Shown one piece after another: positions 1-64,000 of a DNA stretch of 64,000 nucleotides. The translations under genes and the position numbers were made by a program. This stretch comes from Planctomycetota bacterium (GTDB taxonomy: Bacteria > Planctomycetota > SZUA-567 > H5-PLA8). The first letter of the stretch is position 1, and every line of letters starts with the position of its first letter. Location of the stretch: assembly GCA_016200135.1 (NCBI GenBank), contig JACQFI010000002.1, forward strand, positions 1 through 64,000, in the 5' to 3' direction. The notes under the pieces were generated by a model that did not search any database, was not told the DNA's origin, and saw nothing but the letters and a program-made list of their open reading frames with translations.

Positions 1-366
1 CGCGGCGTGCAGCTCGAAGACCTCCACCGCGCCCTGCGCCAATATCGCCGTGCCAAAGCCAGCACGGCGACCGAGCGCGCCTGGAACCTCGGCTTCCGCA
101 CCCCCGCGCGCCTGAACTGGGCCCTCTGGGTCGCCACCGGCCAGACGATGCAGCAGCACGAAGCCGCAATCCTGAAAGAGATCTTCCAAACCTGGTCCTA
201 CAACCACCAGACGTGCAGACTAATTGCGAAAAGTTCCGAAGCTGAATTCATCCACCAATACGAGCAGCCCAAGCCCTATTCCCCCTCAAACCCACTGATA
301 AATAAGGTGAACGACCCAACCAGACGCGCTGAAACGCCCATTCCAGCACAGGCACCCGCAGCTTGA
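1..366 (+). CDS. Unknown protein, 5' end outside window
   Basis: The frame is open from the first base of the window and ends at a TGA at 364-366. A GTG at 7 could be a start, but no ribosome-binding site can be seen, so the gene most likely begins upstream. The visible part (about 120 residues) is basic and helical at first, with an RAWNLGF / LNWALWV stretch around residues 25-45, and becomes a disordered Pro/Ala-rich tail. No family was recognised and no catalytic motif is visible. The next gene follows on the same strand after about 150 bases, so co-transcription cannot be judged. Confidence 0.5.
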   Translation, partial: RGVQLEDLHRALRQYRRAKASTATERAWNLGFRTPARLNWALWVATGQTMQQHEAAILKEIFQTWSYNHQTCRLIAKSSEAEFIHQYEQPKPYSPSNPLINKVNDPTRRAETPIPAQAPAA

Positions 367-519
367 CGGTGGCTTCGATGAGTTTCTAGTGGGCAGGCTG
401 TTTGGTTCGCTCAAAATCAGTTGTCTGTCTGCCAGAAAATCCATGATTTACACCGAAACCTCCCTGCACGCGTGGCGTCTAAAACGGCCTATGGCACCAC
501 CTCGATAAAGGAGAAAGAC

Positions 520-1407
520 ATGGCCAGATGCGCCCTTGCATTCACCCTGATGTTTTTGGCAACGGCGGCCACGGCGTTGGACAGCCTCTCCGAACTGCCC
601 GAGGATCTAGTGTCCGTCTACGGCGCCGCTGACCAGGAGAAAATGGCCGCTGAACCCACATTGAGCCGGGAGCATGAAAAGTACTCTTCCGTCCCCCTGA
701 AGATTCGCGCGGTCGTCTACGGCAAGGTCGAAGGCGCCTCACTGGAACTCATCCTTCTGACCAGTTCTGCAAACAAGCAAGAGGGCCTGTATCTCTATCG
801 TGGCAACGAGTCGGGCATCTGGTATCTCCGGTCCGGCAAAATCGGCGAACGAAAAGTCTACTTCCCCGCGGTGGGTCCCGGCCCCTCCTTCGAGTCCATC
901 TGGGAATGCCTTGGTGAAACCTGGCGTCTCGGCAAAGAACCGGATGCCGAGCCATCGAAGGAGCAACTTCAGGATGCGATGGACAGAGCCAGAAGGTATG
1001 TGAAATCCCTGGAACCCAGGGAATCCGCGCTGGACCCCGCGCTCAGGGAATCCCTGAAGGACGGGCATCTGGTCTTCGACCTGCCGTGCTGTCTGGTTTC
1101 GAAATTCGGCGGCAAAGGGGAACCCAGTGAGATGAACTACTACGCGAAGAAGGCCAAATGGTTCGCCACGGTAGGCGACGGCCTGTGCGTGCCGGTCGCG
1201 GATGATGACCTTATTGCGGAAAGGGAAAAGCTGGAAGCGTACGTCACGGAGACTCGGGACAATAAAAAGCTAGTGCGCGTGCGCGTAAAGATGCTGCTCG
1301 GAACCTATGTAACCCATGGGACCATGCAGCAGGAAGTCGAGGCGTTGAAGATTCTGAAGATACTGGGACCGGAAGCCGCGGCGAACGCGCCGGCGCTGGG
1401 GAAATGA
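520..1407 (+). CDS. Secreted protein of unknown function
   Basis: A 295-residue protein. The start at 520 is chosen over an in-frame start at 421 because AAAGGAGAAAG sits just before it and because it gives a clean signal peptide (MARCALAFTLMFLATAATA). The mature part is acidic and charged, with a cysteine pair near the middle (LPCCLVS) and a C-terminal helical segment. That C-terminus (MLLGTYVTHGTMQQEVEALKIL) resembles the end of HEAT/TPR-like repeats, but I do not assign a domain. It converges with the TIM-barrel gene on the other strand, and a strong hairpin lies directly after its stop. Export to the periplasm is inferred from the signal peptide alone. Confidence 0.75.
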   Translation: MARCALAFTLMFLATAATALDSLSELPEDLVSVYGAADQEKMAAEPTLSREHEKYSSVPLKIRAVVYGKVEGASLELILLTSSANKQEGLYLYRGNESGIWYLRSGKIGERKVYFPAVGPGPSFESIWECLGETWRLGKEPDAEPSKEQLQDAMDRARRYVKSLEPRESALDPALRESLKDGHLVFDLPCCLVSKFGGKGEPSEMNYYAKKAKWFATVGDGLCVPVADDDLIAEREKLEAYVTETRDNKKLVRVRVKMLLGTYVTHGTMQQEVEALKILKILGPEAAANAPALGK

Positions 1408-1408
1408 A

Positions 1409-1450
1409 GCGCGGCGATTCATAGTACGCAATGCGTAATCGTCGCCGCGC
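1409..1450. terminator. Compound hairpin between convergent genes
   Basis: Perfect 9-bp arms GCGCGGCGA (1409-1417) and TCGCCGCGC (1442-1450) enclose a smaller stem, TACGC (1425-1429) with GCGTA (1433-1437). The T-rich run at 1456-1480 follows on the plus strand. The hairpin starts one base after the stop of the upstream gene. It probably acts as an intrinsic terminator for that gene. The inner TACGC/GCGTA word resembles the intergenic repeat at 21.8 kb. Confidence 0.55.
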
Positions 1451-1495
1451 AGCAGTTTGCCGTTTTTCCGTTTTTTGGTTCTTGCCGTTTGGAAA

Positions 1496-2347
1496 TTATG
1501 CGCTCGTCATCTTCATCAGCCGCCGCCCGTACTCGACGTAGATCGCGGCGTTCTTCTGCGGGTCCTCGACGTCCTGGCCCGCGTGGACGGCGGCGGCCAT
1601 ATGCGGCTCGATGCTCAGCCAGCCGTCGTAGCCGCGCTGCTTCAAGTCGCCGAAGATACGCGCCTGCACGGGGTCCTCGTCGGGATAGCAGGTGATCCAT
1701 TTGCCGTCGGGGCCGGGCTTCGCGGCCTTCACGTGGACGTGGACGGTCTGGTCCTTGGTCTGCTCGTAGAAGCGCCACGTGGCCTCGTTGTCGTTGTCGT
1801 GCAGGCTGGTGTTGCCCGTGTCGAGGATCAGCTTGAAGGCGGGATTATCCACCGCGGCGAGCATCTCCAGACTCTGCGCGGGACCGATGCCGCCGTAGCC
1901 GTTGCAGTTCTCGTGCGCCAGGATCACGCCGCCGTCCTGCGCGATCTTGGCCAGGTCCTTCAGGCGCCGGAAGGCTTCGCGCTTCCAGTCGCTCTCGGGC
2001 CAAGGCTTGTCCTTCGCGTTGGGGTAGCTCATGCAGCGGATGATCTTGGCGCCGGTCTTCCGCATGCGCGGAATGGCGCGCTGCAGCTCGGCCACGTCCA
2101 CCTGGAAGTCCGTTGTGATTGGCCGCGCCCAGTTCGCGATCTGCGAGCCGAAGCCCACGACCTGCACGCCCTGCGCCTGCAGCGTGTCCCATGCGGCGCC
2201 GAACGCGCGGTCGTCGAGGTCGCAGAAGTTCTTGCCCTCGAGCAGGCGGACCTCCAGGCCGGGCCAGCCGAGTGCCTTCGTCACCTTGATCTGCTCGGCC
2301 AGCGTCTTGCCCGCCTCGTCGGCGAAACCGCAGAACCGGAAACCCAT
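1496..2347 (-). CDS. Sugar phosphate isomerase/epimerase (xylose isomerase-like TIM barrel)
   Basis: A 283-residue protein of the AP endonuclease 2/xylose isomerase-like TIM-barrel superfamily. Seen in order: MGFRFCGFADEAGKTL at the N-terminus, the metal-ligand-type strand VILAHENCNGYGG near residue 140, LILDTGNTSLHDND near 175, VHVHVKAAKPGP near 205, and GYDGWLSIEPH near 245. The start at 2347 has AAGGAG eight bases upstream. Such proteins isomerise or epimerise free or phosphorylated sugars and inositols with a divalent metal, and substrate cannot be told from sequence. It is divergent from the transglutaminase-like gene. Multiple paralogues of this family are typical of carbohydrate-degrading PVC bacteria, and a second lies at 41.8 kb. 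Confidence 0.88.
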   Translation of the reverse strand: MGFRFCGFADEAGKTLAEQIKVTKALGWPGLEVRLLEGKNFCDLDDRAFGAAWDTLQAQGVQVVGFGSQIANWARPITTDFQVDVAELQRAIPRMRKTGAKIIRCMSYPNAKDKPWPESDWKREAFRRLKDLAKIAQDGGVILAHENCNGYGGIGPAQSLEMLAAVDNPAFKLILDTGNTSLHDNDNEATWRFYEQTKDQTVHVHVKAAKPGPDGKWITCYPDEDPVQARIFGDLKQRGYDGWLSIEPHMAAAVHAGQDVEDPQKNAAIYVEYGRRLMKMTSA

Positions 2348-2400
2348 GACGCGCTCCTTAAGATCCAAACCAGAAGACCCAAGAACCAAAGGACGGCGGC

Positions 2401-2448
2401 CCAAATGGGAAATGACAAATGGGCCATGACCGATGACAAATTGAAAGG
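2401..2448. repeat. Degenerate intergenic word repeat (AATGACAAATG type)
   Basis: Upstream of the TIM-barrel gene lies a run of about 9-base related words (AAATGACAAAT, CCATGAC, CGATGACAAAT) with no coding potential. It is in the same style as the other intergenic word repeats near 11.7, 14.8, 21.8 and 26.8 kb. Its function is unknown. Confidence 0.4.
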
Positions 2449-2490
2449 TTAGTACGCGCGGTAGGCAGGTGCAAGAAAAGGAGGACGCGG

Positions 2491-3423
2491 ATGTTCGAGA
2501 ACGCTCGCGGACGGAACCAGGCGGCGCTCATCGACGACCCGCTCGTGCGGCGCGGCGTCGAACAGTGGCTCGAACGCGTGCTCGGCTTCTACGGCGAAGA
2601 CGGCGGCGTGGACGTGGAGGTCATCGCGAACCAGGTGATCCTCAACGAGAAGTCCCGCGCGCACCTCTACTCGGACTACACGCCGCTCGAACTCAAGTAC
2701 GTGTCCGGCTCGCGGCCCATGCTCGAAGCGGTGGTCCGCGAAGTCACGACGCCGGCCATGAACGCCCGCGAGAAGGCCCGCGCCCTGATGCGCCGCGTCC
2801 GCGACAACCAGGACCGCGGGCTGAAGAAGTGGGACCTCTTCTTCGGCGGCCACGAAGAAGACCTGCTGCGCCGCGGCGCGCGGATGTGCAACGAAGTCAG
2901 CCGGCTCTACGCGTGCCTCTGCCAGATCGCCGGACTCCCGGCGCGGCTCTTCTGCGCGCACATCTCCGGGCACATGATGAACGAGGTCTACATCGACGGG
3001 AAGTGGCGCTGGATCGACAGCATGAAGGGCTTCATGCCTGTCAACGACAAGGACGAACTCGTCAGCGCGTGGGACCTCTGGAAGGACCCGCGCCTCTTCG
3101 AGCGCCAGCCGAAGTCCGTCTGGGACGATGTCCGCCCGCCCGCGATCATGTTCGGCACCCAACAGCGCGACCCGCGCAACCTCGCCAAGACCATGGCCCA
3201 CAACCGCGACTGCTACTTCCATCCGCGCGAAGCGCTGGCCATCGGGAACTACTTCGTCTGGGACCACGCGAAGTACACGTACCCGTGGCGCATCGAGCCC
3301 GCCGATCTCGACCGGCTCCAGCGCGCGCGCCACGCCGAACAGCTCAACCGCGCCAAACTCGGCTGGCCCAGCCATTATTACGATCCGAATCTGCTCGACG
3401 AGACGGTAAAGATGCGGTCGTGA
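2491..3423 (+). CDS. Transglutaminase-like superfamily protein
   Basis: A 310-residue cytoplasmic protein (no signal peptide) with the transglutaminase/cysteine-protease fold in its middle. The likely triad is Cys133 (RMCNEVSRLYACLCQIAGLP), His161 (SGHMMNEVYIDGKW) and Asp176 (WIDSM), with the usual spacing. The start is supported by AAAAGGAGG ten bases upstream. Bacterial members are often proteases or peptidases rather than cross-linkers. The roughly 130 residues after the core, including WDDVRPPAIMFGTQQRD, have no assigned domain. The neighbouring TIM-barrel gene is divergent and may share the 143-bp promoter region. Fold is confident, substrate unknown. Confidence 0.82.
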   Translation: MFENARGRNQAALIDDPLVRRGVEQWLERVLGFYGEDGGVDVEVIANQVILNEKSRAHLYSDYTPLELKYVSGSRPMLEAVVREVTTPAMNAREKARALMRRVRDNQDRGLKKWDLFFGGHEEDLLRRGARMCNEVSRLYACLCQIAGLPARLFCAHISGHMMNEVYIDGKWRWIDSMKGFMPVNDKDELVSAWDLWKDPRLFERQPKSVWDDVRPPAIMFGTQQRDPRNLAKTMAHNRDCYFHPREALAIGNYFVWDHAKYTYPWRIEPADLDRLQRARHAEQLNRAKLGWPSHYYDPNLLDETVKMRS

Positions 3424-3475
3424 GGCAAAAGCTCCAGAAACCCGGCGCCATGACTCCTCCTTATAAAGAGTCGAA

Positions 3476-3931
3476 TTAACTGCGGCCGGCGCTCGCCGGA
3501 CGCAGCCGGCCTTCCGCGGCGCGCAGCCGGACACCGACCTGTTTGAACCGTTTCAGCGCGACCGTTTGAGGCTTGCGCTCCCTCGCGGCCTGAATCACGA
3601 AACTCAGGACCCACGCGCGGACGTTCGCGCCTTCCTTGAACTGCCGCGCGCACTCCACGATCTGCGTGTACGCGTCTTTGACGGCGGCCTCGGCCTCGGC
3701 GGCGTCGCTCACGACCAGTTGCGCGACCCGGAAGCACATGTCCGCATGGCGCCGCAGAAGCTCGCCCAGGGCGTCGCGATCGCCTTTACCGGTGTAGAGT
3801 TCCAGGAGTTGGAGGTCCTCGTGAGTGGTGCCCGTGTAGGCCGTCTCGGCTGCGATGAACGAGAGCATGCCAGCCTCCCTCTTTGGTTTTGCTTTACTGT
3901 CTTCCAGAATCTTGCTGTAACGTGAACTCAA
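3476..3931 (-). CDS. Sigma-70 region-2-like protein lacking region 4
   Basis: A protein of about 151 residues. Residues 38-115 look like a degenerate ECF sigma region 2: an N-terminal helix (DLQLLELYTGKGDRDALGELLRRH), a region 2.1/2.2-like helix (VSDAAEAEAAVKDAYTQIVE) and a region 2.3/2.4-like W-containing helix (NVRAWVLSFVIQAARER). A region 4 helix-turn-helix is absent and the protein ends in a short basic tail. A second possible start is Met22. It is divergent from a full ECF sigma fusion 239 bp away, with a perfect palindrome near its start. It could be a sigma remnant, a core-binding decoy or a regulator of the neighbouring sigma, and the sequence does not decide. Confidence 0.6.
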   Translation of the reverse strand: MSSRYSKILEDSKAKPKREAGMLSFIAAETAYTGTTHEDLQLLELYTGKGDRDALGELLRRHADMCFRVAQLVVSDAAEAEAAVKDAYTQIVECARQFKEGANVRAWVLSFVIQAARERKPQTVALKRFKQVGVRLRAAEGRLRPASAGRS

Positions 3932-3954
3932 ACGACACCAGATACAACGGCTTT

Positions 3955-3970
3955 CATAGATTTATCTATG
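3955..3970. promoter_or_regulatory. Perfect 16-bp palindrome, possible operator
   Basis: CATAGATTTATCTATG has perfect 7-bp arms around a TT centre. It lies in the AT-rich interval between the two divergent sigma-related genes, 24 bp from the short gene's first codon. It could be a binding site for a dimeric regulator controlling one or both genes. No regulator is identified. Confidence 0.4.
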
Positions 3971-4170
3971 CCGTAGATTGCGGTTAAGCATCATTATTTT
4001 TCTAGAACATTCATGGTTTACAAGGTTTACAATTAGGCACGCTGCGTTGTCTGCGATTGAACTGACTCGTTATCCATTCCGTCAGGCCGAGCATGGGCTT
4101 AAAGTTGGCCCCACTCAAATTAGATTTTCGCAGATTTCCTGGAACCGGGGCGCCTCGGCGCCGGAGAACA

Positions 4171-6249
4171 ATGAGTGAAAGCGGAGTGACGCGCATGGCG
4201 GACGCAGGCTCGGACGGGGATGCGCTGGCCAAGGCGGCGCAAGGGGACGAGTACGCCTTCGAGGAACTGGTGCAGCGGCACGGCCCGCTGGTCCTCGGGG
4301 CGTGCCTGCGCATCCTGCGCCAGCGCGAAGAAGCGGAGGACGCGGCCCAGGCGGTTTTCATCGCGCTGGCGCGCAAGGCCGGAGACCGTTCGCTGCAGGC
4401 GCGGAGTTCGCTGGCGGGCTGGCTTTACCAGACGGCGTGGTACGTCTCGCTGAGGGCCAAGGAGGCGCTCGTGCTGCAAAAGAGACACGAAAAAGAAGCG
4501 GCCCGGCAGAGCGCGCAAGGAACGCAGACTGAAGGTGACTGGACGGAGATTGCTCCGCTGCTGGACCGGGCACTGCACGAACTGCCGGAGAAGTTCCGCC
4601 TGCCGCTCGTGCTGCATCACTTAAAGGGCCTGCCTGCGACGGCGGTGGGAGCGGCGCTGAACTGTTCAGAGCAGGCGATTAAGCACCGGCTCGTGCGCGG
4701 ACGGGAGCTGTTGCGGGACCACTTGGCGCGCTTGGGCGTGAAGACGTCCGCCTCCGCGCTCTCGGTGGCGATCTCCGCGAACGCGCTCGGCGCGCCGTTA
4801 CCGGCGGCGTTCGCAAGCGCCACTGCCAAGGCGGCGGGCCTGGCGGCCGGCGGCAAACTGGCCGCGGCGAGTCTTTCCACAAAGGTGAATTCCCTGGCAG
4901 AAGGAGGACTCAAAATGATGCTCATGGCGAAAATGAAGGTGGCGGCGCTGTTTCTGGCGGCGGCCGGCGTGGCCGGCGGCGCGCTGGGCGTTACCGCGTA
5001 CCAGGTCTTCGCGGGCGAGAACGCTCCGCCCAAGGCGGCGGTCACCGGCATCCGGGCCGATCCGGCGCCGGTGCCCGAGTGGCCCGGTTGGCGCGGGCCG
5101 CATCGCAATGGAGTCTCGGACGAGACCGGCTTCGAGTGGCCCAAGGAAGGCCCCAAGAATGCCTGGCACACGCCTACGAACGGCAGTTACGGCGGCGTGG
5201 CCGTGAAGAACGGCCGCGTGTACTACGGCGGGAGTTCCGATCCCAAAGGCCAGTCTCAATACCAGGCGGAGATCGGCTGCCTTGACGCCAAGACCGGCAA
5301 GGAACTCTGGCGCGTTCCGGTCGGCAAACCGAGCGCCTACTTCCACGCAACGCCGACGGTGGACGAGACGGCCGTCTACGCCATCAACAACAAAGGCTGG
5401 CTTGCGGCTCTGGATGCCGCTACCGGCAAGACGCTCTGGGAGAAGGACCTCGTCGAGGACCTCGGCTTGAAGAACCTGCCCGGCTACGGTATCGCCACTT
5501 CGCCGCTGCTGATCGGCGATACGCTGGTCGTCGGCGGCGCGGCCTTCGAGAAGAAGACCGGCAAGAAACTCTGGAGCAAGGGCTTCAGCTCGATCCCATC
5601 CACAGGCCTCGTGCGCGTAAACAACAAGGACGCGGCGCTCTGCCTCACCGGCGACGGGCTGGAAGCCGTAAATCCCGCCGACGGCACGGCGCTCTGGTCC
5701 TTCAATCGCAAGGACGCCTACGGCATCAGCCCAAACTCGCCGCTGTACCTGGACCCGCTCCCCTTTGAGGGCTTCGTCTACTTCGTCTCCGGCTACGGCG
5801 GCGCGGTGATCCAAGTGAAGGACAAGCCCGCCATCTCCGGCAAGCCCGCAATCGGATACGGCTATACCTTCGCGCAGCTCACGCTCTGGAACGGCTGCGC
5901 CATCGGCGGCGAGGCCGGCGCGGGCGACGGGAACATCACGGGCCACCTGGCCTGCGTGGATATCAAGACGGGCAAGGCGCTGTGGGACCACAACGAGTAC
6001 GCCTCGAGCCACCTTTATGTGGACGGGAAGCTCGTGATCCAGACCCTCGCCGGTGACCTGATCGTCGCGGAGGCCTCGAACACGGAATACAAAGAGGTCT
6101 CGAAGACGCCCATCGTCGAGCGCGGCCGGCCGTACGATTACAGCAAGGGCGACCGCCCGCTGGTGACGGCGCCCGCCTTCTGCGACGGCCGCATCTACTG
6201 CCGCACCGGCGGCGAGATCGTCTGCTTCGAAGTCGCGCGCAAAAAGTAA
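4171..6249 (+). CDS. ECF sigma factor fused via a membrane segment to a PQQ-like beta-propeller
   Basis: A 692-residue fusion. Residues about 20-85 are sigma-70 region 2 (DEYAFEELVQRHGPLVLGAC, EEAEDAAQAVFIALARKAG). Residues about 130-190 are region 4 with its helix-turn-helix (LPEKFRLPLVLHHLKGL, ATAVGAALNCSEQAIKHRLV). An Ala-rich linker leads to a hydrophobic segment at about 255-280, and residues 300-692 are repeated PQQ/quinoprotein-like propeller blades (WPGWRGPHRNGVS, TGKELWRVPVGK, TGKTLWEKDL). The expected topology is sigma domain in the cytoplasm and propeller outside. PVC bacteria are known for ECF sigmas with such C-terminal extensions, thought to sense signals. The start at 4171 has GGAG nearby, and a Met at 4195 is an alternative. 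An AAGGAGG site 7 bases before the internal ATG at 4915 is notable. Confidence 0.85.
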   Translation: MSESGVTRMADAGSDGDALAKAAQGDEYAFEELVQRHGPLVLGACLRILRQREEAEDAAQAVFIALARKAGDRSLQARSSLAGWLYQTAWYVSLRAKEALVLQKRHEKEAARQSAQGTQTEGDWTEIAPLLDRALHELPEKFRLPLVLHHLKGLPATAVGAALNCSEQAIKHRLVRGRELLRDHLARLGVKTSASALSVAISANALGAPLPAAFASATAKAAGLAAGGKLAAASLSTKVNSLAEGGLKMMLMAKMKVAALFLAAAGVAGGALGVTAYQVFAGENAPPKAAVTGIRADPAPVPEWPGWRGPHRNGVSDETGFEWPKEGPKNAWHTPTNGSYGGVAVKNGRVYYGGSSDPKGQSQYQAEIGCLDAKTGKELWRVPVGKPSAYFHATPTVDETAVYAINNKGWLAALDAATGKTLWEKDLVEDLGLKNLPGYGIATSPLLIGDTLVVGGAAFEKKTGKKLWSKGFSSIPSTGLVRVNNKDAALCLTGDGLEAVNPADGTALWSFNRKDAYGISPNSPLYLDPLPFEGFVYFVSGYGGAVIQVKDKPAISGKPAIGYGYTFAQLTLWNGCAIGGEAGAGDGNITGHLACVDIKTGKALWDHNEYASSHLYVDGKLVIQTLAGDLIVAEASNTEYKEVSKTPIVERGRPYDYSKGDRPLVTAPAFCDGRIYCRTGGEIVCFEVARKK

Positions 6250-6258
6250 GGCGCGGCT

Positions 6259-7902
6259 TTACAGCCACTTGTTGAAGAACTCGGCGGAGATGTCCGGATC
6301 GTACTGGTGCGCGAGTTCGAAGACGCTCACCTGCAGGCGGTCTTCGACGCCCGCGGCTTTGTAGGCCTTGCGGGCGTCCTCCGCCATGCTGCGGAAGCGC
6401 GGCAGAGGGAAGCCCGAGTCCAGCCGGCCCTGGCCGAGCAGCAGCGGACGCGGCGCGATGAGGCTCAGCACCTCGCCCACGTCTCCGGTCGGATACAGGC
6501 CGGGGATCGTCTGCATCCCGCAGCCGCCGTCGTTCGCGGCGTAGTCCGCGTAGCGGATCAAGCCGCAGAAGACGCCCACGGCCTTGAAGCGGTCGTCGAA
6601 GGCGCCGGCGACGTAGGTCATCGTGCCGCCGCCGGAGAGCCCCGAGAGGCCGATGCGCTGCGGGTCCACTTCCTTAAAGGTGCACGCGAAGTCGTAGAGC
6701 AGATGCAGGTCGGCGATGTGCAGTCGCGGGAGCGTGAGGCCCATGGCCAGGGCCTTGAAATGAGCGACGTTGCACGTGTCCTCGTGCTCCCAGTAGTCGC
6801 GCCGTTCGCCGAAGCAGCGCTCGTTGATCATAAAGGTGAGGAAGCCGCGCTGGGCCATCAGTTCGGCGTAGTTGTGGGTCTGCTTGCCCGACGCGATGCG
6901 CGGGCCCTGTGGCACATCCGCGCCCACCGTGCGGCGCGGGTTCTCGTGGCCGTGCACGATCACCATCGTCCGCCCGTTGAAGCGTCCGGCCTCGGGTTGC
7001 AGCACCCAAGCCGGGATCCGCCCGCCGCCCTCGCAGGCCAGATGGAAGCGCCGGCGCGAGTGGCCCTCGCACGCCTGCGTCTCGATCAACTGCGGTTCCG
7101 GGCGTTTCTTCGGATAGACGGGCGCCGGCCCGAGGCATTTGCGGTAATGCGCGCCGAAACCCTTCTGCCACTTGGTCAGTTCATCAGGCGTGCTGCCTTT
7201 GAACGGACGCTTGACCTTCAGGCCCACGGCATAGCGGCTCATCGGCGCGAACGTCGCGATCTCGCGCGGCGCGGGGGGCTCGCCCACGGCGACGCTGCGC
7301 AGATCGTCGAGCGCCTGCGCGTCGCCGGGAATCTCCAGCCGCGCGCAGATGCCGTCGCGGTCGAGCTGGAAGAGGAAGGTGTTAAGACCGGGCTCCAGCT
7401 TCACGTCGATGCGTTCGTGGTCCACGATCACGTGGTGGTAGCTGTGCTCCTCGAACTTCTGCACGCCGTTGACCCACAGGCGGCAGCCGTCCCATCCGGA
7501 GAAGACCAGCGCCGCGGCCAGCGCGCGCGGGGCCTCGACGACGGCCAAAACGTAGTAGAGCTTGTGCCACGCGTCCGGGTGCAGGTCCTTGAGGCGCGGC
7601 TCCCAAGCCGGGTACTCGCTCCGCGCGCGCAGCAGCGAGAGCCGCGGGTCCCACGAAAGCGGCACTAACGTCCAGTCGGCCGCGAGGCCATCGACTTTGC
7701 CGGGCTTGGGGACGTCGCGAATATTCGCGCAGCCGCCCCATGGTGCCAGATGGTCCTCGGCCCAGCGCAGCGAGACTTTCTTGTCGAACAGATTGGGCTC
7801 AGGGTTGTGCTGCAGGCCGGAGTCGAACCAGCCGCACATGTGCCAGTCGCACAGAAAGCCCGGCGTGCGGTCCCAGGTCATCAATTTGCGTTTCTTGCGC
7901 AT
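6259..7902 (-). CDS. Alpha/beta hydrolase, acetyl xylan esterase/dienelactone hydrolase type
   Basis: A 547-residue protein. The C-terminal half is an alpha/beta-hydrolase: the nucleophile elbow is GLSGLSGGGT, the acid is in LLLGQGRLDSGFP, and the histidine is in FELAHQYDPD near the end. The N-terminal half is a beta-rich region (LVFSGWDGCRLWVNGVQKFE) resembling a carbohydrate-binding or glycosidase-type jelly-roll. The start at 7902 is chosen because AAGGAG precedes it. There is no signal peptide, so it probably acts on imported or intracellular ester substrates. It converges with the sigma-propeller gene, with only 9 bp between stops. Deacetylation of plant or algal saccharides is an inference. 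Confidence 0.8.
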   Translation of the reverse strand: MRKKRKLMTWDRTPGFLCDWHMCGWFDSGLQHNPEPNLFDKKVSLRWAEDHLAPWGGCANIRDVPKPGKVDGLAADWTLVPLSWDPRLSLLRARSEYPAWEPRLKDLHPDAWHKLYYVLAVVEAPRALAAALVFSGWDGCRLWVNGVQKFEEHSYHHVIVDHERIDVKLEPGLNTFLFQLDRDGICARLEIPGDAQALDDLRSVAVGEPPAPREIATFAPMSRYAVGLKVKRPFKGSTPDELTKWQKGFGAHYRKCLGPAPVYPKKRPEPQLIETQACEGHSRRRFHLACEGGGRIPAWVLQPEAGRFNGRTMVIVHGHENPRRTVGADVPQGPRIASGKQTHNYAELMAQRGFLTFMINERCFGERRDYWEHEDTCNVAHFKALAMGLTLPRLHIADLHLLYDFACTFKEVDPQRIGLSGLSGGGTMTYVAGAFDDRFKAVGVFCGLIRYADYAANDGGCGMQTIPGLYPTGDVGEVLSLIAPRPLLLGQGRLDSGFPLPRFRSMAEDARKAYKAAGVEDRLQVSVFELAHQYDPDISAEFFNKWL

Positions 7903-8218
7903 GCGCGCCCGCTCCTTCGAAGAGAAGTCTCCACGGTCAAGGAAGCTTGAATGCGACGCCCAATCCTCGCATGGAATTTCGAGAAGAAAAGCGGCGGGAA
8001 CCGGAGCCGGCAGGTCTACTTTTGCGTTTAGGAATGCCGCCGGAAGCACTGGACATTGAAATTAGGAGCGCTGTCGTGTGCGCTTCGTTACGGAGTTGTA
8101 CGAAATGAGCGTTCCCATGAAGCGGCAAGGGTTTTGTGGCTTGCAGTGAAATCGGCGCGCTTATAAAGATGATTCGTACATTGATGCTCTTTCGCCGCGT
8201 CCGGACGGGCTTCCGCCT
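7903..8218. promoter_or_regulatory. Divergent control region, with candidate sdh promoter at 8141-8167
   Basis: This 316-bp gap separates the hydrolase (minus) from sdhC (plus). A sigma70-like pair, TTGCAG (8141-8146) and TATAAA (8162-8167), has a slightly short 15-bp spacer and would give a leader of about 45 bases to sdhC. No RNA gene or binding site is otherwise evident. Confidence 0.3.
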
Positions 8219-8932
8219 ATGTCTTCCATTCTCAAGAAGTTCCTCATGGCGCTCACCGGCCTCGCGCTGGTCGGGTTCCTGATCGCGCATCTCGGCGGCA
8301 ACCTCTACCTCTTCCTCGGCCGCGACCACTTCGACGGCTACGCGAAGAAGCTCGAAGAGATGGGCCCGCTGCTGATCCTGGCCGAGATCGTGCTCGCGGG
8401 CCTCTTCCTGACCCACCTGTTCATGGCGCTAAAGCTCACCGGTGAGAACCAGACCGCGCGCGGCGCGCAAGGGTATGCGGACAATTCCAAGAACCAGAGC
8501 ACGCCGGCCTCGCGCTGGATGTGGATCACCGGACTCTTCGTGATGATGTTCCTCGTGGTGCACATCAAGATGTTCAAGTTTGGCGAGCGCGAGAAGCCCA
8601 TCACGGCCAAGGGTGAGGAAATCATCAAGGCGTTCAACGGCGAAGAAGCGGCGAAGCAGTTCGCAAGGGAATCGGGCGAGCACGGCAGCCTCTATGGCCT
8701 GGTGCAGAAGGAGTTCAAGCGCCCGGCCGTGGTGGGCTTTTACGTGGTGCTGATGCTCGTGCTGGGCGCGCACTTGAGCCACGGGATCGCGAGCGCTTTC
8801 CAGTCGCTGGGCGTGCTCCGGCCGGGCTGGCTGCAATGTCTTAAGCCCTGGTGCGTGGCGTTGGCATGGCTTATAGCCCTCGGGTTCGCGCTGCTGCCGG
8901 TCTGCACCTTCTTCGGAATCGGGATCAACTGA
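8219..8932 (+). CDS. sdhC: Succinate dehydrogenase/fumarate reductase cytochrome b subunit
   Basis: A 237-residue membrane protein with five predicted membrane helices, of the single-subunit cytochrome b558 type found in Bacillus and Bacteroidetes-type complexes. Likely haem-ligand histidines sit in the helices: His24 (LIAHLGGN), His66 (LTHLFM), His115 (LVVHIKM) and His185/188 (GAHLSHG). It anchors SdhA and SdhB and passes electrons to or from a quinone. The loop between helices 3 and 4 (about residues 120-168) is charged and long. The stop is 3 bp before sdhA. No strong ribosome-binding site precedes the chosen ATG, so a later Met (residue 10) is possible but would trim the first helix. Confidence 0.93.
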   Translation: MSSILKKFLMALTGLALVGFLIAHLGGNLYLFLGRDHFDGYAKKLEEMGPLLILAEIVLAGLFLTHLFMALKLTGENQTARGAQGYADNSKNQSTPASRWMWITGLFVMMFLVVHIKMFKFGEREKPITAKGEEIIKAFNGEEAAKQFARESGEHGSLYGLVQKEFKRPAVVGFYVVLMLVLGAHLSHGIASAFQSLGVLRPGWLQCLKPWCVALAWLIALGFALLPVCTFFGIGIN

Positions 8933-8935
8933 GCC

Positions 8936-10849
<1,914 letters not shown>

Positions 10850-10881
10850 ACACAGGGGACAGTGGTAAGGGAACGGCAAAA

Positions 10882-10909
10882 CCGCGCCTATAAAGAAACC
10901 GAGGCGCGG
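10882..10909 (+). promoter_or_regulatory. Intercistronic stem-loop between sdhA and sdhB
   Basis: CCGCGCCT (10882-10889) and AGGCGCGG (10902-10909) form a perfect 8-bp stem around a 12-base AT-rich loop. It lies in the 111-bp gap between sdhA and sdhB. There is no T run directly after it, so mRNA stabilisation or attenuation, not full termination, is the likelier role. Confidence 0.5.
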
Positions 10910-10960
10910 CGCCTATTTTCACCGCAGTCGCGCCATGAATTGCGAGCCAGGAGCTAGAGC

Positions 10961-11704
10961 ATGAACTTCACTCTGAACGTGTGGCGCCAGAAGAACGCGA
11001 ACGACCAAGGGCGCTTCGAGACCTACCAGGCGAAGAACATCTCGCCGGAGGCCTCGTTCCTGGAGATGCTCGACGTCGTCAACAACGAGCTCGAAGCCGA
11101 AGGCAAAGAGCCGATCGCGTTCGACCACGACTGCCGCGAGGGCATCTGTGGCGCGTGCGGCATGATGATCAGCGGCCGGGCGCACGGTCCGCGCGCCGCC
11201 ACCACCACCTGCCAGCTCTACATGCGCAACTTCCAGGACGGCGAGACCCTCACGCTGGAACCCTGGCGCGCCAAGGCTTTCCCGCTCGTGCGCGACCTCG
11301 TCGTGGACCGCTCGGCCTTCGACCGCATCATCCAGGCCGGCGGCTTCATCAGCGTCAACACGGGCAACGCGGCCGATGCGAACGCGCTGCCGGTGCCCAA
11401 GGACAACGCGGAACTCGCCATGGACGCCGCGGCCTGCATCGGCTGTGGCGCGTGCGTCGCGGCCTGCAAGAACGCCAGCGCCATGCTCTTCGTCAGCGCC
11501 AAGGTCTCGCACCTGGCGCTGCTGCCGCAGGGCGACGCCGAGCGCGTTCGCCGCACCCTCAACATGGTCAAGACCATGGACGAGGCCGGCTTCGGGAACT
11601 GCTCCAACACCGGCGCGTGCGAGGCCGAGTGCCCCAAGAGCATCTCCATCAGCAACATCGCGCGCCTGAACCGCGAGTACGCCCGCGCGAAGCTGCTTAG
11701 CTGA
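10961..11704 (+). CDS. sdhB: Succinate dehydrogenase/fumarate reductase iron-sulfur subunit
   Basis: A 247-residue electron-transfer subunit. The [2Fe-2S] ligands are Cys58, Cys63, Cys66 (CREGICGAC) and Cys84 (TTTCQLY). The [4Fe-4S]/[3Fe-4S] ligands are Cys159, 162, 165 and 169 ([11 protein letters not shown]) together with Cys214, 220 and 224 ([11 protein letters not shown]). All expected cluster cysteines are present. AGGAG precedes the start at a normal distance. It completes the sdhCAB complex, which links the citric-acid cycle to the quinone pool. Direction in vivo (succinate oxidation or fumarate reduction) cannot be told from sequence. Confidence 0.96.
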
Positions 11705-11740
11705 CGTTTTTCTTCGCCGCTGAGACGCGGAGAATTTCCG

Positions 11741-11820
11741 TTTAGAGTTCATGGTTTGTAGTTTGTGGTTATTTGCTGGCGCGAGCCCATAACCATGAAC
11801 TACGAACCAAGAACTCTAAA
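11741..11820. repeat. Long imperfect intergenic inverted repeat
   Basis: Arms of 32 bp (11741-11772 and 11789-11820) match at 28 positions when one is reverse-complemented, with a 16-base centre. Both arms are built from a short recurring word (GTTCATGGTT, GTAGTT, GTGGTT). It lies between sdhB and the TolB-like gene and could fold as a long hairpin in mRNA. It overlaps a spurious upstream extension of the next gene. Confidence 0.75.
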
Positions 11821-11841
11821 CTGTTTTTGAGGTTCCAGGCC

Positions 11842-13047
11842 ATGCTCGATTCCAGCCGCATCCTCGAACGTCCCTGCCCCGTCCGCGCCGTGACCCGCGG
11901 GCCCAAGAACCATTTCTTCGGCTATTACGACCGCAACCCCTGGGACGCCACCGGGCGTTATCTGCTGGCGCTGGAGACGGACTTCATCGACCGGCCGCCG
12001 AAGGCGGACGACAAAGCAACCATCGGCCTGATCGATACGCAAAGCGGCGACCGCTGGACGCCGCTCGCCGCGACCTGCGCGTGGAACTGGCAGATGGGCT
12101 GCAACATGCTCTGGCTGCCCGGCGCGGCGGACCGCGAGATCGTCTACAACGCGCGCGAAGACGGAACGGACGGAAAAAACGGCCGCTGGGTGAGCGTGAT
12201 CCGCGACGTCTTCAGCGGCAAGGCGCGCACGCTGCCGCGGCCGATCTCGAACGTGAGCCCCGACGGCCGCTGGGCGGTCTCGATCAACTTCGCGCGCATC
12301 GCCCGTGAGCGCCCCGGCTACGGCTACCAGGGCGTGCCCGACGCCTGGGCGAACGAGCTCGCGCCGGCAGGCGACGGCGTCTGGCTCTTGGACCTGCGCA
12401 GCGGTGAACACAAACTCGTGCTGCCGCTCGCGCGCGTGGCCGCGTTCCAGCCATTGCCCAGCATGGCCGGAGTGATGCACCGCATCTACGACCTGCGCTT
12501 CAGCCCCAATAGTGAGCGCGTGACGTTCATCCACCGCTGGCGGCGCGAGAACCAGCCCGCGGGCGGAGGACATTACACGCGCTGGATGACCATGCAGCGC
12601 GACGGCTCGGACCTGTGCGTGCTCAACGATCAAGGCATGACCAGCCACAACTGCTGGCGCGACGACGCGACTTTGCTCGCGTGGGCGCACCGCGACGGCC
12701 GCGGCGACCACTACTATCTTTTCAAGGACCGCTCAAACGAACCGCCCGCGATCCTGGGCGAGACGGTCTTCAACACCGACGGGCACTGCACGTACTCGCC
12801 CGACGGCAAGTGGGTGCTGACGGACACGTACCCAGACGGGGAGCGCTTCCGCCACCTGATGCTTTACCGGCTCGCGGACGGCATGCGCATCAACATCGGG
12901 AAGTTTTATTCGCGCCTGGAGATCGACGGCGAGATTCGCAGCGATCTGCACCCGCGCTTCAGCCGCGACGGCAAACAGGTCTGCATCGACTCGCTACACC
13001 AAGGGCCGCGGCAGGTGTATGTGGTAGATGTGTCGGAGGTGCTTTAA
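11842..13047 (+). CDS. TolB/WD40-like beta-propeller protein
   Basis: A 401-residue protein built of repeated propeller blades with SPDG/SRDG turns (NVSPDGRWAV, FSPNSERVTF, YSPDGKWVLT, FSRDGKQVCI). It begins with GPKNHFFGYYDRNPWD, a conserved opening I associate with a family annotated as TolB-like or oligogalacturonate-lyase-like in PVC genomes. No signal peptide is seen, so it appears cytoplasmic. Several conserved histidines (HRIYDLRF, GGHYTRWM, TSHNCWRDD, DGHCTYSPDG) could bind metal, as in PL22 lyases, but I cannot confirm catalysis. The start at 11842 is chosen over upstream in-frame codons because those lie in the inverted repeat, and GAGG precedes it. Confidence 0.7.
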   Translation: MLDSSRILERPCPVRAVTRGPKNHFFGYYDRNPWDATGRYLLALETDFIDRPPKADDKATIGLIDTQSGDRWTPLAATCAWNWQMGCNMLWLPGAADREIVYNAREDGTDGKNGRWVSVIRDVFSGKARTLPRPISNVSPDGRWAVSINFARIARERPGYGYQGVPDAWANELAPAGDGVWLLDLRSGEHKLVLPLARVAAFQPLPSMAGVMHRIYDLRFSPNSERVTFIHRWRRENQPAGGGHYTRWMTMQRDGSDLCVLNDQGMTSHNCWRDDATLLAWAHRDGRGDHYYLFKDRSNEPPAILGETVFNTDGHCTYSPDGKWVLTDTYPDGERFRHLMLYRLADGMRINIGKFYSRLEIDGEIRSDLHPRFSRDGKQVCIDSLHQGPRQVYVVDVSEVL

Positions 13048-13126
13048 ATAAATTGAGATAAACGGGAATACTTATTCCCTTTTCCACTTTTCACATCAAA
13101 ATTGTTGTTCTCTTGAGAGTTCGTAA

Positions 13127-13660
13127 ATGATTGAAACGTGGAAAGCTTGGCTATTTGTACTCGTTCTCCTTGTCATATTGTTCGCAAGCATCCTCTATAC
13201 ATTCGTTAAATCGGTGCGCATTCGCACTATGGAATATGCCTTTCTGTTAATGTTCTCCTTTTCCCCTTTGGGACTAGTGCTGCAATATGGGAAAAACACC
13301 GGCGAATTAAATAGGAGCGAAAATTGGGCGCCGTGGATTGCAGTGGGGCTACTGCCCGTAGCGGTATTGTTGATCGGCGGAATTATCGGACTGCGTTGGG
13401 CGGCGGAAAAGAACGAGGAGAGGTCGTGGGCTCGTCTTGGGTACATAATCCTTGGCTTTCAAGCAGCTCCCGGCGTCATACTTGGCCCTTTGTCATTTGT
13501 CTTGACTGTTATCAAAATTGCTGCCGGATCCTCTGTGGATCCTGCACTCACTTGGAAGGTCGTCATGCTTTCATGGTTGGGTGTACCTTGGATCCTCATA
13601 ATTCGTTTCATCAAATGGTACTATTATGGAGATTTGCCATCCGAGATTCCTCCAGATTAG
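13127..13660 (+). CDS. Small integral membrane protein, unknown family
   Basis: A 177-residue protein with about four hydrophobic segments (WLFVLVLLVILFASILYTF, a YAFLLMFSFSPLGLVL stretch, IAVGLLPVAVLLIGGIIGL, and two near IILGFQAAPGVILGPLSFVL / VVMLSWLGVPWILIIRFI). It ends in a YYYGDLPSEIPPD tail. No family was recognised. The gene lies in a patch (about 13050-13900) clearly poorer in G and C than its neighbours and with different codon use, which suggests recent acquisition. No convincing ribosome-binding site is seen upstream of the ATG. Confidence 0.6.
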   Translation: MIETWKAWLFVLVLLVILFASILYTFVKSVRIRTMEYAFLLMFSFSPLGLVLQYGKNTGELNRSENWAPWIAVGLLPVAVLLIGGIIGLRWAAEKNEERSWARLGYIILGFQAAPGVILGPLSFVLTVIKIAAGSSVDPALTWKVVMLSWLGVPWILIIRFIKWYYYGDLPSEIPPD

Positions 13661-13707
13661 CTCATTAAGAAGCCGGTGCGACTAGGTATTGGGAGGAGCA
13701 AAGAATA

Positions 13708-13911
13708 ATGCCTAATAAAACATCCGAGGTACATCGAATGAAGAAAGCTGGTATTGCCATTCCCACGTCTTTGCGCGAGTTGAAGCAACTGCTCGATGAA
13801 TCGGAAAGTAATCCCAACGGGATTTCACTAGCGGAAGCTTCAAGGACAACTCGAAGAAAGCTTCGAACGAAATTCAAGGCGCGAGGAACTTCTCCCTCTC
13901 ACTCCCAATAA
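13708..13911 (+). CDS. Small basic protein, unknown function
   Basis: A 67-residue basic protein with a good ribosome-binding site (GGGAGGAG about 10 bases upstream). It has a helical centre (SLRELKQLLDESE) and a Lys/Arg-rich end (TTRRKLRTKFKARG). The last 13 bases overlap the 3' end of dapF on the other strand. It follows the small membrane protein gene in the same lower-GC patch, and the two may form one acquired unit. It could be a nucleic-acid-binding or antitoxin-like peptide, but nothing in the sequence proves either. Confidence 0.45.
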   Translation: MPNKTSEVHRMKKAGIAIPTSLRELKQLLDESESNPNGISLAEASRTTRRKLRTKFKARGTSPSHSQ

Positions 13912-14732
13912 TACTCGCCCTTGTACACCGTGCGCACGGCACCTTCGAGGAACGGGCGCGAGCTCGTCTTCTTTGCCTTTTCGGGACTGAAGTGGATCGT
14001 GAGCACGTCGCCGCTCGCCACGTGGACCTTAACGGGCGCGCTGTAGCCGTGCGCAAGGGCCGTGCAGATGGCCGCCGCCGTCGCACCGGTGCCGCAGGCG
14101 AGCGTCTCGTCTTCGACGCCGCGCTCGTACGTGCGCAGCTTGATCGCGTTGCCGCCCAGGAGCTGAACGAAATTCGCGTTCGTGCCCTTGGGCTTGAAGA
14201 CCTCGTGATAGCGGAGCGCCGCGCCGCGCTGCTTCACGTCGACGGCCGCGACGTCTTTCACGAACTGGACCGCGTGCGGCACGCCGGTGTTGATGAAATA
14301 CAGGTCGGCCTTCTCGCCGAGCACGTCCACGCCTTCCTTGAGCTCCATCGAATTCGGCTGCGAGAGCTGGACCTTCGCCGACCGGCCGTCCTCGGCGACT
14401 TCCGCGTGCAGCGTCCCGGCGAGGGTCTCGATGACCTGCTTGAGGCCCGCGCGGCCAAGCTGGTTCGCGAAGACGGCGATGCAGCGCGAGCCGTTCCCGC
14501 ACATCTCGGCCTCGCTGCCGTCGGCATTGACGATGCGCATCTTGTAGTCGTGCCCGGGCGCTTTGGCCTTCTCGAGGAAGATCGCGCCGTCGGCGCCCGC
14601 GGAGACGCGCCGCGCGCTGGCGTGCTTGGTGAGTTTGGGCAAGTCGGCCTCGGAGAACTTCCCGTCCCAGTTATCGACCATCAGGAAGTCGTTGCCGGTG
14701 CCGGACATCTTGACGACTTGAACCAAGCGCAT
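13899..14732 (-). CDS. dapF: Diaminopimelate epimerase
   Basis: A 277-residue enzyme that converts LL- to meso-diaminopimelate, for lysine and peptidoglycan synthesis. The two catalytic cysteines are Cys78 (EMCGNGSRC) and Cys213 (LACGTGATAA). The N-terminal MSGTGNDFLMVD motif and the internal FINTGVPHAV are intact. The start at 14732 is preferred over an in-frame extension because the extension runs back into the intergenic inverted repeat, and GGAG lies upstream of it. Its presence implies the DAP branch of lysine/peptidoglycan synthesis. It is the last of a minus-strand run (LysM gene, GxxExxY gene, dapF). Confidence 0.93.
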   Translation of the reverse strand: MRLVQVVKMSGTGNDFLMVDNWDGKFSEADLPKLTKHASARRVSAGADGAIFLEKAKAPGHDYKMRIVNADGSEAEMCGNGSRCIAVFANQLGRAGLKQVIETLAGTLHAEVAEDGRSAKVQLSQPNSMELKEGVDVLGEKADLYFINTGVPHAVQFVKDVAAVDVKQRGAALRYHEVFKPKGTNANFVQLLGGNAIKLRTYERGVEDETLACGTGATAAAICTALAHGYSAPVKVHVASGDVLTIHFSPEKAKKTSSRPFLEGAVRTVYKGEYYWE

Positions 14733-14760
14733 ACGGAACTCCGTGACTATGAAAGGAAAA

Positions 14761-14791
14761 TTTGAACCGCCAAGACGCCAAAGCGCCAAGG
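14761..14791 (+). repeat. Left terminal inverted repeat, 31 bp
   Basis: Built from the word CGCCAAG repeated three times (CCGCCAAGA, CGCCAAAG, CGCCAAGG). Its partner is at 15215-15245, with 30 of 31 positions matching. Confidence 0.85.
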
Positions 14792-14800
14792 ACGAAAAAT

Positions 14801-15208
14801 TCACACTGTTAATACTATTCGATTGATGCCGGTCTTCAAGGTAGGCACGTTGAAGTTGATCAGGAGCGCGAGCTGAAGCCGTGTTGCCTTGAGATAAGAG
14901 AGCACCTGGGCTTTGTGAATGGGAGCGAATTGTTCGACCGTTTTTGCTTCTACGACAAGCCGGCTCTCGAGGAGAAAGTCCAGGTGGCCCGAGCCGACCG
15001 CGGATCCCTTATAGATAATCTCGAATGGGTATTCTCTCTCAAATGAAATCGCTCTCGCGGCGAGTTCCACCGCGAGAGCGTTTCCGTAGACGGATTCGAG
15101 ATAACCCGGGCCCAAGGCTCTGTGCACTTCGATCGCGGCTCCAATGGTCTGATGAGCCAGGCGATTAAGAGCTATATCCGGTTCCCTGCCTAAAAGCCCT
15201 TTCCTCAT
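14801..15208 (-). CDS. GxxExxY family protein (PD-(D/E)XK nuclease-like)
   Basis: A 135-residue protein with the signature G35-Y-L-E38-S-V-Y41 in ALGPGYLESVYGNAL. A PD-(D/E)XK-like core follows: Asp77 (GHLDFLL), then Glu87 and Lys89 (VVEAKTVEQ). The end LINFNVPTLKTGINRIV is typical of the family. Family members are widespread and of unproven role. The core suggests a nuclease fold. The ATG at 15208 is used. Its only ribosome-binding-like bases (AAGG) are the inner end of the right inverted repeat. An in-frame TTG at 15244, inside the repeat, would add MNRQDAKTPRYG. The gene fills the space between the repeats and is co-oriented with its neighbours. Confidence 0.85.
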   Translation of the reverse strand: MRKGLLGREPDIALNRLAHQTIGAAIEVHRALGPGYLESVYGNALAVELAARAISFEREYPFEIIYKGSAVGSGHLDFLLESRLVVEAKTVEQFAPIHKAQVLSYLKATRLQLALLINFNVPTLKTGINRIVLTV

Positions 15209-15214
15209 TCCGTA

Positions 15215-15245
15215 CCTTGGCGTTTTGGCGTCTTGGCGGTTCAAA
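15215..15245 (-). repeat. Right terminal inverted repeat, 31 bp
   Basis: Reverse complement of 14761-14791 with one C/T difference. It overlaps a possible TTG start and supplies the AAGG upstream of the GxxExxY gene's ATG. It ends 2 bp before the LysM gene's stop. Confidence 0.85.
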
Positions 15246-15246
15246 C

Positions 15247-16128
15247 CTATTGCGTGACGGTCGGAATTTTCAAGGTCGCGCCGACGTGCAGCTTCTTCGC
15301 GTCCACGCCGGGGTTGGCGTCGAGGATCTTCTGGATCGTCTTGGGGCCCGCGCTGCCGAGCATTTCTTTTGCGATCGCGGCCAGCGTGTCGCCGCTCTTT
15401 ACGGTGTAGGTCTTGGCCGATCCGGCGGCCGGCGCCGGCGCGGTGCGTTCCGCCACCGCGGGACTGGACTCGGACGAACGCACGGCGGGAATGGCCGCGA
15501 CGCCGGGAATCGCGGGGATCTTGAGCTTCTGGCCGACCTTCAAGTGATTGGCGTCCACGCTGGGGTTCGCGGCCATGATCTTCTTCGCGTACTTGCCGTC
15601 GCCGAAGACCTTGGCCGAGATCTTGTAGGGATTGTCGCCGGCGGCGACCGTGTAGGTCTGGGGTTCCTGCGCGGCTTCGGGCGCGACCGGGGCGCCGTTC
15701 GGCGCCGGCATGTCGCCCGCGTTGGGGCGTTCGTTGGCCACGGGCGCGGGACCGTTGGGTTTCACCATGCCGCCGTTGGCCGCGGGCACATCGACAATCT
15801 CGGCCCCTGGGCCATTCCTGTTTCCGGCCGCCGGGGTGAGATTCGACGGCGCGGGCTGCGGTTGGGCGGCGGGGTTTTGGCTCTCTCGGAAGCGGTCGAG
15901 TTCGTGCTGCTGGATCTGCGTGCCGGCGTCGCGAGGGTTTTCCGCGGCCGCGGGCTGGGCCGCACTTTCGCGCGCGGTATCCGTGGCGGGCTGGTCCGCG
16001 CTGGCGGTCGCGGGTTCGTTGGCATCCAGATCGGCGGCGCGTTTGTGGATGGCGCGCGCGACCAGCAGCGTAATCGAAAGCCCCAACACCAGCACCACCG
16101 CCAACCCGATCCGTGCGTCGCGTTTCAT
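15247..16128 (-). CDS. Membrane-anchored protein with two LysM domains
   Basis: A 293-residue protein. Residues 7-25 are one hydrophobic anchor or signal segment (RIGLAVVLVLGLSITLLVARAI). A long Ala/Pro-rich flexible linker follows. The first LysM domain is at about residues 157-205 (TYTVAAGDNPYKISAKVFGD, ANPSVDANHLKVGQKLKIP) and the second at about 240-290 (TYTVKSGDTLAAIAKEMLGS, ANPGVDAKKLHVGATLKIP). LysM domains bind peptidoglycan or related glycans, so this protein likely sits at the cell wall side of the inner membrane. AGGAG precedes the start at 16128, which is chosen over a much longer in-frame extension without a ribosome-binding site. Confidence 0.88.
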   Translation of the reverse strand: MKRDARIGLAVVLVLGLSITLLVARAIHKRAADLDANEPATASADQPATDTARESAAQPAAAENPRDAGTQIQQHELDRFRESQNPAAQPQPAPSNLTPAAGNRNGPGAEIVDVPAANGGMVKPNGPAPVANERPNAGDMPAPNGAPVAPEAAQEPQTYTVAAGDNPYKISAKVFGDGKYAKKIMAANPSVDANHLKVGQKLKIPAIPGVAAIPAVRSSESSPAVAERTAPAPAAGSAKTYTVKSGDTLAAIAKEMLGSAGPKTIQKILDANPGVDAKKLHVGATLKIPTVTQ

Positions 16129-16363
16129 AGCCCTTCTCCTCGAACGTGCCTTTTGGGTCCGCCGCTGTTCCGGTGCGCTCTGGCTGCCAGAGAACCCGGA
16201 CTGCGACGGCCGTTTCCGTGGGATGGATGCGCGCCCAGCCTCCTGGGCCCGCCTAATAAGGAGAGATCGGCAGAATAAGCGTGCGGGATAAGCAAAAAGA
16301 GGGCGTGAATCGAGAGATTTGCGCGCGCAGAATTTCGGGAATCGTGAGGTACTATAGAATTGA

Positions 16364-16453
16364 TTGAACCGCCAAGACGCCAAAGCGACAAGAATAGATT
16401 TTAGACGTCTTCGTGTGACTTTCTTGGCGTACTTGGCGCCTTGGCGGCTCAAA
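16364..16453. repeat. Gene-less copy of the CGCCAAG inverted repeat pair
   Basis: The left arm 16364-16394 begins TTGAACCGCCAAGACGCC and the right arm is 16421-16452. They are imperfect reverse complements (one indel, a few substitutions) around a 26-base AT-rich centre. The element lies 23 bp downstream of the stop of the Gfo/Idh gene (minus strand), in the 347-bp gap before the LysM gene. The rest of the gap holds only the LysM gene's upstream region. It looks like a MITE-style or REP-style relative of the element at 14.76-15.25 kb. Confidence 0.75.
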
Positions 16454-16475
16454 TCCTTCGGTTCTGTTCGTCCGC

Positions 16476-17576
16476 TCAGCCCGGTACTTCCTCGATGCGG
16501 ACTTCGCGGCCGTTCTGAGCCGACAGGTAGGCGGCTTCGAGGGCGCGCACCAGCTTGGCGCCTTGGTCGGCGTTCGGCCCGGGCGTGGCCCGCGTCCGGA
16601 CGCACTTCGCGAAATGCTCGTACTCGCGCGTATACAGCGCCACCACGCCCTGCGCCGAAGGCGGCGGCGCGACGACGGTGGTATCGGTAACCTCACCGAG
16701 CGCCTCTCCGAAGATCGTGACCTTTCCGCCGAGTTCGATGCGCAGGCCCGCGCGGTCGCCGAGCAATTCCGTAAGCGGCGGTTGGTCGGGGAGGTTCGCG
16801 GCGAAACTGGTCTCGAGCGTCAGGCTCGCGCCGCCTTTCAAGCGGAAGAGGCACATGCCGAGGTCCTCGACATCGCAGACGCCGGTCATGCCGCTCTTGG
16901 TGCCCGTCGGCAGCGCGTGGGCCACGGTGGTGTTGCGCAAACGAGCATGCGTGACGGCCGAGACCGCGAGGATCTCCGGATAGCCGAGCAGGAAGAGCGC
17001 GCGGTCGAGCAAGTGGCTGCCGATATCGATCAGCGTGCCGCCGCCGGCAAGCGACTTGGTGGTGAACCAGGAGCCCTTGGTGGGATAGCCGCGCCGGCGG
17101 ATCCAGTTCGCGCGAGCGTGGTAGACCTCGCCGAGGATGCCCTCGTCGAGCGCCTTCTTCGCGCGGACGGTCTCGTCGGCGAAGCGCATCAGAAACCCGT
17201 ACTGGACAATCCGGCCGTGCCGTTCGGCGGCGGCGGCCACGGCGCGCGCTTCCTTGTAAGTCACCGCCGGCGGTTTCTCGCAGAGGACGTCCTTGCCGGC
17301 CTCGATGGCAGCCAGGGCCTGCGTCGCGTGGAGCGCGTTGGGACTCGCGATCAGCACCGCATCGACATCCTTGTCCGCGACGACCTCGCGCCAGTCCGCG
17401 AGCCCGCGCTGGCAACTCGTGGCCAGCATGGCCTCGGCGAGCTTGTCCGGATCGCGCCGCGAGAGCGCCGCGATCTTGAATTGCAGGGGCAGGTTCCGGA
17501 TCGCGGACAGGTGGCTGCGCATGAAGACGCTGCCGGCGCCGACGATGCCGAGGCGGATGGGTTGTGCAGTGGACAT
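16476..17576 (-). CDS. Gfo/Idh/MocA family oxidoreductase
   Basis: A 366-residue NAD(P)-dependent sugar or inositol dehydrogenase-type protein. The Rossmann motif is GIVGAGSVFMRSH near the N-terminus. VLCEKPPAVT near residue 95 carries the conserved lysine, and AGGGTLIDIGSHLLDRALFL near residue 180 carries the catalytic-region Asp and His. The C-terminal alpha/beta domain is complete. Substrate is unknown. It is monocistronic or at the head of a minus-strand run with the LysM gene, with a gene-less inverted repeat right after its stop. A paralogue in a clear carbohydrate operon is at 42.6 kb. Confidence 0.92.
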   Translation of the reverse strand: MSTAQPIRLGIVGAGSVFMRSHLSAIRNLPLQFKIAALSRRDPDKLAEAMLATSCQRGLADWREVVADKDVDAVLIASPNALHATQALAAIEAGKDVLCEKPPAVTYKEARAVAAAAERHGRIVQYGFLMRFADETVRAKKALDEGILGEVYHARANWIRRRGYPTKGSWFTTKSLAGGGTLIDIGSHLLDRALFLLGYPEILAVSAVTHARLRNTTVAHALPTGTKSGMTGVCDVEDLGMCLFRLKGGASLTLETSFAANLPDQPPLTELLGDRAGLRIELGGKVTIFGEALGEVTDTTVVAPPPSAQGVVALYTREYEHFAKCVRTRATPGPNADQGAKLVRALEAAYLSAQNGREVRIEEVPG

Positions 17577-17658
17577 AGGACAATCCTCGCAATAGACGCT
17601 TCAGTCAAATAAGGATAGCCGCGCAGACGCCTTGATTGCCAAGGTTTTTTCAGCGGCG

Positions 17659-19677
17659 CTACACAATCTCTCCCAGCATCCGGAAGTCGATGTTCGACGG
17701 CGGCGGGCAGTCCTTCTTCGCGCGTGCGATGTAACTCGCATCGCACGGCTTGCCGTCGGCCTTGGCCATGCGCTGGCCGTGCCATTCGAACCAGATGTCG
17801 GTGAGCGTCGTCTCGCCCTCGCGAACCGTGGCGAAAGGAAAGGCGAAGAGCGGTTCCACTTCGTCCAAGCGGCCGGATTTGAGCGCCGCCAAGGCCGAGG
17901 CGATGCGGATGCGTTCGTGCCCGCGGGCTGCTTCCGGCAGTTCCTCGCAGAAGGCGCGCAGTTCGGCGTAGCGTTCGGAACGCGTGAGCTTCTGGGCGAG
18001 TTCAATGGCCAGCGCGGTTGTGCGCGGGCCCGTCTGCCATGCGCGCTTGAGGAATTCCAGTGCATCGTCGCGCTTGCCGTCGTGCCGTGCCAGCAGCGCG
18101 AGGCCGCGCAGCGCCCAGGCGTTGGCCTTCAGTTCGTTCGACTTCTCCCACGATTTGCGCGCGCCCACCCGGTCGAGGCTCTCGAGCTGCATCACGCCCA
18201 GGTGGTAATACGCGAGCCAGTGCGCGCCGCGGCCTGCGGCCATGTTGCGTTCGAGCAGCCAGCGCCATTCCTCCTGGGTCTGGAAGTGGCCAGGATCTTC
18301 GGCCTGCGCGGAGACTTCCGGCAGCGCGCCCTTCTCGATCAGATCGAGCCACGGCTGCTGCGCGGCGCCCAGCGAATCGTCGCCGAACGCGAGCTCGCGC
18401 GGAATGCGGTCCTCCTGCTTCGCGGCCTTCAGGCGGCGGCGTTCCAGCGCGCCCCAGCCGGAGCCCTTGAAGAGGACCTCCTGTACCGGGCGCACGGTCA
18501 CGCGCCCGAGTTCCTCGTGCAGCGCGTCTAGCCGCGCCTGCGGAAGCTTCTCGTCCAGCTCCGCCTGCGCCGCGCGCCAGGCGTTGGGCCAGTCGGGCGA
18601 GTGGACCTTCTTCGCGTCGGCTTCGAGCAGCCCGTAGGCCTCGGTCCACATCCACTGCGCGCGTCCGGGCATCGGCAGGCAGGTCGGCTGGACCTTGCCG
18701 AGGCCCGCCTGGATCTCCAGGTACGCGCAGCCCGGTTGCGCAAGGTACGACTGCCAGTTGCGCCCGCCTTGCGTCATCCCCCAGCAGAAGAGCTTGCGCC
18801 CCTGCAGCCGCGCGGTGCTGGCCTGCACGAGGCCGCGGCCATCGCCTTTCAGCGCCGCAATCCAAGGCCGGTTGCCGGGCTCCGGCCGGAAGTAGAACTC
18901 GCGGGCGACCGGCACGTTGGTGACGTACATCGCATCCTTGCCGAAGACCGTCGGCAGCGTGTTGATCTCCAGCGGATTATCGCCGCTGTGGTGCAGCGCG
19001 GTGTCGGAAGGCACGAGCACGCGCGTATCGGGCGTCTCGGGCGCGGCAATGTTCGACCACCAGTACATGGGGATCTCTTCGTCGTGGATGTTGATCAGGC
19101 GCACGCGCACGAAGAGGAAGCGCGAATCCGAGGGCAGGTGGAAATCGATCTGCCACGGAAACGCTTTCGCGCGGTCCCATTCGTAGATGCGCAGCGCGGG
19201 CTCGCCGTTCAAGCCTTCGATACGCGCGGCAAAGACCGGCGCGCACGTCAGATGGTAGTGCCCGAAGCAGGACGTGTTCCACTCCACGCCGCCGCTGAAC
19301 CAGGCGTTGCGCAGCGCGAGATTCGCGGGTTGCCAGACGGGATTCTTGTCGAGCAGTTCGAGGTTCCGCTCCTTATTGAAGAGCGAGACCAGCCGCCCGC
19401 CGAGTTCCGGCAGGAAGGTCGCGCGGAGGAACGCGTTCTCGAGCACCGCGGCCTTGAAAGCACGGGGCTTCTTCACGCGGTCGTAGGTGTCCAGAAGCCG
19501 GTGCGGGAGGACGCGGTACTGCGCCTTCCAGCCGACGAAGCGCCGTTCCTCATCGGGCAGGCGCGGATCGACGGGCAGCGTGAAGCTCTCCTGAACGTCG
19601 CGGAAGACCGGCAGCGGGTTCTCCGGGCCCATCGTGGCGGCGGGGATGACGTAGTCTTCCATGCGCAGGCTGGTCAC
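17659..19677 (-). CDS. DUF5107 domain protein with TPR-like C-terminus
   Basis: A 672-residue protein. The N-terminal 300 residues resemble the DUF5107/galactose-mutarotase-like fold (LRATFLPELGGRLVSLFNKE, GGVEWNTSCFGHYHLTCAPVF, PMYWWSNIAAPET). The remainder is helical and TPR-like, with repeated Trp/Ala helices (WPNAWRAAQAELDEKL, AHWLAYYHLGVMQLE, NAWALRGLALLARHDGKRDDALEFLKRAW). Proteins of this architecture are common near glycoside hydrolases and are thought to act on oligosaccharides, but the reaction is unproven. The start is set at a GTG (19677) because AAGAAGGAG lies 6 bases before it. A Met five codons later is an alternative. No signal peptide is seen. Confidence 0.8.
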   Translation of the reverse strand: MTSLRMEDYVIPAATMGPENPLPVFRDVQESFTLPVDPRLPDEERRFVGWKAQYRVLPHRLLDTYDRVKKPRAFKAAVLENAFLRATFLPELGGRLVSLFNKERNLELLDKNPVWQPANLALRNAWFSGGVEWNTSCFGHYHLTCAPVFAARIEGLNGEPALRIYEWDRAKAFPWQIDFHLPSDSRFLFVRVRLINIHDEEIPMYWWSNIAAPETPDTRVLVPSDTALHHSGDNPLEINTLPTVFGKDAMYVTNVPVAREFYFRPEPGNRPWIAALKGDGRGLVQASTARLQGRKLFCWGMTQGGRNWQSYLAQPGCAYLEIQAGLGKVQPTCLPMPGRAQWMWTEAYGLLEADAKKVHSPDWPNAWRAAQAELDEKLPQARLDALHEELGRVTVRPVQEVLFKGSGWGALERRRLKAAKQEDRIPRELAFGDDSLGAAQQPWLDLIEKGALPEVSAQAEDPGHFQTQEEWRWLLERNMAAGRGAHWLAYYHLGVMQLESLDRVGARKSWEKSNELKANAWALRGLALLARHDGKRDDALEFLKRAWQTGPRTTALAIELAQKLTRSERYAELRAFCEELPEAARGHERIRIASALAALKSGRLDEVEPLFAFPFATVREGETTLTDIWFEWHGQRMAKADGKPCDASYIARAKKDCPPPSNIDFRMLGEIV

Positions 19678-19923
19678 GGCGGACTCCTTCTTGGGTTCGT
19701 CGAGGCAGTCCCGAGAGGATAGCCAGCGGCTGTGGGGATGCAATCGCGCCGCGGGATGGCAGCGGGTTCGGGAAGGCTTCATTTCCAAGCCATGAATTCT
19801 TCAACTCCACGCCCTACCTTCGTTTGAATCTCGCGCCACGCGCCCTAGTCTTGGCACATGCCGCCGCTTTACGATCCGGTTCGGCGCTGTTTTTTCTGGG
19901 TTTATCCAGGGTGGGTCTTTCGA

Positions 19924-21798
19924 ATGGCATCCAGCGGCGCGCACGTCCATCATGTCCTGCACACCATCGCAAAGCGGTTGGCCTCGGCTACGGGCCTCGC
20001 CGAGGACGCGGCGCTGAACATGCTCCGCCCGCCGCCCAAGGCGGGCATGGGCGATTACGCCTTCCCGTGCTTCGAACTCGCCAAGCAGAAGAAGAAAGCG
20101 CCGCCGGAACTCGCGCAGGAACTCGCGCACGCGCTCATTCGCGACACGGAACTCGCGCAAGTGGTTCACCGCGTCGAGGCCGAGGGGCCGTTCCTGAACT
20201 TCCACGCGCAGCGCGGCGTGCTCTGCTCGGCCATCCTGCGCAAGGTCTGCGATCCTACGCAACCGTACGGCGAGAGCAGCGAGGGTGCGGGAAAGACGAT
20301 GGTCATTGAATTCAGTTCACCGAACATCGCCAAGCCCTTCCACGTCGGCCACATGATGACGACGGTACTGGGAGCGTCCCTCGTCCGAATCCTCAAACTC
20401 CTCGGCTACACGACCGTGAGCGTAAACCACCTCGGCGACTGGGGCACGCAATGCGGCTACCAGTTCCTTGCATGGCAGAAGCAGGAACCCGATACGCGCG
20501 AAAAGCAGCTTGCCGCGCGCGGCATCGATTATCTTGCGGAACTCTACATTGAGATCAACATCCCTGGCAAGCACCTCAAAGTGCTCGAAGAAAAGCTCCT
20601 GGACAAGAACATCGCTGTCCAGCCGGATATCCGGAGCAAAATCGAGTCCGAGATAGCCCAGGTCAAGCCGGAAGCCGATGGCCTGGAACAGCAGGCGCGG
20701 GCGCTGTTCAAGAACCTAGAAGACGGCGATCCGGAACTTCGCGCGCTCTGGCAGCGCATGCGAGACGTTACGGTTATTTCGCTGAACAAGACCTACCTGC
20801 GACTCGGTATTGCCTTCGACAGCGATGCAGGCGAGGCCTTTTACGAGCCCTATGTGAAGGAACTGGTGAAGGACCTGAAGGAACGCGGCGTGCTGGTGCA
20901 GAGCGAAGGCGCATGGGTGATCCCGCTCGAAGAGCCCGGCGCCAAGCGCAAACGGCCGCCCTGTATCATCATCAAGCGTGACGGAGCGACCAAGTACGAA
21001 ACGCGCGACCTGGCTGCTGCCATCTACCGCAAGAAGACCTACAATTTCGCTAAGAACATTTACGTGGTGGATTCTCGCCAGAGCGACCACTTTTCCGGCT
21101 TCTTCAAAGCTCTCGAAAAGGCTGGCTACGGCTGGTCAATGAAGGATTGCGTTCACGTTCCCTTTGGCACCATGAAAGTAATCGAAGACGGCCTCATAAA
21201 GAACATGACCACGCGCGGCGGAACGATGGTCTCGCTGCATGAAGTCCTGGATTCCATGGTCGAGATCGTTCGAAAGATTGTGGAGGAAAAAAATCCGAAC
21301 CTGACCGGAGAACAACGCCAAATCGTGGCTGAGGCCGTCGGCGTCGGCGCAATTGTCTTCTGGGTACAGTCGCGCAGACGGCTCAGCGATATCGTCTTTG
21401 ACTGGAAGCTTGCGACGAGCCCCGATGGCGACACGGGCCCGTACGTCCAGTACACCCACGCGCGTGCGTGCAGCATCCTACGCAAGTTCGGCGCAAGCGT
21501 GCCGCTTCAGGCGGACCTCACACTACTGCAGGAACCGGAAGAACTAGCGGTCTGCAAGTCGCTCGAGCGTTTCCCGGAAGTGCTTAAAGATTCCGCCGAA
21601 GGCTACGAGCCCTCGATGCTTGCGACGTGGCTGCTCGAAACCTCGCGCGCCTTTAACGACTTCTACAACCGGCATCAGGTGCTGAAGGCCGAGAGCATGC
21701 CGCTGATGCAGGCGCGGCTGGTGCTCGTCGATGCGACGCGCGCGATGCTAGCCAAGGGGCTGAACTTACTGGGGATTCAAGCGCCTGATGAGATGTGA
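19924..21798 (+). CDS. argS: Arginyl-tRNA synthetase
   Basis: A class I aminoacyl-tRNA synthetase of about 624 residues that charges tRNA-Arg. The N-terminal additional domain is followed by the HIGH-type motif in SSPNIAKPFHVGHMMTTVLG, then NHLGDWGTQCGY, the KMSKS-region equivalent MTTRGGTMVSL, and DTGPYVQYTHARACSILRK before the anticodon-binding helical domain. The start is uncertain: ATG at 19924 is used here because the in-frame ATG at 19858 adds an atypical hydrophobic leader (CFFWVYPGWVF). It is divergent from the DUF5107 gene. An insert at residues about 190-250 (EEKLLDKNIAVQPDI) is helical and typical of longer ArgRS forms. Confidence 0.94.
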   Translation: MASSGAHVHHVLHTIAKRLASATGLAEDAALNMLRPPPKAGMGDYAFPCFELAKQKKKAPPELAQELAHALIRDTELAQVVHRVEAEGPFLNFHAQRGVLCSAILRKVCDPTQPYGESSEGAGKTMVIEFSSPNIAKPFHVGHMMTTVLGASLVRILKLLGYTTVSVNHLGDWGTQCGYQFLAWQKQEPDTREKQLAARGIDYLAELYIEINIPGKHLKVLEEKLLDKNIAVQPDIRSKIESEIAQVKPEADGLEQQARALFKNLEDGDPELRALWQRMRDVTVISLNKTYLRLGIAFDSDAGEAFYEPYVKELVKDLKERGVLVQSEGAWVIPLEEPGAKRKRPPCIIIKRDGATKYETRDLAAAIYRKKTYNFAKNIYVVDSRQSDHFSGFFKALEKAGYGWSMKDCVHVPFGTMKVIEDGLIKNMTTRGGTMVSLHEVLDSMVEIVRKIVEEKNPNLTGEQRQIVAEAVGVGAIVFWVQSRRRLSDIVFDWKLATSPDGDTGPYVQYTHARACSILRKFGASVPLQADLTLLQEPEELAVCKSLERFPEVLKDSAEGYEPSMLATWLLETSRAFNDFYNRHQVLKAESMPLMQARLVLVDATRAMLAKGLNLLGIQAPDEM

Positions 21799-21800
21799 GG

Positions 21801-21876
21801 CGTAACGCGTAATACGTAAAACGTAAGTACGGCATTCGCGGTCGACACCTTCGGGATTTCGCTATACGTTTTACGG
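21801..21876. repeat. Intergenic ACGTAAAACGTA-type repeat with hairpin
   Basis: A run of related words (CGTAACGCGTAATACGTAAA) is followed by an exact 11-bp inverted repeat: CGTAAAACGTA (21815-21825) with TACGTTTTACG (21865-21875). It lies between argS and the DAHP synthase gene, on whose ribosome-binding site it abuts. It could serve as a terminator for argS or as a leader structure for the next gene. Confidence 0.6.
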
Positions 21877-21884
21877 AGGAAAAC

Positions 21885-22904
21885 ATGCTCATCGTTTTAA
21901 AACCCGACGCCACGCCCGCTCAAGCCGAGCGCGTCTGCGAAGAGATCCGCCGCCTGGGCTTTCAGCCGCACCCGATGCCGGGCGCGGGGCGCACGGCCAT
22001 CGGCATTACGGGCAACAAGGGCCCGGTCAACGCGCTGCCGTTCGAGTCACTCGCCGGCGTGGACCAGTGCATCCCCGTTACCAAAGGTTACAAGCTCGTC
22101 CTGCGCGAGATGAAGCCCGAGGGCACGCGCTTCAAGATCAAGGGCACGGAAGTCGGCGGCGGGAAAAACTTCACCATCATCGCGGGGCCGTGCTCCGTGG
22201 AATCCACCAAACAGATGGAGACCGTCGCGAAGTTCCTGAAAGACCTGGGCGTGAACATCCTGCGCGGCGGGGCGTTCAAGCCGCGCACGAGCCCCTACAG
22301 CTTCCAGGGCCTGGAATCCGAAGGGCTCGCGATTCTCAAGGACATCGGCGACCGCTTCAAGATCGCGACGATCACCGAAGTGATGGACACCGGCGCGGTG
22401 GAAGACGTGAGCGCTGCGGCGGACGTGCTCCAGATCGGCGCGCGCAACATGCAGAACTTCTCGCTGCTTAAGCGCGTCGGCAAGGCCAAGAAACCGGTCT
22501 TCCTCAAGCGCGGCATGTCGGCGACGCTCGAAGAGTTCCTCCTCGCGGCCGAGTACGTGCTCCACGGCGGCAACAACCACGCGATCCTGTGCGAGCGCGG
22601 CGTGCGGACCTTCGCGGACCATGCGCGCAACACACTCGACCTGTCCATCGTTCCCAGCGTGCAGAAGCTCTCGCATCTGCCGATCTTCGTCGATCCGAGC
22701 CACGCCATCGGGAAGCGCGAATACATCGAACCCATGGCTAAAGCGGCGCTGGCTTGCGGAGCCGATGGGCTTATGGTTGAAGTTACGCCCGACCCGGACC
22801 ATGCGCTCTCAGACGGCGCCCAAACATTGAATTTCAAGGGCTTCGAGAAGTTGATACAAGCACTGAAGCCCATGGCGGAACTATTGGGAAGGAAGATCAA
22901 TTAG
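21885..22904 (+). CDS. aroF: 3-deoxy-7-phosphoheptulonate (DAHP) synthase, AroA-I-beta type
   Basis: A 339-residue enzyme that condenses phosphoenolpyruvate and erythrose-4-phosphate, the first step of aromatic amino acid synthesis. The N-terminal 70 residues form a ferredoxin/ACT-like regulatory domain (MLIVLKPDATPAQAERVCEE). The barrel starts with FTIIAGPCSVES and contains LRGGAFKPRTSPYSFQG, LKRGMSATLEEFLLAAEYV and the metal-binding PIFVDPSHAIGKREYI. This layout is that of Thermotoga- and Bacillus-type type I-beta synthases, in which the small domain mediates feedback inhibition. A strong ribosome-binding site (GGAGGA) sits next to the hairpin repeat upstream. Confidence 0.95.
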   Translation: MLIVLKPDATPAQAERVCEEIRRLGFQPHPMPGAGRTAIGITGNKGPVNALPFESLAGVDQCIPVTKGYKLVLREMKPEGTRFKIKGTEVGGGKNFTIIAGPCSVESTKQMETVAKFLKDLGVNILRGGAFKPRTSPYSFQGLESEGLAILKDIGDRFKIATITEVMDTGAVEDVSAAADVLQIGARNMQNFSLLKRVGKAKKPVFLKRGMSATLEEFLLAAEYVLHGGNNHAILCERGVRTFADHARNTLDLSIVPSVQKLSHLPIFVDPSHAIGKREYIEPMAKAALACGADGLMVEVTPDPDHALSDGAQTLNFKGFEKLIQALKPMAELLGRKIN

Positions 22905-23022
22905 GGAGATTGTCGCAAGGCACCTCGTGTCCTAAGCGTTAAACGTAGGGATATTGTCCGATACCCGTACTGTTGCGCCACAAGGTAGTTAGATAGAATG
23001 CATCGTTGGGGGGATTCCGCTC

Positions 23023-23874
23023 ATGCCTGCGCTGGAAGCTGAACGCATTGGTGAAACGCTGTGGATCGTCGGAAACGTGGACCGCTCGATGGAGAAGGAC
23101 CTCACCACGGCGCTCGAGAAATTCGTCCAGGACGTACCGGCGGCCAAGCAGATCGTGGATATGACGAACGTCGCGTATTTCGCGAGTTCCGCGGCGAAGG
23201 TGTTGATCGGCGTCGCGCAGGACGTCGAGACGAAAGGGGCGAAGCTGAAGGTCCGTTCGTCCATGCCGGTGGTCCAGACGCTGAACCTGCTGGGCGCGAA
23301 GTCGTGGCTTGAGATCGAGGCGTTCCAGAAACCGAACCCCAAGCCGGCCTCTCCTCCCCCGCCCGCGACGAAGACGTCCGCGACCGGACTGATGCCGGCG
23401 TCGCGTTCCTCGGGCACAGGTATTCAACCGGCGAACAAGCCCGCGTCCGCCGCGAACTCCGGCAGCGCGGCAAGCTATGTCCCGACCGTGCAGCTCAAGC
23501 CGGATACACCCAAGTCCAACACGGCGCTCGCGCCTAAATCGCCTAGCAGCGGCATCACGAGCATCGCCAAGGCCGGCACGAGCGGCGTACGCCCCGCGGT
23601 AAGCGGCACCTCTTCTACCGACGACGCCGCCGCAGGCGCGGCGGAACGCGCGGGCGCGCTGCTGATCGAAGACGACCAGGACATCGCGGAAGCCTACGGC
23701 GTGCTGCGCGAACTCGTCGTGATGGCCACGTACACGTTTCATTTCACCGCAGGCAGCGATCTCACCGGCAAGATCCTCGACCATATCGAGGGTCCGTGGA
23801 TCCTCATCGACACGCGCGGCGCACGGCGCATGGTCAACATCTCGCACGTCTCGAGCATCGACATTCTGGCGTAA
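23023..23874 (+). CDS. STAS domain protein with Sm-like C-terminal segment
   Basis: A 283-residue protein in three parts. Residues 1-100 are a STAS/anti-anti-sigma-type domain (GETLWIVGNVDRSMEKDLTTAL, VDMTNVAYFASSAAKVLIGV), whose phosphoacceptor loop reads YFASSAAK. Residues 100-205 are a Pro/Ser/Thr-rich flexible linker. The last 75 residues are small, beta-rich and start with YGVLRELVVMATYTFHF, then SDLTGKILDHIEGPWILIDT. Their pattern loosely resembles an Sm/Hfq-like barrel, but I am not sure. STAS proteins relay phosphorylation-dependent binding, often with a PP2C or anti-sigma partner, and none is adjacent here. A GGGGGGA stretch precedes the start. Confidence 0.72.
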   Translation: MPALEAERIGETLWIVGNVDRSMEKDLTTALEKFVQDVPAAKQIVDMTNVAYFASSAAKVLIGVAQDVETKGAKLKVRSSMPVVQTLNLLGAKSWLEIEAFQKPNPKPASPPPPATKTSATGLMPASRSSGTGIQPANKPASAANSGSAASYVPTVQLKPDTPKSNTALAPKSPSSGITSIAKAGTSGVRPAVSGTSSTDDAAAGAAERAGALLIEDDQDIAEAYGVLRELVVMATYTFHFTAGSDLTGKILDHIEGPWILIDTRGARRMVNISHVSSIDILA

Positions 23875-23972
23875 GACCCGTCCGTTTCTTACGCGCGCCC
23901 TTTCCTCGCCCCTAGGGCCTGCCGCCGCTAGAATGCGCTTGCATGCCAGTGTGCCCTTCGCGGGAGAAACGC

Positions 23973-25187
23973 ATGACCGAAATCGAACTCTGGTCCAAGG
24001 CTTCCGAAGCCGAGGCCCCGCGCCTTACCGAGATCCGCCGCCATCTGCATCAGCATCCCGAACTGGGCTTCGAGGAATTCGAGACGAGCAAGCTGGTGAT
24101 CCGCGAACTCGAGAGCCTCGAGATGGACGTTCATACCGGCTACGCCAAAGGCACCGGCGTGGTGGCGATCCTGCGCGGCACGGCGCCCGGAGCCGACGCG
24201 AAAGACGCGCGCGCCGTCGCGCTGCGCGCAGATATGGACGGCCTGCCCATCCTCGAAGAATCGGGCCTGCCGTACGCCTCAAAAGTTTCAGGCAAGATGC
24301 ACGCCTGCGGGCACGACGGCCATACCACGACGCTGCTCGGCGCGGCGAAAGTGCTCTCCAAGAACCGCGCGCGCCTGAAGGGCACGGTCGTCTTCTGCTT
24401 TCAGCCCGCCGAAGAGAACGGCGGCGGCGGGCGCTACATGGTCGAGGAAGGCGCGCTCGAGAATCCCAAGTGCTCGGCGGCCTTCGCCCTGCACGGCATT
24501 CCGTCGCTGCCGTTGGGCCACGTGGGCGTGAAATCTGGCCCCTCGCACGCCGCGAGCGACGGCTTCCGCATTCTGATCCGGGGCCGCGGCGGCCATGGCG
24601 CCGCGCCGCACATGACCATCGACCCGATCGTGCTCGGTGCGCGGGTGGTGGAAGCGTTGCAGAGCGTGGTCAGCCGCGAGGTCAACCCCCTCGAGTCGGC
24701 CGTGGTGACCATCGGCGCCATCCACGCGGGCGTCGCGCGCAACGTCATTCCGGACACGCTGGAGATGCTCGGGACCATTCGCAGCCTGAAAGACGACGTG
24801 CGCCGCAAGGTTCAGGCGGCGGTGAAGCGCACGGCCGAAGGCATCTGCCTGGCCGGCGGCGCGACGGCGGACGTCGAGATCAGGGACGGTTACCCGGTGA
24901 TGGTCAACGACCCCGCCGCGGCGAAGTTCGTGCTCGACGTGGCGCGTGAGAGTCTCGGTGGCGAAAAAGTAAGAGAGATCGCCGCGCCCACGATGGGCGG
25001 CGAAGACTTCGGATATTTCTTGCAGAAGGTGCCCGGCGCGATGTTCCGCCTGGGCGTGGCGACGCGCGAGAACTACCCGTCGCTGCACAATCCCGGCTTC
25101 GACTTCAGCGACGCCGCGATCCCGGTCGGCGTCGCGCTGTTCTGCCGTATCGCCGAACGGTACCTGCGCGACGGACTGTTGAGCTAA
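23973..25187 (+). CDS. M20 family amidohydrolase (N-acyl-amino-acid/IAA-amino-acid hydrolase type)
   Basis: A 404-residue zinc/manganese amidohydrolase. Seen in order: RRHLHQHPELGFEEFET, ALRADMDGLPI, the metal-binding MHACGHDGHTTTLLG, FQPAEENGGGGRYMVEEG with the catalytic Glu, the dimerisation domain (GRGGHGAAPHMTIDP), and the last metal histidine in YPSLHNPGFDF. It has the family's usual length and all ligands. It probably cleaves N-acyl amino acids or related amides in the cytoplasm. The start at 23973 has GGGAGAA upstream and is preferred to an ATG 30 bases earlier. It converges with the AEC carrier gene, with 9 bp between them. Confidence 0.92.
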   Translation: MTEIELWSKASEAEAPRLTEIRRHLHQHPELGFEEFETSKLVIRELESLEMDVHTGYAKGTGVVAILRGTAPGADAKDARAVALRADMDGLPILEESGLPYASKVSGKMHACGHDGHTTTLLGAAKVLSKNRARLKGTVVFCFQPAEENGGGGRYMVEEGALENPKCSAAFALHGIPSLPLGHVGVKSGPSHAASDGFRILIRGRGGHGAAPHMTIDPIVLGARVVEALQSVVSREVNPLESAVVTIGAIHAGVARNVIPDTLEMLGTIRSLKDDVRRKVQAAVKRTAEGICLAGGATADVEIRDGYPVMVNDPAAAKFVLDVARESLGGEKVREIAAPTMGGEDFGYFLQKVPGAMFRLGVATRENYPSLHNPGFDFSDAAIPVGVALFCRIAERYLRDGLLS

Positions 25188-25196
25188 CGCAGCGGG

Positions 25197-26234
25197 TCAG
25201 TGCATGACCAGGCGGTCCAGAAAATCTCCCTGCGCGAGGAAGATCACGAGCGTCAGCGTGAGCGGCGAGAAGAGCGTGCCGTAGAAGATCGAGCGCGCCA
25301 GATAGCCCGGGTGATTGTCGAACTCGAGGCAGAGCAGCATGCTGTTCACCGCTGACGGCAGCCCCGAGCTGATCCACAAACCCTGCGCTAGAAAACCTTC
25401 GATGCCCAGCGCGTAAATAAGACCCAGGCCCAGCGCAGGGCCCGCAAGCAGCCGCATGCCGACGCTCACGCGCACCGGGTAGCGCGTCTCGCCGGGCTTG
25501 ACCAGCGCCAACTGCGCGCCGAGCGTCAGCAGCGCCAGGCCGATAAACGAGTCTTTGATGTAGCCCGCGGCGTCCCAGAAAGGCTTGAACGCCCGCGCCA
25601 CGGCCGGAGCGTCGTCGCCCAGCAGGTGCCGCACGAGCACGATCAGCAGCGCCGCCGAGAGCGCGTACAGCGGCGGAAAACGCGCGATCTGGCGGAAGAC
25701 CTCGGGCCAAGACCGGTGCGAGCGGCCGCCCGTGGCGAGCAAAATGCCGACGGTAAAGGTCATGATGTTTTGTCCGACCATCACGAACACCTCGGTCGCC
25801 CTCGCCTGGTCGCTTAAGTGCATGGCGCGGAAGGCCAAGTCCTGCAAAGGCAGCCCGTAGTTGCCCGCATTGTAAAACATCATGGACATCATCATGGCGT
25901 TGTGCTGGTCGCGCGGAACATCCAGCCCGAGCGCGAGCAGCTTGGCGAGCAGGGCCATGCAGCCCACCATGCAGACGGTAAAGAGAAAGCCGTGCGCGGC
26001 CTCGGCGAGCGGCAGGTTCGATCCGACCACCGAGTAAAAGATGATGCCCGGCACGCAGAACGTGAAATTGATGCGCGAGAGCGTCTGCGCATCCAGGCCC
26101 ACGCGGCGCTGGATGAAGAAGCCCACGCCGATCAGCAGCAGCATCGGGAAGACGATGAAATAGAAGATCGAACCGAGTTGCGCGGCCATCTCTGTAGGCG
26201 CGAGTGCCAGCGGGCCGCTTAAGAGACATGTCAT
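25197..26234 (-). CDS. AEC (auxin efflux carrier) family transporter
   Basis: An inner-membrane carrier of 345 residues (330 if the Met at 26189 is used) with about ten hydrophobic segments in two inverted halves, typical of the AEC family. The family motifs are the N-terminal FPMLLLIGVGFFIQRR, FYNAGNYGLPL in the broken helix of the first half, and LPSAVNSMLLCLEF in the second half. Characterised relatives carry malate, other organic anions or auxin-like acids. Substrate is not predictable here. The 26234 start has AGGA upstream at long spacing, and the 26189 start gives a more usual family length. It is divergent from clpS. Confidence 0.85.
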   Translation of the reverse strand: MTCLLSGPLALAPTEMAAQLGSIFYFIVFPMLLLIGVGFFIQRRVGLDAQTLSRINFTFCVPGIIFYSVVGSNLPLAEAAHGFLFTVCMVGCMALLAKLLALGLDVPRDQHNAMMMSMMFYNAGNYGLPLQDLAFRAMHLSDQARATEVFVMVGQNIMTFTVGILLATGGRSHRSWPEVFRQIARFPPLYALSAALLIVLVRHLLGDDAPAVARAFKPFWDAAGYIKDSFIGLALLTLGAQLALVKPGETRYPVRVSVGMRLLAGPALGLGLIYALGIEGFLAQGLWISSGLPSAVNSMLLCLEFDNHPGYLARSIFYGTLFSPLTLTLVIFLAQGDFLDRLVMH

Positions 26235-26402
26235 GCCGGATGGATTCCTCGCGCGGCGCCGCCAGCCTCTGGCTTGCGCGCCGGATTCGGGTACAAACAA
26301 TGCTGGGAGCGGATGAAGTGTAACGGATCGCACGCGCGGACAAAGTCGAAAGCGGCGCCCGCCGCGCGAGAACGGCCCGCGTAACACTCGCGCACCATTC
26401 GC

Positions 26403-26750
26403 ATGGAGAAGCTACCCACGCGCCTCGCCGCCGATCCGACCCCTGCGCCCGCCGCGCCCAAGGTCTCTCCTGCGCTCGACACGGAGACCACCTCGCGGCT
26501 CGTGCCGATGTTTCGCGTCATGATCCACAACGATCCGGTAACGCCCATGGATTTCGTCGTCGCGCTCCTGCGCACGGTCTTTCGAAAAGATATCCGGGAA
26601 GCGGTCGCGATCATGATGGAAGCGCATACGTCGAATGCGGCGCTGGTGACGGTCTTGCCGCTCGAAGAGGCCGAACACCGCGTCGACCACGCGCACAGCC
26701 TCGCGCGCACGGCCAAGTTTCCGCTCACGTTCACGCTGGAGCCGGAGTAG
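26403..26750 (+). CDS. clpS: ATP-dependent Clp protease adaptor ClpS
   Basis: A 115-residue protein. After a disordered Pro/Ala-rich N-terminal arm (about 35 residues), the ClpS core reads FRVMIHNDPVTPMDFVVALL, then AVAIMMEAHTSNAALVTVLP and AEHRVDHAHSLARTAKFPL. ClpS binds N-degron substrates and delivers them to ClpAP. The canonical NDD of the substrate pocket appears as NDP (Asn42-Asp43-Pro44), one residue different. The glycine of the H(T/S)xG motif is replaced (HTSNAAL). These changes may shift specificity, so an atypical ClpS is possible. No clpA is visible nearby. Confidence 0.85.
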   Translation: MEKLPTRLAADPTPAPAAPKVSPALDTETTSRLVPMFRVMIHNDPVTPMDFVVALLRTVFRKDIREAVAIMMEAHTSNAALVTVLPLEEAEHRVDHAHSLARTAKFPLTFTLEPE

Positions 26751-26760
26751 CTCGAAATAG

Positions 26761-26784
26761 CCGGTTACCCATTACCCAATTACC
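26761..26784. repeat. Short intergenic TTACCCA word repeat
   Basis: Three back-to-back related words (GGTTACCC, ATTACCC, AATTACC) lie between clpS and the DCC gene. The style matches the other word repeats in the window. No hairpin partner is seen. Confidence 0.35.
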
Positions 26785-26820
26785 TTTTGTCTGCGGCCGT
26801 AAACCGTGGATAATGATGGT

Positions 26821-27270
26821 ATGGAAGCGGCTCGGGTAGCCCCCGATCTCACGGCGCCGGCGGCCGTAAGCGACACGCACGACATCGTCGTCTACGACGA
26901 CAAGTGTCCGATGTGCACGTTCCAGATGCGGCTGCTCTCGTGGCTGGACCTCGGCCGCCGCCTCGATTTCCTGCCGCTCTCAAATCCCGAAGTCCATCGC
27001 CTCGCACCGCAACTTAAGCGGGAAGACCTGCTCGAGGCCATGCACGTCCTTACGCGCAAGGGCCCGGTCCATCGCGGCGCGCGCGCGATCCGCTACCTCG
27101 CGGCGCGCATCGTCCTGCTCTGGCCGCTCTGCGTATTGCTCTGGATTCCAGGCGTGATCTTTTTTAGTGAGATCGCCTATCGCGCGGTCAGCCGCAACCG
27201 GCAGTTCCTCTCGAAGATCTTCGGCTGCAAGGGCGCCTGCGAAGTGCTCCCTGGGCGCAAGCGCGAGTGA
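26821..27270 (+). CDS. Thiol-disulfide oxidoreductase DCC family protein (DUF393)
   Basis: A protein of about 149 residues. The redox motif is in IVVYDDKCPMCTFQMRLL: the family's usual DxxCxxC reads D-K-C-P-M-C, with Cys about 31 and 34. The thioredoxin-like first half is followed by a hydrophobic stretch (IVLLWPLCVLLWIPGVIFF) and a C-terminal cysteine pair (FGCKGACEVL). It probably catalyses thiol-disulfide exchange close to the membrane. Its role in the cell is unproven. An in-frame GTG at 26806 is an alternative start. Neither start has a strong ribosome-binding site. Confidence 0.82.
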   Translation: MEAARVAPDLTAPAAVSDTHDIVVYDDKCPMCTFQMRLLSWLDLGRRLDFLPLSNPEVHRLAPQLKREDLLEAMHVLTRKGPVHRGARAIRYLAARIVLLWPLCVLLWIPGVIFFSEIAYRAVSRNRQFLSKIFGCKGACEVLPGRKRE

Positions 27271-27279
27271 GTTATTTTT

Positions 27280-28596
27280 CTAGGGCGCCGTAAGCCGGAC
27301 CCAATCGCCTTCGTTCACGCCGTCCACCGCGCAGGTCAGTTCGTTCTCGGCGGCCACCTTGACGGCCGCCTGCTCGACGCCGAGCGCCGTATCCCGCCAT
27401 ACAAAACGTTCGCCTCCGGCCCCGGTGAAGACCGCGGCGCGCGGGACCAGCAGCGCCGAGTCAAGCCGGCACACGACGATCGCCACGTCCACCTTCTGGC
27501 CCGGGCGCAGCGGCGTTACGCTCTCTTCAAGTTCGACCTCCACGGTAAAGACCTGCCGATTCGCGCGGCCGACGATATCCTGCGTCTCTTCGCGCAGTTC
27601 ATCGAACTCGTCGTGGCCGTGTTCGGCGACGCTTACGACCTTACCGCAAAGGACCGCTTGCCTGTCCACGACCGGCCGAACCACAGCCGCCTGGCCGGCA
27701 TGCAGGCAGCCGACGCGGCCTTCGTCCACGAGGATCTCGGCTTTCATCTTGCGCAGGTCGGAGAACGTCATTACCTCGCGGCTGCCCACCGACAGGCCGG
27801 GCCCGTATTTCACGCCGTTGCGGCTGCCGATGAGCGCGTAGCCCGGCGCCGGGGCGAGCACTTTCGACTTGGCGATGTTGCTCTTCGACAGGTCGCGTTG
27901 AGCTTCCGCCTGTTTCAGGTTCTGCGCGAACGCCGCTTCCGCCTTCTTTAGATTCTTCTCGATCCGGTCCGCATTGCTGCGCGCGGCGTCGAGTTGGTGC
28001 TGCTCGTCGCCCAGTTTCTGGCGCTGGTCGGCGAGGGCGATGGGATCCTGCGTCTTCAGTTTCAGCAGTGCAAAGGCTTCGCCGCCGACCTTGGATGCCT
28101 GTTCATTCAGGGTCAGCCGTTTCTGCTCAAGCATGCCCTGGGAGTAGCGCGCTTCGTCGCTAAGCGCAGTCATGATCTCCAACTCTTCCTTGAGCGAATC
28201 GTATAGGGCCTTCGCATTATCGAGGGCGACCTGCGCGTTGAGCAGGTCCTGCTCCGTCGGCCCATCTTCAAGCGTCTTCAGCCGCAGCCGTTCCAGCTCG
28301 ACGCGCTGGGCGTGTGCGTCCACGTCGTCTTTTGCCTGGCGCAGATTCTTGGCGCCGTTCTCCTGGTCTTTAACGTGTTCGGCCTTGAGCCGTGCGATCT
28401 GCGCTTCCTGTGTGGCCAGGGCCTCCTGATACGGGACCGGATCGATCTCGATGAGCAGGTCGCCCTTCTCCACGCGCGCGCCGTCTTGAGCCAATTTAAG
28501 AATCGTTCCGTGGACCTTGGCTTTGATCGAGACCGTGGAGAGCGGCTGGAGTGTTCCGTGCGCACGCACCACATCTTCAAAGGTGCCTTTGGTCAC
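27280..28596 (-). CDS. HlyD/RND-type membrane-fusion-like protein lacking an N-terminal anchor
   Basis: A protein of about 438 residues. It starts directly with the beta-barrel/lipoyl segment (VVRAHGTLQPLSTVSIKAKVHGTILKL, GDLLIEIDP). A long coiled-coil hairpin follows (residues about 60-240), then the second lipoyl half (VLAPAPGYALIGSRNGVKYGPG) and the adaptor domains (TPLRPGQKVDVAIVV). Periplasmic adaptors of ABC/RND exporters normally have a membrane anchor or lipobox about 20-40 residues before this point. Here the only start is a GTG 22 bp after the cmk stop, and an in-frame stop lies further upstream. The protein may be truncated, or exported with a partner. No exporter genes are adjacent. 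Confidence 0.72.
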   Translation of the reverse strand: MTKGTFEDVVRAHGTLQPLSTVSIKAKVHGTILKLAQDGARVEKGDLLIEIDPVPYQEALATQEAQIARLKAEHVKDQENGAKNLRQAKDDVDAHAQRVELERLRLKTLEDGPTEQDLLNAQVALDNAKALYDSLKEELEIMTALSDEARYSQGMLEQKRLTLNEQASKVGGEAFALLKLKTQDPIALADQRQKLGDEQHQLDAARSNADRIEKNLKKAEAAFAQNLKQAEAQRDLSKSNIAKSKVLAPAPGYALIGSRNGVKYGPGLSVGSREVMTFSDLRKMKAEILVDEGRVGCLHAGQAAVVRPVVDRQAVLCGKVVSVAEHGHDEFDELREETQDIVGRANRQVFTVEVELEESVTPLRPGQKVDVAIVVCRLDSALLVPRAAVFTGAGGERFVWRDTALGVEQAAVKVAAENELTCAVDGVNEGDWVRLTAP

Positions 28597-28618
28597 ATTT
28601 GGAGTTCTGATGGTGGCT

Positions 28619-29341
28619 TCAGGGCTTCAGATGTGCACGGACTTCGTCGCGCAGGCGCTTGAGAACCTCCGCCGGCCCCAGGCGCGAAGTATCGATCAGG
28701 ATCGCGTCGTCGGCCCTCTTGAGCGGGCCGACGGGCCGGGAGGAATCGATCTGGTCGCGGTGATGGATCTGCTCGCGCAGGCCCGCCTCGTCCACGGTCT
28801 CGCCCTTGGCGCGCAGTTCCTGGGCGCGGCGCTTGGTGCGCTCTTCCAGGTCCGCCTGGATGTAAAACTTTACCGGCGCGTCGGGAAAGACGACGGTACC
28901 GATGTCGCGGCCCTCGAGCACCACACCCTTCGCGCCCTCGGCCAGCACACGCGCCGCGGCGGCGCGCATCTTCTCGACGAGCGCCTCCCGGACCTTCTCG
29001 TTGTTCACCACGGGCCGGAGCTTTTGCGTCAACGTGGCGGTGAAGAGGACCTGAGTGAGGTCCTGCTCCGGCGAACCCGCTTTGGGAGCGACCAGGAAGC
29101 GCTGCTCCCCGCCGACGAGCTTGTAATGGAACACCATCTCGCGGGCGATCTGCGCCGCGCCCTGGGGATCGCGCTCGGGATTGCAGCCGCCTTCTTCGGC
29201 AAGAAAAGCGGCGGCGCGGTACAGCGCGCCGGTGTTGAGATGCACGAAGCCTTCGGCCTCGGCCAGCAGGCGCGCGGCGGTGGATTTGCCGCTGCCCGCG
29301 GGCCCGTCGATGGCGACGATGACGCCTGGAACTCTGCTCAT
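28619..29341 (-). CDS. cmk: Cytidylate kinase
   Basis: A 240-residue nucleoside monophosphate kinase that phosphorylates CMP and dCMP. The P-loop is AIDGPAGSGKSTAARLLAE. NTGALYRAAAF binds the nucleotide, and VVLEGRDIGTVVFPDAPVKFYI and the lid-type RRAQEL region follow. The start at 29341 (MSRVPGVIVAIDG) is used. A further 12 upstream codons are open but lack family similarity. The gene lies between a secreted coiled-coil protein with its own terminator and the adaptor-like gene, with which it is probably co-transcribed. Confidence 0.94.
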   Translation of the reverse strand: MSRVPGVIVAIDGPAGSGKSTAARLLAEAEGFVHLNTGALYRAAAFLAEEGGCNPERDPQGAAQIAREMVFHYKLVGGEQRFLVAPKAGSPEQDLTQVLFTATLTQKLRPVVNNEKVREALVEKMRAAAARVLAEGAKGVVLEGRDIGTVVFPDAPVKFYIQADLEERTKRRAQELRAKGETVDEAGLREQIHHRDQIDSSRPVGPLKRADDAILIDTSRLGPAEVLKRLRDEVRAHLKP

Positions 29342-29385
29342 GGTCTGGATGATGCCCGGCGCGGCGGCCCTGCGCAACGGCAGGC

Positions 29386-29422
29386 CTATAAAAACAGAAC
29401 AGGGGCAGTCGCCTGCCCCTGT
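29386..29422 (-). terminator. Intrinsic terminator for the gene at 29446-30030
   Basis: A perfect 10-bp stem, ACAGGGGCAG (29399-29408) with CTGCCCCTGT (29413-29422), has a 4-base loop. Read on the minus strand it is followed by TTCTGTTTTTAT, the classic U-rich tract. It ends the transcript of the secreted coiled-coil gene upstream and insulates cmk. Confidence 0.85.
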
Positions 29423-29445
29423 CCCAACGGTCTCTGCTACGGAGG

Positions 29446-30030
29446 CTATTCCATGCGGATCACGGTCGTCTCGACCGTGGTGGAGCTCGACCCGCTGCTG
29501 CCTTCGCGCGCGTGGCCGCCGCCGGAGCTGGACGAGGACTTGGTGCTCGTGGTCACGCCGCCGGCTTCGGTGGAGTACGACTTCGAGTGCTCGCGGGAGC
29601 CGGAGCTCGACCCCGAGAACTTGTTACTGGATTCGTACTCCTTGCGCCGCTGCTCGGTGAGTTTGTCGTTGTCGTCCCGGGCCTTCTTCTCTTCGGCATC
29701 GTTGCGCTTGGCGTCTTCGGCGGCTTTCTTGCGCGCCTCGGCGATGGCCTTGTCGAACGCATCGTCGGACTTGTTCTTCTTTTTCTTATCCATCATCTCG
29801 AGTTCTTTCTTCACCGCTTCCTTCTCGGCGGCCCACTTGGCTTTCTCGGCCTGCCACTTGCGGTCTTCCTCGCGTAGCTTCTCCGCGGCGGAATCGAGGC
29901 GCTGCTCGATGTCCTGGTCGTAGAGCTTCTCGTCCGCGGGCTTGGCATCTTCAGCGCGCAGCGAACGCCAGGCGCCCGTGCAGAGCAGAACGGCCACCAG
30001 CGACAGCAACAGATCGCGGCAGAGCCTCAT
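29446..30030 (-). CDS. Secreted coiled-coil protein with Ser/Gly-rich tail
   Basis: A 194-residue protein. A signal peptide (MRLCRDLLLSLVAVLLCTGAWRSLRA) precedes a highly charged helical region (residues about 30-140, for example WQAEKAKWAAEKEAVKKELE and KAIAEARKKAAEDAKR) predicted to form a coiled coil. The last 60 residues are rich in Ser, Gly and Thr (SGSSSGSREHS, TTSTKSSSSSGGGH) and probably disordered. No family was recognised. A strong AGGAGG precedes the ATG at 30030, and an intrinsic terminator follows the stop. Composition suggests a periplasmic or surface spacer protein, but this is inference. Confidence 0.72.
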   Translation of the reverse strand: MRLCRDLLLSLVAVLLCTGAWRSLRAEDAKPADEKLYDQDIEQRLDSAAEKLREEDRKWQAEKAKWAAEKEAVKKELEMMDKKKKNKSDDAFDKAIAEARKKAAEDAKRNDAEEKKARDDNDKLTEQRRKEYESSNKFSGSSSGSREHSKSYSTEAGGVTTSTKSSSSSGGGHAREGSSGSSSTTVETTVIRME

Positions 30031-30151
30031 GGCGCACCTCCTGGGTTTTCGCAAGAAAGCGCCTACAGGCTACGAAAGAGCGGCGGGGATTCCAAGAGAA
30101 AATCGTCCGGCAAACAAGAAGGCGCAGACCCGCGTCCGCGCCTGAAATTCC

Positions 30152-30229
30152 TTAACCGCCAAGAAGCCAAAGCGCCAAGAACTGCATCCGGCTTAAAGAT
30201 TCGTTTTGCTTGGCGTCTTGGCGGTTCAA
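30152..30229. repeat. Second gene-less copy of the CGCCAAG inverted repeat pair
   Basis: The left arm 30152-30182 reads TTAACCGCCAAGAAGCC and on through CGCCAAGAA. The right arm 30208-30229 is GCTTGGCGTCTTGGCGGTTC plus AA. The right arm lacks one CGCCAAG unit. It lies 31 bp after the stop of the HNH gene (minus strand) and upstream of the coiled-coil gene. It is a relative of the pairs at 14.76-15.25 and 16.36 kb. Confidence 0.75.
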
Positions 30230-30260
30230 TTTGAAAGGTATTCGCAGCCCCGCACGCGTC

Positions 30261-30869
30261 CTATTCCTTCAGTTCCACGTCCCAGTACGCCTCCTCGAGG
30301 AAGCGCTCCCATGACTGCTTGCGCTGGCGGCCGATTTTGACGCCCACGCGCGTGGCCCAGGCGGGCTTGACTGGCTTGCGCAGCAGCCGCATGTGCGCTT
30401 CCTGCGGAAGCTTGTCGCCCTTGCGGATGTTGCAATCGAGACAGGCGAGGACGATGTTCTCCCACGTGCCGCTGCCGCCGCGCGAGCGCGGGACGACATG
30501 GTCGAGGGTCAGTTCGCCGCGGTCGAACTTCTTGCCGCAGTATTGGCAGAGGTTGCCGTCGCGTTCGAAAATGTTACGCCGCGAGAACTTCACTTCCTTG
30601 GTGAAGCGGCCGTTGAAGGCGGTAAGGACGATCACTTCAGGCACCGCAACCGAGAAGTTCGCCGAACGGATACGCTTGCCTTCCTTGGCCGCCTGCGTGG
30701 CCTCGACCCAGGCCTCGAAATCGTACGTGGAGTAATCGCTGGGAGAGACGATGCGCGCGGAGTTCTGAAAAACGAGGGTCAAAGCGCGGCGGACGGTGGA
30801 TACGTTAATGGCCACCCACGAACGATTGAGTACCAGCACCTTCTCGGAAAGGACCATTTCCATGCGCAT
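30261..30869 (-). CDS. HNH endonuclease
   Basis: A 202-residue HNH nuclease of the stand-alone type common in many bacterial phyla. The zinc knuckle and catalytic ββα-metal motif read CQYCGKKFDRGELTLDHVVPRS, then TWENIVLACLDCNIRKGDK. The H of DHVVPRS and the later N and the CxxC pair are all present. The N-terminal 80 residues (VLVLNRSWVAINVSTVRRALTLVF) are typical of the family. No restriction, CRISPR or phage genes adjoin it, so its biological role is open. Two nearby in-frame Met codons leave the exact start uncertain. Confidence 0.9.
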   Translation of the reverse strand: MRMEMVLSEKVLVLNRSWVAINVSTVRRALTLVFQNSARIVSPSDYSTYDFEAWVEATQAAKEGKRIRSANFSVAVPEVIVLTAFNGRFTKEVKFSRRNIFERDGNLCQYCGKKFDRGELTLDHVVPRSRGGSGTWENIVLACLDCNIRKGDKLPQEAHMRLLRKPVKPAWATRVGVKIGRQRKQSWERFLEEAYWDVELKE

Positions 30870-31151
30870 ACGGCGCTTATATCGCGCCGCCTCGTCCTTC
30901 TCTAAGTTTCAGGGCGGCAAACCCTTAGCACCAATCTAGCCGCCTAAGCCGGGATGTCAAGACTTCCAAAAGCAACTCCTATGCTTAACGGCTTCGCGCG
31001 TAAAGAATATTCAAGGATGCAAGGGAAAACGGGTAAAGAGCGGATGAGCGTTTAGCTTGACGGGCGGGCGACCTCGTGCCCCGCGTATTGAACCCTGGGT
31101 TTAACTGCTATATGGTTCCGCACGACCTAGGCCCATTGATCGGAGGACGGT

Positions 31152-32330
31152 ATGAAACGCACATGGCTCCCCGGACTGCTGGCTGCCGTGTTGATCTTGT
31201 CCGCGCAGGCCAACGCATGGGGGGAAGATGCGCCTGCGCCGGAGAAGGCGCAGGCAAACTTCGAGGCCAGCTACAAGGCTGGCGTGGACGCCGTGGGCGA
31301 GAAGGATTGGGCGACCGCGGAGGTAATGCTCGAATCGGCGCTGAAGGCCCTTGGCCCCAACGACCACCCGAACAAGCTCGCCGCGCAGACCTTGCTGGAG
31401 AAAGCCAAGGGCATCAACAAGAAGACCAAGGAGATCCGCGACACGCTCCACGCCGCCGACGAGATGCTCAAGCTGAAGCAGTGGCCCGAGGCCAAACAGC
31501 TCTACGAGAAGGCGGGACAGCTCGGCGCGGACCCCGAGGCCGTCAAGAAGGGTGTCGCCACGGCCGCCGCGGGCGAGGCCGGAACCGGCGCGGCGGCCGA
31601 GGCGCTGAAGGCCGATCAAAGCGGAAAAGACTACGAGACGCTGATCAAGGACGGCATGGCGAAGCTGGAGAAGAAAGACTACACCGGCGCAAGGACGTCG
31701 TTCACGGAAGCGCTCAAGCTCAAGCCCAACGACGCCGTTGCCTACAGCGGCCTCCGAGAAGCCGAGCACGGCCTGGGCATCAACGCCCTGACGCCCGCGG
31801 AGGCCAAAACCACCGCCACGCCGGAGCCTGCCAAGGCGGAGCCGCTCGCGCTGCCGGAACCGAAGACGCTGGCGCGCGAAGACTGGGAGCAGGGCGCGGG
31901 CTCGGCCACGCTCTGGGCCGCCGACCTGCTGCACCTGAACGAAGGCGACGAGAAATTCCGCCGCCCGCTGAAGGGCGATTTCGCAGTCTCAGTGGCCATT
32001 GAGGCGCGCATGGACGAGCAGTCGATCATCTACCTTGACCTGCGGCCGGATAAGGGCGGCAAGAAGCTGCCGGTCCTGCGCGGCTACGGGAGCAAGGCGG
32101 GTTCCGCGCCGTTCCTCCTGGTGGACAAGGAGACGGCCGGCAAGGGCAAGGCGCAGCCCGGCCACCAGCAAATCACGCTGAGCTTCCGGCGCACCGGCGA
32201 CCGCATCGAGTTCTTCTGCGACGGCGAGAAAGTCGGCGAGAGCTGGGCGCTCCCCAAGGACACGTCGCTCTGGCTCTGGTGCTGCGGCAAGGGCGACATG
32301 AACGGCGCGAAGCTGGAAGGCGGGAAGTAG
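31152..32330 (+). CDS. Secreted TPR-like protein with C-terminal LamG/DUF1080-like domain
   Basis: A 392-residue protein. It has a signal peptide (MKRTWLPGLLAAVLILSAQANAWG). A helical TPR-like region at about residues 30-210 follows (YKAGVDAVGEKDWATAEVML, GMAKLEKKDYTGARTSFTEALKLKPNDAVAYSG). After a Pro/Ala linker, a beta-rich domain (residues about 245-390) contains GDFAVSVAIEARMDEQSIIYLDLRPD, ITLSFRRTGDRIEFFCDGEKVGE and WLWCCGKG. This resembles concanavalin-like laminin-G/DUF1080 domains that bind or hydrolyse glycans. AGGACGG upstream supports the start. Ligand unknown. It is divergent from the HNH gene. Confidence 0.72.
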   Translation: MKRTWLPGLLAAVLILSAQANAWGEDAPAPEKAQANFEASYKAGVDAVGEKDWATAEVMLESALKALGPNDHPNKLAAQTLLEKAKGINKKTKEIRDTLHAADEMLKLKQWPEAKQLYEKAGQLGADPEAVKKGVATAAAGEAGTGAAAEALKADQSGKDYETLIKDGMAKLEKKDYTGARTSFTEALKLKPNDAVAYSGLREAEHGLGINALTPAEAKTTATPEPAKAEPLALPEPKTLAREDWEQGAGSATLWAADLLHLNEGDEKFRRPLKGDFAVSVAIEARMDEQSIIYLDLRPDKGGKKLPVLRGYGSKAGSAPFLLVDKETAGKGKAQPGHQQITLSFRRTGDRIEFFCDGEKVGESWALPKDTSLWLWCCGKGDMNGAKLEGGK

Positions 32331-32684
32331 CTACGGCTGTACGCGCGTCCTCGGAAGATAGGCGGCGGAGTATTTTCCCACCGGCCATTCCGTGTGTTCT
32401 TGCTGCCTGTTGGGCTCAAACGGCAACAACGGCTTCGCGTTAATTTTGCATCCCCGCTCTTGCGGTGGGCGCGGATGCTCAGGAAAGCCAGAAGCGGCAA
32501 TCGGCCAGCAATCGCCGCGGGATCTCTTCTTCGCCGGAATTGCAGGAGCGCTCTAATGCGTGGGACTGGCGTCCTGAATTCCGCTCCCGGCGGCACGCTT
32601 TGCGTGCGAGGGGCATGGGGGCAACGCGTCCTGGGGATTCGTCGGCTCCCAATGAATGCGGGGCGGGCAAGAAAAGATTCGCGC
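32331..32684. other. Gap between convergent genes, no feature seen
   Basis: This 354-bp gap separates the TPR/LamG-like gene and the PQQ-propeller gene. Short open frames occur but have no ribosome-binding site, no family similarity and biased composition. GCACGC / GCGTGC near 32592-32611 is a small hairpin only. Confidence 0.4.
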
Positions 32685-34157
32685 TCATTTCTTGGCGCTC
32701 CCTTCCGCGACTTCCTTGCGAATATCGAAGCAGAAGACGCTGCCCGTATTGTTCCGAGCGAATAGCTGGCCGTCCGACAGAGCCGGCGCGTGGTAGGTCC
32801 CGCCGCCGCCGGAACTTCGATCCGAACCTCGCAGTGGAGCCCGTCCCAGCATCCGGAATGCCTTGGGATCCGCGGCGATCATTATGACGTCCGTCGTGCT
32901 CAGAAAAAATTTGCCGTCCGCGAAAAGAGGTTCGCTGTAAAGGCAATGTACATTGGGCAGACGGCTGATTCTGTACATCCAGCATTCTTTCCCGGTCGCA
33001 CTGTCCAGACAAACGATATCCGATCCGTCCTTCCCAAGGTTCATGATCAAATATCCCGATCCAAGCACCGGGCTATTGACCCACGAGCCACGATCACCAA
33101 GCCATTCCCACTGCTTGCGGGCGGCCAACGCACCATTCTTGTCGTGCTCGAATCGCATGGCCAGCAGCCCACGTTCGGGTTTCCGCGCCTTGGATTGGTC
33201 GGCCGTTTCCTTGGGCGCACCCTCGGGCGCGGGCGGGTCCTGAGCGGAGGCCCGGCTGAAATTCATGAAGGCCATGTTGCCCTGCACCGTGTTGGCGTAT
33301 CCGATGTATCCAGTCTCTCCGCCGCGCGTGTAGGCCTTGCTGTTGGCTGCCGTCAGGGCCTTGTCGCCCCAACAGAGCACCTCTTTCCCCGTGGCAATGT
33401 CGAGCGCGAAATTGTCAATCAACAGGTAGCGCTTGTCGTCTACGGTGATCAATTCGGGTTTGAGCGTATCGTAGGAGGGCGCCATCAAGCGTTTGTATTG
33501 CCAGACAAGTTCTCCGGTCAATTTGTGGACGGCCATCAGAGTTTGGCCACAATTATATCCGCTCCCCAGGTCGCAAAAGATAGCCAAGTCGGCGGCGATC
33601 AGGACATCCGGCGCGTAAATGGTGCCCTTATACCCGCCGTGTTTTTTCAGCACCTCGTCGTCCTTCGGCCAGCGCCAGAGCAGCTTGCCGTCCTTGACCG
33701 AGACGCAATGCACGTCGCCGTTGCCCCCGCGCGCGTACACCCGGTCGCCGTCCACCCCAGGAGTATTCATGGCAGAATTGTCCGCTTCGAGGAAAATCGG
33801 CATCTCGTGGGTCCACAGTACGTTACCATTCGAACGGTCCACGCAGTAAAGGAGCACCGGACCTTCCGGCTTGTTGGCGGGCGGATGGTTCCATCCCTTT
33901 TCTCCTTTGCGGCCCATGCAAAACACGCGGCCGTTTGCGATGACGGTGCTGGAATTTCCGGGTTCGAGTTTGGCTTCCCAAAGCAATTTCGGACCGCCTT
34001 CAGGCCAGGCATCCAACAAGCCGGTCTCGGTCGAAGTACAATTGCGCCGCGACCCGCGATAGGTAGGCCAGTCGTCGGCCCGCGATAAGCCGCAATAAAA
34101 GACCCCTATGAACCCCAATACCCAAACGACGGTCTGCTTACGATTGATCAAGGACAT
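32685..34157 (-). CDS. Secreted PQQ-like beta-propeller protein
   Basis: A 490-residue protein. A signal peptide (residues 1-28, KQTVVWVLGFIGVFYCGLSRA) precedes PQQ-type propeller blades: DDWPTYRGSRRNCTSTETGL, CVDRSNGNVLWTHEMP, CVSVKDGKLLWRWPKDDE, VHKLTGELVWQYKRL, CLDSATGKECWMYRI. The start at 34157 has GGAGGA upstream. Such outer-membrane-like or periplasmic quinoprotein propellers are abundant in planctomycetes. Most lack a proven enzyme activity, and the residues that would bind PQQ cannot be assigned here. It lies directly downstream of the broken solute-binding/AraC gene, on the same strand, so it may have been its target. Confidence 0.82.
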   Translation of the reverse strand: MSLINRKQTVVWVLGFIGVFYCGLSRADDWPTYRGSRRNCTSTETGLLDAWPEGGPKLLWEAKLEPGNSSTVIANGRVFCMGRKGEKGWNHPPANKPEGPVLLYCVDRSNGNVLWTHEMPIFLEADNSAMNTPGVDGDRVYARGGNGDVHCVSVKDGKLLWRWPKDDEVLKKHGGYKGTIYAPDVLIAADLAIFCDLGSGYNCGQTLMAVHKLTGELVWQYKRLMAPSYDTLKPELITVDDKRYLLIDNFALDIATGKEVLCWGDKALTAANSKAYTRGGETGYIGYANTVQGNMAFMNFSRASAQDPPAPEGAPKETADQSKARKPERGLLAMRFEHDKNGALAARKQWEWLGDRGSWVNSPVLGSGYLIMNLGKDGSDIVCLDSATGKECWMYRISRLPNVHCLYSEPLFADGKFFLSTTDVIMIAADPKAFRMLGRAPLRGSDRSSGGGGTYHAPALSDGQLFARNNTGSVFCFDIRKEVAEGSAKK

Positions 34158-34285
34158 GCTCGATTCCTCCGGTTTGTCCTGCGCCAGGGATTTGTACCCC
34201 TTGGGCTCGCGGGCAGCGGAGGCCAATGATTTAGTTTTGGAAAGAAGTGTTTACGCAACGGAAGGACCGACGTGTGAGGAAGGTG

Positions 34286-35859
34286 TCAGACTTCGAGCTT
34301 TCCGCTACTGACGGAGGGCGGGCGATCTGCGATCAGACGGCGTCGCATCTCGGTAGCGCTAACCTTGTAGTACCGTTTATAAGCCTGGCAGAACACGGAT
34401 GAATTCCGGTATCCCAAGGCCTGGGCCAGTTCCTTGATCGTACACGTCAGGTCGGGCAGTCTCTCCCGCGCCTTTTCCATGCGTCTGCAGGTCAGCCAAT
34501 CGGGAAAACTCGTGCCCGTTTCCTTCTTGAACAGGACTCCAAAATACTTCGGATGTATCTGCATGTGACGCGCGACATCATCCACACGTCGGATTCTGTT
34601 CAGGAGCCCTTCCACGAAGCGAATCGCATCGCGAATTCTCTTATGTCTCACGTCCAGCCGCGCCAACGAACCGCATAACATCTTGATTCGTTCGATCCAC
34701 ACGTCGGCGCCCACATCTTCTTTCAAGGCATCGGCGAATGCCGTCCATGCCAGATCCCATTCGATCCCGTTAGGCATGGCGATGCATTCCGACGCGCCCA
34801 CGACTGAAGCGGCCTGAGCATAGAGTGGTTTGCGTCGCAAAATCTCCGCATCGCCCCAGAGCGCATGCTGAGCGGGAAACGCATGGCCGTAGGCGAGTTC
34901 GATGGTTTTCGTGCGCTTGGGGTCCACCAACGTCTTCAGCAACATGACCGCCAAGTCTGGCACCAGCGTGCCTCGCGGAACGCACCACGCTGTTCCCTTG
35001 CAGAAGACCATTCGGCGCGCGCCCGCGGGCCCCTTGGGAACGGGACCAACAATCACTTTTTCGAGCGTTTCCCTGGGCGATCGCGCAAGCTGGCCTGGCC
35101 ACGCGAAACAATACGCCTGATCGCCGCTTAGAAAATTTTCGAACCTGCTCGCGTGGCCATCCAACCACCCATAGTTTTTCTGGATGCGGCGCGCAAACTC
35201 GAAACATCCTTCCATGCCTGTGCTCCGACTTCGAGCGCGGCCGACAAAGGCCCGAGAGGAATTCCATGCGCACCCAACATGCTGGAAAGAAACCCAACGC
35301 CTTCGTCCCATCCTTTCTTCGGAATTTCCACGCACACGGGCCGTCCATGGCACATCTTGGACAGGATCGGGAGTTGCCGCTCCAATTCCGCCCACGTTTC
35401 CGGCATTTTCAAACCAAGGCGCTTGAGCAAATCGCGGCGCGCGAAGAGCGCATAGGGGCTGATATCTTCCGGAACCGCGAACATCTGGCCTTTAAACGAA
35501 GCCAGCTCCAGCGCCTGTGGCGCAAAGGCGGACTATTCTCTGGATGAAAACGTGCCATCAAGCGGAGTCAGGCAGCCATCGCGCGCGAGGTCATGCAGCG
35601 CCCGGTACGTGATGGGGAACAGGCAGACCGGCGTCCATGGCTGCCGGTAATCCCTTCTTAGCAACTTGCATTGTTCCGCGATGGAGCGGCAACCGGCGAG
35701 CCATTCGTATTCAGGATGATTCTTCCGAAGCCCTACAAGGATCTTCGTTACTTCGGGTATGCTGTCCTTGTAGACTAGCGCTAGCATTTTCCGCTGCGTT
35801 TTCTCGGGCCAGTGTATGGACCACGGCAAACCTATAGGGAAAACGACCTGGGATGGCAC
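34286..35859 (-). pseudogene. Broken regulator: solute-binding-protein domain fused to AraC helix-turn-helix
   Basis: Three pieces on the minus strand read as one protein. Piece 1 (35859-35536) resembles the first lobe of a family 1 solute-binding protein (VGLRKNHPEYEWLAG, CLTPLDGTF). It is cut by an in-frame TAG at 35533-35535, after which the same frame continues into FAVPEDISPYALFARRDLLKRLGL. A frameshift near 35210 then leads to FARRIQKNYGWLDGHASRFE and FLSGDQAYCFAWPGQ. The C-terminus is an AraC-type DNA-binding domain (VDDVARHMQIHPKYFGVLFK, CTIKELAQALGYRNSSVFCQAYKRYY). A family 1 binding protein in front of AraC would sense a sugar. The two lesions suggest decay, unless they are sequencing errors. 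Confidence 0.7.
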
Positions 35860-35905
35860 TCCTGCGAGATTCGATACCGAAACTTGCGGATAAAAACATC
35901 TGCGC

Positions 35906-37495
35906 TCAGTTCAGTGTGTGGTACTTGCGCGTCGCGTAGAGGATCATGTTGGCTTCGACCTGGCGGTTCTCGATGGCCTTGTTGCTGGGGTCCTTTTCGA
36001 GCGCCTCGCCGTACAGGTCCACGGCCTTGTCGAGGTACTTCTCGGCTTCCTCGAGCACCGCGTTGTTGTTGCCCTTGGTACCCTGCGTGTACTTGCGGTA
36101 GGCGGCCATGCCCTTCTCGTAGGAATCGTTGGCCTTCTGCACGATGGAGGCCGCGGCGCCCTTGCCCACCACGCCGCTCGAATCGACGCCCGCGATCTCT
36201 TCCACCGGCCCCGAACTGCTCGCGGCTTCGGCGGCCAGATCCTTCGCCGACGCCACCGGCTGCTTGTTCTCAGGCGTGGGCGGCGGCGCGGTCTTCTTGG
36301 CCATTACGATAGTGGACTTGAAGTCCTCCTTGATCTTCGCCAGCACTTCGGCGCGGAAGACTTCCACTTCGTCCTTGGCGACCTGGTAATCGGGCAGGAG
36401 CCGCAGCAGTTCGGTGAGCGTCGCGTTGGCCTGGACCTTGCGGTTGGCCGCCGCTTGCTTGGTGGCGCGTTCGAGGTAGCGGTCGATGATCAGCTTGCGG
36501 AAAGTATCGGCCACCCGGCCGTCCTTGGTCTTCTCGAATGCCTTGTTGAGATACTCGACGCACTCGGCGCCCAAACCCAGGCGCTTGCTCAGGAAAACGA
36601 GGTCGTAGTAGTCGGTCCCAGCCGCGGCGCCGCCCAGTTCCATGCCGCTCTCAAGCTTGGAGAGGAAGTCCTTGAAGTCGCGCTGGCGGTCCTGCAGCGA
36701 GAGCGGCACCGGCTTGCCGACTTCGCCCTTGGGGATCTTGAATGTGCTGCGGCCCAAAGAGGCCGGGTTGTCCGCCGAGACCGTCTGGAGTTCGAGGAAC
36801 TCGTTCGTGTCCTGCTTTACGATGCCGCGCATCACGTTGCCGTTGGTCATGGTCACCTGCGCGGCGCTCTCGGTGGTGGCGAACTCGCTGATCTCGATGT
36901 GCTTCGTCGCGAGCTTGAACTCGCCCGCCTTCTTCACCCACGTCGTGGCGTCGTCGTGCGTCTTGGGCGCGGCCTTCATGCCAACGGCCATCTGGAACTT
37001 CTGCTTGGCGCCGTCGAAGTCCAAAAGCATGTGTTCCTTGTAAGCCGGATCGGGAACGATCGTCTCCATCTGCTTGCGGCCTTGCGCGATCAGCTCCTGC
37101 GCCTTCTTGTCCTCCTCGGCGCTGAACTCCACCGGCGGCGCGACCTTTTTGGTATCTTCGACCACGACCGTCTTCTTCTCCTCGACGATCGGCGCCTTAG
37201 GCACGTCCGGCGTCTTCTCGACAACCTCGACCTTCTTCTCCGGCGGCGGCGCGGGCGGCGGTGCGACGACCACCTGCTGCTTCGGCTGGAAGAGCGCCAT
37301 GAGCTGCGTCTTGTAGACGATGCCCAACCCGACCAGGACGCCCAGGATACCCACAAAAACGAAGAGCTTGAACGCGCCAAAAAGGCGCTGGCGCCGCTGG
37401 CGACCGCGCCAATCGACGCTCGTGCCGCCTTCGCGCTCGCGCATCACTGTCTTGGATTTCTCTTTAACGACCGTCTTACGTCCGTTGGTTGCCAT
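35906..37495 (-). CDS. Single-pass membrane protein with TPR-like repeats
   Basis: A 529-residue protein. A basic, cytoplasmic N-terminus (residues 1-40) leads to one membrane helix (LFGAFKLFVFVGILGVLVGLGIVY, about 41-63). A Pro/Val/Glu/Lys-rich spacer (APPPAPPPEKKVEVVEKTP) follows. The rest is helical and largely tetratricopeptide-like, ending with LEEAEKYLDKAVDLYGEALEKDPSNKAIENRQ. The central part also carries NVMRGIVKQDTNEFLELQT, a small beta segment. No family name can be given. The start at 37495 is set by GGGAGG 12 bases upstream. It is divergent from the VWA gene and could be an envelope scaffold. Confidence 0.7.
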   Translation of the reverse strand: MATNGRKTVVKEKSKTVMREREGGTSVDWRGRQRRQRLFGAFKLFVFVGILGVLVGLGIVYKTQLMALFQPKQQVVVAPPPAPPPEKKVEVVEKTPDVPKAPIVEEKKTVVVEDTKKVAPPVEFSAEEDKKAQELIAQGRKQMETIVPDPAYKEHMLLDFDGAKQKFQMAVGMKAAPKTHDDATTWVKKAGEFKLATKHIEISEFATTESAAQVTMTNGNVMRGIVKQDTNEFLELQTVSADNPASLGRSTFKIPKGEVGKPVPLSLQDRQRDFKDFLSKLESGMELGGAAAGTDYYDLVFLSKRLGLGAECVEYLNKAFEKTKDGRVADTFRKLIIDRYLERATKQAAANRKVQANATLTELLRLLPDYQVAKDEVEVFRAEVLAKIKEDFKSTIVMAKKTAPPPTPENKQPVASAKDLAAEAASSSGPVEEIAGVDSSGVVGKGAAASIVQKANDSYEKGMAAYRKYTQGTKGNNNAVLEEAEKYLDKAVDLYGEALEKDPSNKAIENRQVEANMILYATRKYHTLN

Positions 37496-37869
37496 GGCCG
37501 ACCGCATCCTCCCGAATCGAACAGCCGCCTTCGTGCTACGGAAAGGGGCATCTTAACTGACGGGGCGCTTCCCTTCCAGACTTCCTTCAATTCCTAAATC
37601 ACACAAGTTTTCGCACCATGAGCATAAAAAGGGCAACGCACCGTGCAAATTGGCCTGTACAGGTCTCCTAACCTTAACGTGCACGATTGAGCCAACGTGC
37701 AGGCAAAATCAAGCGAGTCCGGCCTTTTGCCAAGTGGCCATCCCTACGCTATCTCGTTTACTCGAAAACTGTTACGCTTATGATTCGCAAGCGTTATAAA
37801 CAAAAGAAGCCCCTGGCATGTGCTTTTCATTGAACCGAACCGGATAAAGCACTTTCTTGAGGATAGGGC
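37496..37869. promoter_or_regulatory. Divergent control region with candidate promoter at 37772-37800
   Basis: This 374-bp gap is AT-richer than the genes around it. TTACGC (37772-37777) and TATAAA (37795-37800) are separated by exactly 17 bp and point at the VWA gene, giving a leader of about 65 bases. A small perfect palindrome, CCTGTACAGG, lies near 37653. No RNA gene was recognised. Confidence 0.35.
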
Positions 37870-40743
37870 TTGGCCGAAGTCTTTGAGTCTCCGCTCTGGC
37901 TGCTGGCGCTGGTTCCTCTCGCGCTTGTGGTCTGGCGCGCCTGTGTGAGGGCGGGATTCCGGTGGTCCGAGCGGCGTTCGCGGTACCGCTTGGCCTTTCG
38001 AGCCGCAACCGTGCTTGCTGCCGTGCTGGCGCTGGCGGGCCTGCGCTGGCCCGGGCAAGCGCGTGCGATTCAACTGGTCGCGGCCTACGATTTCAGCGCC
38101 AGCGTCTACGATCGCACCGCGGCCGACGGCGCGCTCGCCGATCTCGCGGCGGCCGTCGAGAGCGCCGATCCCGAACTGGCGGTGACGGCCTTCGGGCGCA
38201 CGCCGGCGCTTGAACGCGCGCTGGCCAGACTCCCGGCTCGCTCCGCGCCGGCTTCAAGGGGAAGACGCGACGCCGAACCGGCCCCCGCCGATCCGTCGCG
38301 TCCGGCTCTGCCCGAACTGATCAAGCCCCGCGCGGCGCTCGACGCCGGCGCGAGCGACTACGGGGCCGCGCTCGAATTCGCGCGCGGGCAGTTCCACCCT
38401 GTGGATGGAGAACTCGCCCCTGCGCGCGCCATCGTGCTCGTTGGCGACGGCCTGGATACCGAGGGCCGCGCGGCGCTCGCGGCCGCGGCGCTGAACGGGA
38501 GCGGGATCGACTTGCTCACCTGGCCGCTGGCTTTGGGCGGCGGCGGTGATCTGCGCGTAGACGGCGTGCGCCTGCCCGAACGCGCCCAAGCCGGTCGCGG
38601 GCTGAATATCGAAGTCACCGTCGCGGGGCAGAAGCCCGGCGAAGTCGTCGTCCATGTCGGTCGCTGGACCGGCGACGGCTGGACGCCCGTGGGCAACGCG
38701 GCCGTTACGCTTGCGGCCTCCGGCGATCCGCGCGCGCAGGAGTTCCGCGCCACAGCGCGCATTCCAGACCATCCAAAAGATCAAGGCATCGCGCAGTATC
38801 TGGTCACCGTTCCGCCGGGCGTTCAGGACTATAAGGAGAACAACGCGCTCCACGCCGCCGTGCGCGTGGAAGGGCCCAAGCGCTGGGCGGTGCTCGCGCG
38901 CAAGGGCTCGACGCTGGAACGCTGGTTCAAGGCGCGCCCGAGATCGCTGGGCGTCGAAGGCGCTCTCTACACGGCCCCGGCGTTCCCGCTCTCGTCTCAG
39001 GCGTACCGCAGGTATGCCGGCGTGCTTGTAGACGGGCTCTCGGCCGAAGACCTGCCCCCCGGCGGCTCCGCCCTGCGGGCGCTGGCCGAAGCCCTGCACA
39101 GTGGACCGCCGGACGGCGGCGGCGAAGTGCACGGCGGCCTGGCCCTGGTCGCGGTGGGGAGCGAAACGGCCTTCGGCGCGGGCGAACATCCCATGGGCGG
39201 CGTGTGGGAGTCGCTCCTGCCGGCCACGTTCCGGCCCGCGGAAGACCGCGCGCGCACGATCCTCTTCCTGCTCGATATCTCGTCCTCCATGAAAGACATG
39301 ACCGCCAAGGGCCGCAAGATCGACTACGCGCGCGAGCAGCTCGGGCTGATTGTCCGGCCCGACGAACAGAACTCGGCCCTGCGCCCCACCGACCGGCTGG
39401 GGCTCGTAGCCTTCGCAGGAGAAGCAAACGTCGCGGCGGCCATCGCGAGCGAGCCCGCGCGCGGCGGATTCATCGACGCCCTCAATGGCTTGAAAGTGGA
39501 AGACCGCACCGACCTTCTCGCGGCCCTCCGCAAAGCAAGCCAGTTGCTCGAGAAGGACGAAGCCGAAGAACGCCTGGTGGTGCTGCTGAGCGACGGCGTG
39601 GATACCGCGGGCAATGCCGACGCGGATTTGGACGCCGCGGTCCGCGCGCTCTGCCCCGATCCCGCCGCGGGCGGGCGCAGGCGGACGACCTTCTTCGCAT
39701 TTGGCATCGGCACCGACGAGAAGGACACCGACGAAAAGGGCGCGGCGACGCTCAAGCGGCTGGCTAAGCTCGGCGGAGGCACCTTCTACCCCGAGTTCTT
39801 CCAGTTCGCGGAGCGGCTCAAGCGCGTCTTCGAAGAAAACCAGAAGGACCTGTACACGCGCCATGAACCGTTTCATGTTCGCGCGCGCCCGCACCCGGTG
39901 CTCGCGGCCGCGGGCGACGCCTGGCCTGTGCTGCCGTTTCGCAACCGGCTGAAGGCGCGCACTTCTTCGGAAGCGATCGTGCTGAGCGCGCCCCTGCCCG
40001 GCACGGAGACGTCCGGTTCACGCAAGCCCGATCCCATTCTGACGCTCGGGCGCTTAGGCGCCTCGCGCACGGCCGTGCTGGCTCTGGCGCTCGAGGGCGA
40101 GGCCGGCGAGGCGTTTCTCTCGCCGGGCGAGGGCTGGAAGGGCGGCCACGCGCTGCTGGCCGCGCTGCTCTCCTGGGCCGAAGGCCGCGACGCGGGCGCC
40201 GAAGGCTGGCGCATCGAGGCCGGCGCGGCCCCGCACGGACGCGTCGCGGTGATGCTCTTTGCCGAAGACCCGAAGACCGCCGAGCCGCGTAACGGCCTGA
40301 AACTCACCGCGCGCCTGACGCCTCTGGGCGGGGTGGCGGACGCCACTCAAGTGAGCAACGCCGGCAATGCGCCGGTCGCGGCGCCGCTCCTGCCCGAAGC
40401 GCCCGGCCGCTACGCCTGCGAGCTTGCGGCATCGAAGGAAGGCGTGTACCGGCTGGAGATTGAAGACGCCGCGGGAGCCACGGCGGAACGCTTCATCACC
40501 GTTCCGTACCCGGCGGAGTTCCGGCGTTTCGGGACCGACCGCAATGCGCTGGGCGAATGGGCCGAACACGCCGGGGGAACCTCGCGCATGATCAACCTGC
40601 CCGCCCACGACTTGGCCGACTGGATCGCCAAGCAGGGCCAGCGGCGCACGTACGTCTCCATGCGCCCCGCCCTGATCCTGCTCGCTGCCATCTTCCTGCT
40701 CTGCGAGATCGCCGCGCGCGGGATGCGCGCAAGGCGCTCGTAA
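37870..40743 (+). CDS. BatA-like membrane protein with two von Willebrand A domains
   Basis: A 957-residue protein. The N-terminus has two membrane helices (residues about 9-27 and 45-62). A first VWA-like domain keeps a DxSxS motif (AAYDFSASVYDRT), and a second VWA domain has an intact metal-ion site (FLLDISSSMKDMT, DRTDLLAAL, LLSDGVDTAG). The C-terminus has one more membrane helix (MRPALILLAAIFLLCEIA). Large VWA proteins of this kind with BatA-type helices occur near MoxR ATPases in many phyla, though none is adjacent here. Between the domains is a region resembling a glutamine-amidotransferase-like fold. The start is a TTG with AGGATAGGG upstream. Confidence 0.78.
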   Translation: MAEVFESPLWLLALVPLALVVWRACVRAGFRWSERRSRYRLAFRAATVLAAVLALAGLRWPGQARAIQLVAAYDFSASVYDRTAADGALADLAAAVESADPELAVTAFGRTPALERALARLPARSAPASRGRRDAEPAPADPSRPALPELIKPRAALDAGASDYGAALEFARGQFHPVDGELAPARAIVLVGDGLDTEGRAALAAAALNGSGIDLLTWPLALGGGGDLRVDGVRLPERAQAGRGLNIEVTVAGQKPGEVVVHVGRWTGDGWTPVGNAAVTLAASGDPRAQEFRATARIPDHPKDQGIAQYLVTVPPGVQDYKENNALHAAVRVEGPKRWAVLARKGSTLERWFKARPRSLGVEGALYTAPAFPLSSQAYRRYAGVLVDGLSAEDLPPGGSALRALAEALHSGPPDGGGEVHGGLALVAVGSETAFGAGEHPMGGVWESLLPATFRPAEDRARTILFLLDISSSMKDMTAKGRKIDYAREQLGLIVRPDEQNSALRPTDRLGLVAFAGEANVAAAIASEPARGGFIDALNGLKVEDRTDLLAALRKASQLLEKDEAEERLVVLLSDGVDTAGNADADLDAAVRALCPDPAAGGRRRTTFFAFGIGTDEKDTDEKGAATLKRLAKLGGGTFYPEFFQFAERLKRVFEENQKDLYTRHEPFHVRARPHPVLAAAGDAWPVLPFRNRLKARTSSEAIVLSAPLPGTETSGSRKPDPILTLGRLGASRTAVLALALEGEAGEAFLSPGEGWKGGHALLAALLSWAEGRDAGAEGWRIEAGAAPHGRVAVMLFAEDPKTAEPRNGLKLTARLTPLGGVADATQVSNAGNAPVAAPLLPEAPGRYACELAASKEGVYRLEIEDAAGATAERFITVPYPAEFRRFGTDRNALGEWAEHAGGTSRMINLPAHDLADWIAKQGQRRTYVSMRPALILLAAIFLLCEIAARGMRARRS

Positions 40744-40769
40744 GCTCCCGCGGCATCTTCCGAGTTCGA

Positions 40770-41597
40770 TCAGGTCCTCTTGAATTGGTTTCGAAGATAA
40801 GCGCGCGGCGAGAGCCCGGTCTCCCTGCGGAACATCCGCGAGAAGTGCTGCACCACCGGATAGCCGACGCGCTGGCCGACCTCCTTTACGCTCAGCCCGC
40901 CATGGTACAGCAGGTTCTTGGCGCGCTCCGCGCGCAGTTGGCGCAGATACGCCATCGGGGTCTTCCCGTTGTTGCGCTTGAAGACCCGGATCAGATGATG
41001 CGGACTCGAACGGACCGCACGCGCCACATCTTGAAGCGAGATATCCTCCGCCAGGTGGTCCGCGACGTATCGCTTCACCGCCAGGTCGAGCTGGTGAACG
41101 ATGGGGACCCGCGCGTGCTCCGGGCGAAAACCCCGTTCCACGATCGCCAACACGCGCAGGAAGAGCGCGGCGGCTTCGTGTAGCGCCGCGTTGCCGCCGG
41201 TCTCCAATGCAGCGACGACCTCTTCCACCGCCGGCCAGGCCTCGCGGCAGTCGTGGACGCAAGGCAGGCTGTCGAGCCTAAACATCTTAAGCAGACCCGG
41301 CGCCATCTCGCCGCCGAACTCGATCCAGCGGTACTGCCACAACTTGCGCCCTTCGGCCGGCTGATAGCCGTGGCTCCGGTCCGGCGGCATGAAACAGACG
41401 CTGTGCTCGCGCGCATGCAGGGGCGCGCCCTCGATATCCCCCACCCCTTCTCCGCGCACCGTGTACATGAACTGGTAGGAACGCCAGCCCTGATCGCGGC
41501 GGAAGCGCACCGGCGTGGCCGCCATGCGCGCGTACCCCGTGCTGTCGATCGTGAAGCCCTTGCGGTCCTGGGGCGGCGGCGAACTGTAAAAGGACAT
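40770..41597 (-). CDS. AraC family transcriptional regulator
   Basis: A 275-residue regulator. The N-terminal cupin-like sensor domain (residues about 20-110: SYQFMYTVRGEGVGDIEG, REHSVCFMPPDRSHGYQ, WQYRWIEFGGE) is typical of arabinose/rhamnose-type binders. The C-terminal DNA-binding domain has two helix-turn-helix motifs (SLQDVARAVRSSPHHLIRVFK and SVKEVGQRVGYPVVQHFSRMFR). AAGGAGG precedes the start at 41597. It is divergent from the isomerase-oxidoreductase-GH9 operon and most likely controls it in response to a sugar, which is inference from context. Confidence 0.92.
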   Translation of the reverse strand: MSFYSSPPPQDRKGFTIDSTGYARMAATPVRFRRDQGWRSYQFMYTVRGEGVGDIEGAPLHAREHSVCFMPPDRSHGYQPAEGRKLWQYRWIEFGGEMAPGLLKMFRLDSLPCVHDCREAWPAVEEVVAALETGGNAALHEAAALFLRVLAIVERGFRPEHARVPIVHQLDLAVKRYVADHLAEDISLQDVARAVRSSPHHLIRVFKRNNGKTPMAYLRQLRAERAKNLLYHGGLSVKEVGQRVGYPVVQHFSRMFRRETGLSPRAYLRNQFKRT

Positions 41598-41754
41598 GGA
41601 GCCTCCTTGAGCAATTTTTGGTAACTAATAGCAAGAGAAGGTACGTTTTCCAAGGCGCTAATTCGGGCTCGGAGCACTATACAGTCCTGGACCCGCTGCC
41701 GTGGCGCAGCATTTGGTAAATTACATGCACGCCTCCAATACAAGGACCTCCGCC

Positions 41755-42627
41755 ATGTTTCCCGCCATGCACTCCTGGAGTTTTCGCGACCGCTTCGCCC
41801 AGGATCCGGCCTACACGGTCTTCGACTGCCTTGACGCCACCGCCGCGATGGGCTTCACCGGCATCGAGATCATGGCGGGGAGTGCGGGCAAGCCGTCGGA
41901 GCACCTCGGTTCCGACCAACCTGCGCATCTCGGGAAGATCGTGAAGCACGCGGAGAAGCGCGGCGTGAAGATCCTGAGCCTCGCCACCTACAACGACTTC
42001 GCGTTCGTGGCCAACGAAGAGTGGCGTCTCGCCAACATCGCCTACATCCAGCGCTGGCTCGGCATCGCGGGCTCGATGGGCGTGCCGAACATCCGTATGC
42101 TCACGGGCTACTACAACGACAAGGCTCCGCGCACGCGGCTGGAGCAGCTCACCCGCGACGGCATCCGCGCTTGCGTGCCGTTTGCCGAAGCGGCCGGCGT
42201 GAATATGGCGCTCGAGAATCACAATTCGATCTTCGTGGAGGCCGGCGAGATCCTGGCGCTCATCGACGAGATCGGCAGCCCGCGCCTGACGGCCTGCCCG
42301 GACCCGAGCAACTGGGGCGGCAAAGAGTTCTGGGAGGCCGATTGTCCCGGCGAAGTGAGGGAGCGCGTGTTCGACAGCGCGGCGAAGCTTGCCGTGCGCG
42401 CGACGCAGACGCATTTAAAGATCAAGGGCGCACCCGTGGATGGAAAGCTGGCCGGGTTCGGTGATGGTCTGCTGCGGCTGCTTCGCTCGTACCGGCAGGC
42501 AGGCTATCGCGGAGGCATGGCCTTCGAATCGATCGGCGCAGGCGACTTGCTCGCGCCGCTGGCGCAGGCGCGCGAGACCGTCGAGGCGGCGATACGGCAG
42601 GTGGAAAAGGAGGAGGTTCCGGTATGA
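41755..42627 (+). CDS. Sugar phosphate isomerase/epimerase (xylose isomerase-like TIM barrel)
   Basis: A 290-residue TIM-barrel protein of the AP endonuclease 2/xylose isomerase-like superfamily. Family landmarks are FTGIEIMAGSAG, RGVKILSLATYNDFAF, the metal-ligand strand NMALENHNSIF, RLTACPDPSNWG, TQTHLKIKGAP and GYRGGMAFESIGAG. Its ATG is preferred over earlier in-frame codons because only this start lies close to AAGGACC and to the family's usual N-terminus. Its last bases overlap the next start codon as ATGA, so the two are translationally coupled. It would act on sugars or inositols together with the next gene product. Confidence 0.9.
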   Translation: MFPAMHSWSFRDRFAQDPAYTVFDCLDATAAMGFTGIEIMAGSAGKPSEHLGSDQPAHLGKIVKHAEKRGVKILSLATYNDFAFVANEEWRLANIAYIQRWLGIAGSMGVPNIRMLTGYYNDKAPRTRLEQLTRDGIRACVPFAEAAGVNMALENHNSIFVEAGEILALIDEIGSPRLTACPDPSNWGGKEFWEADCPGEVRERVFDSAAKLAVRATQTHLKIKGAPVDGKLAGFGDGLLRLLRSYRQAGYRGGMAFESIGAGDLLAPLAQARETVEAAIRQVEKEEVPV

Positions 42628-43685
42628 GCACGGGCAACGTGGCGGTGGGGCTGGTCGGCTGCGGCGAGATCAGCCGCGAGCACCTCAAGACGTACCAGAG
42701 TCTCGGGCTGAAAGTGGTCGCGCTCTGCGACCTCGACCGGGCCCGTGCGGAGAAGCGCAAGAAGGAATTCGGCCTGGAGGGCGCCGAGATTCTTTCCGAT
42801 TACCGTGAACTGGTGCAGCGCGACGATATCGAGCTCGTCACGGTCGCCACGCCGGTCGCGCTGCACGCGCCGATCACCCTCGCGGCCCTCGAGCGCGGCA
42901 AGCACGTCGCCTGCGAGAAGCCGAGCACGCTCAGCATCGAGGAGAACCGGCAGATCGTCGCCGCGGCGGAGCGTGCCCGGCGTCACGTCATTTTTCTGAG
43001 CGGCCGGATGCGCTTTGGCGCCGCGATCCTCGCGCGCCAGTACATCAAGGACGGCGACGTGGGCGATATCTACCGCGTGGACGTTACCTACTACCGGGGC
43101 CGCGGGCGCCCGGGCGTGGATATTCTCAAAGAAGCGCGCTGGTTCGCCAACAAGAAGCTGGCCGGCGGAGGCATCCTTATGGATATGGGCCAGTATTTCA
43201 TGGATCAGGTCCTGAACCTTGCCGGCTGGCCCGCGATCTCTTCCGTCTCCGCCACAACGTACAAGGGCTTTTCTCACGACCTGCCGCCCGATGTGGTGTA
43301 CGACGTCGAAGAGCATGCGACCATCTTGGCGCGCGCGGGCAACACCACGTTCAGTTTCGATTTCGCAAATATCTGCAACCATAAACCCATCCGCCGAATT
43401 ACCATTCTCGGCGCCAAAGGCGGCATCGTGATGGATGACGAACACTACTTTACCTTTTTCTCCGAGAAGTGCGGCCCCTGGCGGCAGACGGTGCACACGA
43501 CCACCTGGCGCGACGGCACGCCCGGCAACGACCACGCCTACAGCGGCCTGTGTAAGGCCATTCGAGGCGCGGATCCGGGCATCGGCACCACGCCGCGCCA
43601 GGCGCTCGCGATTACCGAGCTGACCCAGATGGCCTATCGCTCGGCCGAAGAAGGCCGCGAGGTCCGCCGGGAAGAACTCGTCTGA
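42624..43685 (+). CDS. Gfo/Idh/MocA family oxidoreductase
   Basis: A 353-residue NAD(P)-dependent dehydrogenase. The Rossmann fingerprint is VGLVGCGEISREHLK. HVACEKPSTLSIEEN carries the conserved Glu-Lys-Pro, and AGGGILMDMGQYFMDQVLNL carries the downstream catalytic-region Asp. It starts inside the isomerase gene's stop (ATGA overlap) and ends 20 bp before the GH9 gene. Coupled isomerase/oxidoreductase pairs are a common module in sugar or inositol oxidation, for example 3-keto-sugar pathways. Which sugar cannot be said. Confidence 0.93.
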   Translation: MSTGNVAVGLVGCGEISREHLKTYQSLGLKVVALCDLDRARAEKRKKEFGLEGAEILSDYRELVQRDDIELVTVATPVALHAPITLAALERGKHVACEKPSTLSIEENRQIVAAAERARRHVIFLSGRMRFGAAILARQYIKDGDVGDIYRVDVTYYRGRGRPGVDILKEARWFANKKLAGGGILMDMGQYFMDQVLNLAGWPAISSVSATTYKGFSHDLPPDVVYDVEEHATILARAGNTTFSFDFANICNHKPIRRITILGAKGGIVMDDEHYFTFFSEKCGPWRQTVHTTTWRDGTPGNDHAYSGLCKAIRGADPGIGTTPRQALAITELTQMAYRSAEEGREVRREELV

Positions 43686-43705
43686 TTCGGAAACGGGAGG
43701 CACCC

Positions 43706-46225
43706 ATGCGCTCGAGACGTTCCGTGAGAACCATCCTAATGCCGTCCGCGCTTGGCCTCTTTATGTTCGCGGCCGGCGCATGCTCCGGAGAGGCCGCGCC
43801 CGCAGCGCATCCGGCCGACGGCCCCGAGGTCCGCCACGTCTGCGCGGTCGCGCCCGACATCCTTTCCATCACCTTGCAGGCCGGAACATACGTTCCCAAC
43901 AGCCTAAAGCCCTACGTCCCGCAACCCGGCGACGAGATCGTGGAGGAACCTTCCAAGGAGAAGTTGTGGATCTTCAAGGATGGCAAGGCCGTCGAGGACC
44001 ACGACAAGGCCGTCTTCCGCACCGTGGACGGCAAACGCACCCGCGTAGAGACGCTCTCCCTCGACGGAAAGTCTGTTTACAGGGAAGGCAAGATGTCCGG
44101 CGAGATTCTCGACGAGGCGGCGGCCGATCTCCCAACATCCTATTCCGTACAGTCGTCCGACGACCCCGCCTTCGCCAAGCCGGCCGCCCCGGCCGCGGTC
44201 TTCCGCAAGAGCAAGCCCAACGGCAGCAACACCTACCCCCTGCCCTTCGTCCACACGATCTCGCTGAAGCTGTCCGCGCCGCTCAAGGAAGGCGCCGCGT
44301 ATACCATCCATTTCACGGGCCTGAACACTTCAAAGGAGCGCGTCGCCTACGTTCACGAACCGCGTAAAATTCGCAGCGACGCCGTTCACGCCATCCAGAC
44401 CGGCTACCGGCCCGACGATCCGTACAAGCGCGCCTACCTTTCGATCTGGCTGGGCGCGAGCGCCGCTTCCAAACAGGACGGCGGTTGCACGCTCCGCGCT
44501 GAATCGTTCGAACTGCTCGACGCCGCGAGCGGTAAACCGGTCTTCACCGGCAAGCCGGAGCTCACCAAAGCCGAGGGCGCAAAAGAAGCCATCTGCATCC
44601 ACGAAGAGAAAGACTACCTGCGCACGTCCGCGCAGCGCCTGGATTTCAGCGCCTTCAGCACGCCGGGCGAGTACCGCGTCTACGTGCCGGGCATCGGCGT
44701 GAGCTACCCGTTCCGCATCGCCGCGGACGTCTGGGAGGAACCTTTCAAGACCGCCATGCACGGGATCCTGACGCAGCGCCAAGGCCTCGAGCTCGGGCCG
44801 CCGTTCAGCGAATTCAAGCGTGCCCGCGCCTTTCATCCCGACGACGGAGTCGAGTTCTACCAGCTCACCATCGCGCAGCAGGAGGGCCAGGAAGGCGAGC
44901 GCGGGCAGAATCTGCTCGACCTGGCGAAGGCCGGAAAACTCGAACGTGTCCGTGGCGTATGGGGCGGCTACCAGGACGCGGGCGATTGGGACACGCTCGG
45001 GCATCATCTTAGCCTTACGCACGATCTGCTGGAACTCTACGAACTCAACCCCTCGTACTTCGCGAAAGCGAAACTCGCCTTGCCGCCGGACGAACAGAGT
45101 AACGCGCTGCCCGATCTGCTCGATGAGGCCCTCTGGCAGTTGCCCTGCTTCCGGCGCCTGCAACTCCCCGACGGCAGCGTGCGCGGCGGTTACGGCGAAG
45201 GCTGGGGCGCCCGCCGGGCCGCGACTAGCCCGATGGTCAAGTACGCCGGCATTTACGCGCCCGACCACATCACGACTTACAACTACGCCGCTTGCGCGGC
45301 CAAGGCCGCGCGCATCCTGACCGCCTTCGACAAGAAGCAGGCCGCCGAGTACCTCGAAACGGCTCGGCGCGCGTGGACTTGGGCCGCTGCAAACTCAAAC
45401 GACGAAAATGAGATCTTCCGGCGCTTGAAGAAGCGGGATCCGGGATATCCCGGCCAGGTGAAGAACGCGCGCGTCCTGGCCGCGGTCGAACTCTACGCGG
45501 CCACGCGTGAAGCGGGGTTCCACGAGGCCTTCAAAATGGACTCGGAGCTCTCCAAAGAGAACCCCTCGCGCTACCTCGACCAAGCCGCCGCCGATTTCGC
45601 CTACGCGCGCTTGCCCGACGCTCTGGCCGACGCGGCGTTCAAGAAGCGCGCCATCGCGTTGTTTACTTCCTACGTCGATTACGCCATCGAGTTCAGCCGC
45701 AAGAACGGCTACGAGATCGTCAACGGCTGCCGCACAGACCTGCCCATCATCGGTCCCTGCTGCTACTTCACCTCCCCGGGCGTCTCGGCCGGGTACAACA
45801 TCATTCGCGCCTATGTGCTCTCGCCCAAGCCGGCTTACCTCGCGGCGGCGGTGCAAGCGTGCAACTTCACGCTCGGCGCCAATCCCGACAACCTCTCGTA
45901 CTGCGTAGGCTTGGGGAAAAAGTTCGTCGCGCACCCGCTCAAGCTGGACGCGGCGGTAACGGGCCAACTCCCCGGCCAGCCGGTGGGATACATCCCCTTC
46001 GGCCAGGGCGATGAAGGCGGCAAGATGTGCACAGGCGGAAACGGCTGGGTCGAGAAATGGTATCTGAATTATCAGGCGCCAAAGATGTTTCCCGATTTCT
46101 ACACCTGGCCGGCGCAGGAGTGCTACCTAGACGTCAGCTTCTATGCGATGATGAACGAGAACTGCGTCAACAACACCACCACCTGCGCGGCCTATTACTG
46201 GGGCTTCCTGGCTTCGCGGCAATGA
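43706..46225 (+). CDS. Glycoside hydrolase family 9 (endoglucanase-like), secreted
   Basis: An 839-residue protein. A signal peptide (residues 1-27, SALGLFMFAAGACSGEAAP, with a poor lipobox around Cys26) is followed by about 330 residues with Ig-like, CelD-type N-terminal character (DYLRTSAQRLDFSAFSTPGEYRVYVPG). The catalytic (alpha/alpha)6 barrel begins with VWGGYQDAGDWDTLGHHLSL, whose Asp pair holds the catalytic base. NALPDLLDEALWQL follows, then NFTLGANPDNLSYCVGLG near the end, and YLDVSFYAMMNENCVNNTT where the general acid Glu is expected. GH9 enzymes cut cellulose, xyloglucan or related glucans, or exo-cleave oligosaccharides. AGGCACC precedes the start. It is the last gene of the AraC-linked operon. 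Confidence 0.88.
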   Translation: MRSRRSVRTILMPSALGLFMFAAGACSGEAAPAAHPADGPEVRHVCAVAPDILSITLQAGTYVPNSLKPYVPQPGDEIVEEPSKEKLWIFKDGKAVEDHDKAVFRTVDGKRTRVETLSLDGKSVYREGKMSGEILDEAAADLPTSYSVQSSDDPAFAKPAAPAAVFRKSKPNGSNTYPLPFVHTISLKLSAPLKEGAAYTIHFTGLNTSKERVAYVHEPRKIRSDAVHAIQTGYRPDDPYKRAYLSIWLGASAASKQDGGCTLRAESFELLDAASGKPVFTGKPELTKAEGAKEAICIHEEKDYLRTSAQRLDFSAFSTPGEYRVYVPGIGVSYPFRIAADVWEEPFKTAMHGILTQRQGLELGPPFSEFKRARAFHPDDGVEFYQLTIAQQEGQEGERGQNLLDLAKAGKLERVRGVWGGYQDAGDWDTLGHHLSLTHDLLELYELNPSYFAKAKLALPPDEQSNALPDLLDEALWQLPCFRRLQLPDGSVRGGYGEGWGARRAATSPMVKYAGIYAPDHITTYNYAACAAKAARILTAFDKKQAAEYLETARRAWTWAAANSNDENEIFRRLKKRDPGYPGQVKNARVLAAVELYAATREAGFHEAFKMDSELSKENPSRYLDQAAADFAYARLPDALADAAFKKRAIALFTSYVDYAIEFSRKNGYEIVNGCRTDLPIIGPCCYFTSPGVSAGYNIIRAYVLSPKPAYLAAAVQACNFTLGANPDNLSYCVGLGKKFVAHPLKLDAAVTGQLPGQPVGYIPFGQGDEGGKMCTGGNGWVEKWYLNYQAPKMFPDFYTWPAQECYLDVSFYAMMNENCVNNTTTCAAYYWGFLASRQ

Positions 46226-46258
46226 ACAACCTGGAACCGCGCGGCGGGCGAAGGAAAA

Positions 46259-46873
46259 TTACGGCGGCAGTTTGGAGACGCTATTGGGATTTATGGGGGG
46301 GTGGGGGCGGGCGAGAGTCTCTTCGCGGAGGATTTTCGGCGCGAGGTAGGGCAGTTTGGGCGGCTTTGCCGATTTGGTCGCGGGGGCTTCCACCACGCTT
46401 GCGCGGGGCGCGTGCTTCTGCAGGAGGCCCTGCGTTTCCAGCTCGGCCAGGAACGCTGCGGTCTCGGCCAACACGGCTTCGTTTTGGGCCCGCTCTGTTT
46501 TGGTCTCGCGCTGCGCTGCTGCGTTCAGTGCTGCGTTCTTGGTTTGCACCGCTGCGTTCTTGACCCGCTCCGCTCCGGTCACGGGCGGCACCGCTGTAGT
46601 CTCGGCCCGCAGTGCTTTTGTTTTGGTCTGCACGGCTTTGGTTTCGGGCTGCGCCGCAGCGCTCTCGGTCTTCAGCGTGGCGTCGTCTTGCGCCGCGTTC
46701 GCGAGGGCGCCGGCGATCTGCTCGGGTCTGGCGCCGTTGCGGCACTGCCGCCAGATGTAGGTGGCGGTGGGGTTCAGGGTCCAGACGCGGCCTTGGGCCA
46801 GGTCGACGAGCACGGCCTCGCCGTCGAACTCGTCCCAGGCGATGCCGGGCGCGTGTGTGAAGCAGAAGGCCAT
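46259..46873 (-). CDS. PqqD-like protein with a heptad-repeat insert
   Basis: A 204-residue protein. Residues 1-55 match the start of the PqqD/RiPP-recognition-element fold (WDEFDGEAVLVDLAQGRVWTL, NPTATYIWRQCRNGARP). The expected last helix, ETAAFLAELETQGLLQ, appears only at about 136-152. Between them is an Ala/Thr/Lys-rich array of roughly seven-residue units. The C-terminal 50 residues are Pro/Lys-rich and probably disordered. It starts 3 bp after the stop of the C25 peptidase gene and is surely co-transcribed with it. PqqD-type domains bind peptides for modification. No radical SAM gene is visible, so its partner may be the peptidase itself. Confidence 0.72.
   Translation of the reverse strand: MAFCFTHAPGIAWDEFDGEAVLVDLAQGRVWTLNPTATYIWRQCRNGARPEQIAGALANAAQDDATLKTESAAAQPETKAVQTKTKALRAETTAVPPVTGAERVKNAAVQTKNAALNAAAQRETKTERAQNEAVLAETAAFLAELETQGLLQKHAPRASVVEAPATKSAKPPKLPYLAPKILREETLARPHPPINPNSVSKLPP
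46454..46663 (-). repeat. 21-bp coding tandem repeat inside the PqqD-like gene
   Basis: It encodes about nine degenerate heptads (AAAQPET, KAVQTKT, KALRAET, TAVPPVT, GAERVKN, AAVQTKN, then an 11-residue unit, KTERAQN, EAVLAET). The identity is clearest between KAVQTKT and AAVQTKN. The length is compatible with expansion or contraction of the unit without frame change. Confidence 0.7.
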
Positions 46874-46876
46874 GTC

Positions 46877-49800
46877 TTAAAAATCCCCGTCGGGCGCGCG
46901 CGAGGATACCGCACCGGGGGCCCGATACAAAATCTTGTACCAAGGCCTCGAACCGAAAACCTTCAGCGCCGGGTCCCCGAGCAGGGACTCCGAGCGCGTC
47001 AGGTCGGAATACGAGTCCTCGCCGCGCGCGTGCTTGGCCGCGTACTGCTGCGCTTGCAGCAGTGCGTCGCCCCAGCGCGCGTTGGGCTTGCGGCTCGCCT
47101 GCAGCACTTCCGTCATGAACTCCACCGCCGGCGGCGAATCCAAGTACGTCGTCGTCGCGATCGAGGCCGCGATGCCGCCCTGCGGCTGCGTCAAGAGGTT
47201 CTCCACGAGCGTGTAGTAGCCCGGGTAATTGTGGATGAAGTAGTTCGCCGAGCACGTCGCCTGCAAGAGCACGCAGTTGCCCGTCCACTGCGCGGCCTTC
47301 GGGACATCCAGGATGCGGTCGTTGCTCCACACGCTGCTCGCGCCGTGGCCCACGAACAGCACCACTTCCGCCGCGTGGCTCGCCTGCTGGCGGATGAAAT
47401 CAATAATCTCCGGCTTCTGCAGCGTCACGTTCGCGCCCGTCTCGTGCGTGCGCCCCAGATACGCCTTGGTCCACGCGAACCCGTCCACGCCCTCCTCCAC
47501 GCCGTCGGCCTCGCCCGCGAAGTCGATGCCCTTCGGGTCCAGGCGGTCGGCGACCAGCAGCGCCGGCTGCCCCGACGCGCTCTGCGCGCCCTTGTAGGCC
47601 AGCGTGCGCTGCACGCAGACGTTCAAACCCGCGACCTCGTTCACCGGGAAGCGCCCCACCGCGACTTCCGGATAGCCGCCGCCCAGATCGCCGAATGCCG
47701 CGTCGCTCGGCGCCTGGCTGAAGCGCGTCGTCGCGACCAGGAACGTCGGGCAGAGCGGGTCCAGGTGCACGCCCTCGTAGCCGTGGTAGTCCCAGTTCGT
47801 CCGGCCCACCAGCAGCAGGTAACGAGGGCGCGTATCCCGCACCGCGTTGCGGATGCCTGCGGGGCCGTAGCGCCCGTAACCGTAGGCGTCGAAGAGCTTC
47901 TCCTGATCCACGAACACCGTGTAGAGCCCGTCCAGCACGCGCGCCTGCAGCAGCGGCTGCAGCGCGCTCTTGAATTGTGCCGGGCCCGTCGCCAGGTAGC
48001 GGATCCCCGGCGTCAGGCGCTGGATCAGGCGCTTGTTCAGGCGCAGCACCGGGACGCTCGCGTTCTTCGGGAGCACTTCCAGCGGCGCGTTAGCCGGCGC
48101 GACGAAGCGCGCGGTCCAGGTCCCGTCGAGTTCCTTCCTGGTCTGGAGGCCTACGCTGCGCGGAGATTCGGGGGCGCTCACGTCCAGCACCCACGGTTCC
48201 GCGCTCAAGCCCTTCACTTCGTAGAGCTTCCCGCTCTGCGCGGCGATGGCCGTGCGGCCTTTCAGCGCCTTCGTGTAGGTCAGCTCCAGGCTGTGCAGCA
48301 TGCTGAACTGCACGTCCACGCCCGGCAGCACCGGCGTCTGCAGCTCCACCAGGTTGCTCCCCGCGTGCAGCGCCGCCGCCGGCACGCTGAAGCGCAAGGT
48401 CAGGCCCTGGTTGCCGCCGGTCCAGGTCGTCTCGCCGACGTAGGCGCCGTTCACATAGGCGCAGAGCTTGTGGTCGGGCGCAGCGCCGACTTGCTCCGAG
48501 TAACTATAAAGGAGCACGGCCAGTTCGCCGGCGCCGCTTACGAGGTCCGGCAGGTCGAGGTTAAAGCCTTGGGTGGTCCCGGCGCCCGCATCGGCGTAGA
48601 GGTACTTCGCCGAGAACCACGGCGTGTACGTCAGCGGCTTGTAGCCCCAGTCGAAGTAGACTTCGGGGAACGCCGCCGTGGCCGTCGCGCGCTCGGAACC
48701 GCTGGCGTTTTGCGCGAAGAGGTTGCCCTGCGGCGCCGGGAGCTTGACCGCCATGCGTGCGCCGTACTTCCAGCGCAGGAAGAAGGCGTCCTTGTCCGTG
48801 TACTCGTCCGTATAGCCCGGCGCGAAGAAGCTCAAAGCAGACGCCGTCGCTTCCAGCAGCGCGAGTTCGTGCCCGCCGCGCGTCACCGCGAGCCAGCGCG
48901 GATCGTAGCCCAGCGGCAGCGCGCTGCGCGGGAGCGTCACCAGCCCGCGCTCCTGCGTCACCGCCTTGACCGCCTCGTACGCCCAGGCCGGATCGGTCCA
49001 GCCTTGGGCCAGCTCGCCCACCGCGCTCACCCCGCGCAGCGCCGTCAGCGCCGCGCTCTGCGGCACCAGCGCACTCGCCGGCACCGCGTAAACCTGCGCA
49101 GCCCCCGCGGCCGCGGAACTCGAACTCCCCGCGCGCGCGCCCGACGGCGTCCGCGCCGCAGCCGGCAGCACACGCGCCGTACCCTGGAAGCGTCCGGCCC
49201 CCGCGCCCGGCCACGCCGCGTTCGATCCCGCCCCGCTCGAATTTGCCCCATCCGAGCGCGACGCGCCAAAGCCGAAGTCCGCCCGCCCGCCGAACGCCAG
49301 CGCCTGCACGCGCGCTTCGATCCGCTGCGCGCTGAGATCCGCGTCCCGCGCCTCCGCAAACGCCCGCTCGACCCGGTCCAGCCGCGCCGCGAGCGCCTCC
49401 TTAGAAGGTACGTCCGCCTCCGCCTCGCCCTGCGCCTGCGCGCCATCCAGAGCCTGCGCGGTCCGTTCACCCTGCGCCGCGTGCGCGTAAAACGCCCGCT
49501 CGCCCCGCGTGCTCACGCTCTCGAGCAAATACTCGTAGCGCCCGTCCTCCGTCACACGCTCAAAGAACCGATACGTCTTCGCCGTCACGTTCGTGATGCG
49601 GCCCAGTATCGGCCCCTTCGTCACACGCTCCCACCCGTCCTGCTTCACCTGCGCCTCCGTGTACGCGGCATAGTTCACCGCGCCCACATTGTTCGCAGCG
49701 CCATTGGCCGCTACAACCGCCCCGCCGTCCCCCACCTTCCGCCGCCAAATATGGAACCCCAGATTCTCCAACTCCGACGCGCACTCCCACTCCACCAGCA

Positions 49801-51751
49801 CCCCATCCCCATCCGCCTTCGCCTCAAACCGCTCCACCTTCACCGGCGTGGGGACCGGACTGGCCCAGGCAATTTTGCCGCCACCCGAGATTTGGGAGTC
49901 GGGCGATGTGGTAACGGAATCGGTTCGCGCGGAGATTGGACCGACCCAGCCTGGCGCGGTATTGTTGTCGAGGCCAGAGGTATTTGAGGCGTACCCGTTG
50001 ATGGTGACCGTCACTCCAGTCGTGTTGGTCACGGCATAATTCACGTAGCCCGCGCCGAAGGACGTGTTCTGCAGCGTGAACGCCTGGGCTTTATTGTTGG
50101 TGATGTAGGTGCCCGTGCCGCCGCCGGAGCCTTGATCGAACCAGACGTGGTTCCATTGCGTGATCGTGGTGTTGTCGTTCAGGACGATGCCGCTGGCACT
50201 CAGGTTTTCGATCTTGAGAAACTTGAAATCGACCGCACCCGTCGTTCCGTCGCCGATGACCAGGTTGAACGTACCGGTGCCGCTGGAGAGGTGCGCGTAG
50301 TTGCTGGTCCAATTGGTTCCGGCATTAGCCTGCAGCGTTCCCAGAACGGTGATGGTGTTGCCGTTACTCATCTGCAGGCTGGCGGTGGCGCCCAGCGCCA
50401 AGGTGGCCCCGTTGCTGACCGAGATATCGCCGTTATGCGAGAACGAACCGTCGATTTCCAGCGAGCCCAAGACCACGGAGATCGGTCCGGAGAAGTTAAC
50501 CGTGCCGGTGAGCACCGTCGAGCCCGTGGCGCCGGCCAGGTAGCCGCGGACCATCGAGCCTAAGTCCGGCTGGTAGCCGCCGCCGGAGATATTTCCGCTG
50601 AAGGTCTGCGTTCCGGCATTGTTGTCGAAGCGTAAGCGGCTCTGGTCGTCGATGAAGATATCCGAGGCGAAATTGAACCCGTTGCCTTCAAAGATGAACG
50701 AATGCGCGCTGGCCACCGCGGCCGTCTGGTCCACCCAATAAACCGTCGTCCCCGCTGCGCCCGTGATGCTGTTGCTGGTAAAGGCGAAGTCGTCGCCGTT
50801 GGAGGACGTAAAGTAGCTGGTGGCGGTGATATTGAGCGCGTTGGCAAGAGTGGTCTCCGCGCCGACTCCATAGAGCGTGCCGCCGTTCACCGTCAGCGTG
50901 CCGGTGCCCAGGGCGGTGTCGTTGCTGAGGCGAAGCTGGCTGTTGTCGAGGGCCACGCCGTTCACGGTCGTCGTCGTGCCGCTCGGCTGGACGAGTGTGC
51001 CGCCCGAATAGTTGTTGGAGGACGTGAGCAACAACGTTCCGCCCCCGGTCTTGACGAGCCGGCCCGCGCCGGTAACCAGATTGGTCGCCCCGCCGATGGT
51101 GAGGGTAAAGCCACTATCGACCTGAATAGTACCGTCGACGCCGTTGTTGAGCGTAAAGACGCGCCCCGTATTCATGGTGAAGGTGCCGGCCACTTCCAGC
51201 GTGCCGCCGTTGAAGGTGAGGTCGTTCGCGTTTGCGCCCAGTTGCGCGTTCGTGCTGATCGACAGGATGCCGCCGTCGAGCCGCCAGTTGCCCGTGACGC
51301 TACTCGTATTGTTGAGTTGAACGGTGCCGGATCCGCCTACCACCATCGTACAAGGGTTGCCGCCAACCAAATCGTTGGTGGCGTCGCCGATTTGAAGCAC
51401 GTCCGTGGCAGTAGCTCCGGTTTCAAAATGAACCGTGGCATTCGCGGCCACGGTGATGATGCCGTTGGATCGCGCTGCGCCCGTGCCCTGAATGGTACCG
51501 CCATTATTAAAAGTGATGTTGTTTCCGATGGTGACCCCGGCGATGCCCAAGGTAGCGCCGTTGTTGATAGTAATGACGCTCGTCCCAGCGCCCGTCGCAT
51601 TGCCCACCTGCAGCGTGCCCGCATTGAGCGTCGTGGCGCCCGAGTAGGTGTTCGCGCCGTTCAGGGTCGCGGTGCCTGTGCCCGTCTTGGTCAGGCCGCC
51701 CGTGCCGACGATCACCGATGAGACGGTGAGGTCGCCCGTGTTGGCGTCCAA
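46877..51751 (-). CDS. C-terminal part of giant beta-repeat protein with C25 (gingipain-like) peptidase domain
   Basis: About 1,620 residues remain after a frameshift; the frame is open further upstream to about 51880. The first 600 residues are autotransporter-associated beta-strand repeats (GGLTKTGTGTATLNGANTYSG). A spacer contains ARVEFEWECASELENLGFHIWR-like segments and a Ala/Gly-rich region. The last 370 residues form a C25 cysteine peptidase: RPRYLLLVGRTNWDYHGY, the catalytic His in VVLFVGHGASSVWSND (codon 47345-47347), the catalytic Cys in LLQATCSANYF (47252-47254), and SLLGDPALKVFGSRPW near the end. It stops 17 residues after that with no sorting domain. It is closely followed by the PqqD-like gene. 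Confidence 0.78.
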   Translation of the reverse strand: MDANTGDLTVSSVIVGTGGLTKTGTGTATLNGANTYSGATTLNAGTLQVGNATGAGTSVITINNGATLGIAGVTIGNNITFNNGGTIQGTGAARSNGIITVAANATVHFETGATATDVLQIGDATNDLVGGNPCTMVVGGSGTVQLNNTSSVTGNWRLDGGILSISTNAQLGANANDLTFNGGTLEVAGTFTMNTGRVFTLNNGVDGTIQVDSGFTLTIGGATNLVTGAGRLVKTGGGTLLLTSSNNYSGGTLVQPSGTTTTVNGVALDNSQLRLSNDTALGTGTLTVNGGTLYGVGAETTLANALNITATSYFTSSNGDDFAFTSNSITGAAGTTVYWVDQTAAVASAHSFIFEGNGFNFASDIFIDDQSRLRFDNNAGTQTFSGNISGGGYQPDLGSMVRGYLAGATGSTVLTGTVNFSGPISVVLGSLEIDGSFSHNGDISVSNGATLALGATASLQMSNGNTITVLGTLQANAGTNWTSNYAHLSSGTGTFNLVIGDGTTGAVDFKFLKIENLSASGIVLNDNTTITQWNHVWFDQGSGGGTGTYITNNKAQAFTLQNTSFGAGYVNYAVTNTTGVTVTINGYASNTSGLDNNTAPGWVGPISARTDSVTTSPDSQISGGGKIAWASPVPTPVKVERFEAKADGDGVLVEWECASELENLGFHIWRRKVGDGGAVVAANGAANNVGAVNYAAYTEAQVKQDGWERVTKGPILGRITNVTAKTYRFFERVTEDGRYEYLLESVSTRGERAFYAHAAQGERTAQALDGAQAQGEAEADVPSKEALAARLDRVERAFAEARDADLSAQRIEARVQALAFGGRADFGFGASRSDGANSSGAGSNAAWPGAGAGRFQGTARVLPAAARTPSGARAGSSSSAAAGAAQVYAVPASALVPQSAALTALRGVSAVGELAQGWTDPAWAYEAVKAVTQERGLVTLPRSALPLGYDPRWLAVTRGGHELALLEATASALSFFAPGYTDEYTDKDAFFLRWKYGARMAVKLPAPQGNLFAQNASGSERATATAAFPEVYFDWGYKPLTYTPWFSAKYLYADAGAGTTQGFNLDLPDLVSGAGELAVLLYSYSEQVGAAPDHKLCAYVNGAYVGETTWTGGNQGLTLRFSVPAAALHAGSNLVELQTPVLPGVDVQFSMLHSLELTYTKALKGRTAIAAQSGKLYEVKGLSAEPWVLDVSAPESPRSVGLQTRKELDGTWTARFVAPANAPLEVLPKNASVPVLRLNKRLIQRLTPGIRYLATGPAQFKSALQPLLQARVLDGLYTVFVDQEKLFDAYGYGRYGPAGIRNAVRDTRPRYLLLVGRTNWDYHGYEGVHLDPLCPTFLVATTRFSQAPSDAAFGDLGGGYPEVAVGRFPVNEVAGLNVCVQRTLAYKGAQSASGQPALLVADRLDPKGIDFAGEADGVEEGVDGFAWTKAYLGRTHETGANVTLQKPEIIDFIRQQASHAAEVVLFVGHGASSVWSNDRILDVPKAAQWTGNCVLLQATCSANYFIHNYPGYYTLVENLLTQPQGGIAASIATTTYLDSPPAVEFMTEVLQASRKPNARWGDALLQAQQYAAKHARGEDSYSDLTRSESLLGDPALKVFGSRPWYKILYRAPGAVSSRAPDGDF

Positions 51752-53186
51752 GGTCAGGAGATTGCCGCCGTTGACGATGTTGCCGGCCAGCGTCAGCGTT
51801 GCGCCGCCCGTGGTGGCCTGGATCGTTCCGCCGCCAGCGCCGCTTATCGTGATCTGCCGGTCGGCCGAAACCGCCCCACCCGCTTACGCTGACCGTGCCC
51901 GCGCTGATCGTCGTCTGGCCGGTGTACGTATTCGCCGCGTTGGAGAGCGTCAAGGTGCCGGTGCCGGTCTTGGTGAGCCCGCCCGCGCCGCCGATCACCG
52001 AAGAGACCGTGATGGCGGCCGTATTGGCTGCCAGCGTGAGCAGGTTGCCGCCGTTGTCGATGTTTCCGGCCAGCGTCAAAGTGGCGCCGCCTGTGGTGGC
52101 CTGGATCGTTCCGCCGCCAGCGCCGTTTATCGTGATCTGCCGGTCGGTCGAAACCGTCCCACCCGTGTAGGAGAGCGTCGCCGCCGTGGCGCTGCCGAGC
52201 AGGATCGGCGTCCCCGCCGCGGTTGCGCCAAGCGAACTGTTCGCGCCGCCGTTGGCGAGCGTGCCAACGCTGACTGTGCCGGCGCTGATGGTCGTCTGAC
52301 CGGTGTAGGTACTCGCCGCGTTGGAGAGCGTCAGCGTACCGGTGCCGGTCTTGGTGAGGCCGCCCGCGCCACTAATCACCGATGAGACCGTGATGGCCGC
52401 AGTGTTGGCGTCCAATGTCAGTAGATTTCCGCTGTTGTTGATATTGCCCGCCAAGGTCAAAGTGGCCGCGCCGTTCGTGGCCTGAACCGTTCCTCCGCCA
52501 ACGCCATTGACCGTGATCTGCCGGTTGGTGGAGACGGTGCCGCCAGAATAGGTCAACGTGGCTGCTGTGGCGCTGCCGAGCAGAATGGGCGTGGCCGCCG
52601 CAGTCGCGCCAAGCGAACTGTTCGTGCCGCCATTGGCGAGCGTGCCTACGCTGACTGTGCCGGCGCTGATGGTCGTCTGGCCCGTGTAGGTGTTGGCCGC
52701 GTTGGAGAGCGTTAGGGTACTGGTGCCAGTCTTGGTGAGGCCGCCCGCGCCGCTAATTACACTTCCAATTGTCAGAGACCCGCCTGAGATGTTGTAAGTT
52801 GCCGTTGCGGCCATTGAAATGGGGAAATTTACTGTATTGGTGCCAGCGCTGTTTGAAATGCCACTAACGCTTATGGCCACTGAATTGCCGCCTATTGTGT
52901 AGTTACCTCCTGTGAACGAGATTGAATTGAAGTTAGTTCCAGCAAGAAAATTATTTGTATTGGCGAGACGGGCAGCGCCACTTGGAAAAACCAAGTTGTC
53001 TCCAGCGACTGGGGCTGTGCCACCCCAATTGGCTGCCGTGGTCCAGTTACTGTTCCCACCGCCTCCGGTCCATGTTCGCGTCGAAGCCGCGTGCAAAGGA
53101 GATATATTGGCAAACAAAAAAACCAGCCCTATTCCCAATAAGGCTGCGACATGAACACGAAAGAATAGCCCGATCTGCCTTGTCAT
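51507..53186 (-). CDS. N-terminal part of the same giant protein: signal peptide and beta-strand repeats
   Basis: The true N-terminus is a signal peptide (FRVHVAALLGIGLVFLFANISPLHAAS) followed by TWTGGGGNSNWTTAANW. Next come autotransporter-associated beta-strand repeats (GAGGLTKTGTSTLTLSNAAN, TYTGQTTISAGTVSVG) with a 127-residue period. Real coding sequence runs to about 51885. The remaining bases to 51507 are read out of frame and give a basic nonsense tail. AAAGGAA lies only 1-2 bases before the ATG at 53186, so the start is uncertain, and a TTG at 53225 is an alternative. A 98-bp deletion at about 51883 causes the break. Repair of the frame gives one protein of about 2,100 residues. Confidence 0.75.
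   Translation of the reverse strand: MTRQIGLFFRVHVAALLGIGLVFLFANISPLHAASTRTWTGGGGNSNWTTAANWGGTAPVAGDNLVFPSGAARLANTNNFLAGTNFNSISFTGGNYTIGGNSVAISVSGISNSAGTNTVNFPISMAATATYNISGGSLTIGSVISGAGGLTKTGTSTLTLSNAANTYTGQTTISAGTVSVGTLANGGTNSSLGATAAATPILLGSATAATLTYSGGTVSTNRQITVNGVGGGTVQATNGAATLTLAGNINNSGNLLTLDANTAAITVSSVISGAGGLTKTGTGTLTLSNAASTYTGQTTISAGTVSVGTLANGGANSSLGATAAGTPILLGSATAATLSYTGGTVSTDRQITINGAGGGTIQATTGGATLTLAGNIDNGGNLLTLAANTAAITVSSVIGGAGGLTKTGTGTLTLSNAANTYTGQTTISAGTVSVSGWGGFGRPADHDKRRWRRNDPGHHGRRNADAGRQHRQRRQSPDLGRQHGRPHRLIGDRRHGRPDQDGHRHRDPERREHLLGRHDAQCGHAAGGQCDGRWDERHYYQQRRYLGHRRGHHRKQHHF
51618..52800 (-). repeat. 381-bp tandem repeats (127-residue beta-strand repeats)
   Basis: The landmark GCGCTGATSGTCGTCTG starts at 51901, 52282 and 52663, a spacing of exactly 381 bp twice. 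A further copy to the left (51618-51900) matches but is shorter by 98 bp. Copies at 51901-52281 and 52282-52662 are full, and the one from 52663 is partial. The unit is in frame (127 codons), so copy number can vary without frame change except at the damaged copy. Confidence 0.8.
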
Positions 53187-53483
53187 TTCCTTTTGAAAGC
53201 GGACTTCGCTCCCACCCCCACCCAAACGACATGCACGGCGTGTCGTGCAGCTTCAGAATTTTCCAACCAACGAACTATAAGTTGCCTCGTGTATAAAGCA
53301 ACCCAAGTTGTCTCACAATCCTACGTATCGCCTCTACTTGCACGCGTGCATGAGTCATTTTGCATCCATGCTACGTCTTTTTCCCATTCAGATTACATTA
53401 AACGCAAGAGGCTTGCCAACTTAAGGCTTATCCACACCTGAATTTGATGCCCTAAAATTAGCATTTAATTTGGGTAAGCTGTT
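53187..53483. other. AT-rich region upstream of the giant beta-repeat gene
   Basis: About 300 bp with clearly higher AT content than the rest of the window. It holds the upstream region of the beta-repeat gene and the 3' flank of the zinc-ribbon gene. An imperfect hairpin, CCCTAAAATTA with TTTAATTTGGG, lies near 53450-53473 and may end the zinc-ribbon transcript. No promoter is convincing. Confidence 0.35.
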
Positions 53484-54308
53484 TTATCCTGCGCGCATGG
53501 AACGGACAGCCTCACGGGCGTGCATAGCGGGGATTAAGTTGGAGCAATCCGCCAGTGCGGCCACAAAGAACTGGTCCGCGCGAACCAGATCCCCGCAGCG
53601 CAGGCAGGTCAGACCGCAGTTGTATTTGATTCCCGCCGAGACGGGCACGCGTTGAAGAATGGCCTGGTAGTGGCCCAGCGCCGGTTCGAGCTGCTTCCGA
53701 TGTGAGAGCGTGTTGGCTTCGTCGAGTCCTTTGAACGCCGTCGCGAAGCGCGCGCCGCCGAGGTAGGCCCAGAGCACCTGCAGAAGACCTAGGGGCGCCG
53801 GCACCAGCGTGAGCAGGTTCTTGAAGAAGTAGCCCCGGGCATGCGGGCGCACGCAGGCGTGGCAGCACTCGACCGAACCGAAGCTGCGCACGATTGCGAC
53901 CACGAAGAACGCAACGTAGCCCACGCGGAAGGTCTGCGGCGCGGCGTAGAGCTTGCAGACGGGGCAGAGCCGGTAGTGGGCCTCGTCTCTGGGAGGCTGC
54001 GGCGCTCCGCCTGGACGCGTGGCCAGCGCCTGGCAGTGCGGGCAGTAGATCTGCGCCGTCGCGGGCAGGCCGCTGATTTCCACGGCCGCGCCGCAGTGCG
54101 GGCACTGTTCGGCGCGATACGCCGCGGCGTGGCCGCATTTTGCGAGTTCGTGGTAGCGCGCTTCAGCGGCCTTGTGCGTGTGCGCCACGCCCGCCTGGAT
54201 GCCCTTGCGGCGCGCGCGCGCCTGGTTCCCGTACCAGAACGAGAAGCCGAGCAATCCCAAGAAGAAGATCGCGCTCCACACCAGGACCAGAACCGCAACC
54301 AGAGCCAT
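53484..54308 (-). CDS. Membrane protein with zinc-ribbon motifs and TPR-like end
   Basis: A 274-residue protein. An N-terminal membrane helix (residues 3-25, VAVLVLVWSAIFFLGLLGFSFWY) is followed by three CxxC pairs (CPHCGAAVEI, CPHCQALATR, CPVCKLYAAP) and a CCHAC pair, suggesting two zinc-ribbon modules. Further hydrophobic stretches come near GYVAFFVVAIVRSF and NLLTLVPAPLGLLQVLWAYLGG. The last 90 residues read like TPR helices (HRKQLEPALGHYQAILQRVP, CLRCGDLVRADQFFVAALAD). AGGAG precedes the start at 54308. No family was recognised. It may be a membrane-associated scaffold or regulator. Confidence 0.7.
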   Translation of the reverse strand: MALVAVLVLVWSAIFFLGLLGFSFWYGNQARARRKGIQAGVAHTHKAAEARYHELAKCGHAAAYRAEQCPHCGAAVEISGLPATAQIYCPHCQALATRPGGAPQPPRDEAHYRLCPVCKLYAAPQTFRVGYVAFFVVAIVRSFGSVECCHACVRPHARGYFFKNLLTLVPAPLGLLQVLWAYLGGARFATAFKGLDEANTLSHRKQLEPALGHYQAILQRVPVSAGIKYNCGLTCLRCGDLVRADQFFVAALADCSNLIPAMHAREAVRSMRAG

Positions 54309-54707
54309 GGCCGTTCTCCTCGCTTCGTTCCAGCCCGCTCGCGGCAGGCGCGAAGTTCCGGAAAAGCATGGCCCGTACCGCTCGCGAATTTCGTTGGCTG
54401 GTTGAACACCGGCATGCTTCCACCCAGTCGCGCAGGCCAGCGCAACCTGCTGGACCGCCTGAAGGTTGAGGGATCAGCAAGGGCATGGAATTTTTCGCGC
54501 AGCTTGAAGCGCGTAAACACAAGTTTGAAGCGGCGAAACCCTCCGGAATCCGGAAGGTCTGCGGAATCCGCCGCGACATCCGCCGAGGCCGAATCCTTAA
54601 CTCGTTGAAGAATGGCCCGTTGCGGTTCCGTGCATTTGGCCGGGCGCTTGCCATGAGTAGGTTCGTGTGCAGCGAACACGAGCGAGAAAAACGGGGAGGG
54701 ATCACCG
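54309..54707. other. Divergent gap of about 400 bp, no feature seen
   Basis: It separates the zinc-ribbon gene (minus) from the small membrane protein gene (plus). Several antisense open frames cross it but have no ribosome-binding site and low-complexity composition. An inverted word TCCGGAATCCGGA (54542-54554) resembles one at 63251-63263 upstream of the last gene. Confidence 0.4.
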
Positions 54708-55082
54708 ATGATCAAGCAGATTCAGATGGGTCTGGTGGCGCTGGTGCTGCTCGGCTGCGCGGTCTCCACGCATGCCGCCGAAGAGCTCGCGCCGGACGCC
54801 AAGACGGCCGCCGAGATCAAGCCGGGCGAGAAGGATCCGGCCGTCGTAAAGCTGGAGGAAGAGGCCAAGCAGCCATGGCGTGACCGGATGATGGAAGAAG
54901 CCCACCGGGGGCACATCGCCGCCGCGAACCGTAAGTGTCTGTTCGGCCTCGGCGCTTTGGCCGCCGCCGCCGTCCTGTTCTTCTGGCTGATCAAGAGCCG
55001 CTGGGCGCGCGTCGCGATCGTAGTGGCGTCTCTAGGGACGGCGTGCCTGTGGGTGTCGTACTGGAGCTCGCTCGTCTTCTGA
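54708..55082 (+). CDS. Small membrane protein, possible lipoprotein
   Basis: A 124-residue protein with a signal peptide whose end, LVALVLLGC, matches a lipobox (Leu-Leu-Gly-Cys17). A signal-peptidase-I cut after THAA is the alternative. A charged stretch (residues 25-75, KTAAEIKPGEKDPAVVKLEEEA) precedes two short membrane helices (FGLGALAAAAVLFFWLI and VAIVVASLGTACLWVSYW). GGGAGGGATC upstream supports the start. No family was recognised. It converges with the kinase gene, 21 bp apart. Confidence 0.6.
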   Translation: MIKQIQMGLVALVLLGCAVSTHAAEELAPDAKTAAEIKPGEKDPAVVKLEEEAKQPWRDRMMEEAHRGHIAAANRKCLFGLGALAAAAVLFFWLIKSRWARVAIVVASLGTACLWVSYWSSLVF

Positions 55083-55103
55083 GCCGGCCAGCGTCGAGAG
55101 CGG

Positions 55104-57851
55104 CTAAGGCCGTTTCGGATCGTCGGTGGGAATCTTGAGCAGGCGGATCATGTTGTCGTGCGCTTCCTGCAGGCCCAGCTTGGCGGCTTTCTCATACCAC
55201 GAGACCGCCACGTCGCGGTCCCTTTGCACGCCCAGTCCTTTCTCGTAGTGGTAGCCCAGGCAGTTCATGCCCATGGCATCATTCTTCTCGGCCGCCCGGC
55301 GGAACCAGTCCACGGCGGCATTGTAGTCGACGGCCACCCCAATGCCGGAGCCGTAGATCTTCCCGACTTCCGTCATGGAGGGCGCGTGGCCCTGGTTGGC
55401 TCCGAACTGAAACCACTGCAGCGCCTTGGTGCGGTCCACCGCCACGCCGTCGCCTTTGGCATAAGCCGATCCCAGCGAGAACGCCGCGCCCGTATAACCC
55501 GCGCGTGCAGCCTTCTCGAGCCACGAGATGCCCAGCGCCGGGTTGCGCTCGGTGCCCAGCCCTTGCAGGTTCATGATGCCCATGTTGAACATGCCGTTGG
55601 CCGAGCCGTTCGCCGCGGCCTTGGCGTACCAGCCCACCGCGGTCTTGTAATCCTGCGCCGCGCCGGTGCCCGTGCCGAACATGTAGCCCAGCAGGTTCTG
55701 GGCTTCAGCGTTGTTCTGTTCGGCGGCCTTGAGCGCCCAGGCGGACGCCTGCGCGAAATCGCGCGCCACGCCCTTGCCGTCGAAGTACAGGTTGGCCAGG
55801 GCGTACTGCGCGCCCGGATGTCCGGCCTCGGCGGCGTTGCGGTATTCGGTAAAGGCCAGGGCCAGATCGTTGTTCCAGTAGGCCTGTTCGCCGCGCTGAA
55901 ACGCCGCCGCGGCGGCCTGGCCCGCCGCGGAACTCGGGTCGAAGGTCTTGCGCTGCAAGCGCGCCACGGCGTCCTTGGCTTCCTTGAACCCGGCGCTCGC
56001 GGCTTTCTGATACCACTCGAGCGCGCGGGCGGGATCCTTCGTCAACCCGACCCCGTTCTCGTACAGCACGCCCAGGTTGAACTGCGCCACGGCAATATTC
56101 TGATTGGCCGCGCGCGCGATGTACGAGGCGCCCTTCACCGGGTCCGCAGCCACGCCTTCGCCTTTCCAGTACATCCAGCCGACGTACGACTGCGCGCCCG
56201 GGTGGTTCTTGTCCGCGGCCTTCAGCAGGGATGGTAAAGCCATGGCCTTGTTCGACCCGACGCCGATCCCGTCGTAGAAGAACCTGCCGTAATTGTAGAG
56301 CCCGTACATGTTGTCGCTTTCGGCGGCCTTGCGATAGAAATCCAGGGCGCGCGTGTAGTCCTTGCGCTTTTCGCACAGCACGCCCAATTCGTTCTGCGCG
56401 CCCGCGTGATTCTGCCCGGCCGCATCCATCCACAAGCGCTCGGCCTCGCTGGTATCGGCAGTGGTTCCTTCGCCCAATAAATACATGAGGCCGAGCTGGT
56501 AGCGGGCCTCCGCATGGCCCGCTTCGGCCGCGCGCTTCAGGTACGGGAGCGCGCTGGTGGAGTCCTTGGTCTCGCGGAACTGCTTCCCGAGTTCGAACGC
56601 GGCGCTTGCGACCAGTTCCTGCGCGCGGGTGCGCTTCGGATGGTCCGCGGGGGCATCGGCGAGCGTCCGGTCGAGCGCCTCCAGGACGGCGTTCCAATCT
56701 TTCTGGCCGGCCTTGGTTTCGGCGTCTTTCACGGCCGCGCTCAAGGGGTCGGCCCGCAACACGTACCACGCCGCGACGCCCACGCCCGAGACGCCCACGA
56801 GAAACAGGAAGACCACCGCAAGGACCATGATCACCGGCAGGCGCGAGGCCGGCTTGGCGGGCTGCGAAAAGGGCAGCGGCGGCGGCAGAGGACCCGGGCG
56901 CGGGTCGTTCGGTATGGTGCCCGGCAGCGTCCCCGCGCTCTGGCGCATCGCTTCAATCAGGCGGCGGCAGTTCGGATGGCGCTGCCGGCGGTCGAGATGG
57001 AACGCGGTCTTGAGCGCCTGCCACTGCGACGCGTTCAAGCCCGGAACCGGCGTTGGTTCGGGATGCAGCACCTTCTCGGTGATCTCCTCCACCGAATCGC
57101 ATTCGAACGGACGGCGTCCGGAGAGCATCTCGTAAAGGATTACCGCCAGGGCCCATTGGTCCACGCCGCGGGTGAGCGTCCCCGCCGTGTACTGTTCGGG
57201 GGCCATGTAGAGCAGCGTACCGGCGAGGCGGTTGCGCGCATCGCGCCGGTTGGGGTCGATGGACATGCCCGTCAGCGTGGTCTGGATCTCCGCCGCGAGC
57301 CCGAAGTCCACCAGCCGCACGGTAAGCGAACCCGTGGACGAGCCGGGGCGTTCCTCGACCATCACGTTCGCCGGTTTCAGGTCGCGATGCAGGATGCCCT
57401 TGGGGCGTCCTTGCGAGTCCACGCTGATCGGAAGGTCGTGCGCGTAATCCAGCGCCTCCGCGATCTGCCCCGCGATCGTAAGCGCCTTTTCCAGCGGCAG
57501 CGGCGCGCCGGGACCGCCGCGCGCCTGGCGTTCTTTGGCGATCCAGTCGGCCAGCGTGATGCCGCGCACCAGATCCATCAGCACCAGCAGATGGCCGCTC
57601 TGCGGATCGAATTCCAGATGGCGCGTCGTGGCAATGTTGGGATGCGAGAGCCGGCTGACCAGCGCAAAGTTGGAGCGCACGGCTTCCATCTGCGCCACGC
57701 CGAAGGCCTTCTCCGGCGGAATGCGTTTGAGCGCGTACGAGATGCCGCTGTAACGGTCGCGGACCTCGAGCACTTCGCCCATCGCCCCCTGCCCGAGCAC
57801 GTGGACGAACTCGTAGCGGTTGAGCAGAAGCTGGCCGGGCTGGAGGTCCAT
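55104..57851 (-). CDS. Serine/threonine protein kinase with Sel1 repeats
   Basis: A 915-residue receptor-like kinase. The N-terminal kinase domain is complete: GQGAMGEV (residues 20-27), ATP-lysine Lys42 (YALKRI), HRDLKPANV (155-163), DFG (182-184) and APE. A Pro-rich juxtamembrane region leads to a membrane helix (about 339-364, VIMVLAVVFLFLVGVSGVGVAA). The outer part (about 400-905) is an array of Sel1-type repeats (AEAGHAEARYQLGLMYLLGEG, AANQNIAVAQFNLGVLYENGVG). Such kinases phosphorylate threonines read by FHA domains. The two FHA proteins sit divergently next to it, making them likely partners. Confidence 0.9.
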   Translation of the reverse strand: MDLQPGQLLLNRYEFVHVLGQGAMGEVLEVRDRYSGISYALKRIPPEKAFGVAQMEAVRSNFALVSRLSHPNIATTRHLEFDPQSGHLLVLMDLVRGITLADWIAKERQARGGPGAPLPLEKALTIAGQIAEALDYAHDLPISVDSQGRPKGILHRDLKPANVMVEERPGSSTGSLTVRLVDFGLAAEIQTTLTGMSIDPNRRDARNRLAGTLLYMAPEQYTAGTLTRGVDQWALAVILYEMLSGRRPFECDSVEEITEKVLHPEPTPVPGLNASQWQALKTAFHLDRRQRHPNCRRLIEAMRQSAGTLPGTIPNDPRPGPLPPPLPFSQPAKPASRLPVIMVLAVVFLFLVGVSGVGVAAWYVLRADPLSAAVKDAETKAGQKDWNAVLEALDRTLADAPADHPKRTRAQELVASAAFELGKQFRETKDSTSALPYLKRAAEAGHAEARYQLGLMYLLGEGTTADTSEAERLWMDAAGQNHAGAQNELGVLCEKRKDYTRALDFYRKAAESDNMYGLYNYGRFFYDGIGVGSNKAMALPSLLKAADKNHPGAQSYVGWMYWKGEGVAADPVKGASYIARAANQNIAVAQFNLGVLYENGVGLTKDPARALEWYQKAASAGFKEAKDAVARLQRKTFDPSSAAGQAAAAAFQRGEQAYWNNDLALAFTEYRNAAEAGHPGAQYALANLYFDGKGVARDFAQASAWALKAAEQNNAEAQNLLGYMFGTGTGAAQDYKTAVGWYAKAAANGSANGMFNMGIMNLQGLGTERNPALGISWLEKAARAGYTGAAFSLGSAYAKGDGVAVDRTKALQWFQFGANQGHAPSMTEVGKIYGSGIGVAVDYNAAVDWFRRAAEKNDAMGMNCLGYHYEKGLGVQRDRDVAVSWYEKAAKLGLQEAHDNMIRLLKIPTDDPKRP

Positions 57852-58173
57852 AGATACCCATTACCATCGCGGGAGCACGTGCATGCGCTCTTCGATTCTA
57901 GCGTATAGACTTCTCATCCGGACTTTTCAATGCGGATAAACGCGGGATGGGTGCCGGCCGGTGCGGCTCTCCGAAATCCGGTGCCCCCTTGATCCCCGGC
58001 CGCGAGCCGATCCCGCACGCGTCCATAAGCCCATTACAGGCGGCACCTTCCGGTTATGGTTCGGCTGGCACGTCTTTCGATGGGTAAGCTGGAGACGCAT
58101 AAGTTGACAGCATCCTTGAACAACGCGCGGGACATTTGCATAATCGCACGCTCGCAGAAAAAGGAATCGAGCC
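57852..58173. promoter_or_regulatory. Divergent control region of the kinase and FHA genes
   Basis: A 322-bp gap that must hold promoters for both the kinase (minus) and the FHA-protease gene (plus). I see no clear sigma70 pair. A sigma54 site would fit the activator downstream, but no GG-N10-GC match could be assigned with confidence. AAGGAATCGAGCC serves as the FHA gene's ribosome-binding site. Confidence 0.3.
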
Positions 58174-60084
58174 ATGAAATGGAAACTGACGTGCCGCCGG
58201 GGTGCGTACGCGGGCCAGACCTTCGCCTTCGAGACCGCGCAGGTCACGGTCGGCCGCGCCTCCACCAACACCTTGGCGCTCGATCCCGAGAAAGAACCGC
58301 GCGTCAGCGGGGTGCACTGCTCGTTTTTCGAGGAAGACCGCAAGCTTCTGGTCAAAGACAGCGGCAGCACCAACGGAACCCTTGTGGACGGCGTGAAGAT
58401 CCAGTCCGCCGTGCCTGTGTACCAGGGGTCGCTGATCTCGCTGGGCGAAAAAGGTCCCGAGTTCGCCGTCGAGTGCGATTTCCTCCCGCCCCTGAACAAG
58501 ACCATGGAGAACACGCAGCCCAGCGGCGGGAAGGTCCCGCCGCCGCTTCCGCCGCAACCGCCCGCAGTGGCGCCGCCCAAGCCGCACGCGCCTCCGCCGC
58601 TGCCGCCCGGCCCCGCGGACGCCGCGCCCAAGCCTTTCGTGGTCGCGCCACTCGCACCGCAGCCGCCCGTGGCTCCGGCGCCCGGTAAAGGACCTGCGCT
58701 GCTTAAACTCGTCTGCAGGTCGGGCGCGCTTGCGGGCAAGACCTACGAGTTCACCCGCGACTCGGTGAGCGTCGGGCGCGGCGAGTCCAACAACCTGCGC
58801 CTGGACGCCTTCCAGGACCAGGCCGCGAGCACCCACCACTGCGAGATCGCGTGGAAGAACGGCGCGTACGTCGTGCGCGACAAAGAGAGCCGCAACGGCA
58901 CTTACATCAACGGGCAGAAGATCGGCGCCGAAGCGCCTCTGCCTACCGGCGCGGTGCTGCGCCTGGGCGAGAAAGGCCCCGAGTTCATGGCCACCTACGG
59001 AACTGCCTCCGCGGCCGATGCTCGGCCCGCCGGCGGTGCGGTTCCTGCCGCCAAGCAGGGCATCGGGCTGATGACGCTCGAAGGCAAACTGAACGAGGCC
59101 AAGAAGCAGGTCAGCCGGGACTACCGCTGGAAACTTGGGGTAGTGGTGCTGGGCATGCTCTTCCTGCTTTTCGCCGGCGGCGGCATCGCGCTCTGGCAAT
59201 GGGAGAAAGTCCAGGAGAAGCAGCGCCAGCAGGAAGCGGAAGTCGAGCGCCTGAAGAACGAGCAGGTCGACTTCGGGCGGGTCTCCGCCAAGGCGAGCGG
59301 CGCCATTTACGGCGTGTACATCTGCGAGCCGATGGGCGGGAATCTCGTCCGCTGGGCCTTTGCGGGCACCGCGTTCGCCATCAACGCCAACCTGCACCTG
59401 CTCGGCACGAACTCGCACGTGGGCAATATCGTGAACATGCCGGGCTTTGCGAACAAATACCTGGTCGTCGTGCGCAGCGGCGACCCGAAGCACATGTATC
59501 GCGTCCGCCGCAGCATCCTGCACCCGGAGTACCAGGCGGGAGAGAACGGCGGCGCGGTGGACTGTCCCGACGTGGCGCTGCTTCAAACCGAGGTGGCGAC
59601 CATTGCCGGCGAGAACCTGCCTTTCCCGGAGGTCCTCGAGGCGGAGGATCCGTCCACGCGCAATAAACTGGTCATGCCCGGTGCGCCGGTGTGCCTGATT
59701 GGATATCCGGGCGAGTACGCGCAGTCCTACCTGGACCTGGAGAAGGCCGCTAACGTGGCCAAGCTGGTCTCGGGCTCTGTGAGCGCCCTCGTGAAATTCA
59801 ACCAGGGTATGGCCAACGGCGCTAACTACGACGAGCTCCAGCACACCTGCCAGACCTCGGGCGGCAACTCGGGCAGCCCCGTACTGGACCGCAACGGCAA
59901 GGTCGTCGCGCTGCACTTCTCGGGCATCTCGCAGCGCGTCGCCACCATCACAGAAGGCGAAGACGGCAAGAAGGTCATCGGAGAAGTCCAAGTGAGCGGC
60001 AGCGCTATCCGCACCTCGGTGAACGTGAAGTACCTCGTGGATCTGGTCCAGAAAGAGTTCGGCTCGGCCGCTTGGGGAAACTAA
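58174..60084 (+). CDS. FHA-FHA-transmembrane-trypsin-like protease
   Basis: A 636-residue protein. The first FHA domain (residues about 1-100) has Gly27-Arg28, SGVHC (45-49) and SGSTNGT (63-69). After a Pro-rich linker, the second FHA (about 175-275) has VGRGESN, STHHCE and ESRNGTYING. A membrane helix (about 321-341) leads to a trypsin-like serine protease domain: His415 (GTNSHVGN), Asp466 (DCPDVALL), Ser566 (SGGNSGSPVL). With two cytosolic phosphothreonine readers and an external protease, it can convert kinase signalling to proteolysis outside the inner membrane. All three catalytic residues are present, so activity is likely. Confidence 0.88.
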   Translation: MKWKLTCRRGAYAGQTFAFETAQVTVGRASTNTLALDPEKEPRVSGVHCSFFEEDRKLLVKDSGSTNGTLVDGVKIQSAVPVYQGSLISLGEKGPEFAVECDFLPPLNKTMENTQPSGGKVPPPLPPQPPAVAPPKPHAPPPLPPGPADAAPKPFVVAPLAPQPPVAPAPGKGPALLKLVCRSGALAGKTYEFTRDSVSVGRGESNNLRLDAFQDQAASTHHCEIAWKNGAYVVRDKESRNGTYINGQKIGAEAPLPTGAVLRLGEKGPEFMATYGTASAADARPAGGAVPAAKQGIGLMTLEGKLNEAKKQVSRDYRWKLGVVVLGMLFLLFAGGGIALWQWEKVQEKQRQQEAEVERLKNEQVDFGRVSAKASGAIYGVYICEPMGGNLVRWAFAGTAFAINANLHLLGTNSHVGNIVNMPGFANKYLVVVRSGDPKHMYRVRRSILHPEYQAGENGGAVDCPDVALLQTEVATIAGENLPFPEVLEAEDPSTRNKLVMPGAPVCLIGYPGEYAQSYLDLEKAANVAKLVSGSVSALVKFNQGMANGANYDELQHTCQTSGGNSGSPVLDRNGKVVALHFSGISQRVATITEGEDGKKVIGEVQVSGSAIRTSVNVKYLVDLVQKEFGSAAWGN

Positions 60085-60125
60085 GCGCTGGCTGGACGCG
60101 AATACGTCCGCTAATATGCGCGGCC

Positions 60126-61985
60126 ATGTACGAACTCGAGATCGAATTTCAGGGCCAGCGCAGCCGCCGCGTGCTTGGAGGCGGAACGAAGTGGCGCATC
60201 GGCCGGCAGAAAGGCTGCGAGGTCCAAGTCAACGACCCGCACGTCTCCGCCGACCACGCCGAGATCGCGCAGGAAGGCGAGGCCCTCGTCCTCTCCCGCA
60301 CCAAAGGCTCCAACCCCATCCTGCTTGATGGCCGCAACGTCGAGAGCACCTACCTCAAGCCCGGCATGAAATTCCAGATCGGACAGACGAACTTTACGCT
60401 TCACCGCAGCGCGCCGCAGCCGGTGGACGAGATGGCCGGCACCAAGCTGCTCGACACCGTGGATATGCTCTTCTCCGCGCCGGCCTCGCGCCAGACCGCC
60501 ATCACGCTCGCCGCCGCGGAAGCTTCCGGGTCGCCCGCGGAAGCCGCGCAGCAGAGCGCCCTTGCGCTGCTCGAACGCATCTCCCATATCGTCGGCGCCG
60601 CAAAAAACACCGAGGCCCTCGCCAAGGGCATCCTGCGCCTCGCCTGCGACCGCCTGAAGGCCAGCCGCGGGCTGCTCGCCCGGCACCAGGACGGCGGCCG
60701 GCTCGAGATCTTCGCGGCCGAAGGCTTCCCGCCCGATACCCAAATCGGCGACCTCGTCTCCAAGACGGTGCTCAAAAAGATCGTCGAGGAACGCCAGACC
60801 GCGCTGGTCGGCGACACCTCCAGCAGCGACAGCGGCTTGGTGAACGTGCGCAGCATCGAGCGCAACCGCATCCGCGCGCTGGCTTGCGCCCCCGTGCTGG
60901 ACGCGCAGGGCAAACTGACCGCGCTGATCTACGTGGACAGCCTCGACCGGACCGGCGAGTTCATCGCGCGCGAAGGCGAACTGCTCGTCTGGCTCGGCCA
61001 GTTCTACCGCATCCTCGCGGACAACCTGGACATGAGCCGCCGGCTCGAAGCCGAGGTCGTCACGCTCAAGCAGGGCGCGCAGACGGGTTCCGGCCTGATC
61101 GCCGAGTCGCCCGCGATGGTCAAACTGCTCGAACGCGCCGCCAAGGCCGCCGCCAGCGACGCGCACATCCTGATCCTCGGCGAGAGCGGCTCCGGCAAAG
61201 AGTGCATCGCGCGCTACGTCCATAAGAACTCGCCGCGCGCCGCGAAGGCTTTCGTCGCGCGCAACTGCGCCGCGATCCCCGAGACGCTCTTCGAGAGCGA
61301 ACTCTTCGGGCACAAGAAAGGCGCGTTCACCGGCGCGACCGGCGACCGCAAGGGCGCGTTTCTCGAAGCCGATACCGGGACGATCTTCCTCGATGAGATC
61401 GGCGACCTGGCCTACGAGTGCCAGGCCAAACTCCTGCGCGCGATCCAGGACAAGATCGTCCGGCCCGTGGGCGCCGACCGCGACCTGGCCGTGGACGTGC
61501 GCATCGTCAGCGCCACGAACAAGGACCTGCGCGAGGCCATCCGCGAAAAAGCCTTCCGCGAGGACCTCTTTTACCGCGTCGGCACGGTGAGCCTCACCGT
61601 CCCGCCGCTGCGCGAGCGCAAAGAAGACATCGCTCCGCTCGCACGGCACTTCTGCAAGACCTTAAGCGGCGGCGCGCGCGTGCTTACGCCCGAGGCTGAG
61701 CAGAAACTCCTCGGCTACGACTGGCCCGGCAACGTGCGCGAGCTGCGCGCGGTCGTCGAGCAGGCCGTGATCTTCGCCGCCGGCAGCGAGATCCAGCCCG
61801 ACGAACTGAACCTGGCTACGCCCGAGTCCGTCGCGCTGGGCGCGCAGTCGCTCGTCGAGGCAGAACGCCGCCACATCCTGCAAGTGCTGCGCGACTGCAA
61901 CGGCAACAAGACCGAGTGCGCCAAACAACTCGCCATCGCCCGCAGCACCCTCGTGGTGAAGCTCAAGAGCTACGGCGTGTCGTAG
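60126..61985 (+). CDS. Sigma54-dependent activator with FHA and GAF domains
   Basis: A 619-residue regulator. Residues 1-95 are an FHA domain ([19 protein letters not shown]). Residues about 145-300 are a GAF-like domain ([36 protein letters not shown]). The AAA+ domain has Walker A GESGSGKE (352-359), the sigma54-contacting GAFTGA (399-404) and Walker B FLDEIGD (421-427). The C-terminus has a Fis-type helix-turn-helix ([20 protein letters not shown]). It replaces the usual receiver domain with a phosphothreonine reader, so a kinase such as its neighbour likely controls it. The start at 60126 lies 41 bp after the protease gene stop. Confidence 0.92.
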
Positions 61986-61997
61986 ATTTCTCGCACC

Positions 61998-63071
61998 TCA
62001 CGCCTTCGCCGCCAGCCCCGCCAGCAACGCTTTGCGCACCCATTCACGCTCCCGCGCCGAGAGGCTCTCGTGCAGGATGCATTCCGCGCCTTCGCGGGCG
62101 TCCACTCTCAGGCAGCGTTCGGTGGCTTCGAGCGTGCGGATCGAGGCTGCGGGATAGGCTTTGCGACTCGAGAAGACCAAGCCCTTGCGCACCACTTCCA
62201 GCATGCCGGCGCGGGCTTCCACGAACGTGCGTTCGGGCTTGAGGACCGGGTAGAGGATCAGCAGCGGGATGCCGAAGAAGACGGCCACGATCAGTTTGCC
62301 CCAGACGATGGGTTCCGAGAAGAAGAACACGCCGAACGCGAGCAGCGCGGCCGCCGCAATGAACAGATAAATCGCGAAGATCACTCCGCCCGATGAACGC
62401 AGGTCCAGGCGGATGCCATTGCCGGTGCGCTGGTACTGAAGGCCGCCAGCGGCCGGAGCCTTTTCGAACGCGTCTTCGAGCGCCTCCGCCGCGTGCAATT
62501 CCATCACGTTCTTCCCGGCCTCTTCGGCGCGCCGCAGGATCTTCACCTCGCCACTCTCGACCGAGACCACGTCCAGCTTAAGCAGCGCCGCGGCGTCTTC
62601 GCACAGGTTGCGAAACCCGTGGCAGGTCTCCATGCGTACGAGTTCGATCTCGCCGCCGGCCTTCACCAGATACAGGACGTCGTAGGTATTTCGGGCACGG
62701 CCGCTGACGATCGTGGTGGAGCCCGCGCGCAGCGCCAGCGCTCCGGTGAGCGGGTGTTCGGTGCCGAACACAGGCACCAGCAAGCCCCAGGAACTCGTGG
62801 CTACTCCGGTGGCGCGGTCAAGAACCAGGCCGCGGCGCACGAGCAGGCGCGTGAAATACCAGAGCGTGCGGAACTGGATGGCTACCACCAGGAGGAGCAC
62901 CAGCACCTCAATGCCGCCATGAGCGTTCTGCATGAGTCCAAACGATCCGAACATGAGGCAGGACGAGAAGAGCAGTCCTCCGAGCATGAGCGGAATAACA
63001 AACAGCGGCCCCCAACCTATGGACTCGCGATACTCGATCCGCTCCGCGTTGCCGGTCTCTATGCGCTTCAT
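61998..63071 (-). CDS. Four-helix membrane protein of unknown function
   Basis: A 357-residue protein. The N-terminal half has two hydrophobic helices (VIPLMLGGLLFSSCLMFGSFGL and IEVLVLLLVVAIQFRTLWYF) followed by a soluble segment (VSGRARNTYDVLYLVKAGG). The second half has another helix pair (VIFAIYLFIAAAALLAFGVFFF and LIVAVFFGIPLLILYPVL) and a C-terminal soluble domain. GGGAG precedes the ATG at 63071. No family was recognised. It converges with the sigma54 activator, 12 bp apart, and is divergent from the last gene. Confidence 0.7.
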   Translation of the reverse strand: MKRIETGNAERIEYRESIGWGPLFVIPLMLGGLLFSSCLMFGSFGLMQNAHGGIEVLVLLLVVAIQFRTLWYFTRLLVRRGLVLDRATGVATSSWGLLVPVFGTEHPLTGALALRAGSTTIVSGRARNTYDVLYLVKAGGEIELVRMETCHGFRNLCEDAAALLKLDVVSVESGEVKILRRAEEAGKNVMELHAAEALEDAFEKAPAAGGLQYQRTGNGIRLDLRSSGGVIFAIYLFIAAAALLAFGVFFFSEPIVWGKLIVAVFFGIPLLILYPVLKPERTFVEARAGMLEVVRKGLVFSSRKAYPAASIRTLEATERCLRVDAREGAECILHESLSAREREWVRKALLAGLAAKA

Positions 63072-63430
63072 GGCCCGCTCCCTTTTGCTCTGCCGGCGCT
63101 CACGCACGGCCGTTCATTCCTCGCACGCAACCTTCACGAAAAGAGAGATGGCGAAGCCCATGCCAATGCATCCCGGGCGTTGCTGCGCTTGTCTCTAAAG
63201 GAGTTACGCCCGAGCGCGTATGCGGCGGAACCCTCCGAACTCGGCTACCCTCCGGATTCCGGAAGGCCTCGGCGCGCCAAGTGCTTCGCGTAAGTGGCTT
63301 TTGACTGGCGGGTTAAACGTTTCTTCACGCTTGGCACAGGCATGGCTTTAGAGGCTGGCGTGGGAGACAAGCGTTAGTGCTCGATCGAGCCGGCGGTTTC
63401 CCGAACACGCAGAAGACGAGGAGAACGATC
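63072..63430. other. Divergent gap of about 360 bp, no feature seen
   Basis: It lies between the membrane protein gene and the YbjN-like gene. It holds a palindromic word TCCGGATTCCGGA (63251-63263) like the one upstream of the small membrane protein at 54.5 kb. No promoter or RNA is assigned. Confidence 0.35.
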
Positions 63431-63961
63431 ATGAACCGCGCAAAAGTATCTATGGTGCTCGCGAGCCTGCTGGTGGCCGCACTGTGGGCGGCCCCAAGCC
63501 ATGCCGCCGAGGAATCGCTCAAGCAGGACCAGCTCTATACCATGCTGTCCAACATGGGCTTCGAGGTCTCGAAGACGGACGTAAAGGGCGGCTATGAGAT
63601 CTACATGAAGGTCACCTACACTTACGATCTGAATTTCCGGGTCGGCCTGAGCTCCGACGGTTCCCGCATCTGGCTGACGCAGACGCTCGCCACCTTTACC
63701 CCCGCGCAGAAGGCCCGCATTCCCTGGCAGAAGCTCATGGCCGCGAACTGCAGCCAGGTGACCTCCAGCTTCCGCTACTTTGAAGACACCGGCAGCCTGG
63801 GCATCTCGCTGAGCTTCGAAAACCGCGGCCTGACGCCCGCGCTCTTGCGCAAGCACATTGAAGTCTTCGAGCAGGACATCGTCTACAGCGCCGACCTCTG
63901 GGATACCTCGAAGTGGGACAAGCAGGCCGATAGCGCGGCCACCTACAAGCCCGGGAAGTAA
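63431..63961 (+). CDS. Secreted YbjN-like protein
   Basis: A 176-residue protein. A signal peptide (MNRAKVSMVLASLLVAALWAAPSHAAEE) is followed by an alpha/beta domain resembling the YbjN/type III chaperone-like fold. Its hallmarks are LYTMLSNMGFEVSKTDVKGGYEIY, then YDLNFRVGLSSDGSRIWLTQTL and LRKHIEVFEQDIVYSADLWD. Such folds bind partner proteins, and ligands are unknown. GAGGAGAA precedes the ATG at 63431, chosen over an earlier in-frame TTG-type extension. The gene is complete, with 39 bases of window left after it. Confidence 0.7.
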   Translation: MNRAKVSMVLASLLVAALWAAPSHAAEESLKQDQLYTMLSNMGFEVSKTDVKGGYEIYMKVTYTYDLNFRVGLSSDGSRIWLTQTLATFTPAQKARIPWQKLMAANCSQVTSSFRYFEDTGSLGISLSFENRGLTPALLRKHIEVFEQDIVYSADLWDTSKWDKQADSAATYKPGK

Positions 63962-64000
63962 GTCCGGATTCAATCCAAACCTACAAGATTAGAGCGATCC

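Follow-up and report, generated by a model that had tools for sequence, protein, structure and literature searches.

In the REP/RAYT system, a single gene is flanked by inverted palindromes, about 100 solitary copies of which are also found in intergenic DNA; the version of the palindrome tracks the version of the protein, and the segments between repeats are unrelated (PMC2817692). The Coxiella 23S intervening sequence is a 428-nt selfish element in which tandem heptamers precede an ORF and which is excised by RNase III (PMC4990558). The locus described here was compared with both. It lies in a window of 64,000 nucleotides, the whole stretch of DNA that was analysed (Planctomycetota bacterium, assembly GCA_016200135.1, contig JACQFI010000002.1, positions 1 to 64,000).

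Two inverted arms of 31 nt each (14761-14791 and 15215-15245) are separated by 423 nt and match at 30 of 31 positions (97% complementary). In the orientation of the gene (minus strand), the 5' arm (15215-15245) contains the units CGCCAAGA, CGCCAAAA and CGCCAAGG behind TTTGAAC, and the 3' arm (14761-14791) is its reverse complement with one mismatch. Exactly one gene is enclosed, a minus-strand GxxExxY PD-(D/E)XK nuclease-like gene (14801-15244, 147 aa) whose TTG start is located within the 5' arm. An alternative ATG start at 15206-15208 gives an ORF of 14801-15208. The initial annotation, made from the sequence alone, had described near-perfect 31-bp repeats around one GxxExxY gene, and this was confirmed by the arm alignment and by matches to TIGR04256 and PF13366. 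The tight placement that it reported between minus-strand genes was also found: the stop codon (15247-15249) of the LysM-domain gene (15247-16128, minus strand) is one base off the 5' arm and the start of dapF (13899-14732, minus strand) is 28 bp from the 3' arm. To this must be added that the gene and its two neighbours all run in the same direction. The element adjoins these protein genes and is not inserted in 23S rRNA. CGCCAAG was matched 55 times in the window, versus 20 expected.

Like a RAYT gene, the window gene is flanked by inverted palindromes that are also dispersed in high copy. Unlike a RAYT gene, it encodes a PD-(D/E)XK protein and not an HUH/Y1 tyrosine transposase, and arms of this type consist of 2-4 tandem units of 8-10 bp that together make a single long hairpin enclosing the gene. 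The REP-like logic with a different protein family that had been proposed was thus recovered, the layout following REP/RAYT with an unrelated fold. With S23/IVP elements the locus shares its size (~430-490 bp), a tandem-unit inverted repeat whose loop contains one ORF of ~130 aa, and a position in transcribed DNA. However, the S23/IVP product is an unrelated four-helix protein, whereas the window gene matched only TIGR04256 and PF13366, and the known S23/IVP cases are located in 23S rRNA and excised by RNase III, which was not seen for the window element. MITEs derived from a DDE-transposase parent also have short inverted-repeat units and both gene-bearing and gene-less forms, but the window element has no DDE transposase, no target-site duplication was found in comparisons with distant relatives and the gene-less loops are mostly unrelated.

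In the same phylum, 14 of 26 S23/IVP genes (TIGR02436; L311-L340) were enclosed by tandem-unit inverted repeats, with units mainly 7 bp apart, in agreement with the published Coxiella 23S intervening sequence (PMC4990558). The S23/IVP loci with ~7-bp units look like a second gene-in-hairpin class. The window also contains a 41-bp, near-perfect palindrome of another repeat family (11740-11821; ~7-bp units GTTTAGA GTTCATG GTTTGTA...; fold z-score -9.3), in the style of the arms around S23/IVP genes elsewhere.

The window protein scored 134.6 bits against TIGR04256 (cut-off 35) and 129.8 bits against PF13366 (PDDEXK_3; cut-off 22). Its E, D, ExK and Q...Y residues are intact, a motif typical of the Cas4/RecB/lambda-exonuclease branch of PD-(D/E)XK enzymes. 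The AlphaFold model (mean pLDDT 91.5) has an alpha-beta core fold, and its top PDB matches in Foldseek were Cas4 SSO0001 and lambda exonuclease, with modest E-values (~3e-3). A sequence search of the PDB returned no relative. On residues and predicted fold the protein meets the criteria for the PD-(D/E)XK superfamily, its nuclease activity being inferred; the PD-(D/E)XK-like core first read from the translation is supported by the intact E-D-ExK-Q..Y residues and by a confidently modelled Cas4/lambda-exonuclease-like fold. Cas4 and lambda exonuclease share the E..D..ExK plus Q...Y residues and the overall fold, but the protein studied here is much smaller (~120-residue domain) and is encoded outside any CRISPR or recombination operon, and no conserved iron-sulphur cysteines were seen in the GxxExxY alignment. 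A known anti-phage defence gene was ruled out, no PADLOC model matching at E 0.01. Phage carriage was also rejected: tblastn gave no match among phages, and eight plasmid matches.

The arms are dispersed over the 6.1-Mb source genome, with 85 near-identical matches. A degenerate two-unit pattern detected 98 genome sites, versus 1 with the reversed control. The arms are thus not private to the gene. The family has ~100 copies, mostly gene-less hairpins of ~80 bp, and most sampled copies were convergent arm pairs around a loop of ~30 nt. Arms are conserved among the gene-less copies, whereas most loops resemble neither one another nor the gene. Two hairpins on different contigs share their loop as well, with unrelated flanks, and such sharing at unrelated sites is direct evidence that hairpins are copied. 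Two gene-less hairpins of the family lie in the window, at 16364-16452 (loop ~26 nt; DNA fold z-score -6.4) and 30154-30226 (DNA fold z-score -4.5), and both fold strongly as single strands. The first is missing between LysM and Gfo/Idh in one relative (G003), and the second from the orthologous position in each of G001, G003 and G004. In G001, the LysM-Gfo gap is not intact, and the repeat that comes after this Gfo/Idh gene is a different one, CGCGGAG.

A set of 167 usable GxxExxY loci was assembled from relatives and from named genomes, covering over a dozen phyla and archaea. In the named genomes, 80 loci were collected (from Chloroflexota, Planctomycetota, Verrucomicrobiota, Acidobacteriota, Bacteroidota, Cyanobacteriota, Pseudomonadota and two archaea, among others). 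An inverted repeat was called at a score of at least 15 across the gene. Control windows from the same DNA at the same locus were used as the null; pairing arms across loci was unsuitable because the shared motif contaminates it. An inverted repeat was found around 121 of the 167 loci (72%), versus 8 of 835 control windows (1%). The named-genome set alone gave 47/67, versus 4/474 controls. Element size is compact, at a median of 491 bp, and a median of 10 bp separates the stop codon from the 3' arm. Arms are almost always 2-4 tandem CRCNRA(G/T/A) units (CACAGAG, CACGGAG, CGCCAAG, CGCAGAT and CACGAAT, for example) spaced 8-10 bp, with 8-9 bp in the G class and 9-10 bp in the T class.

The initial annotation had guessed that the repeat-gene link could be general, and it held at these 121 loci. 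Neither outcome that would have refuted it was met, as most loci do have the repeats and vertical inheritance alone does not account for the presence of the element. Its proposed check for CGCCAAG inverted repeats succeeded for the flanking repeats and failed for the motif itself: CGCCAAG is only one version and was discarded as a universal repeat, the unit class CRCNRA(G/T/A) being what generalises. Proteins beginning MNRQDAK, the translation of the repeat, were described there as frequent. This is a minority pattern, with an in-frame start codon within the arm in 32 of 121 flanked genes, and a start codon in the arm was therefore dropped as a defining trait. At one locus (G197:C35:13154-15358), CGCCAAG inverted arms 2.2 kb apart surround a GxxExxY gene and extra DNA, possibly an element with cargo.

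Catalytic residues were intact in 162 of the 167 proteins. An inverted repeat was present at 127/162 loci with intact residues versus 1/5 with broken ones (p = 0.011); about a quarter of the intact genes have no clear inverted repeat. Degenerate paralogues without catalytic residues and without flanking repeats were observed at L057, L080, L081 and L082, and are possibly domesticated. Where dS was unsaturated, the dN/dS of orthologues was 0.05-0.17. As judged from these sequence comparisons, the orthologues are under purifying selection, and the low ratios imply that the protein has a function of benefit to itself or to the host.

Protein subtype and unit class are matched. Proteins ending LKxGIxR have G-class arms (62 vs 1) and the others mostly T-class arms (28 vs 7; p = 7e-17). 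The regular expression defining the subtype was revised once after inspection, and both versions gave the same result. On the protein tree, unit class requires 11 changes versus 32 after shuffling (0/200). Both classes coexist in the source genome (G000): the arms consist of CGCCAAG units around the window gene and of CACGAAT units around a second gene, located between hslV and hslU. Co-inheritance of gene and arms alone could yield this match, and only 1-3 independent subtype switches are testable; evidence in trans is for this reason important. It was sought in 246 genomes of the phylum, without correction for phylogeny, with a cut-off of 6 sites that we chose and with E-type proteins assigned by a bit-score cut. 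Genomes with at least 6 AG-type (G-class) sites had a GxxExxY gene in 47/55 cases versus 64/191 of the rest (p = 4e-12). E-type proteins accompany expanded AT-type (T-class) repeats (27/45 vs 5/66, p = 3e-9) and showed no association with AG-type repeats (p = 0.17). An intact E-type gene accompanies 15 T-class sites in G000, against 1 such site in its congener G001, where that gene contains an in-frame stop; this fits a link in trans but is an anecdote. No gene was detected in five repeat-rich genomes (G037, G066, G078, G099 and G104), perhaps through MAG incompleteness or the presence of another enzyme.

The window element was found only in G000. The empty-site comparison proposed in the initial annotation showed the LysM-dapF gap without it in three relatives, G001 (dapF 86% identical), G003 and G004. 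The second element splits hslV-hslU in G000 and G001, and the gap is ~40 bp in G004 and G006. A single stop-to-start gap in another genus is occupied by a full element in G145 and G174, by same-class nested hairpins without the gene in G076 and, in three more species, by hairpins of an unrelated class (AAACCGTTT units). The hairpins at L343, L344 and L346, in the gap where relatives carry a GxxExxY element, belong to this third class and have 9-bp AAACCGTTT-like units. Distinct elements recur in the trpE-trpG, MoxR-DUF58 and aspartase-hydF gaps of different hosts (names from translations). Different GxxExxY elements were seen at trpE-trpG in proteobacteria (L188, L202, L203 and L226, with only the trpE side visible in L202 and L203). 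The trpE-trpG gap, which belongs to an essential biosynthetic operon, is possibly a hot spot of insertion, and reoccupation of the same gaps by different classes may reflect hot spots, a shortage of permissive sites or replacement in place. Elements occupy operon gaps: of those flanked by inverted repeats in same-direction gaps, 61/69 are co-directional with their neighbours (approximate gene calls). No target-site duplication was seen at the orthologous gaps, in relatives too distant for base-level boundaries, and no strain-level empty site was found for the element. There is usually one gene copy per repeat version, and within-genome copying of the gene-bearing form was not seen. Mobility of the element is strongly suggested and not demonstrated.

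The explanation that we favour, with somewhat better than even confidence, is a minimal gene-in-hairpin element whose nuclease partners the gene-less hairpins; recognition, cutting and mobilisation are inferred. By analogy, it is best read as a putative PD-(D/E)XK counterpart of REP/RAYT that is built like the S23/IVP intervening sequences. The GxxExxY protein would recognise the units of its own arms, the C-terminal segment after the NF motif being a candidate specificity loop, and would cut the hairpin or cruciform form. Cutting might let the element and the gene-less hairpins copy to new intergenic sites or convert in place. The system would work as RAYT does with REPs, a Cas4/lambda-exonuclease-like enzyme replacing the HUH transposase.

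Homing and RNA-level processing stay live rivals. In the former, which we hold to be unlikely, the nuclease would cut gene-less hairpins of its own class and the gene-bearing version would be copied by arm-homology repair, without free transposition. The position of the gene, which fills precisely the loop of a hairpin that is normal in other respects, its single copy among ~100 gene-less hairpins, the conserved nuclease residues and the recurrence of different elements at the same gaps all suit homing. Many hairpins should then hold the gene, but gene copies are rare, each with a different repeat version, and repeat-rich genomes are gene-poor (525 sites and 2 genes in G071).

Processing of RNA in the S23/IVP manner is less probable again. 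The arms would pair in the transcript and RNase III or the GxxExxY protein would cut the stem, so that insertion in an operon is tolerable and harmless processing is selected. In its favour are the co-directional placement in operons (61/69) and the insertions in hslVU and trpE-trpG. The layout matches that of the Coxiella intervening sequence (PMC4990558), which is 428 nt long, has tandem heptamers ahead of its ORF and is excised by RNase III, and S23/IVP genes also have tandem-unit arms. However, the nuclease resembles DNA exonucleases and Cas4, and an Rfam search of the window gave no match to a known RNA family. In addition, gene-less hairpins lie between genes of any orientation (4 each for ++, --, +- and -+, from rough ORF calls), and a shared transcript is not required. 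Estimates of the overlap of hairpins with ORFs are unreliable, since this G+C-rich DNA contains many long spurious ORFs.

The least probable of the three is a nuclease useful to the host and repeatedly captured in hairpins that are moved by another enzyme, with the repeats acting as terminators or RNA stabilisers. Such a passenger would explain purifying selection that persists without an inverted repeat (none was found at L289/L294, where dN/dS is still 0.08), repeat-rich genomes without the gene, and the single stop-to-start gap that holds hairpins of different families in different species; it predicts neither the correspondence, both in cis and in trans, between protein subtype and unit class nor the inverted repeats around most GxxExxY genes in many phyla. 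A chance or gene-private inverted repeat was ruled out by the control windows, only ~1% of which had a repeat of such strength, and by the genome-wide arm matches.

Beyond the gene-in-hairpin element at this locus, a wider proposal is made tentatively, at slightly less than even confidence: an undescribed class of mobile elements in much of the prokaryotic world, in which a PD-(D/E)XK nuclease with a changeable C-terminal segment moves or converts hairpins of the tandem units that it recognises, giving genome-wide palindromes without a DDE, HUH, serine or tyrosine transposase. In the searchable literature, GxxExxY was mentioned in two papers only, and incidentally, and no link to repeats was described; a search for six repeat strings found none. 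Subscription papers and preprints were not covered, and the novelty of the gene-repeat link is therefore provisional.

GxxExxY is a common family of unknown function, and palindromes of the CCACAGAG, CGCCAAG and CGCAGAT types are common unexplained repeats. A widespread bacterial repeat family probably has its partner in the GxxExxY protein, and the tie gives each a testable role. It offers a nuclease-to-repeat specificity code and suggests a second, unrelated enzyme solution for maintaining REP-like palindromes. The S23/IVP parallel hints that small genes housed in hairpins may form a broader class.
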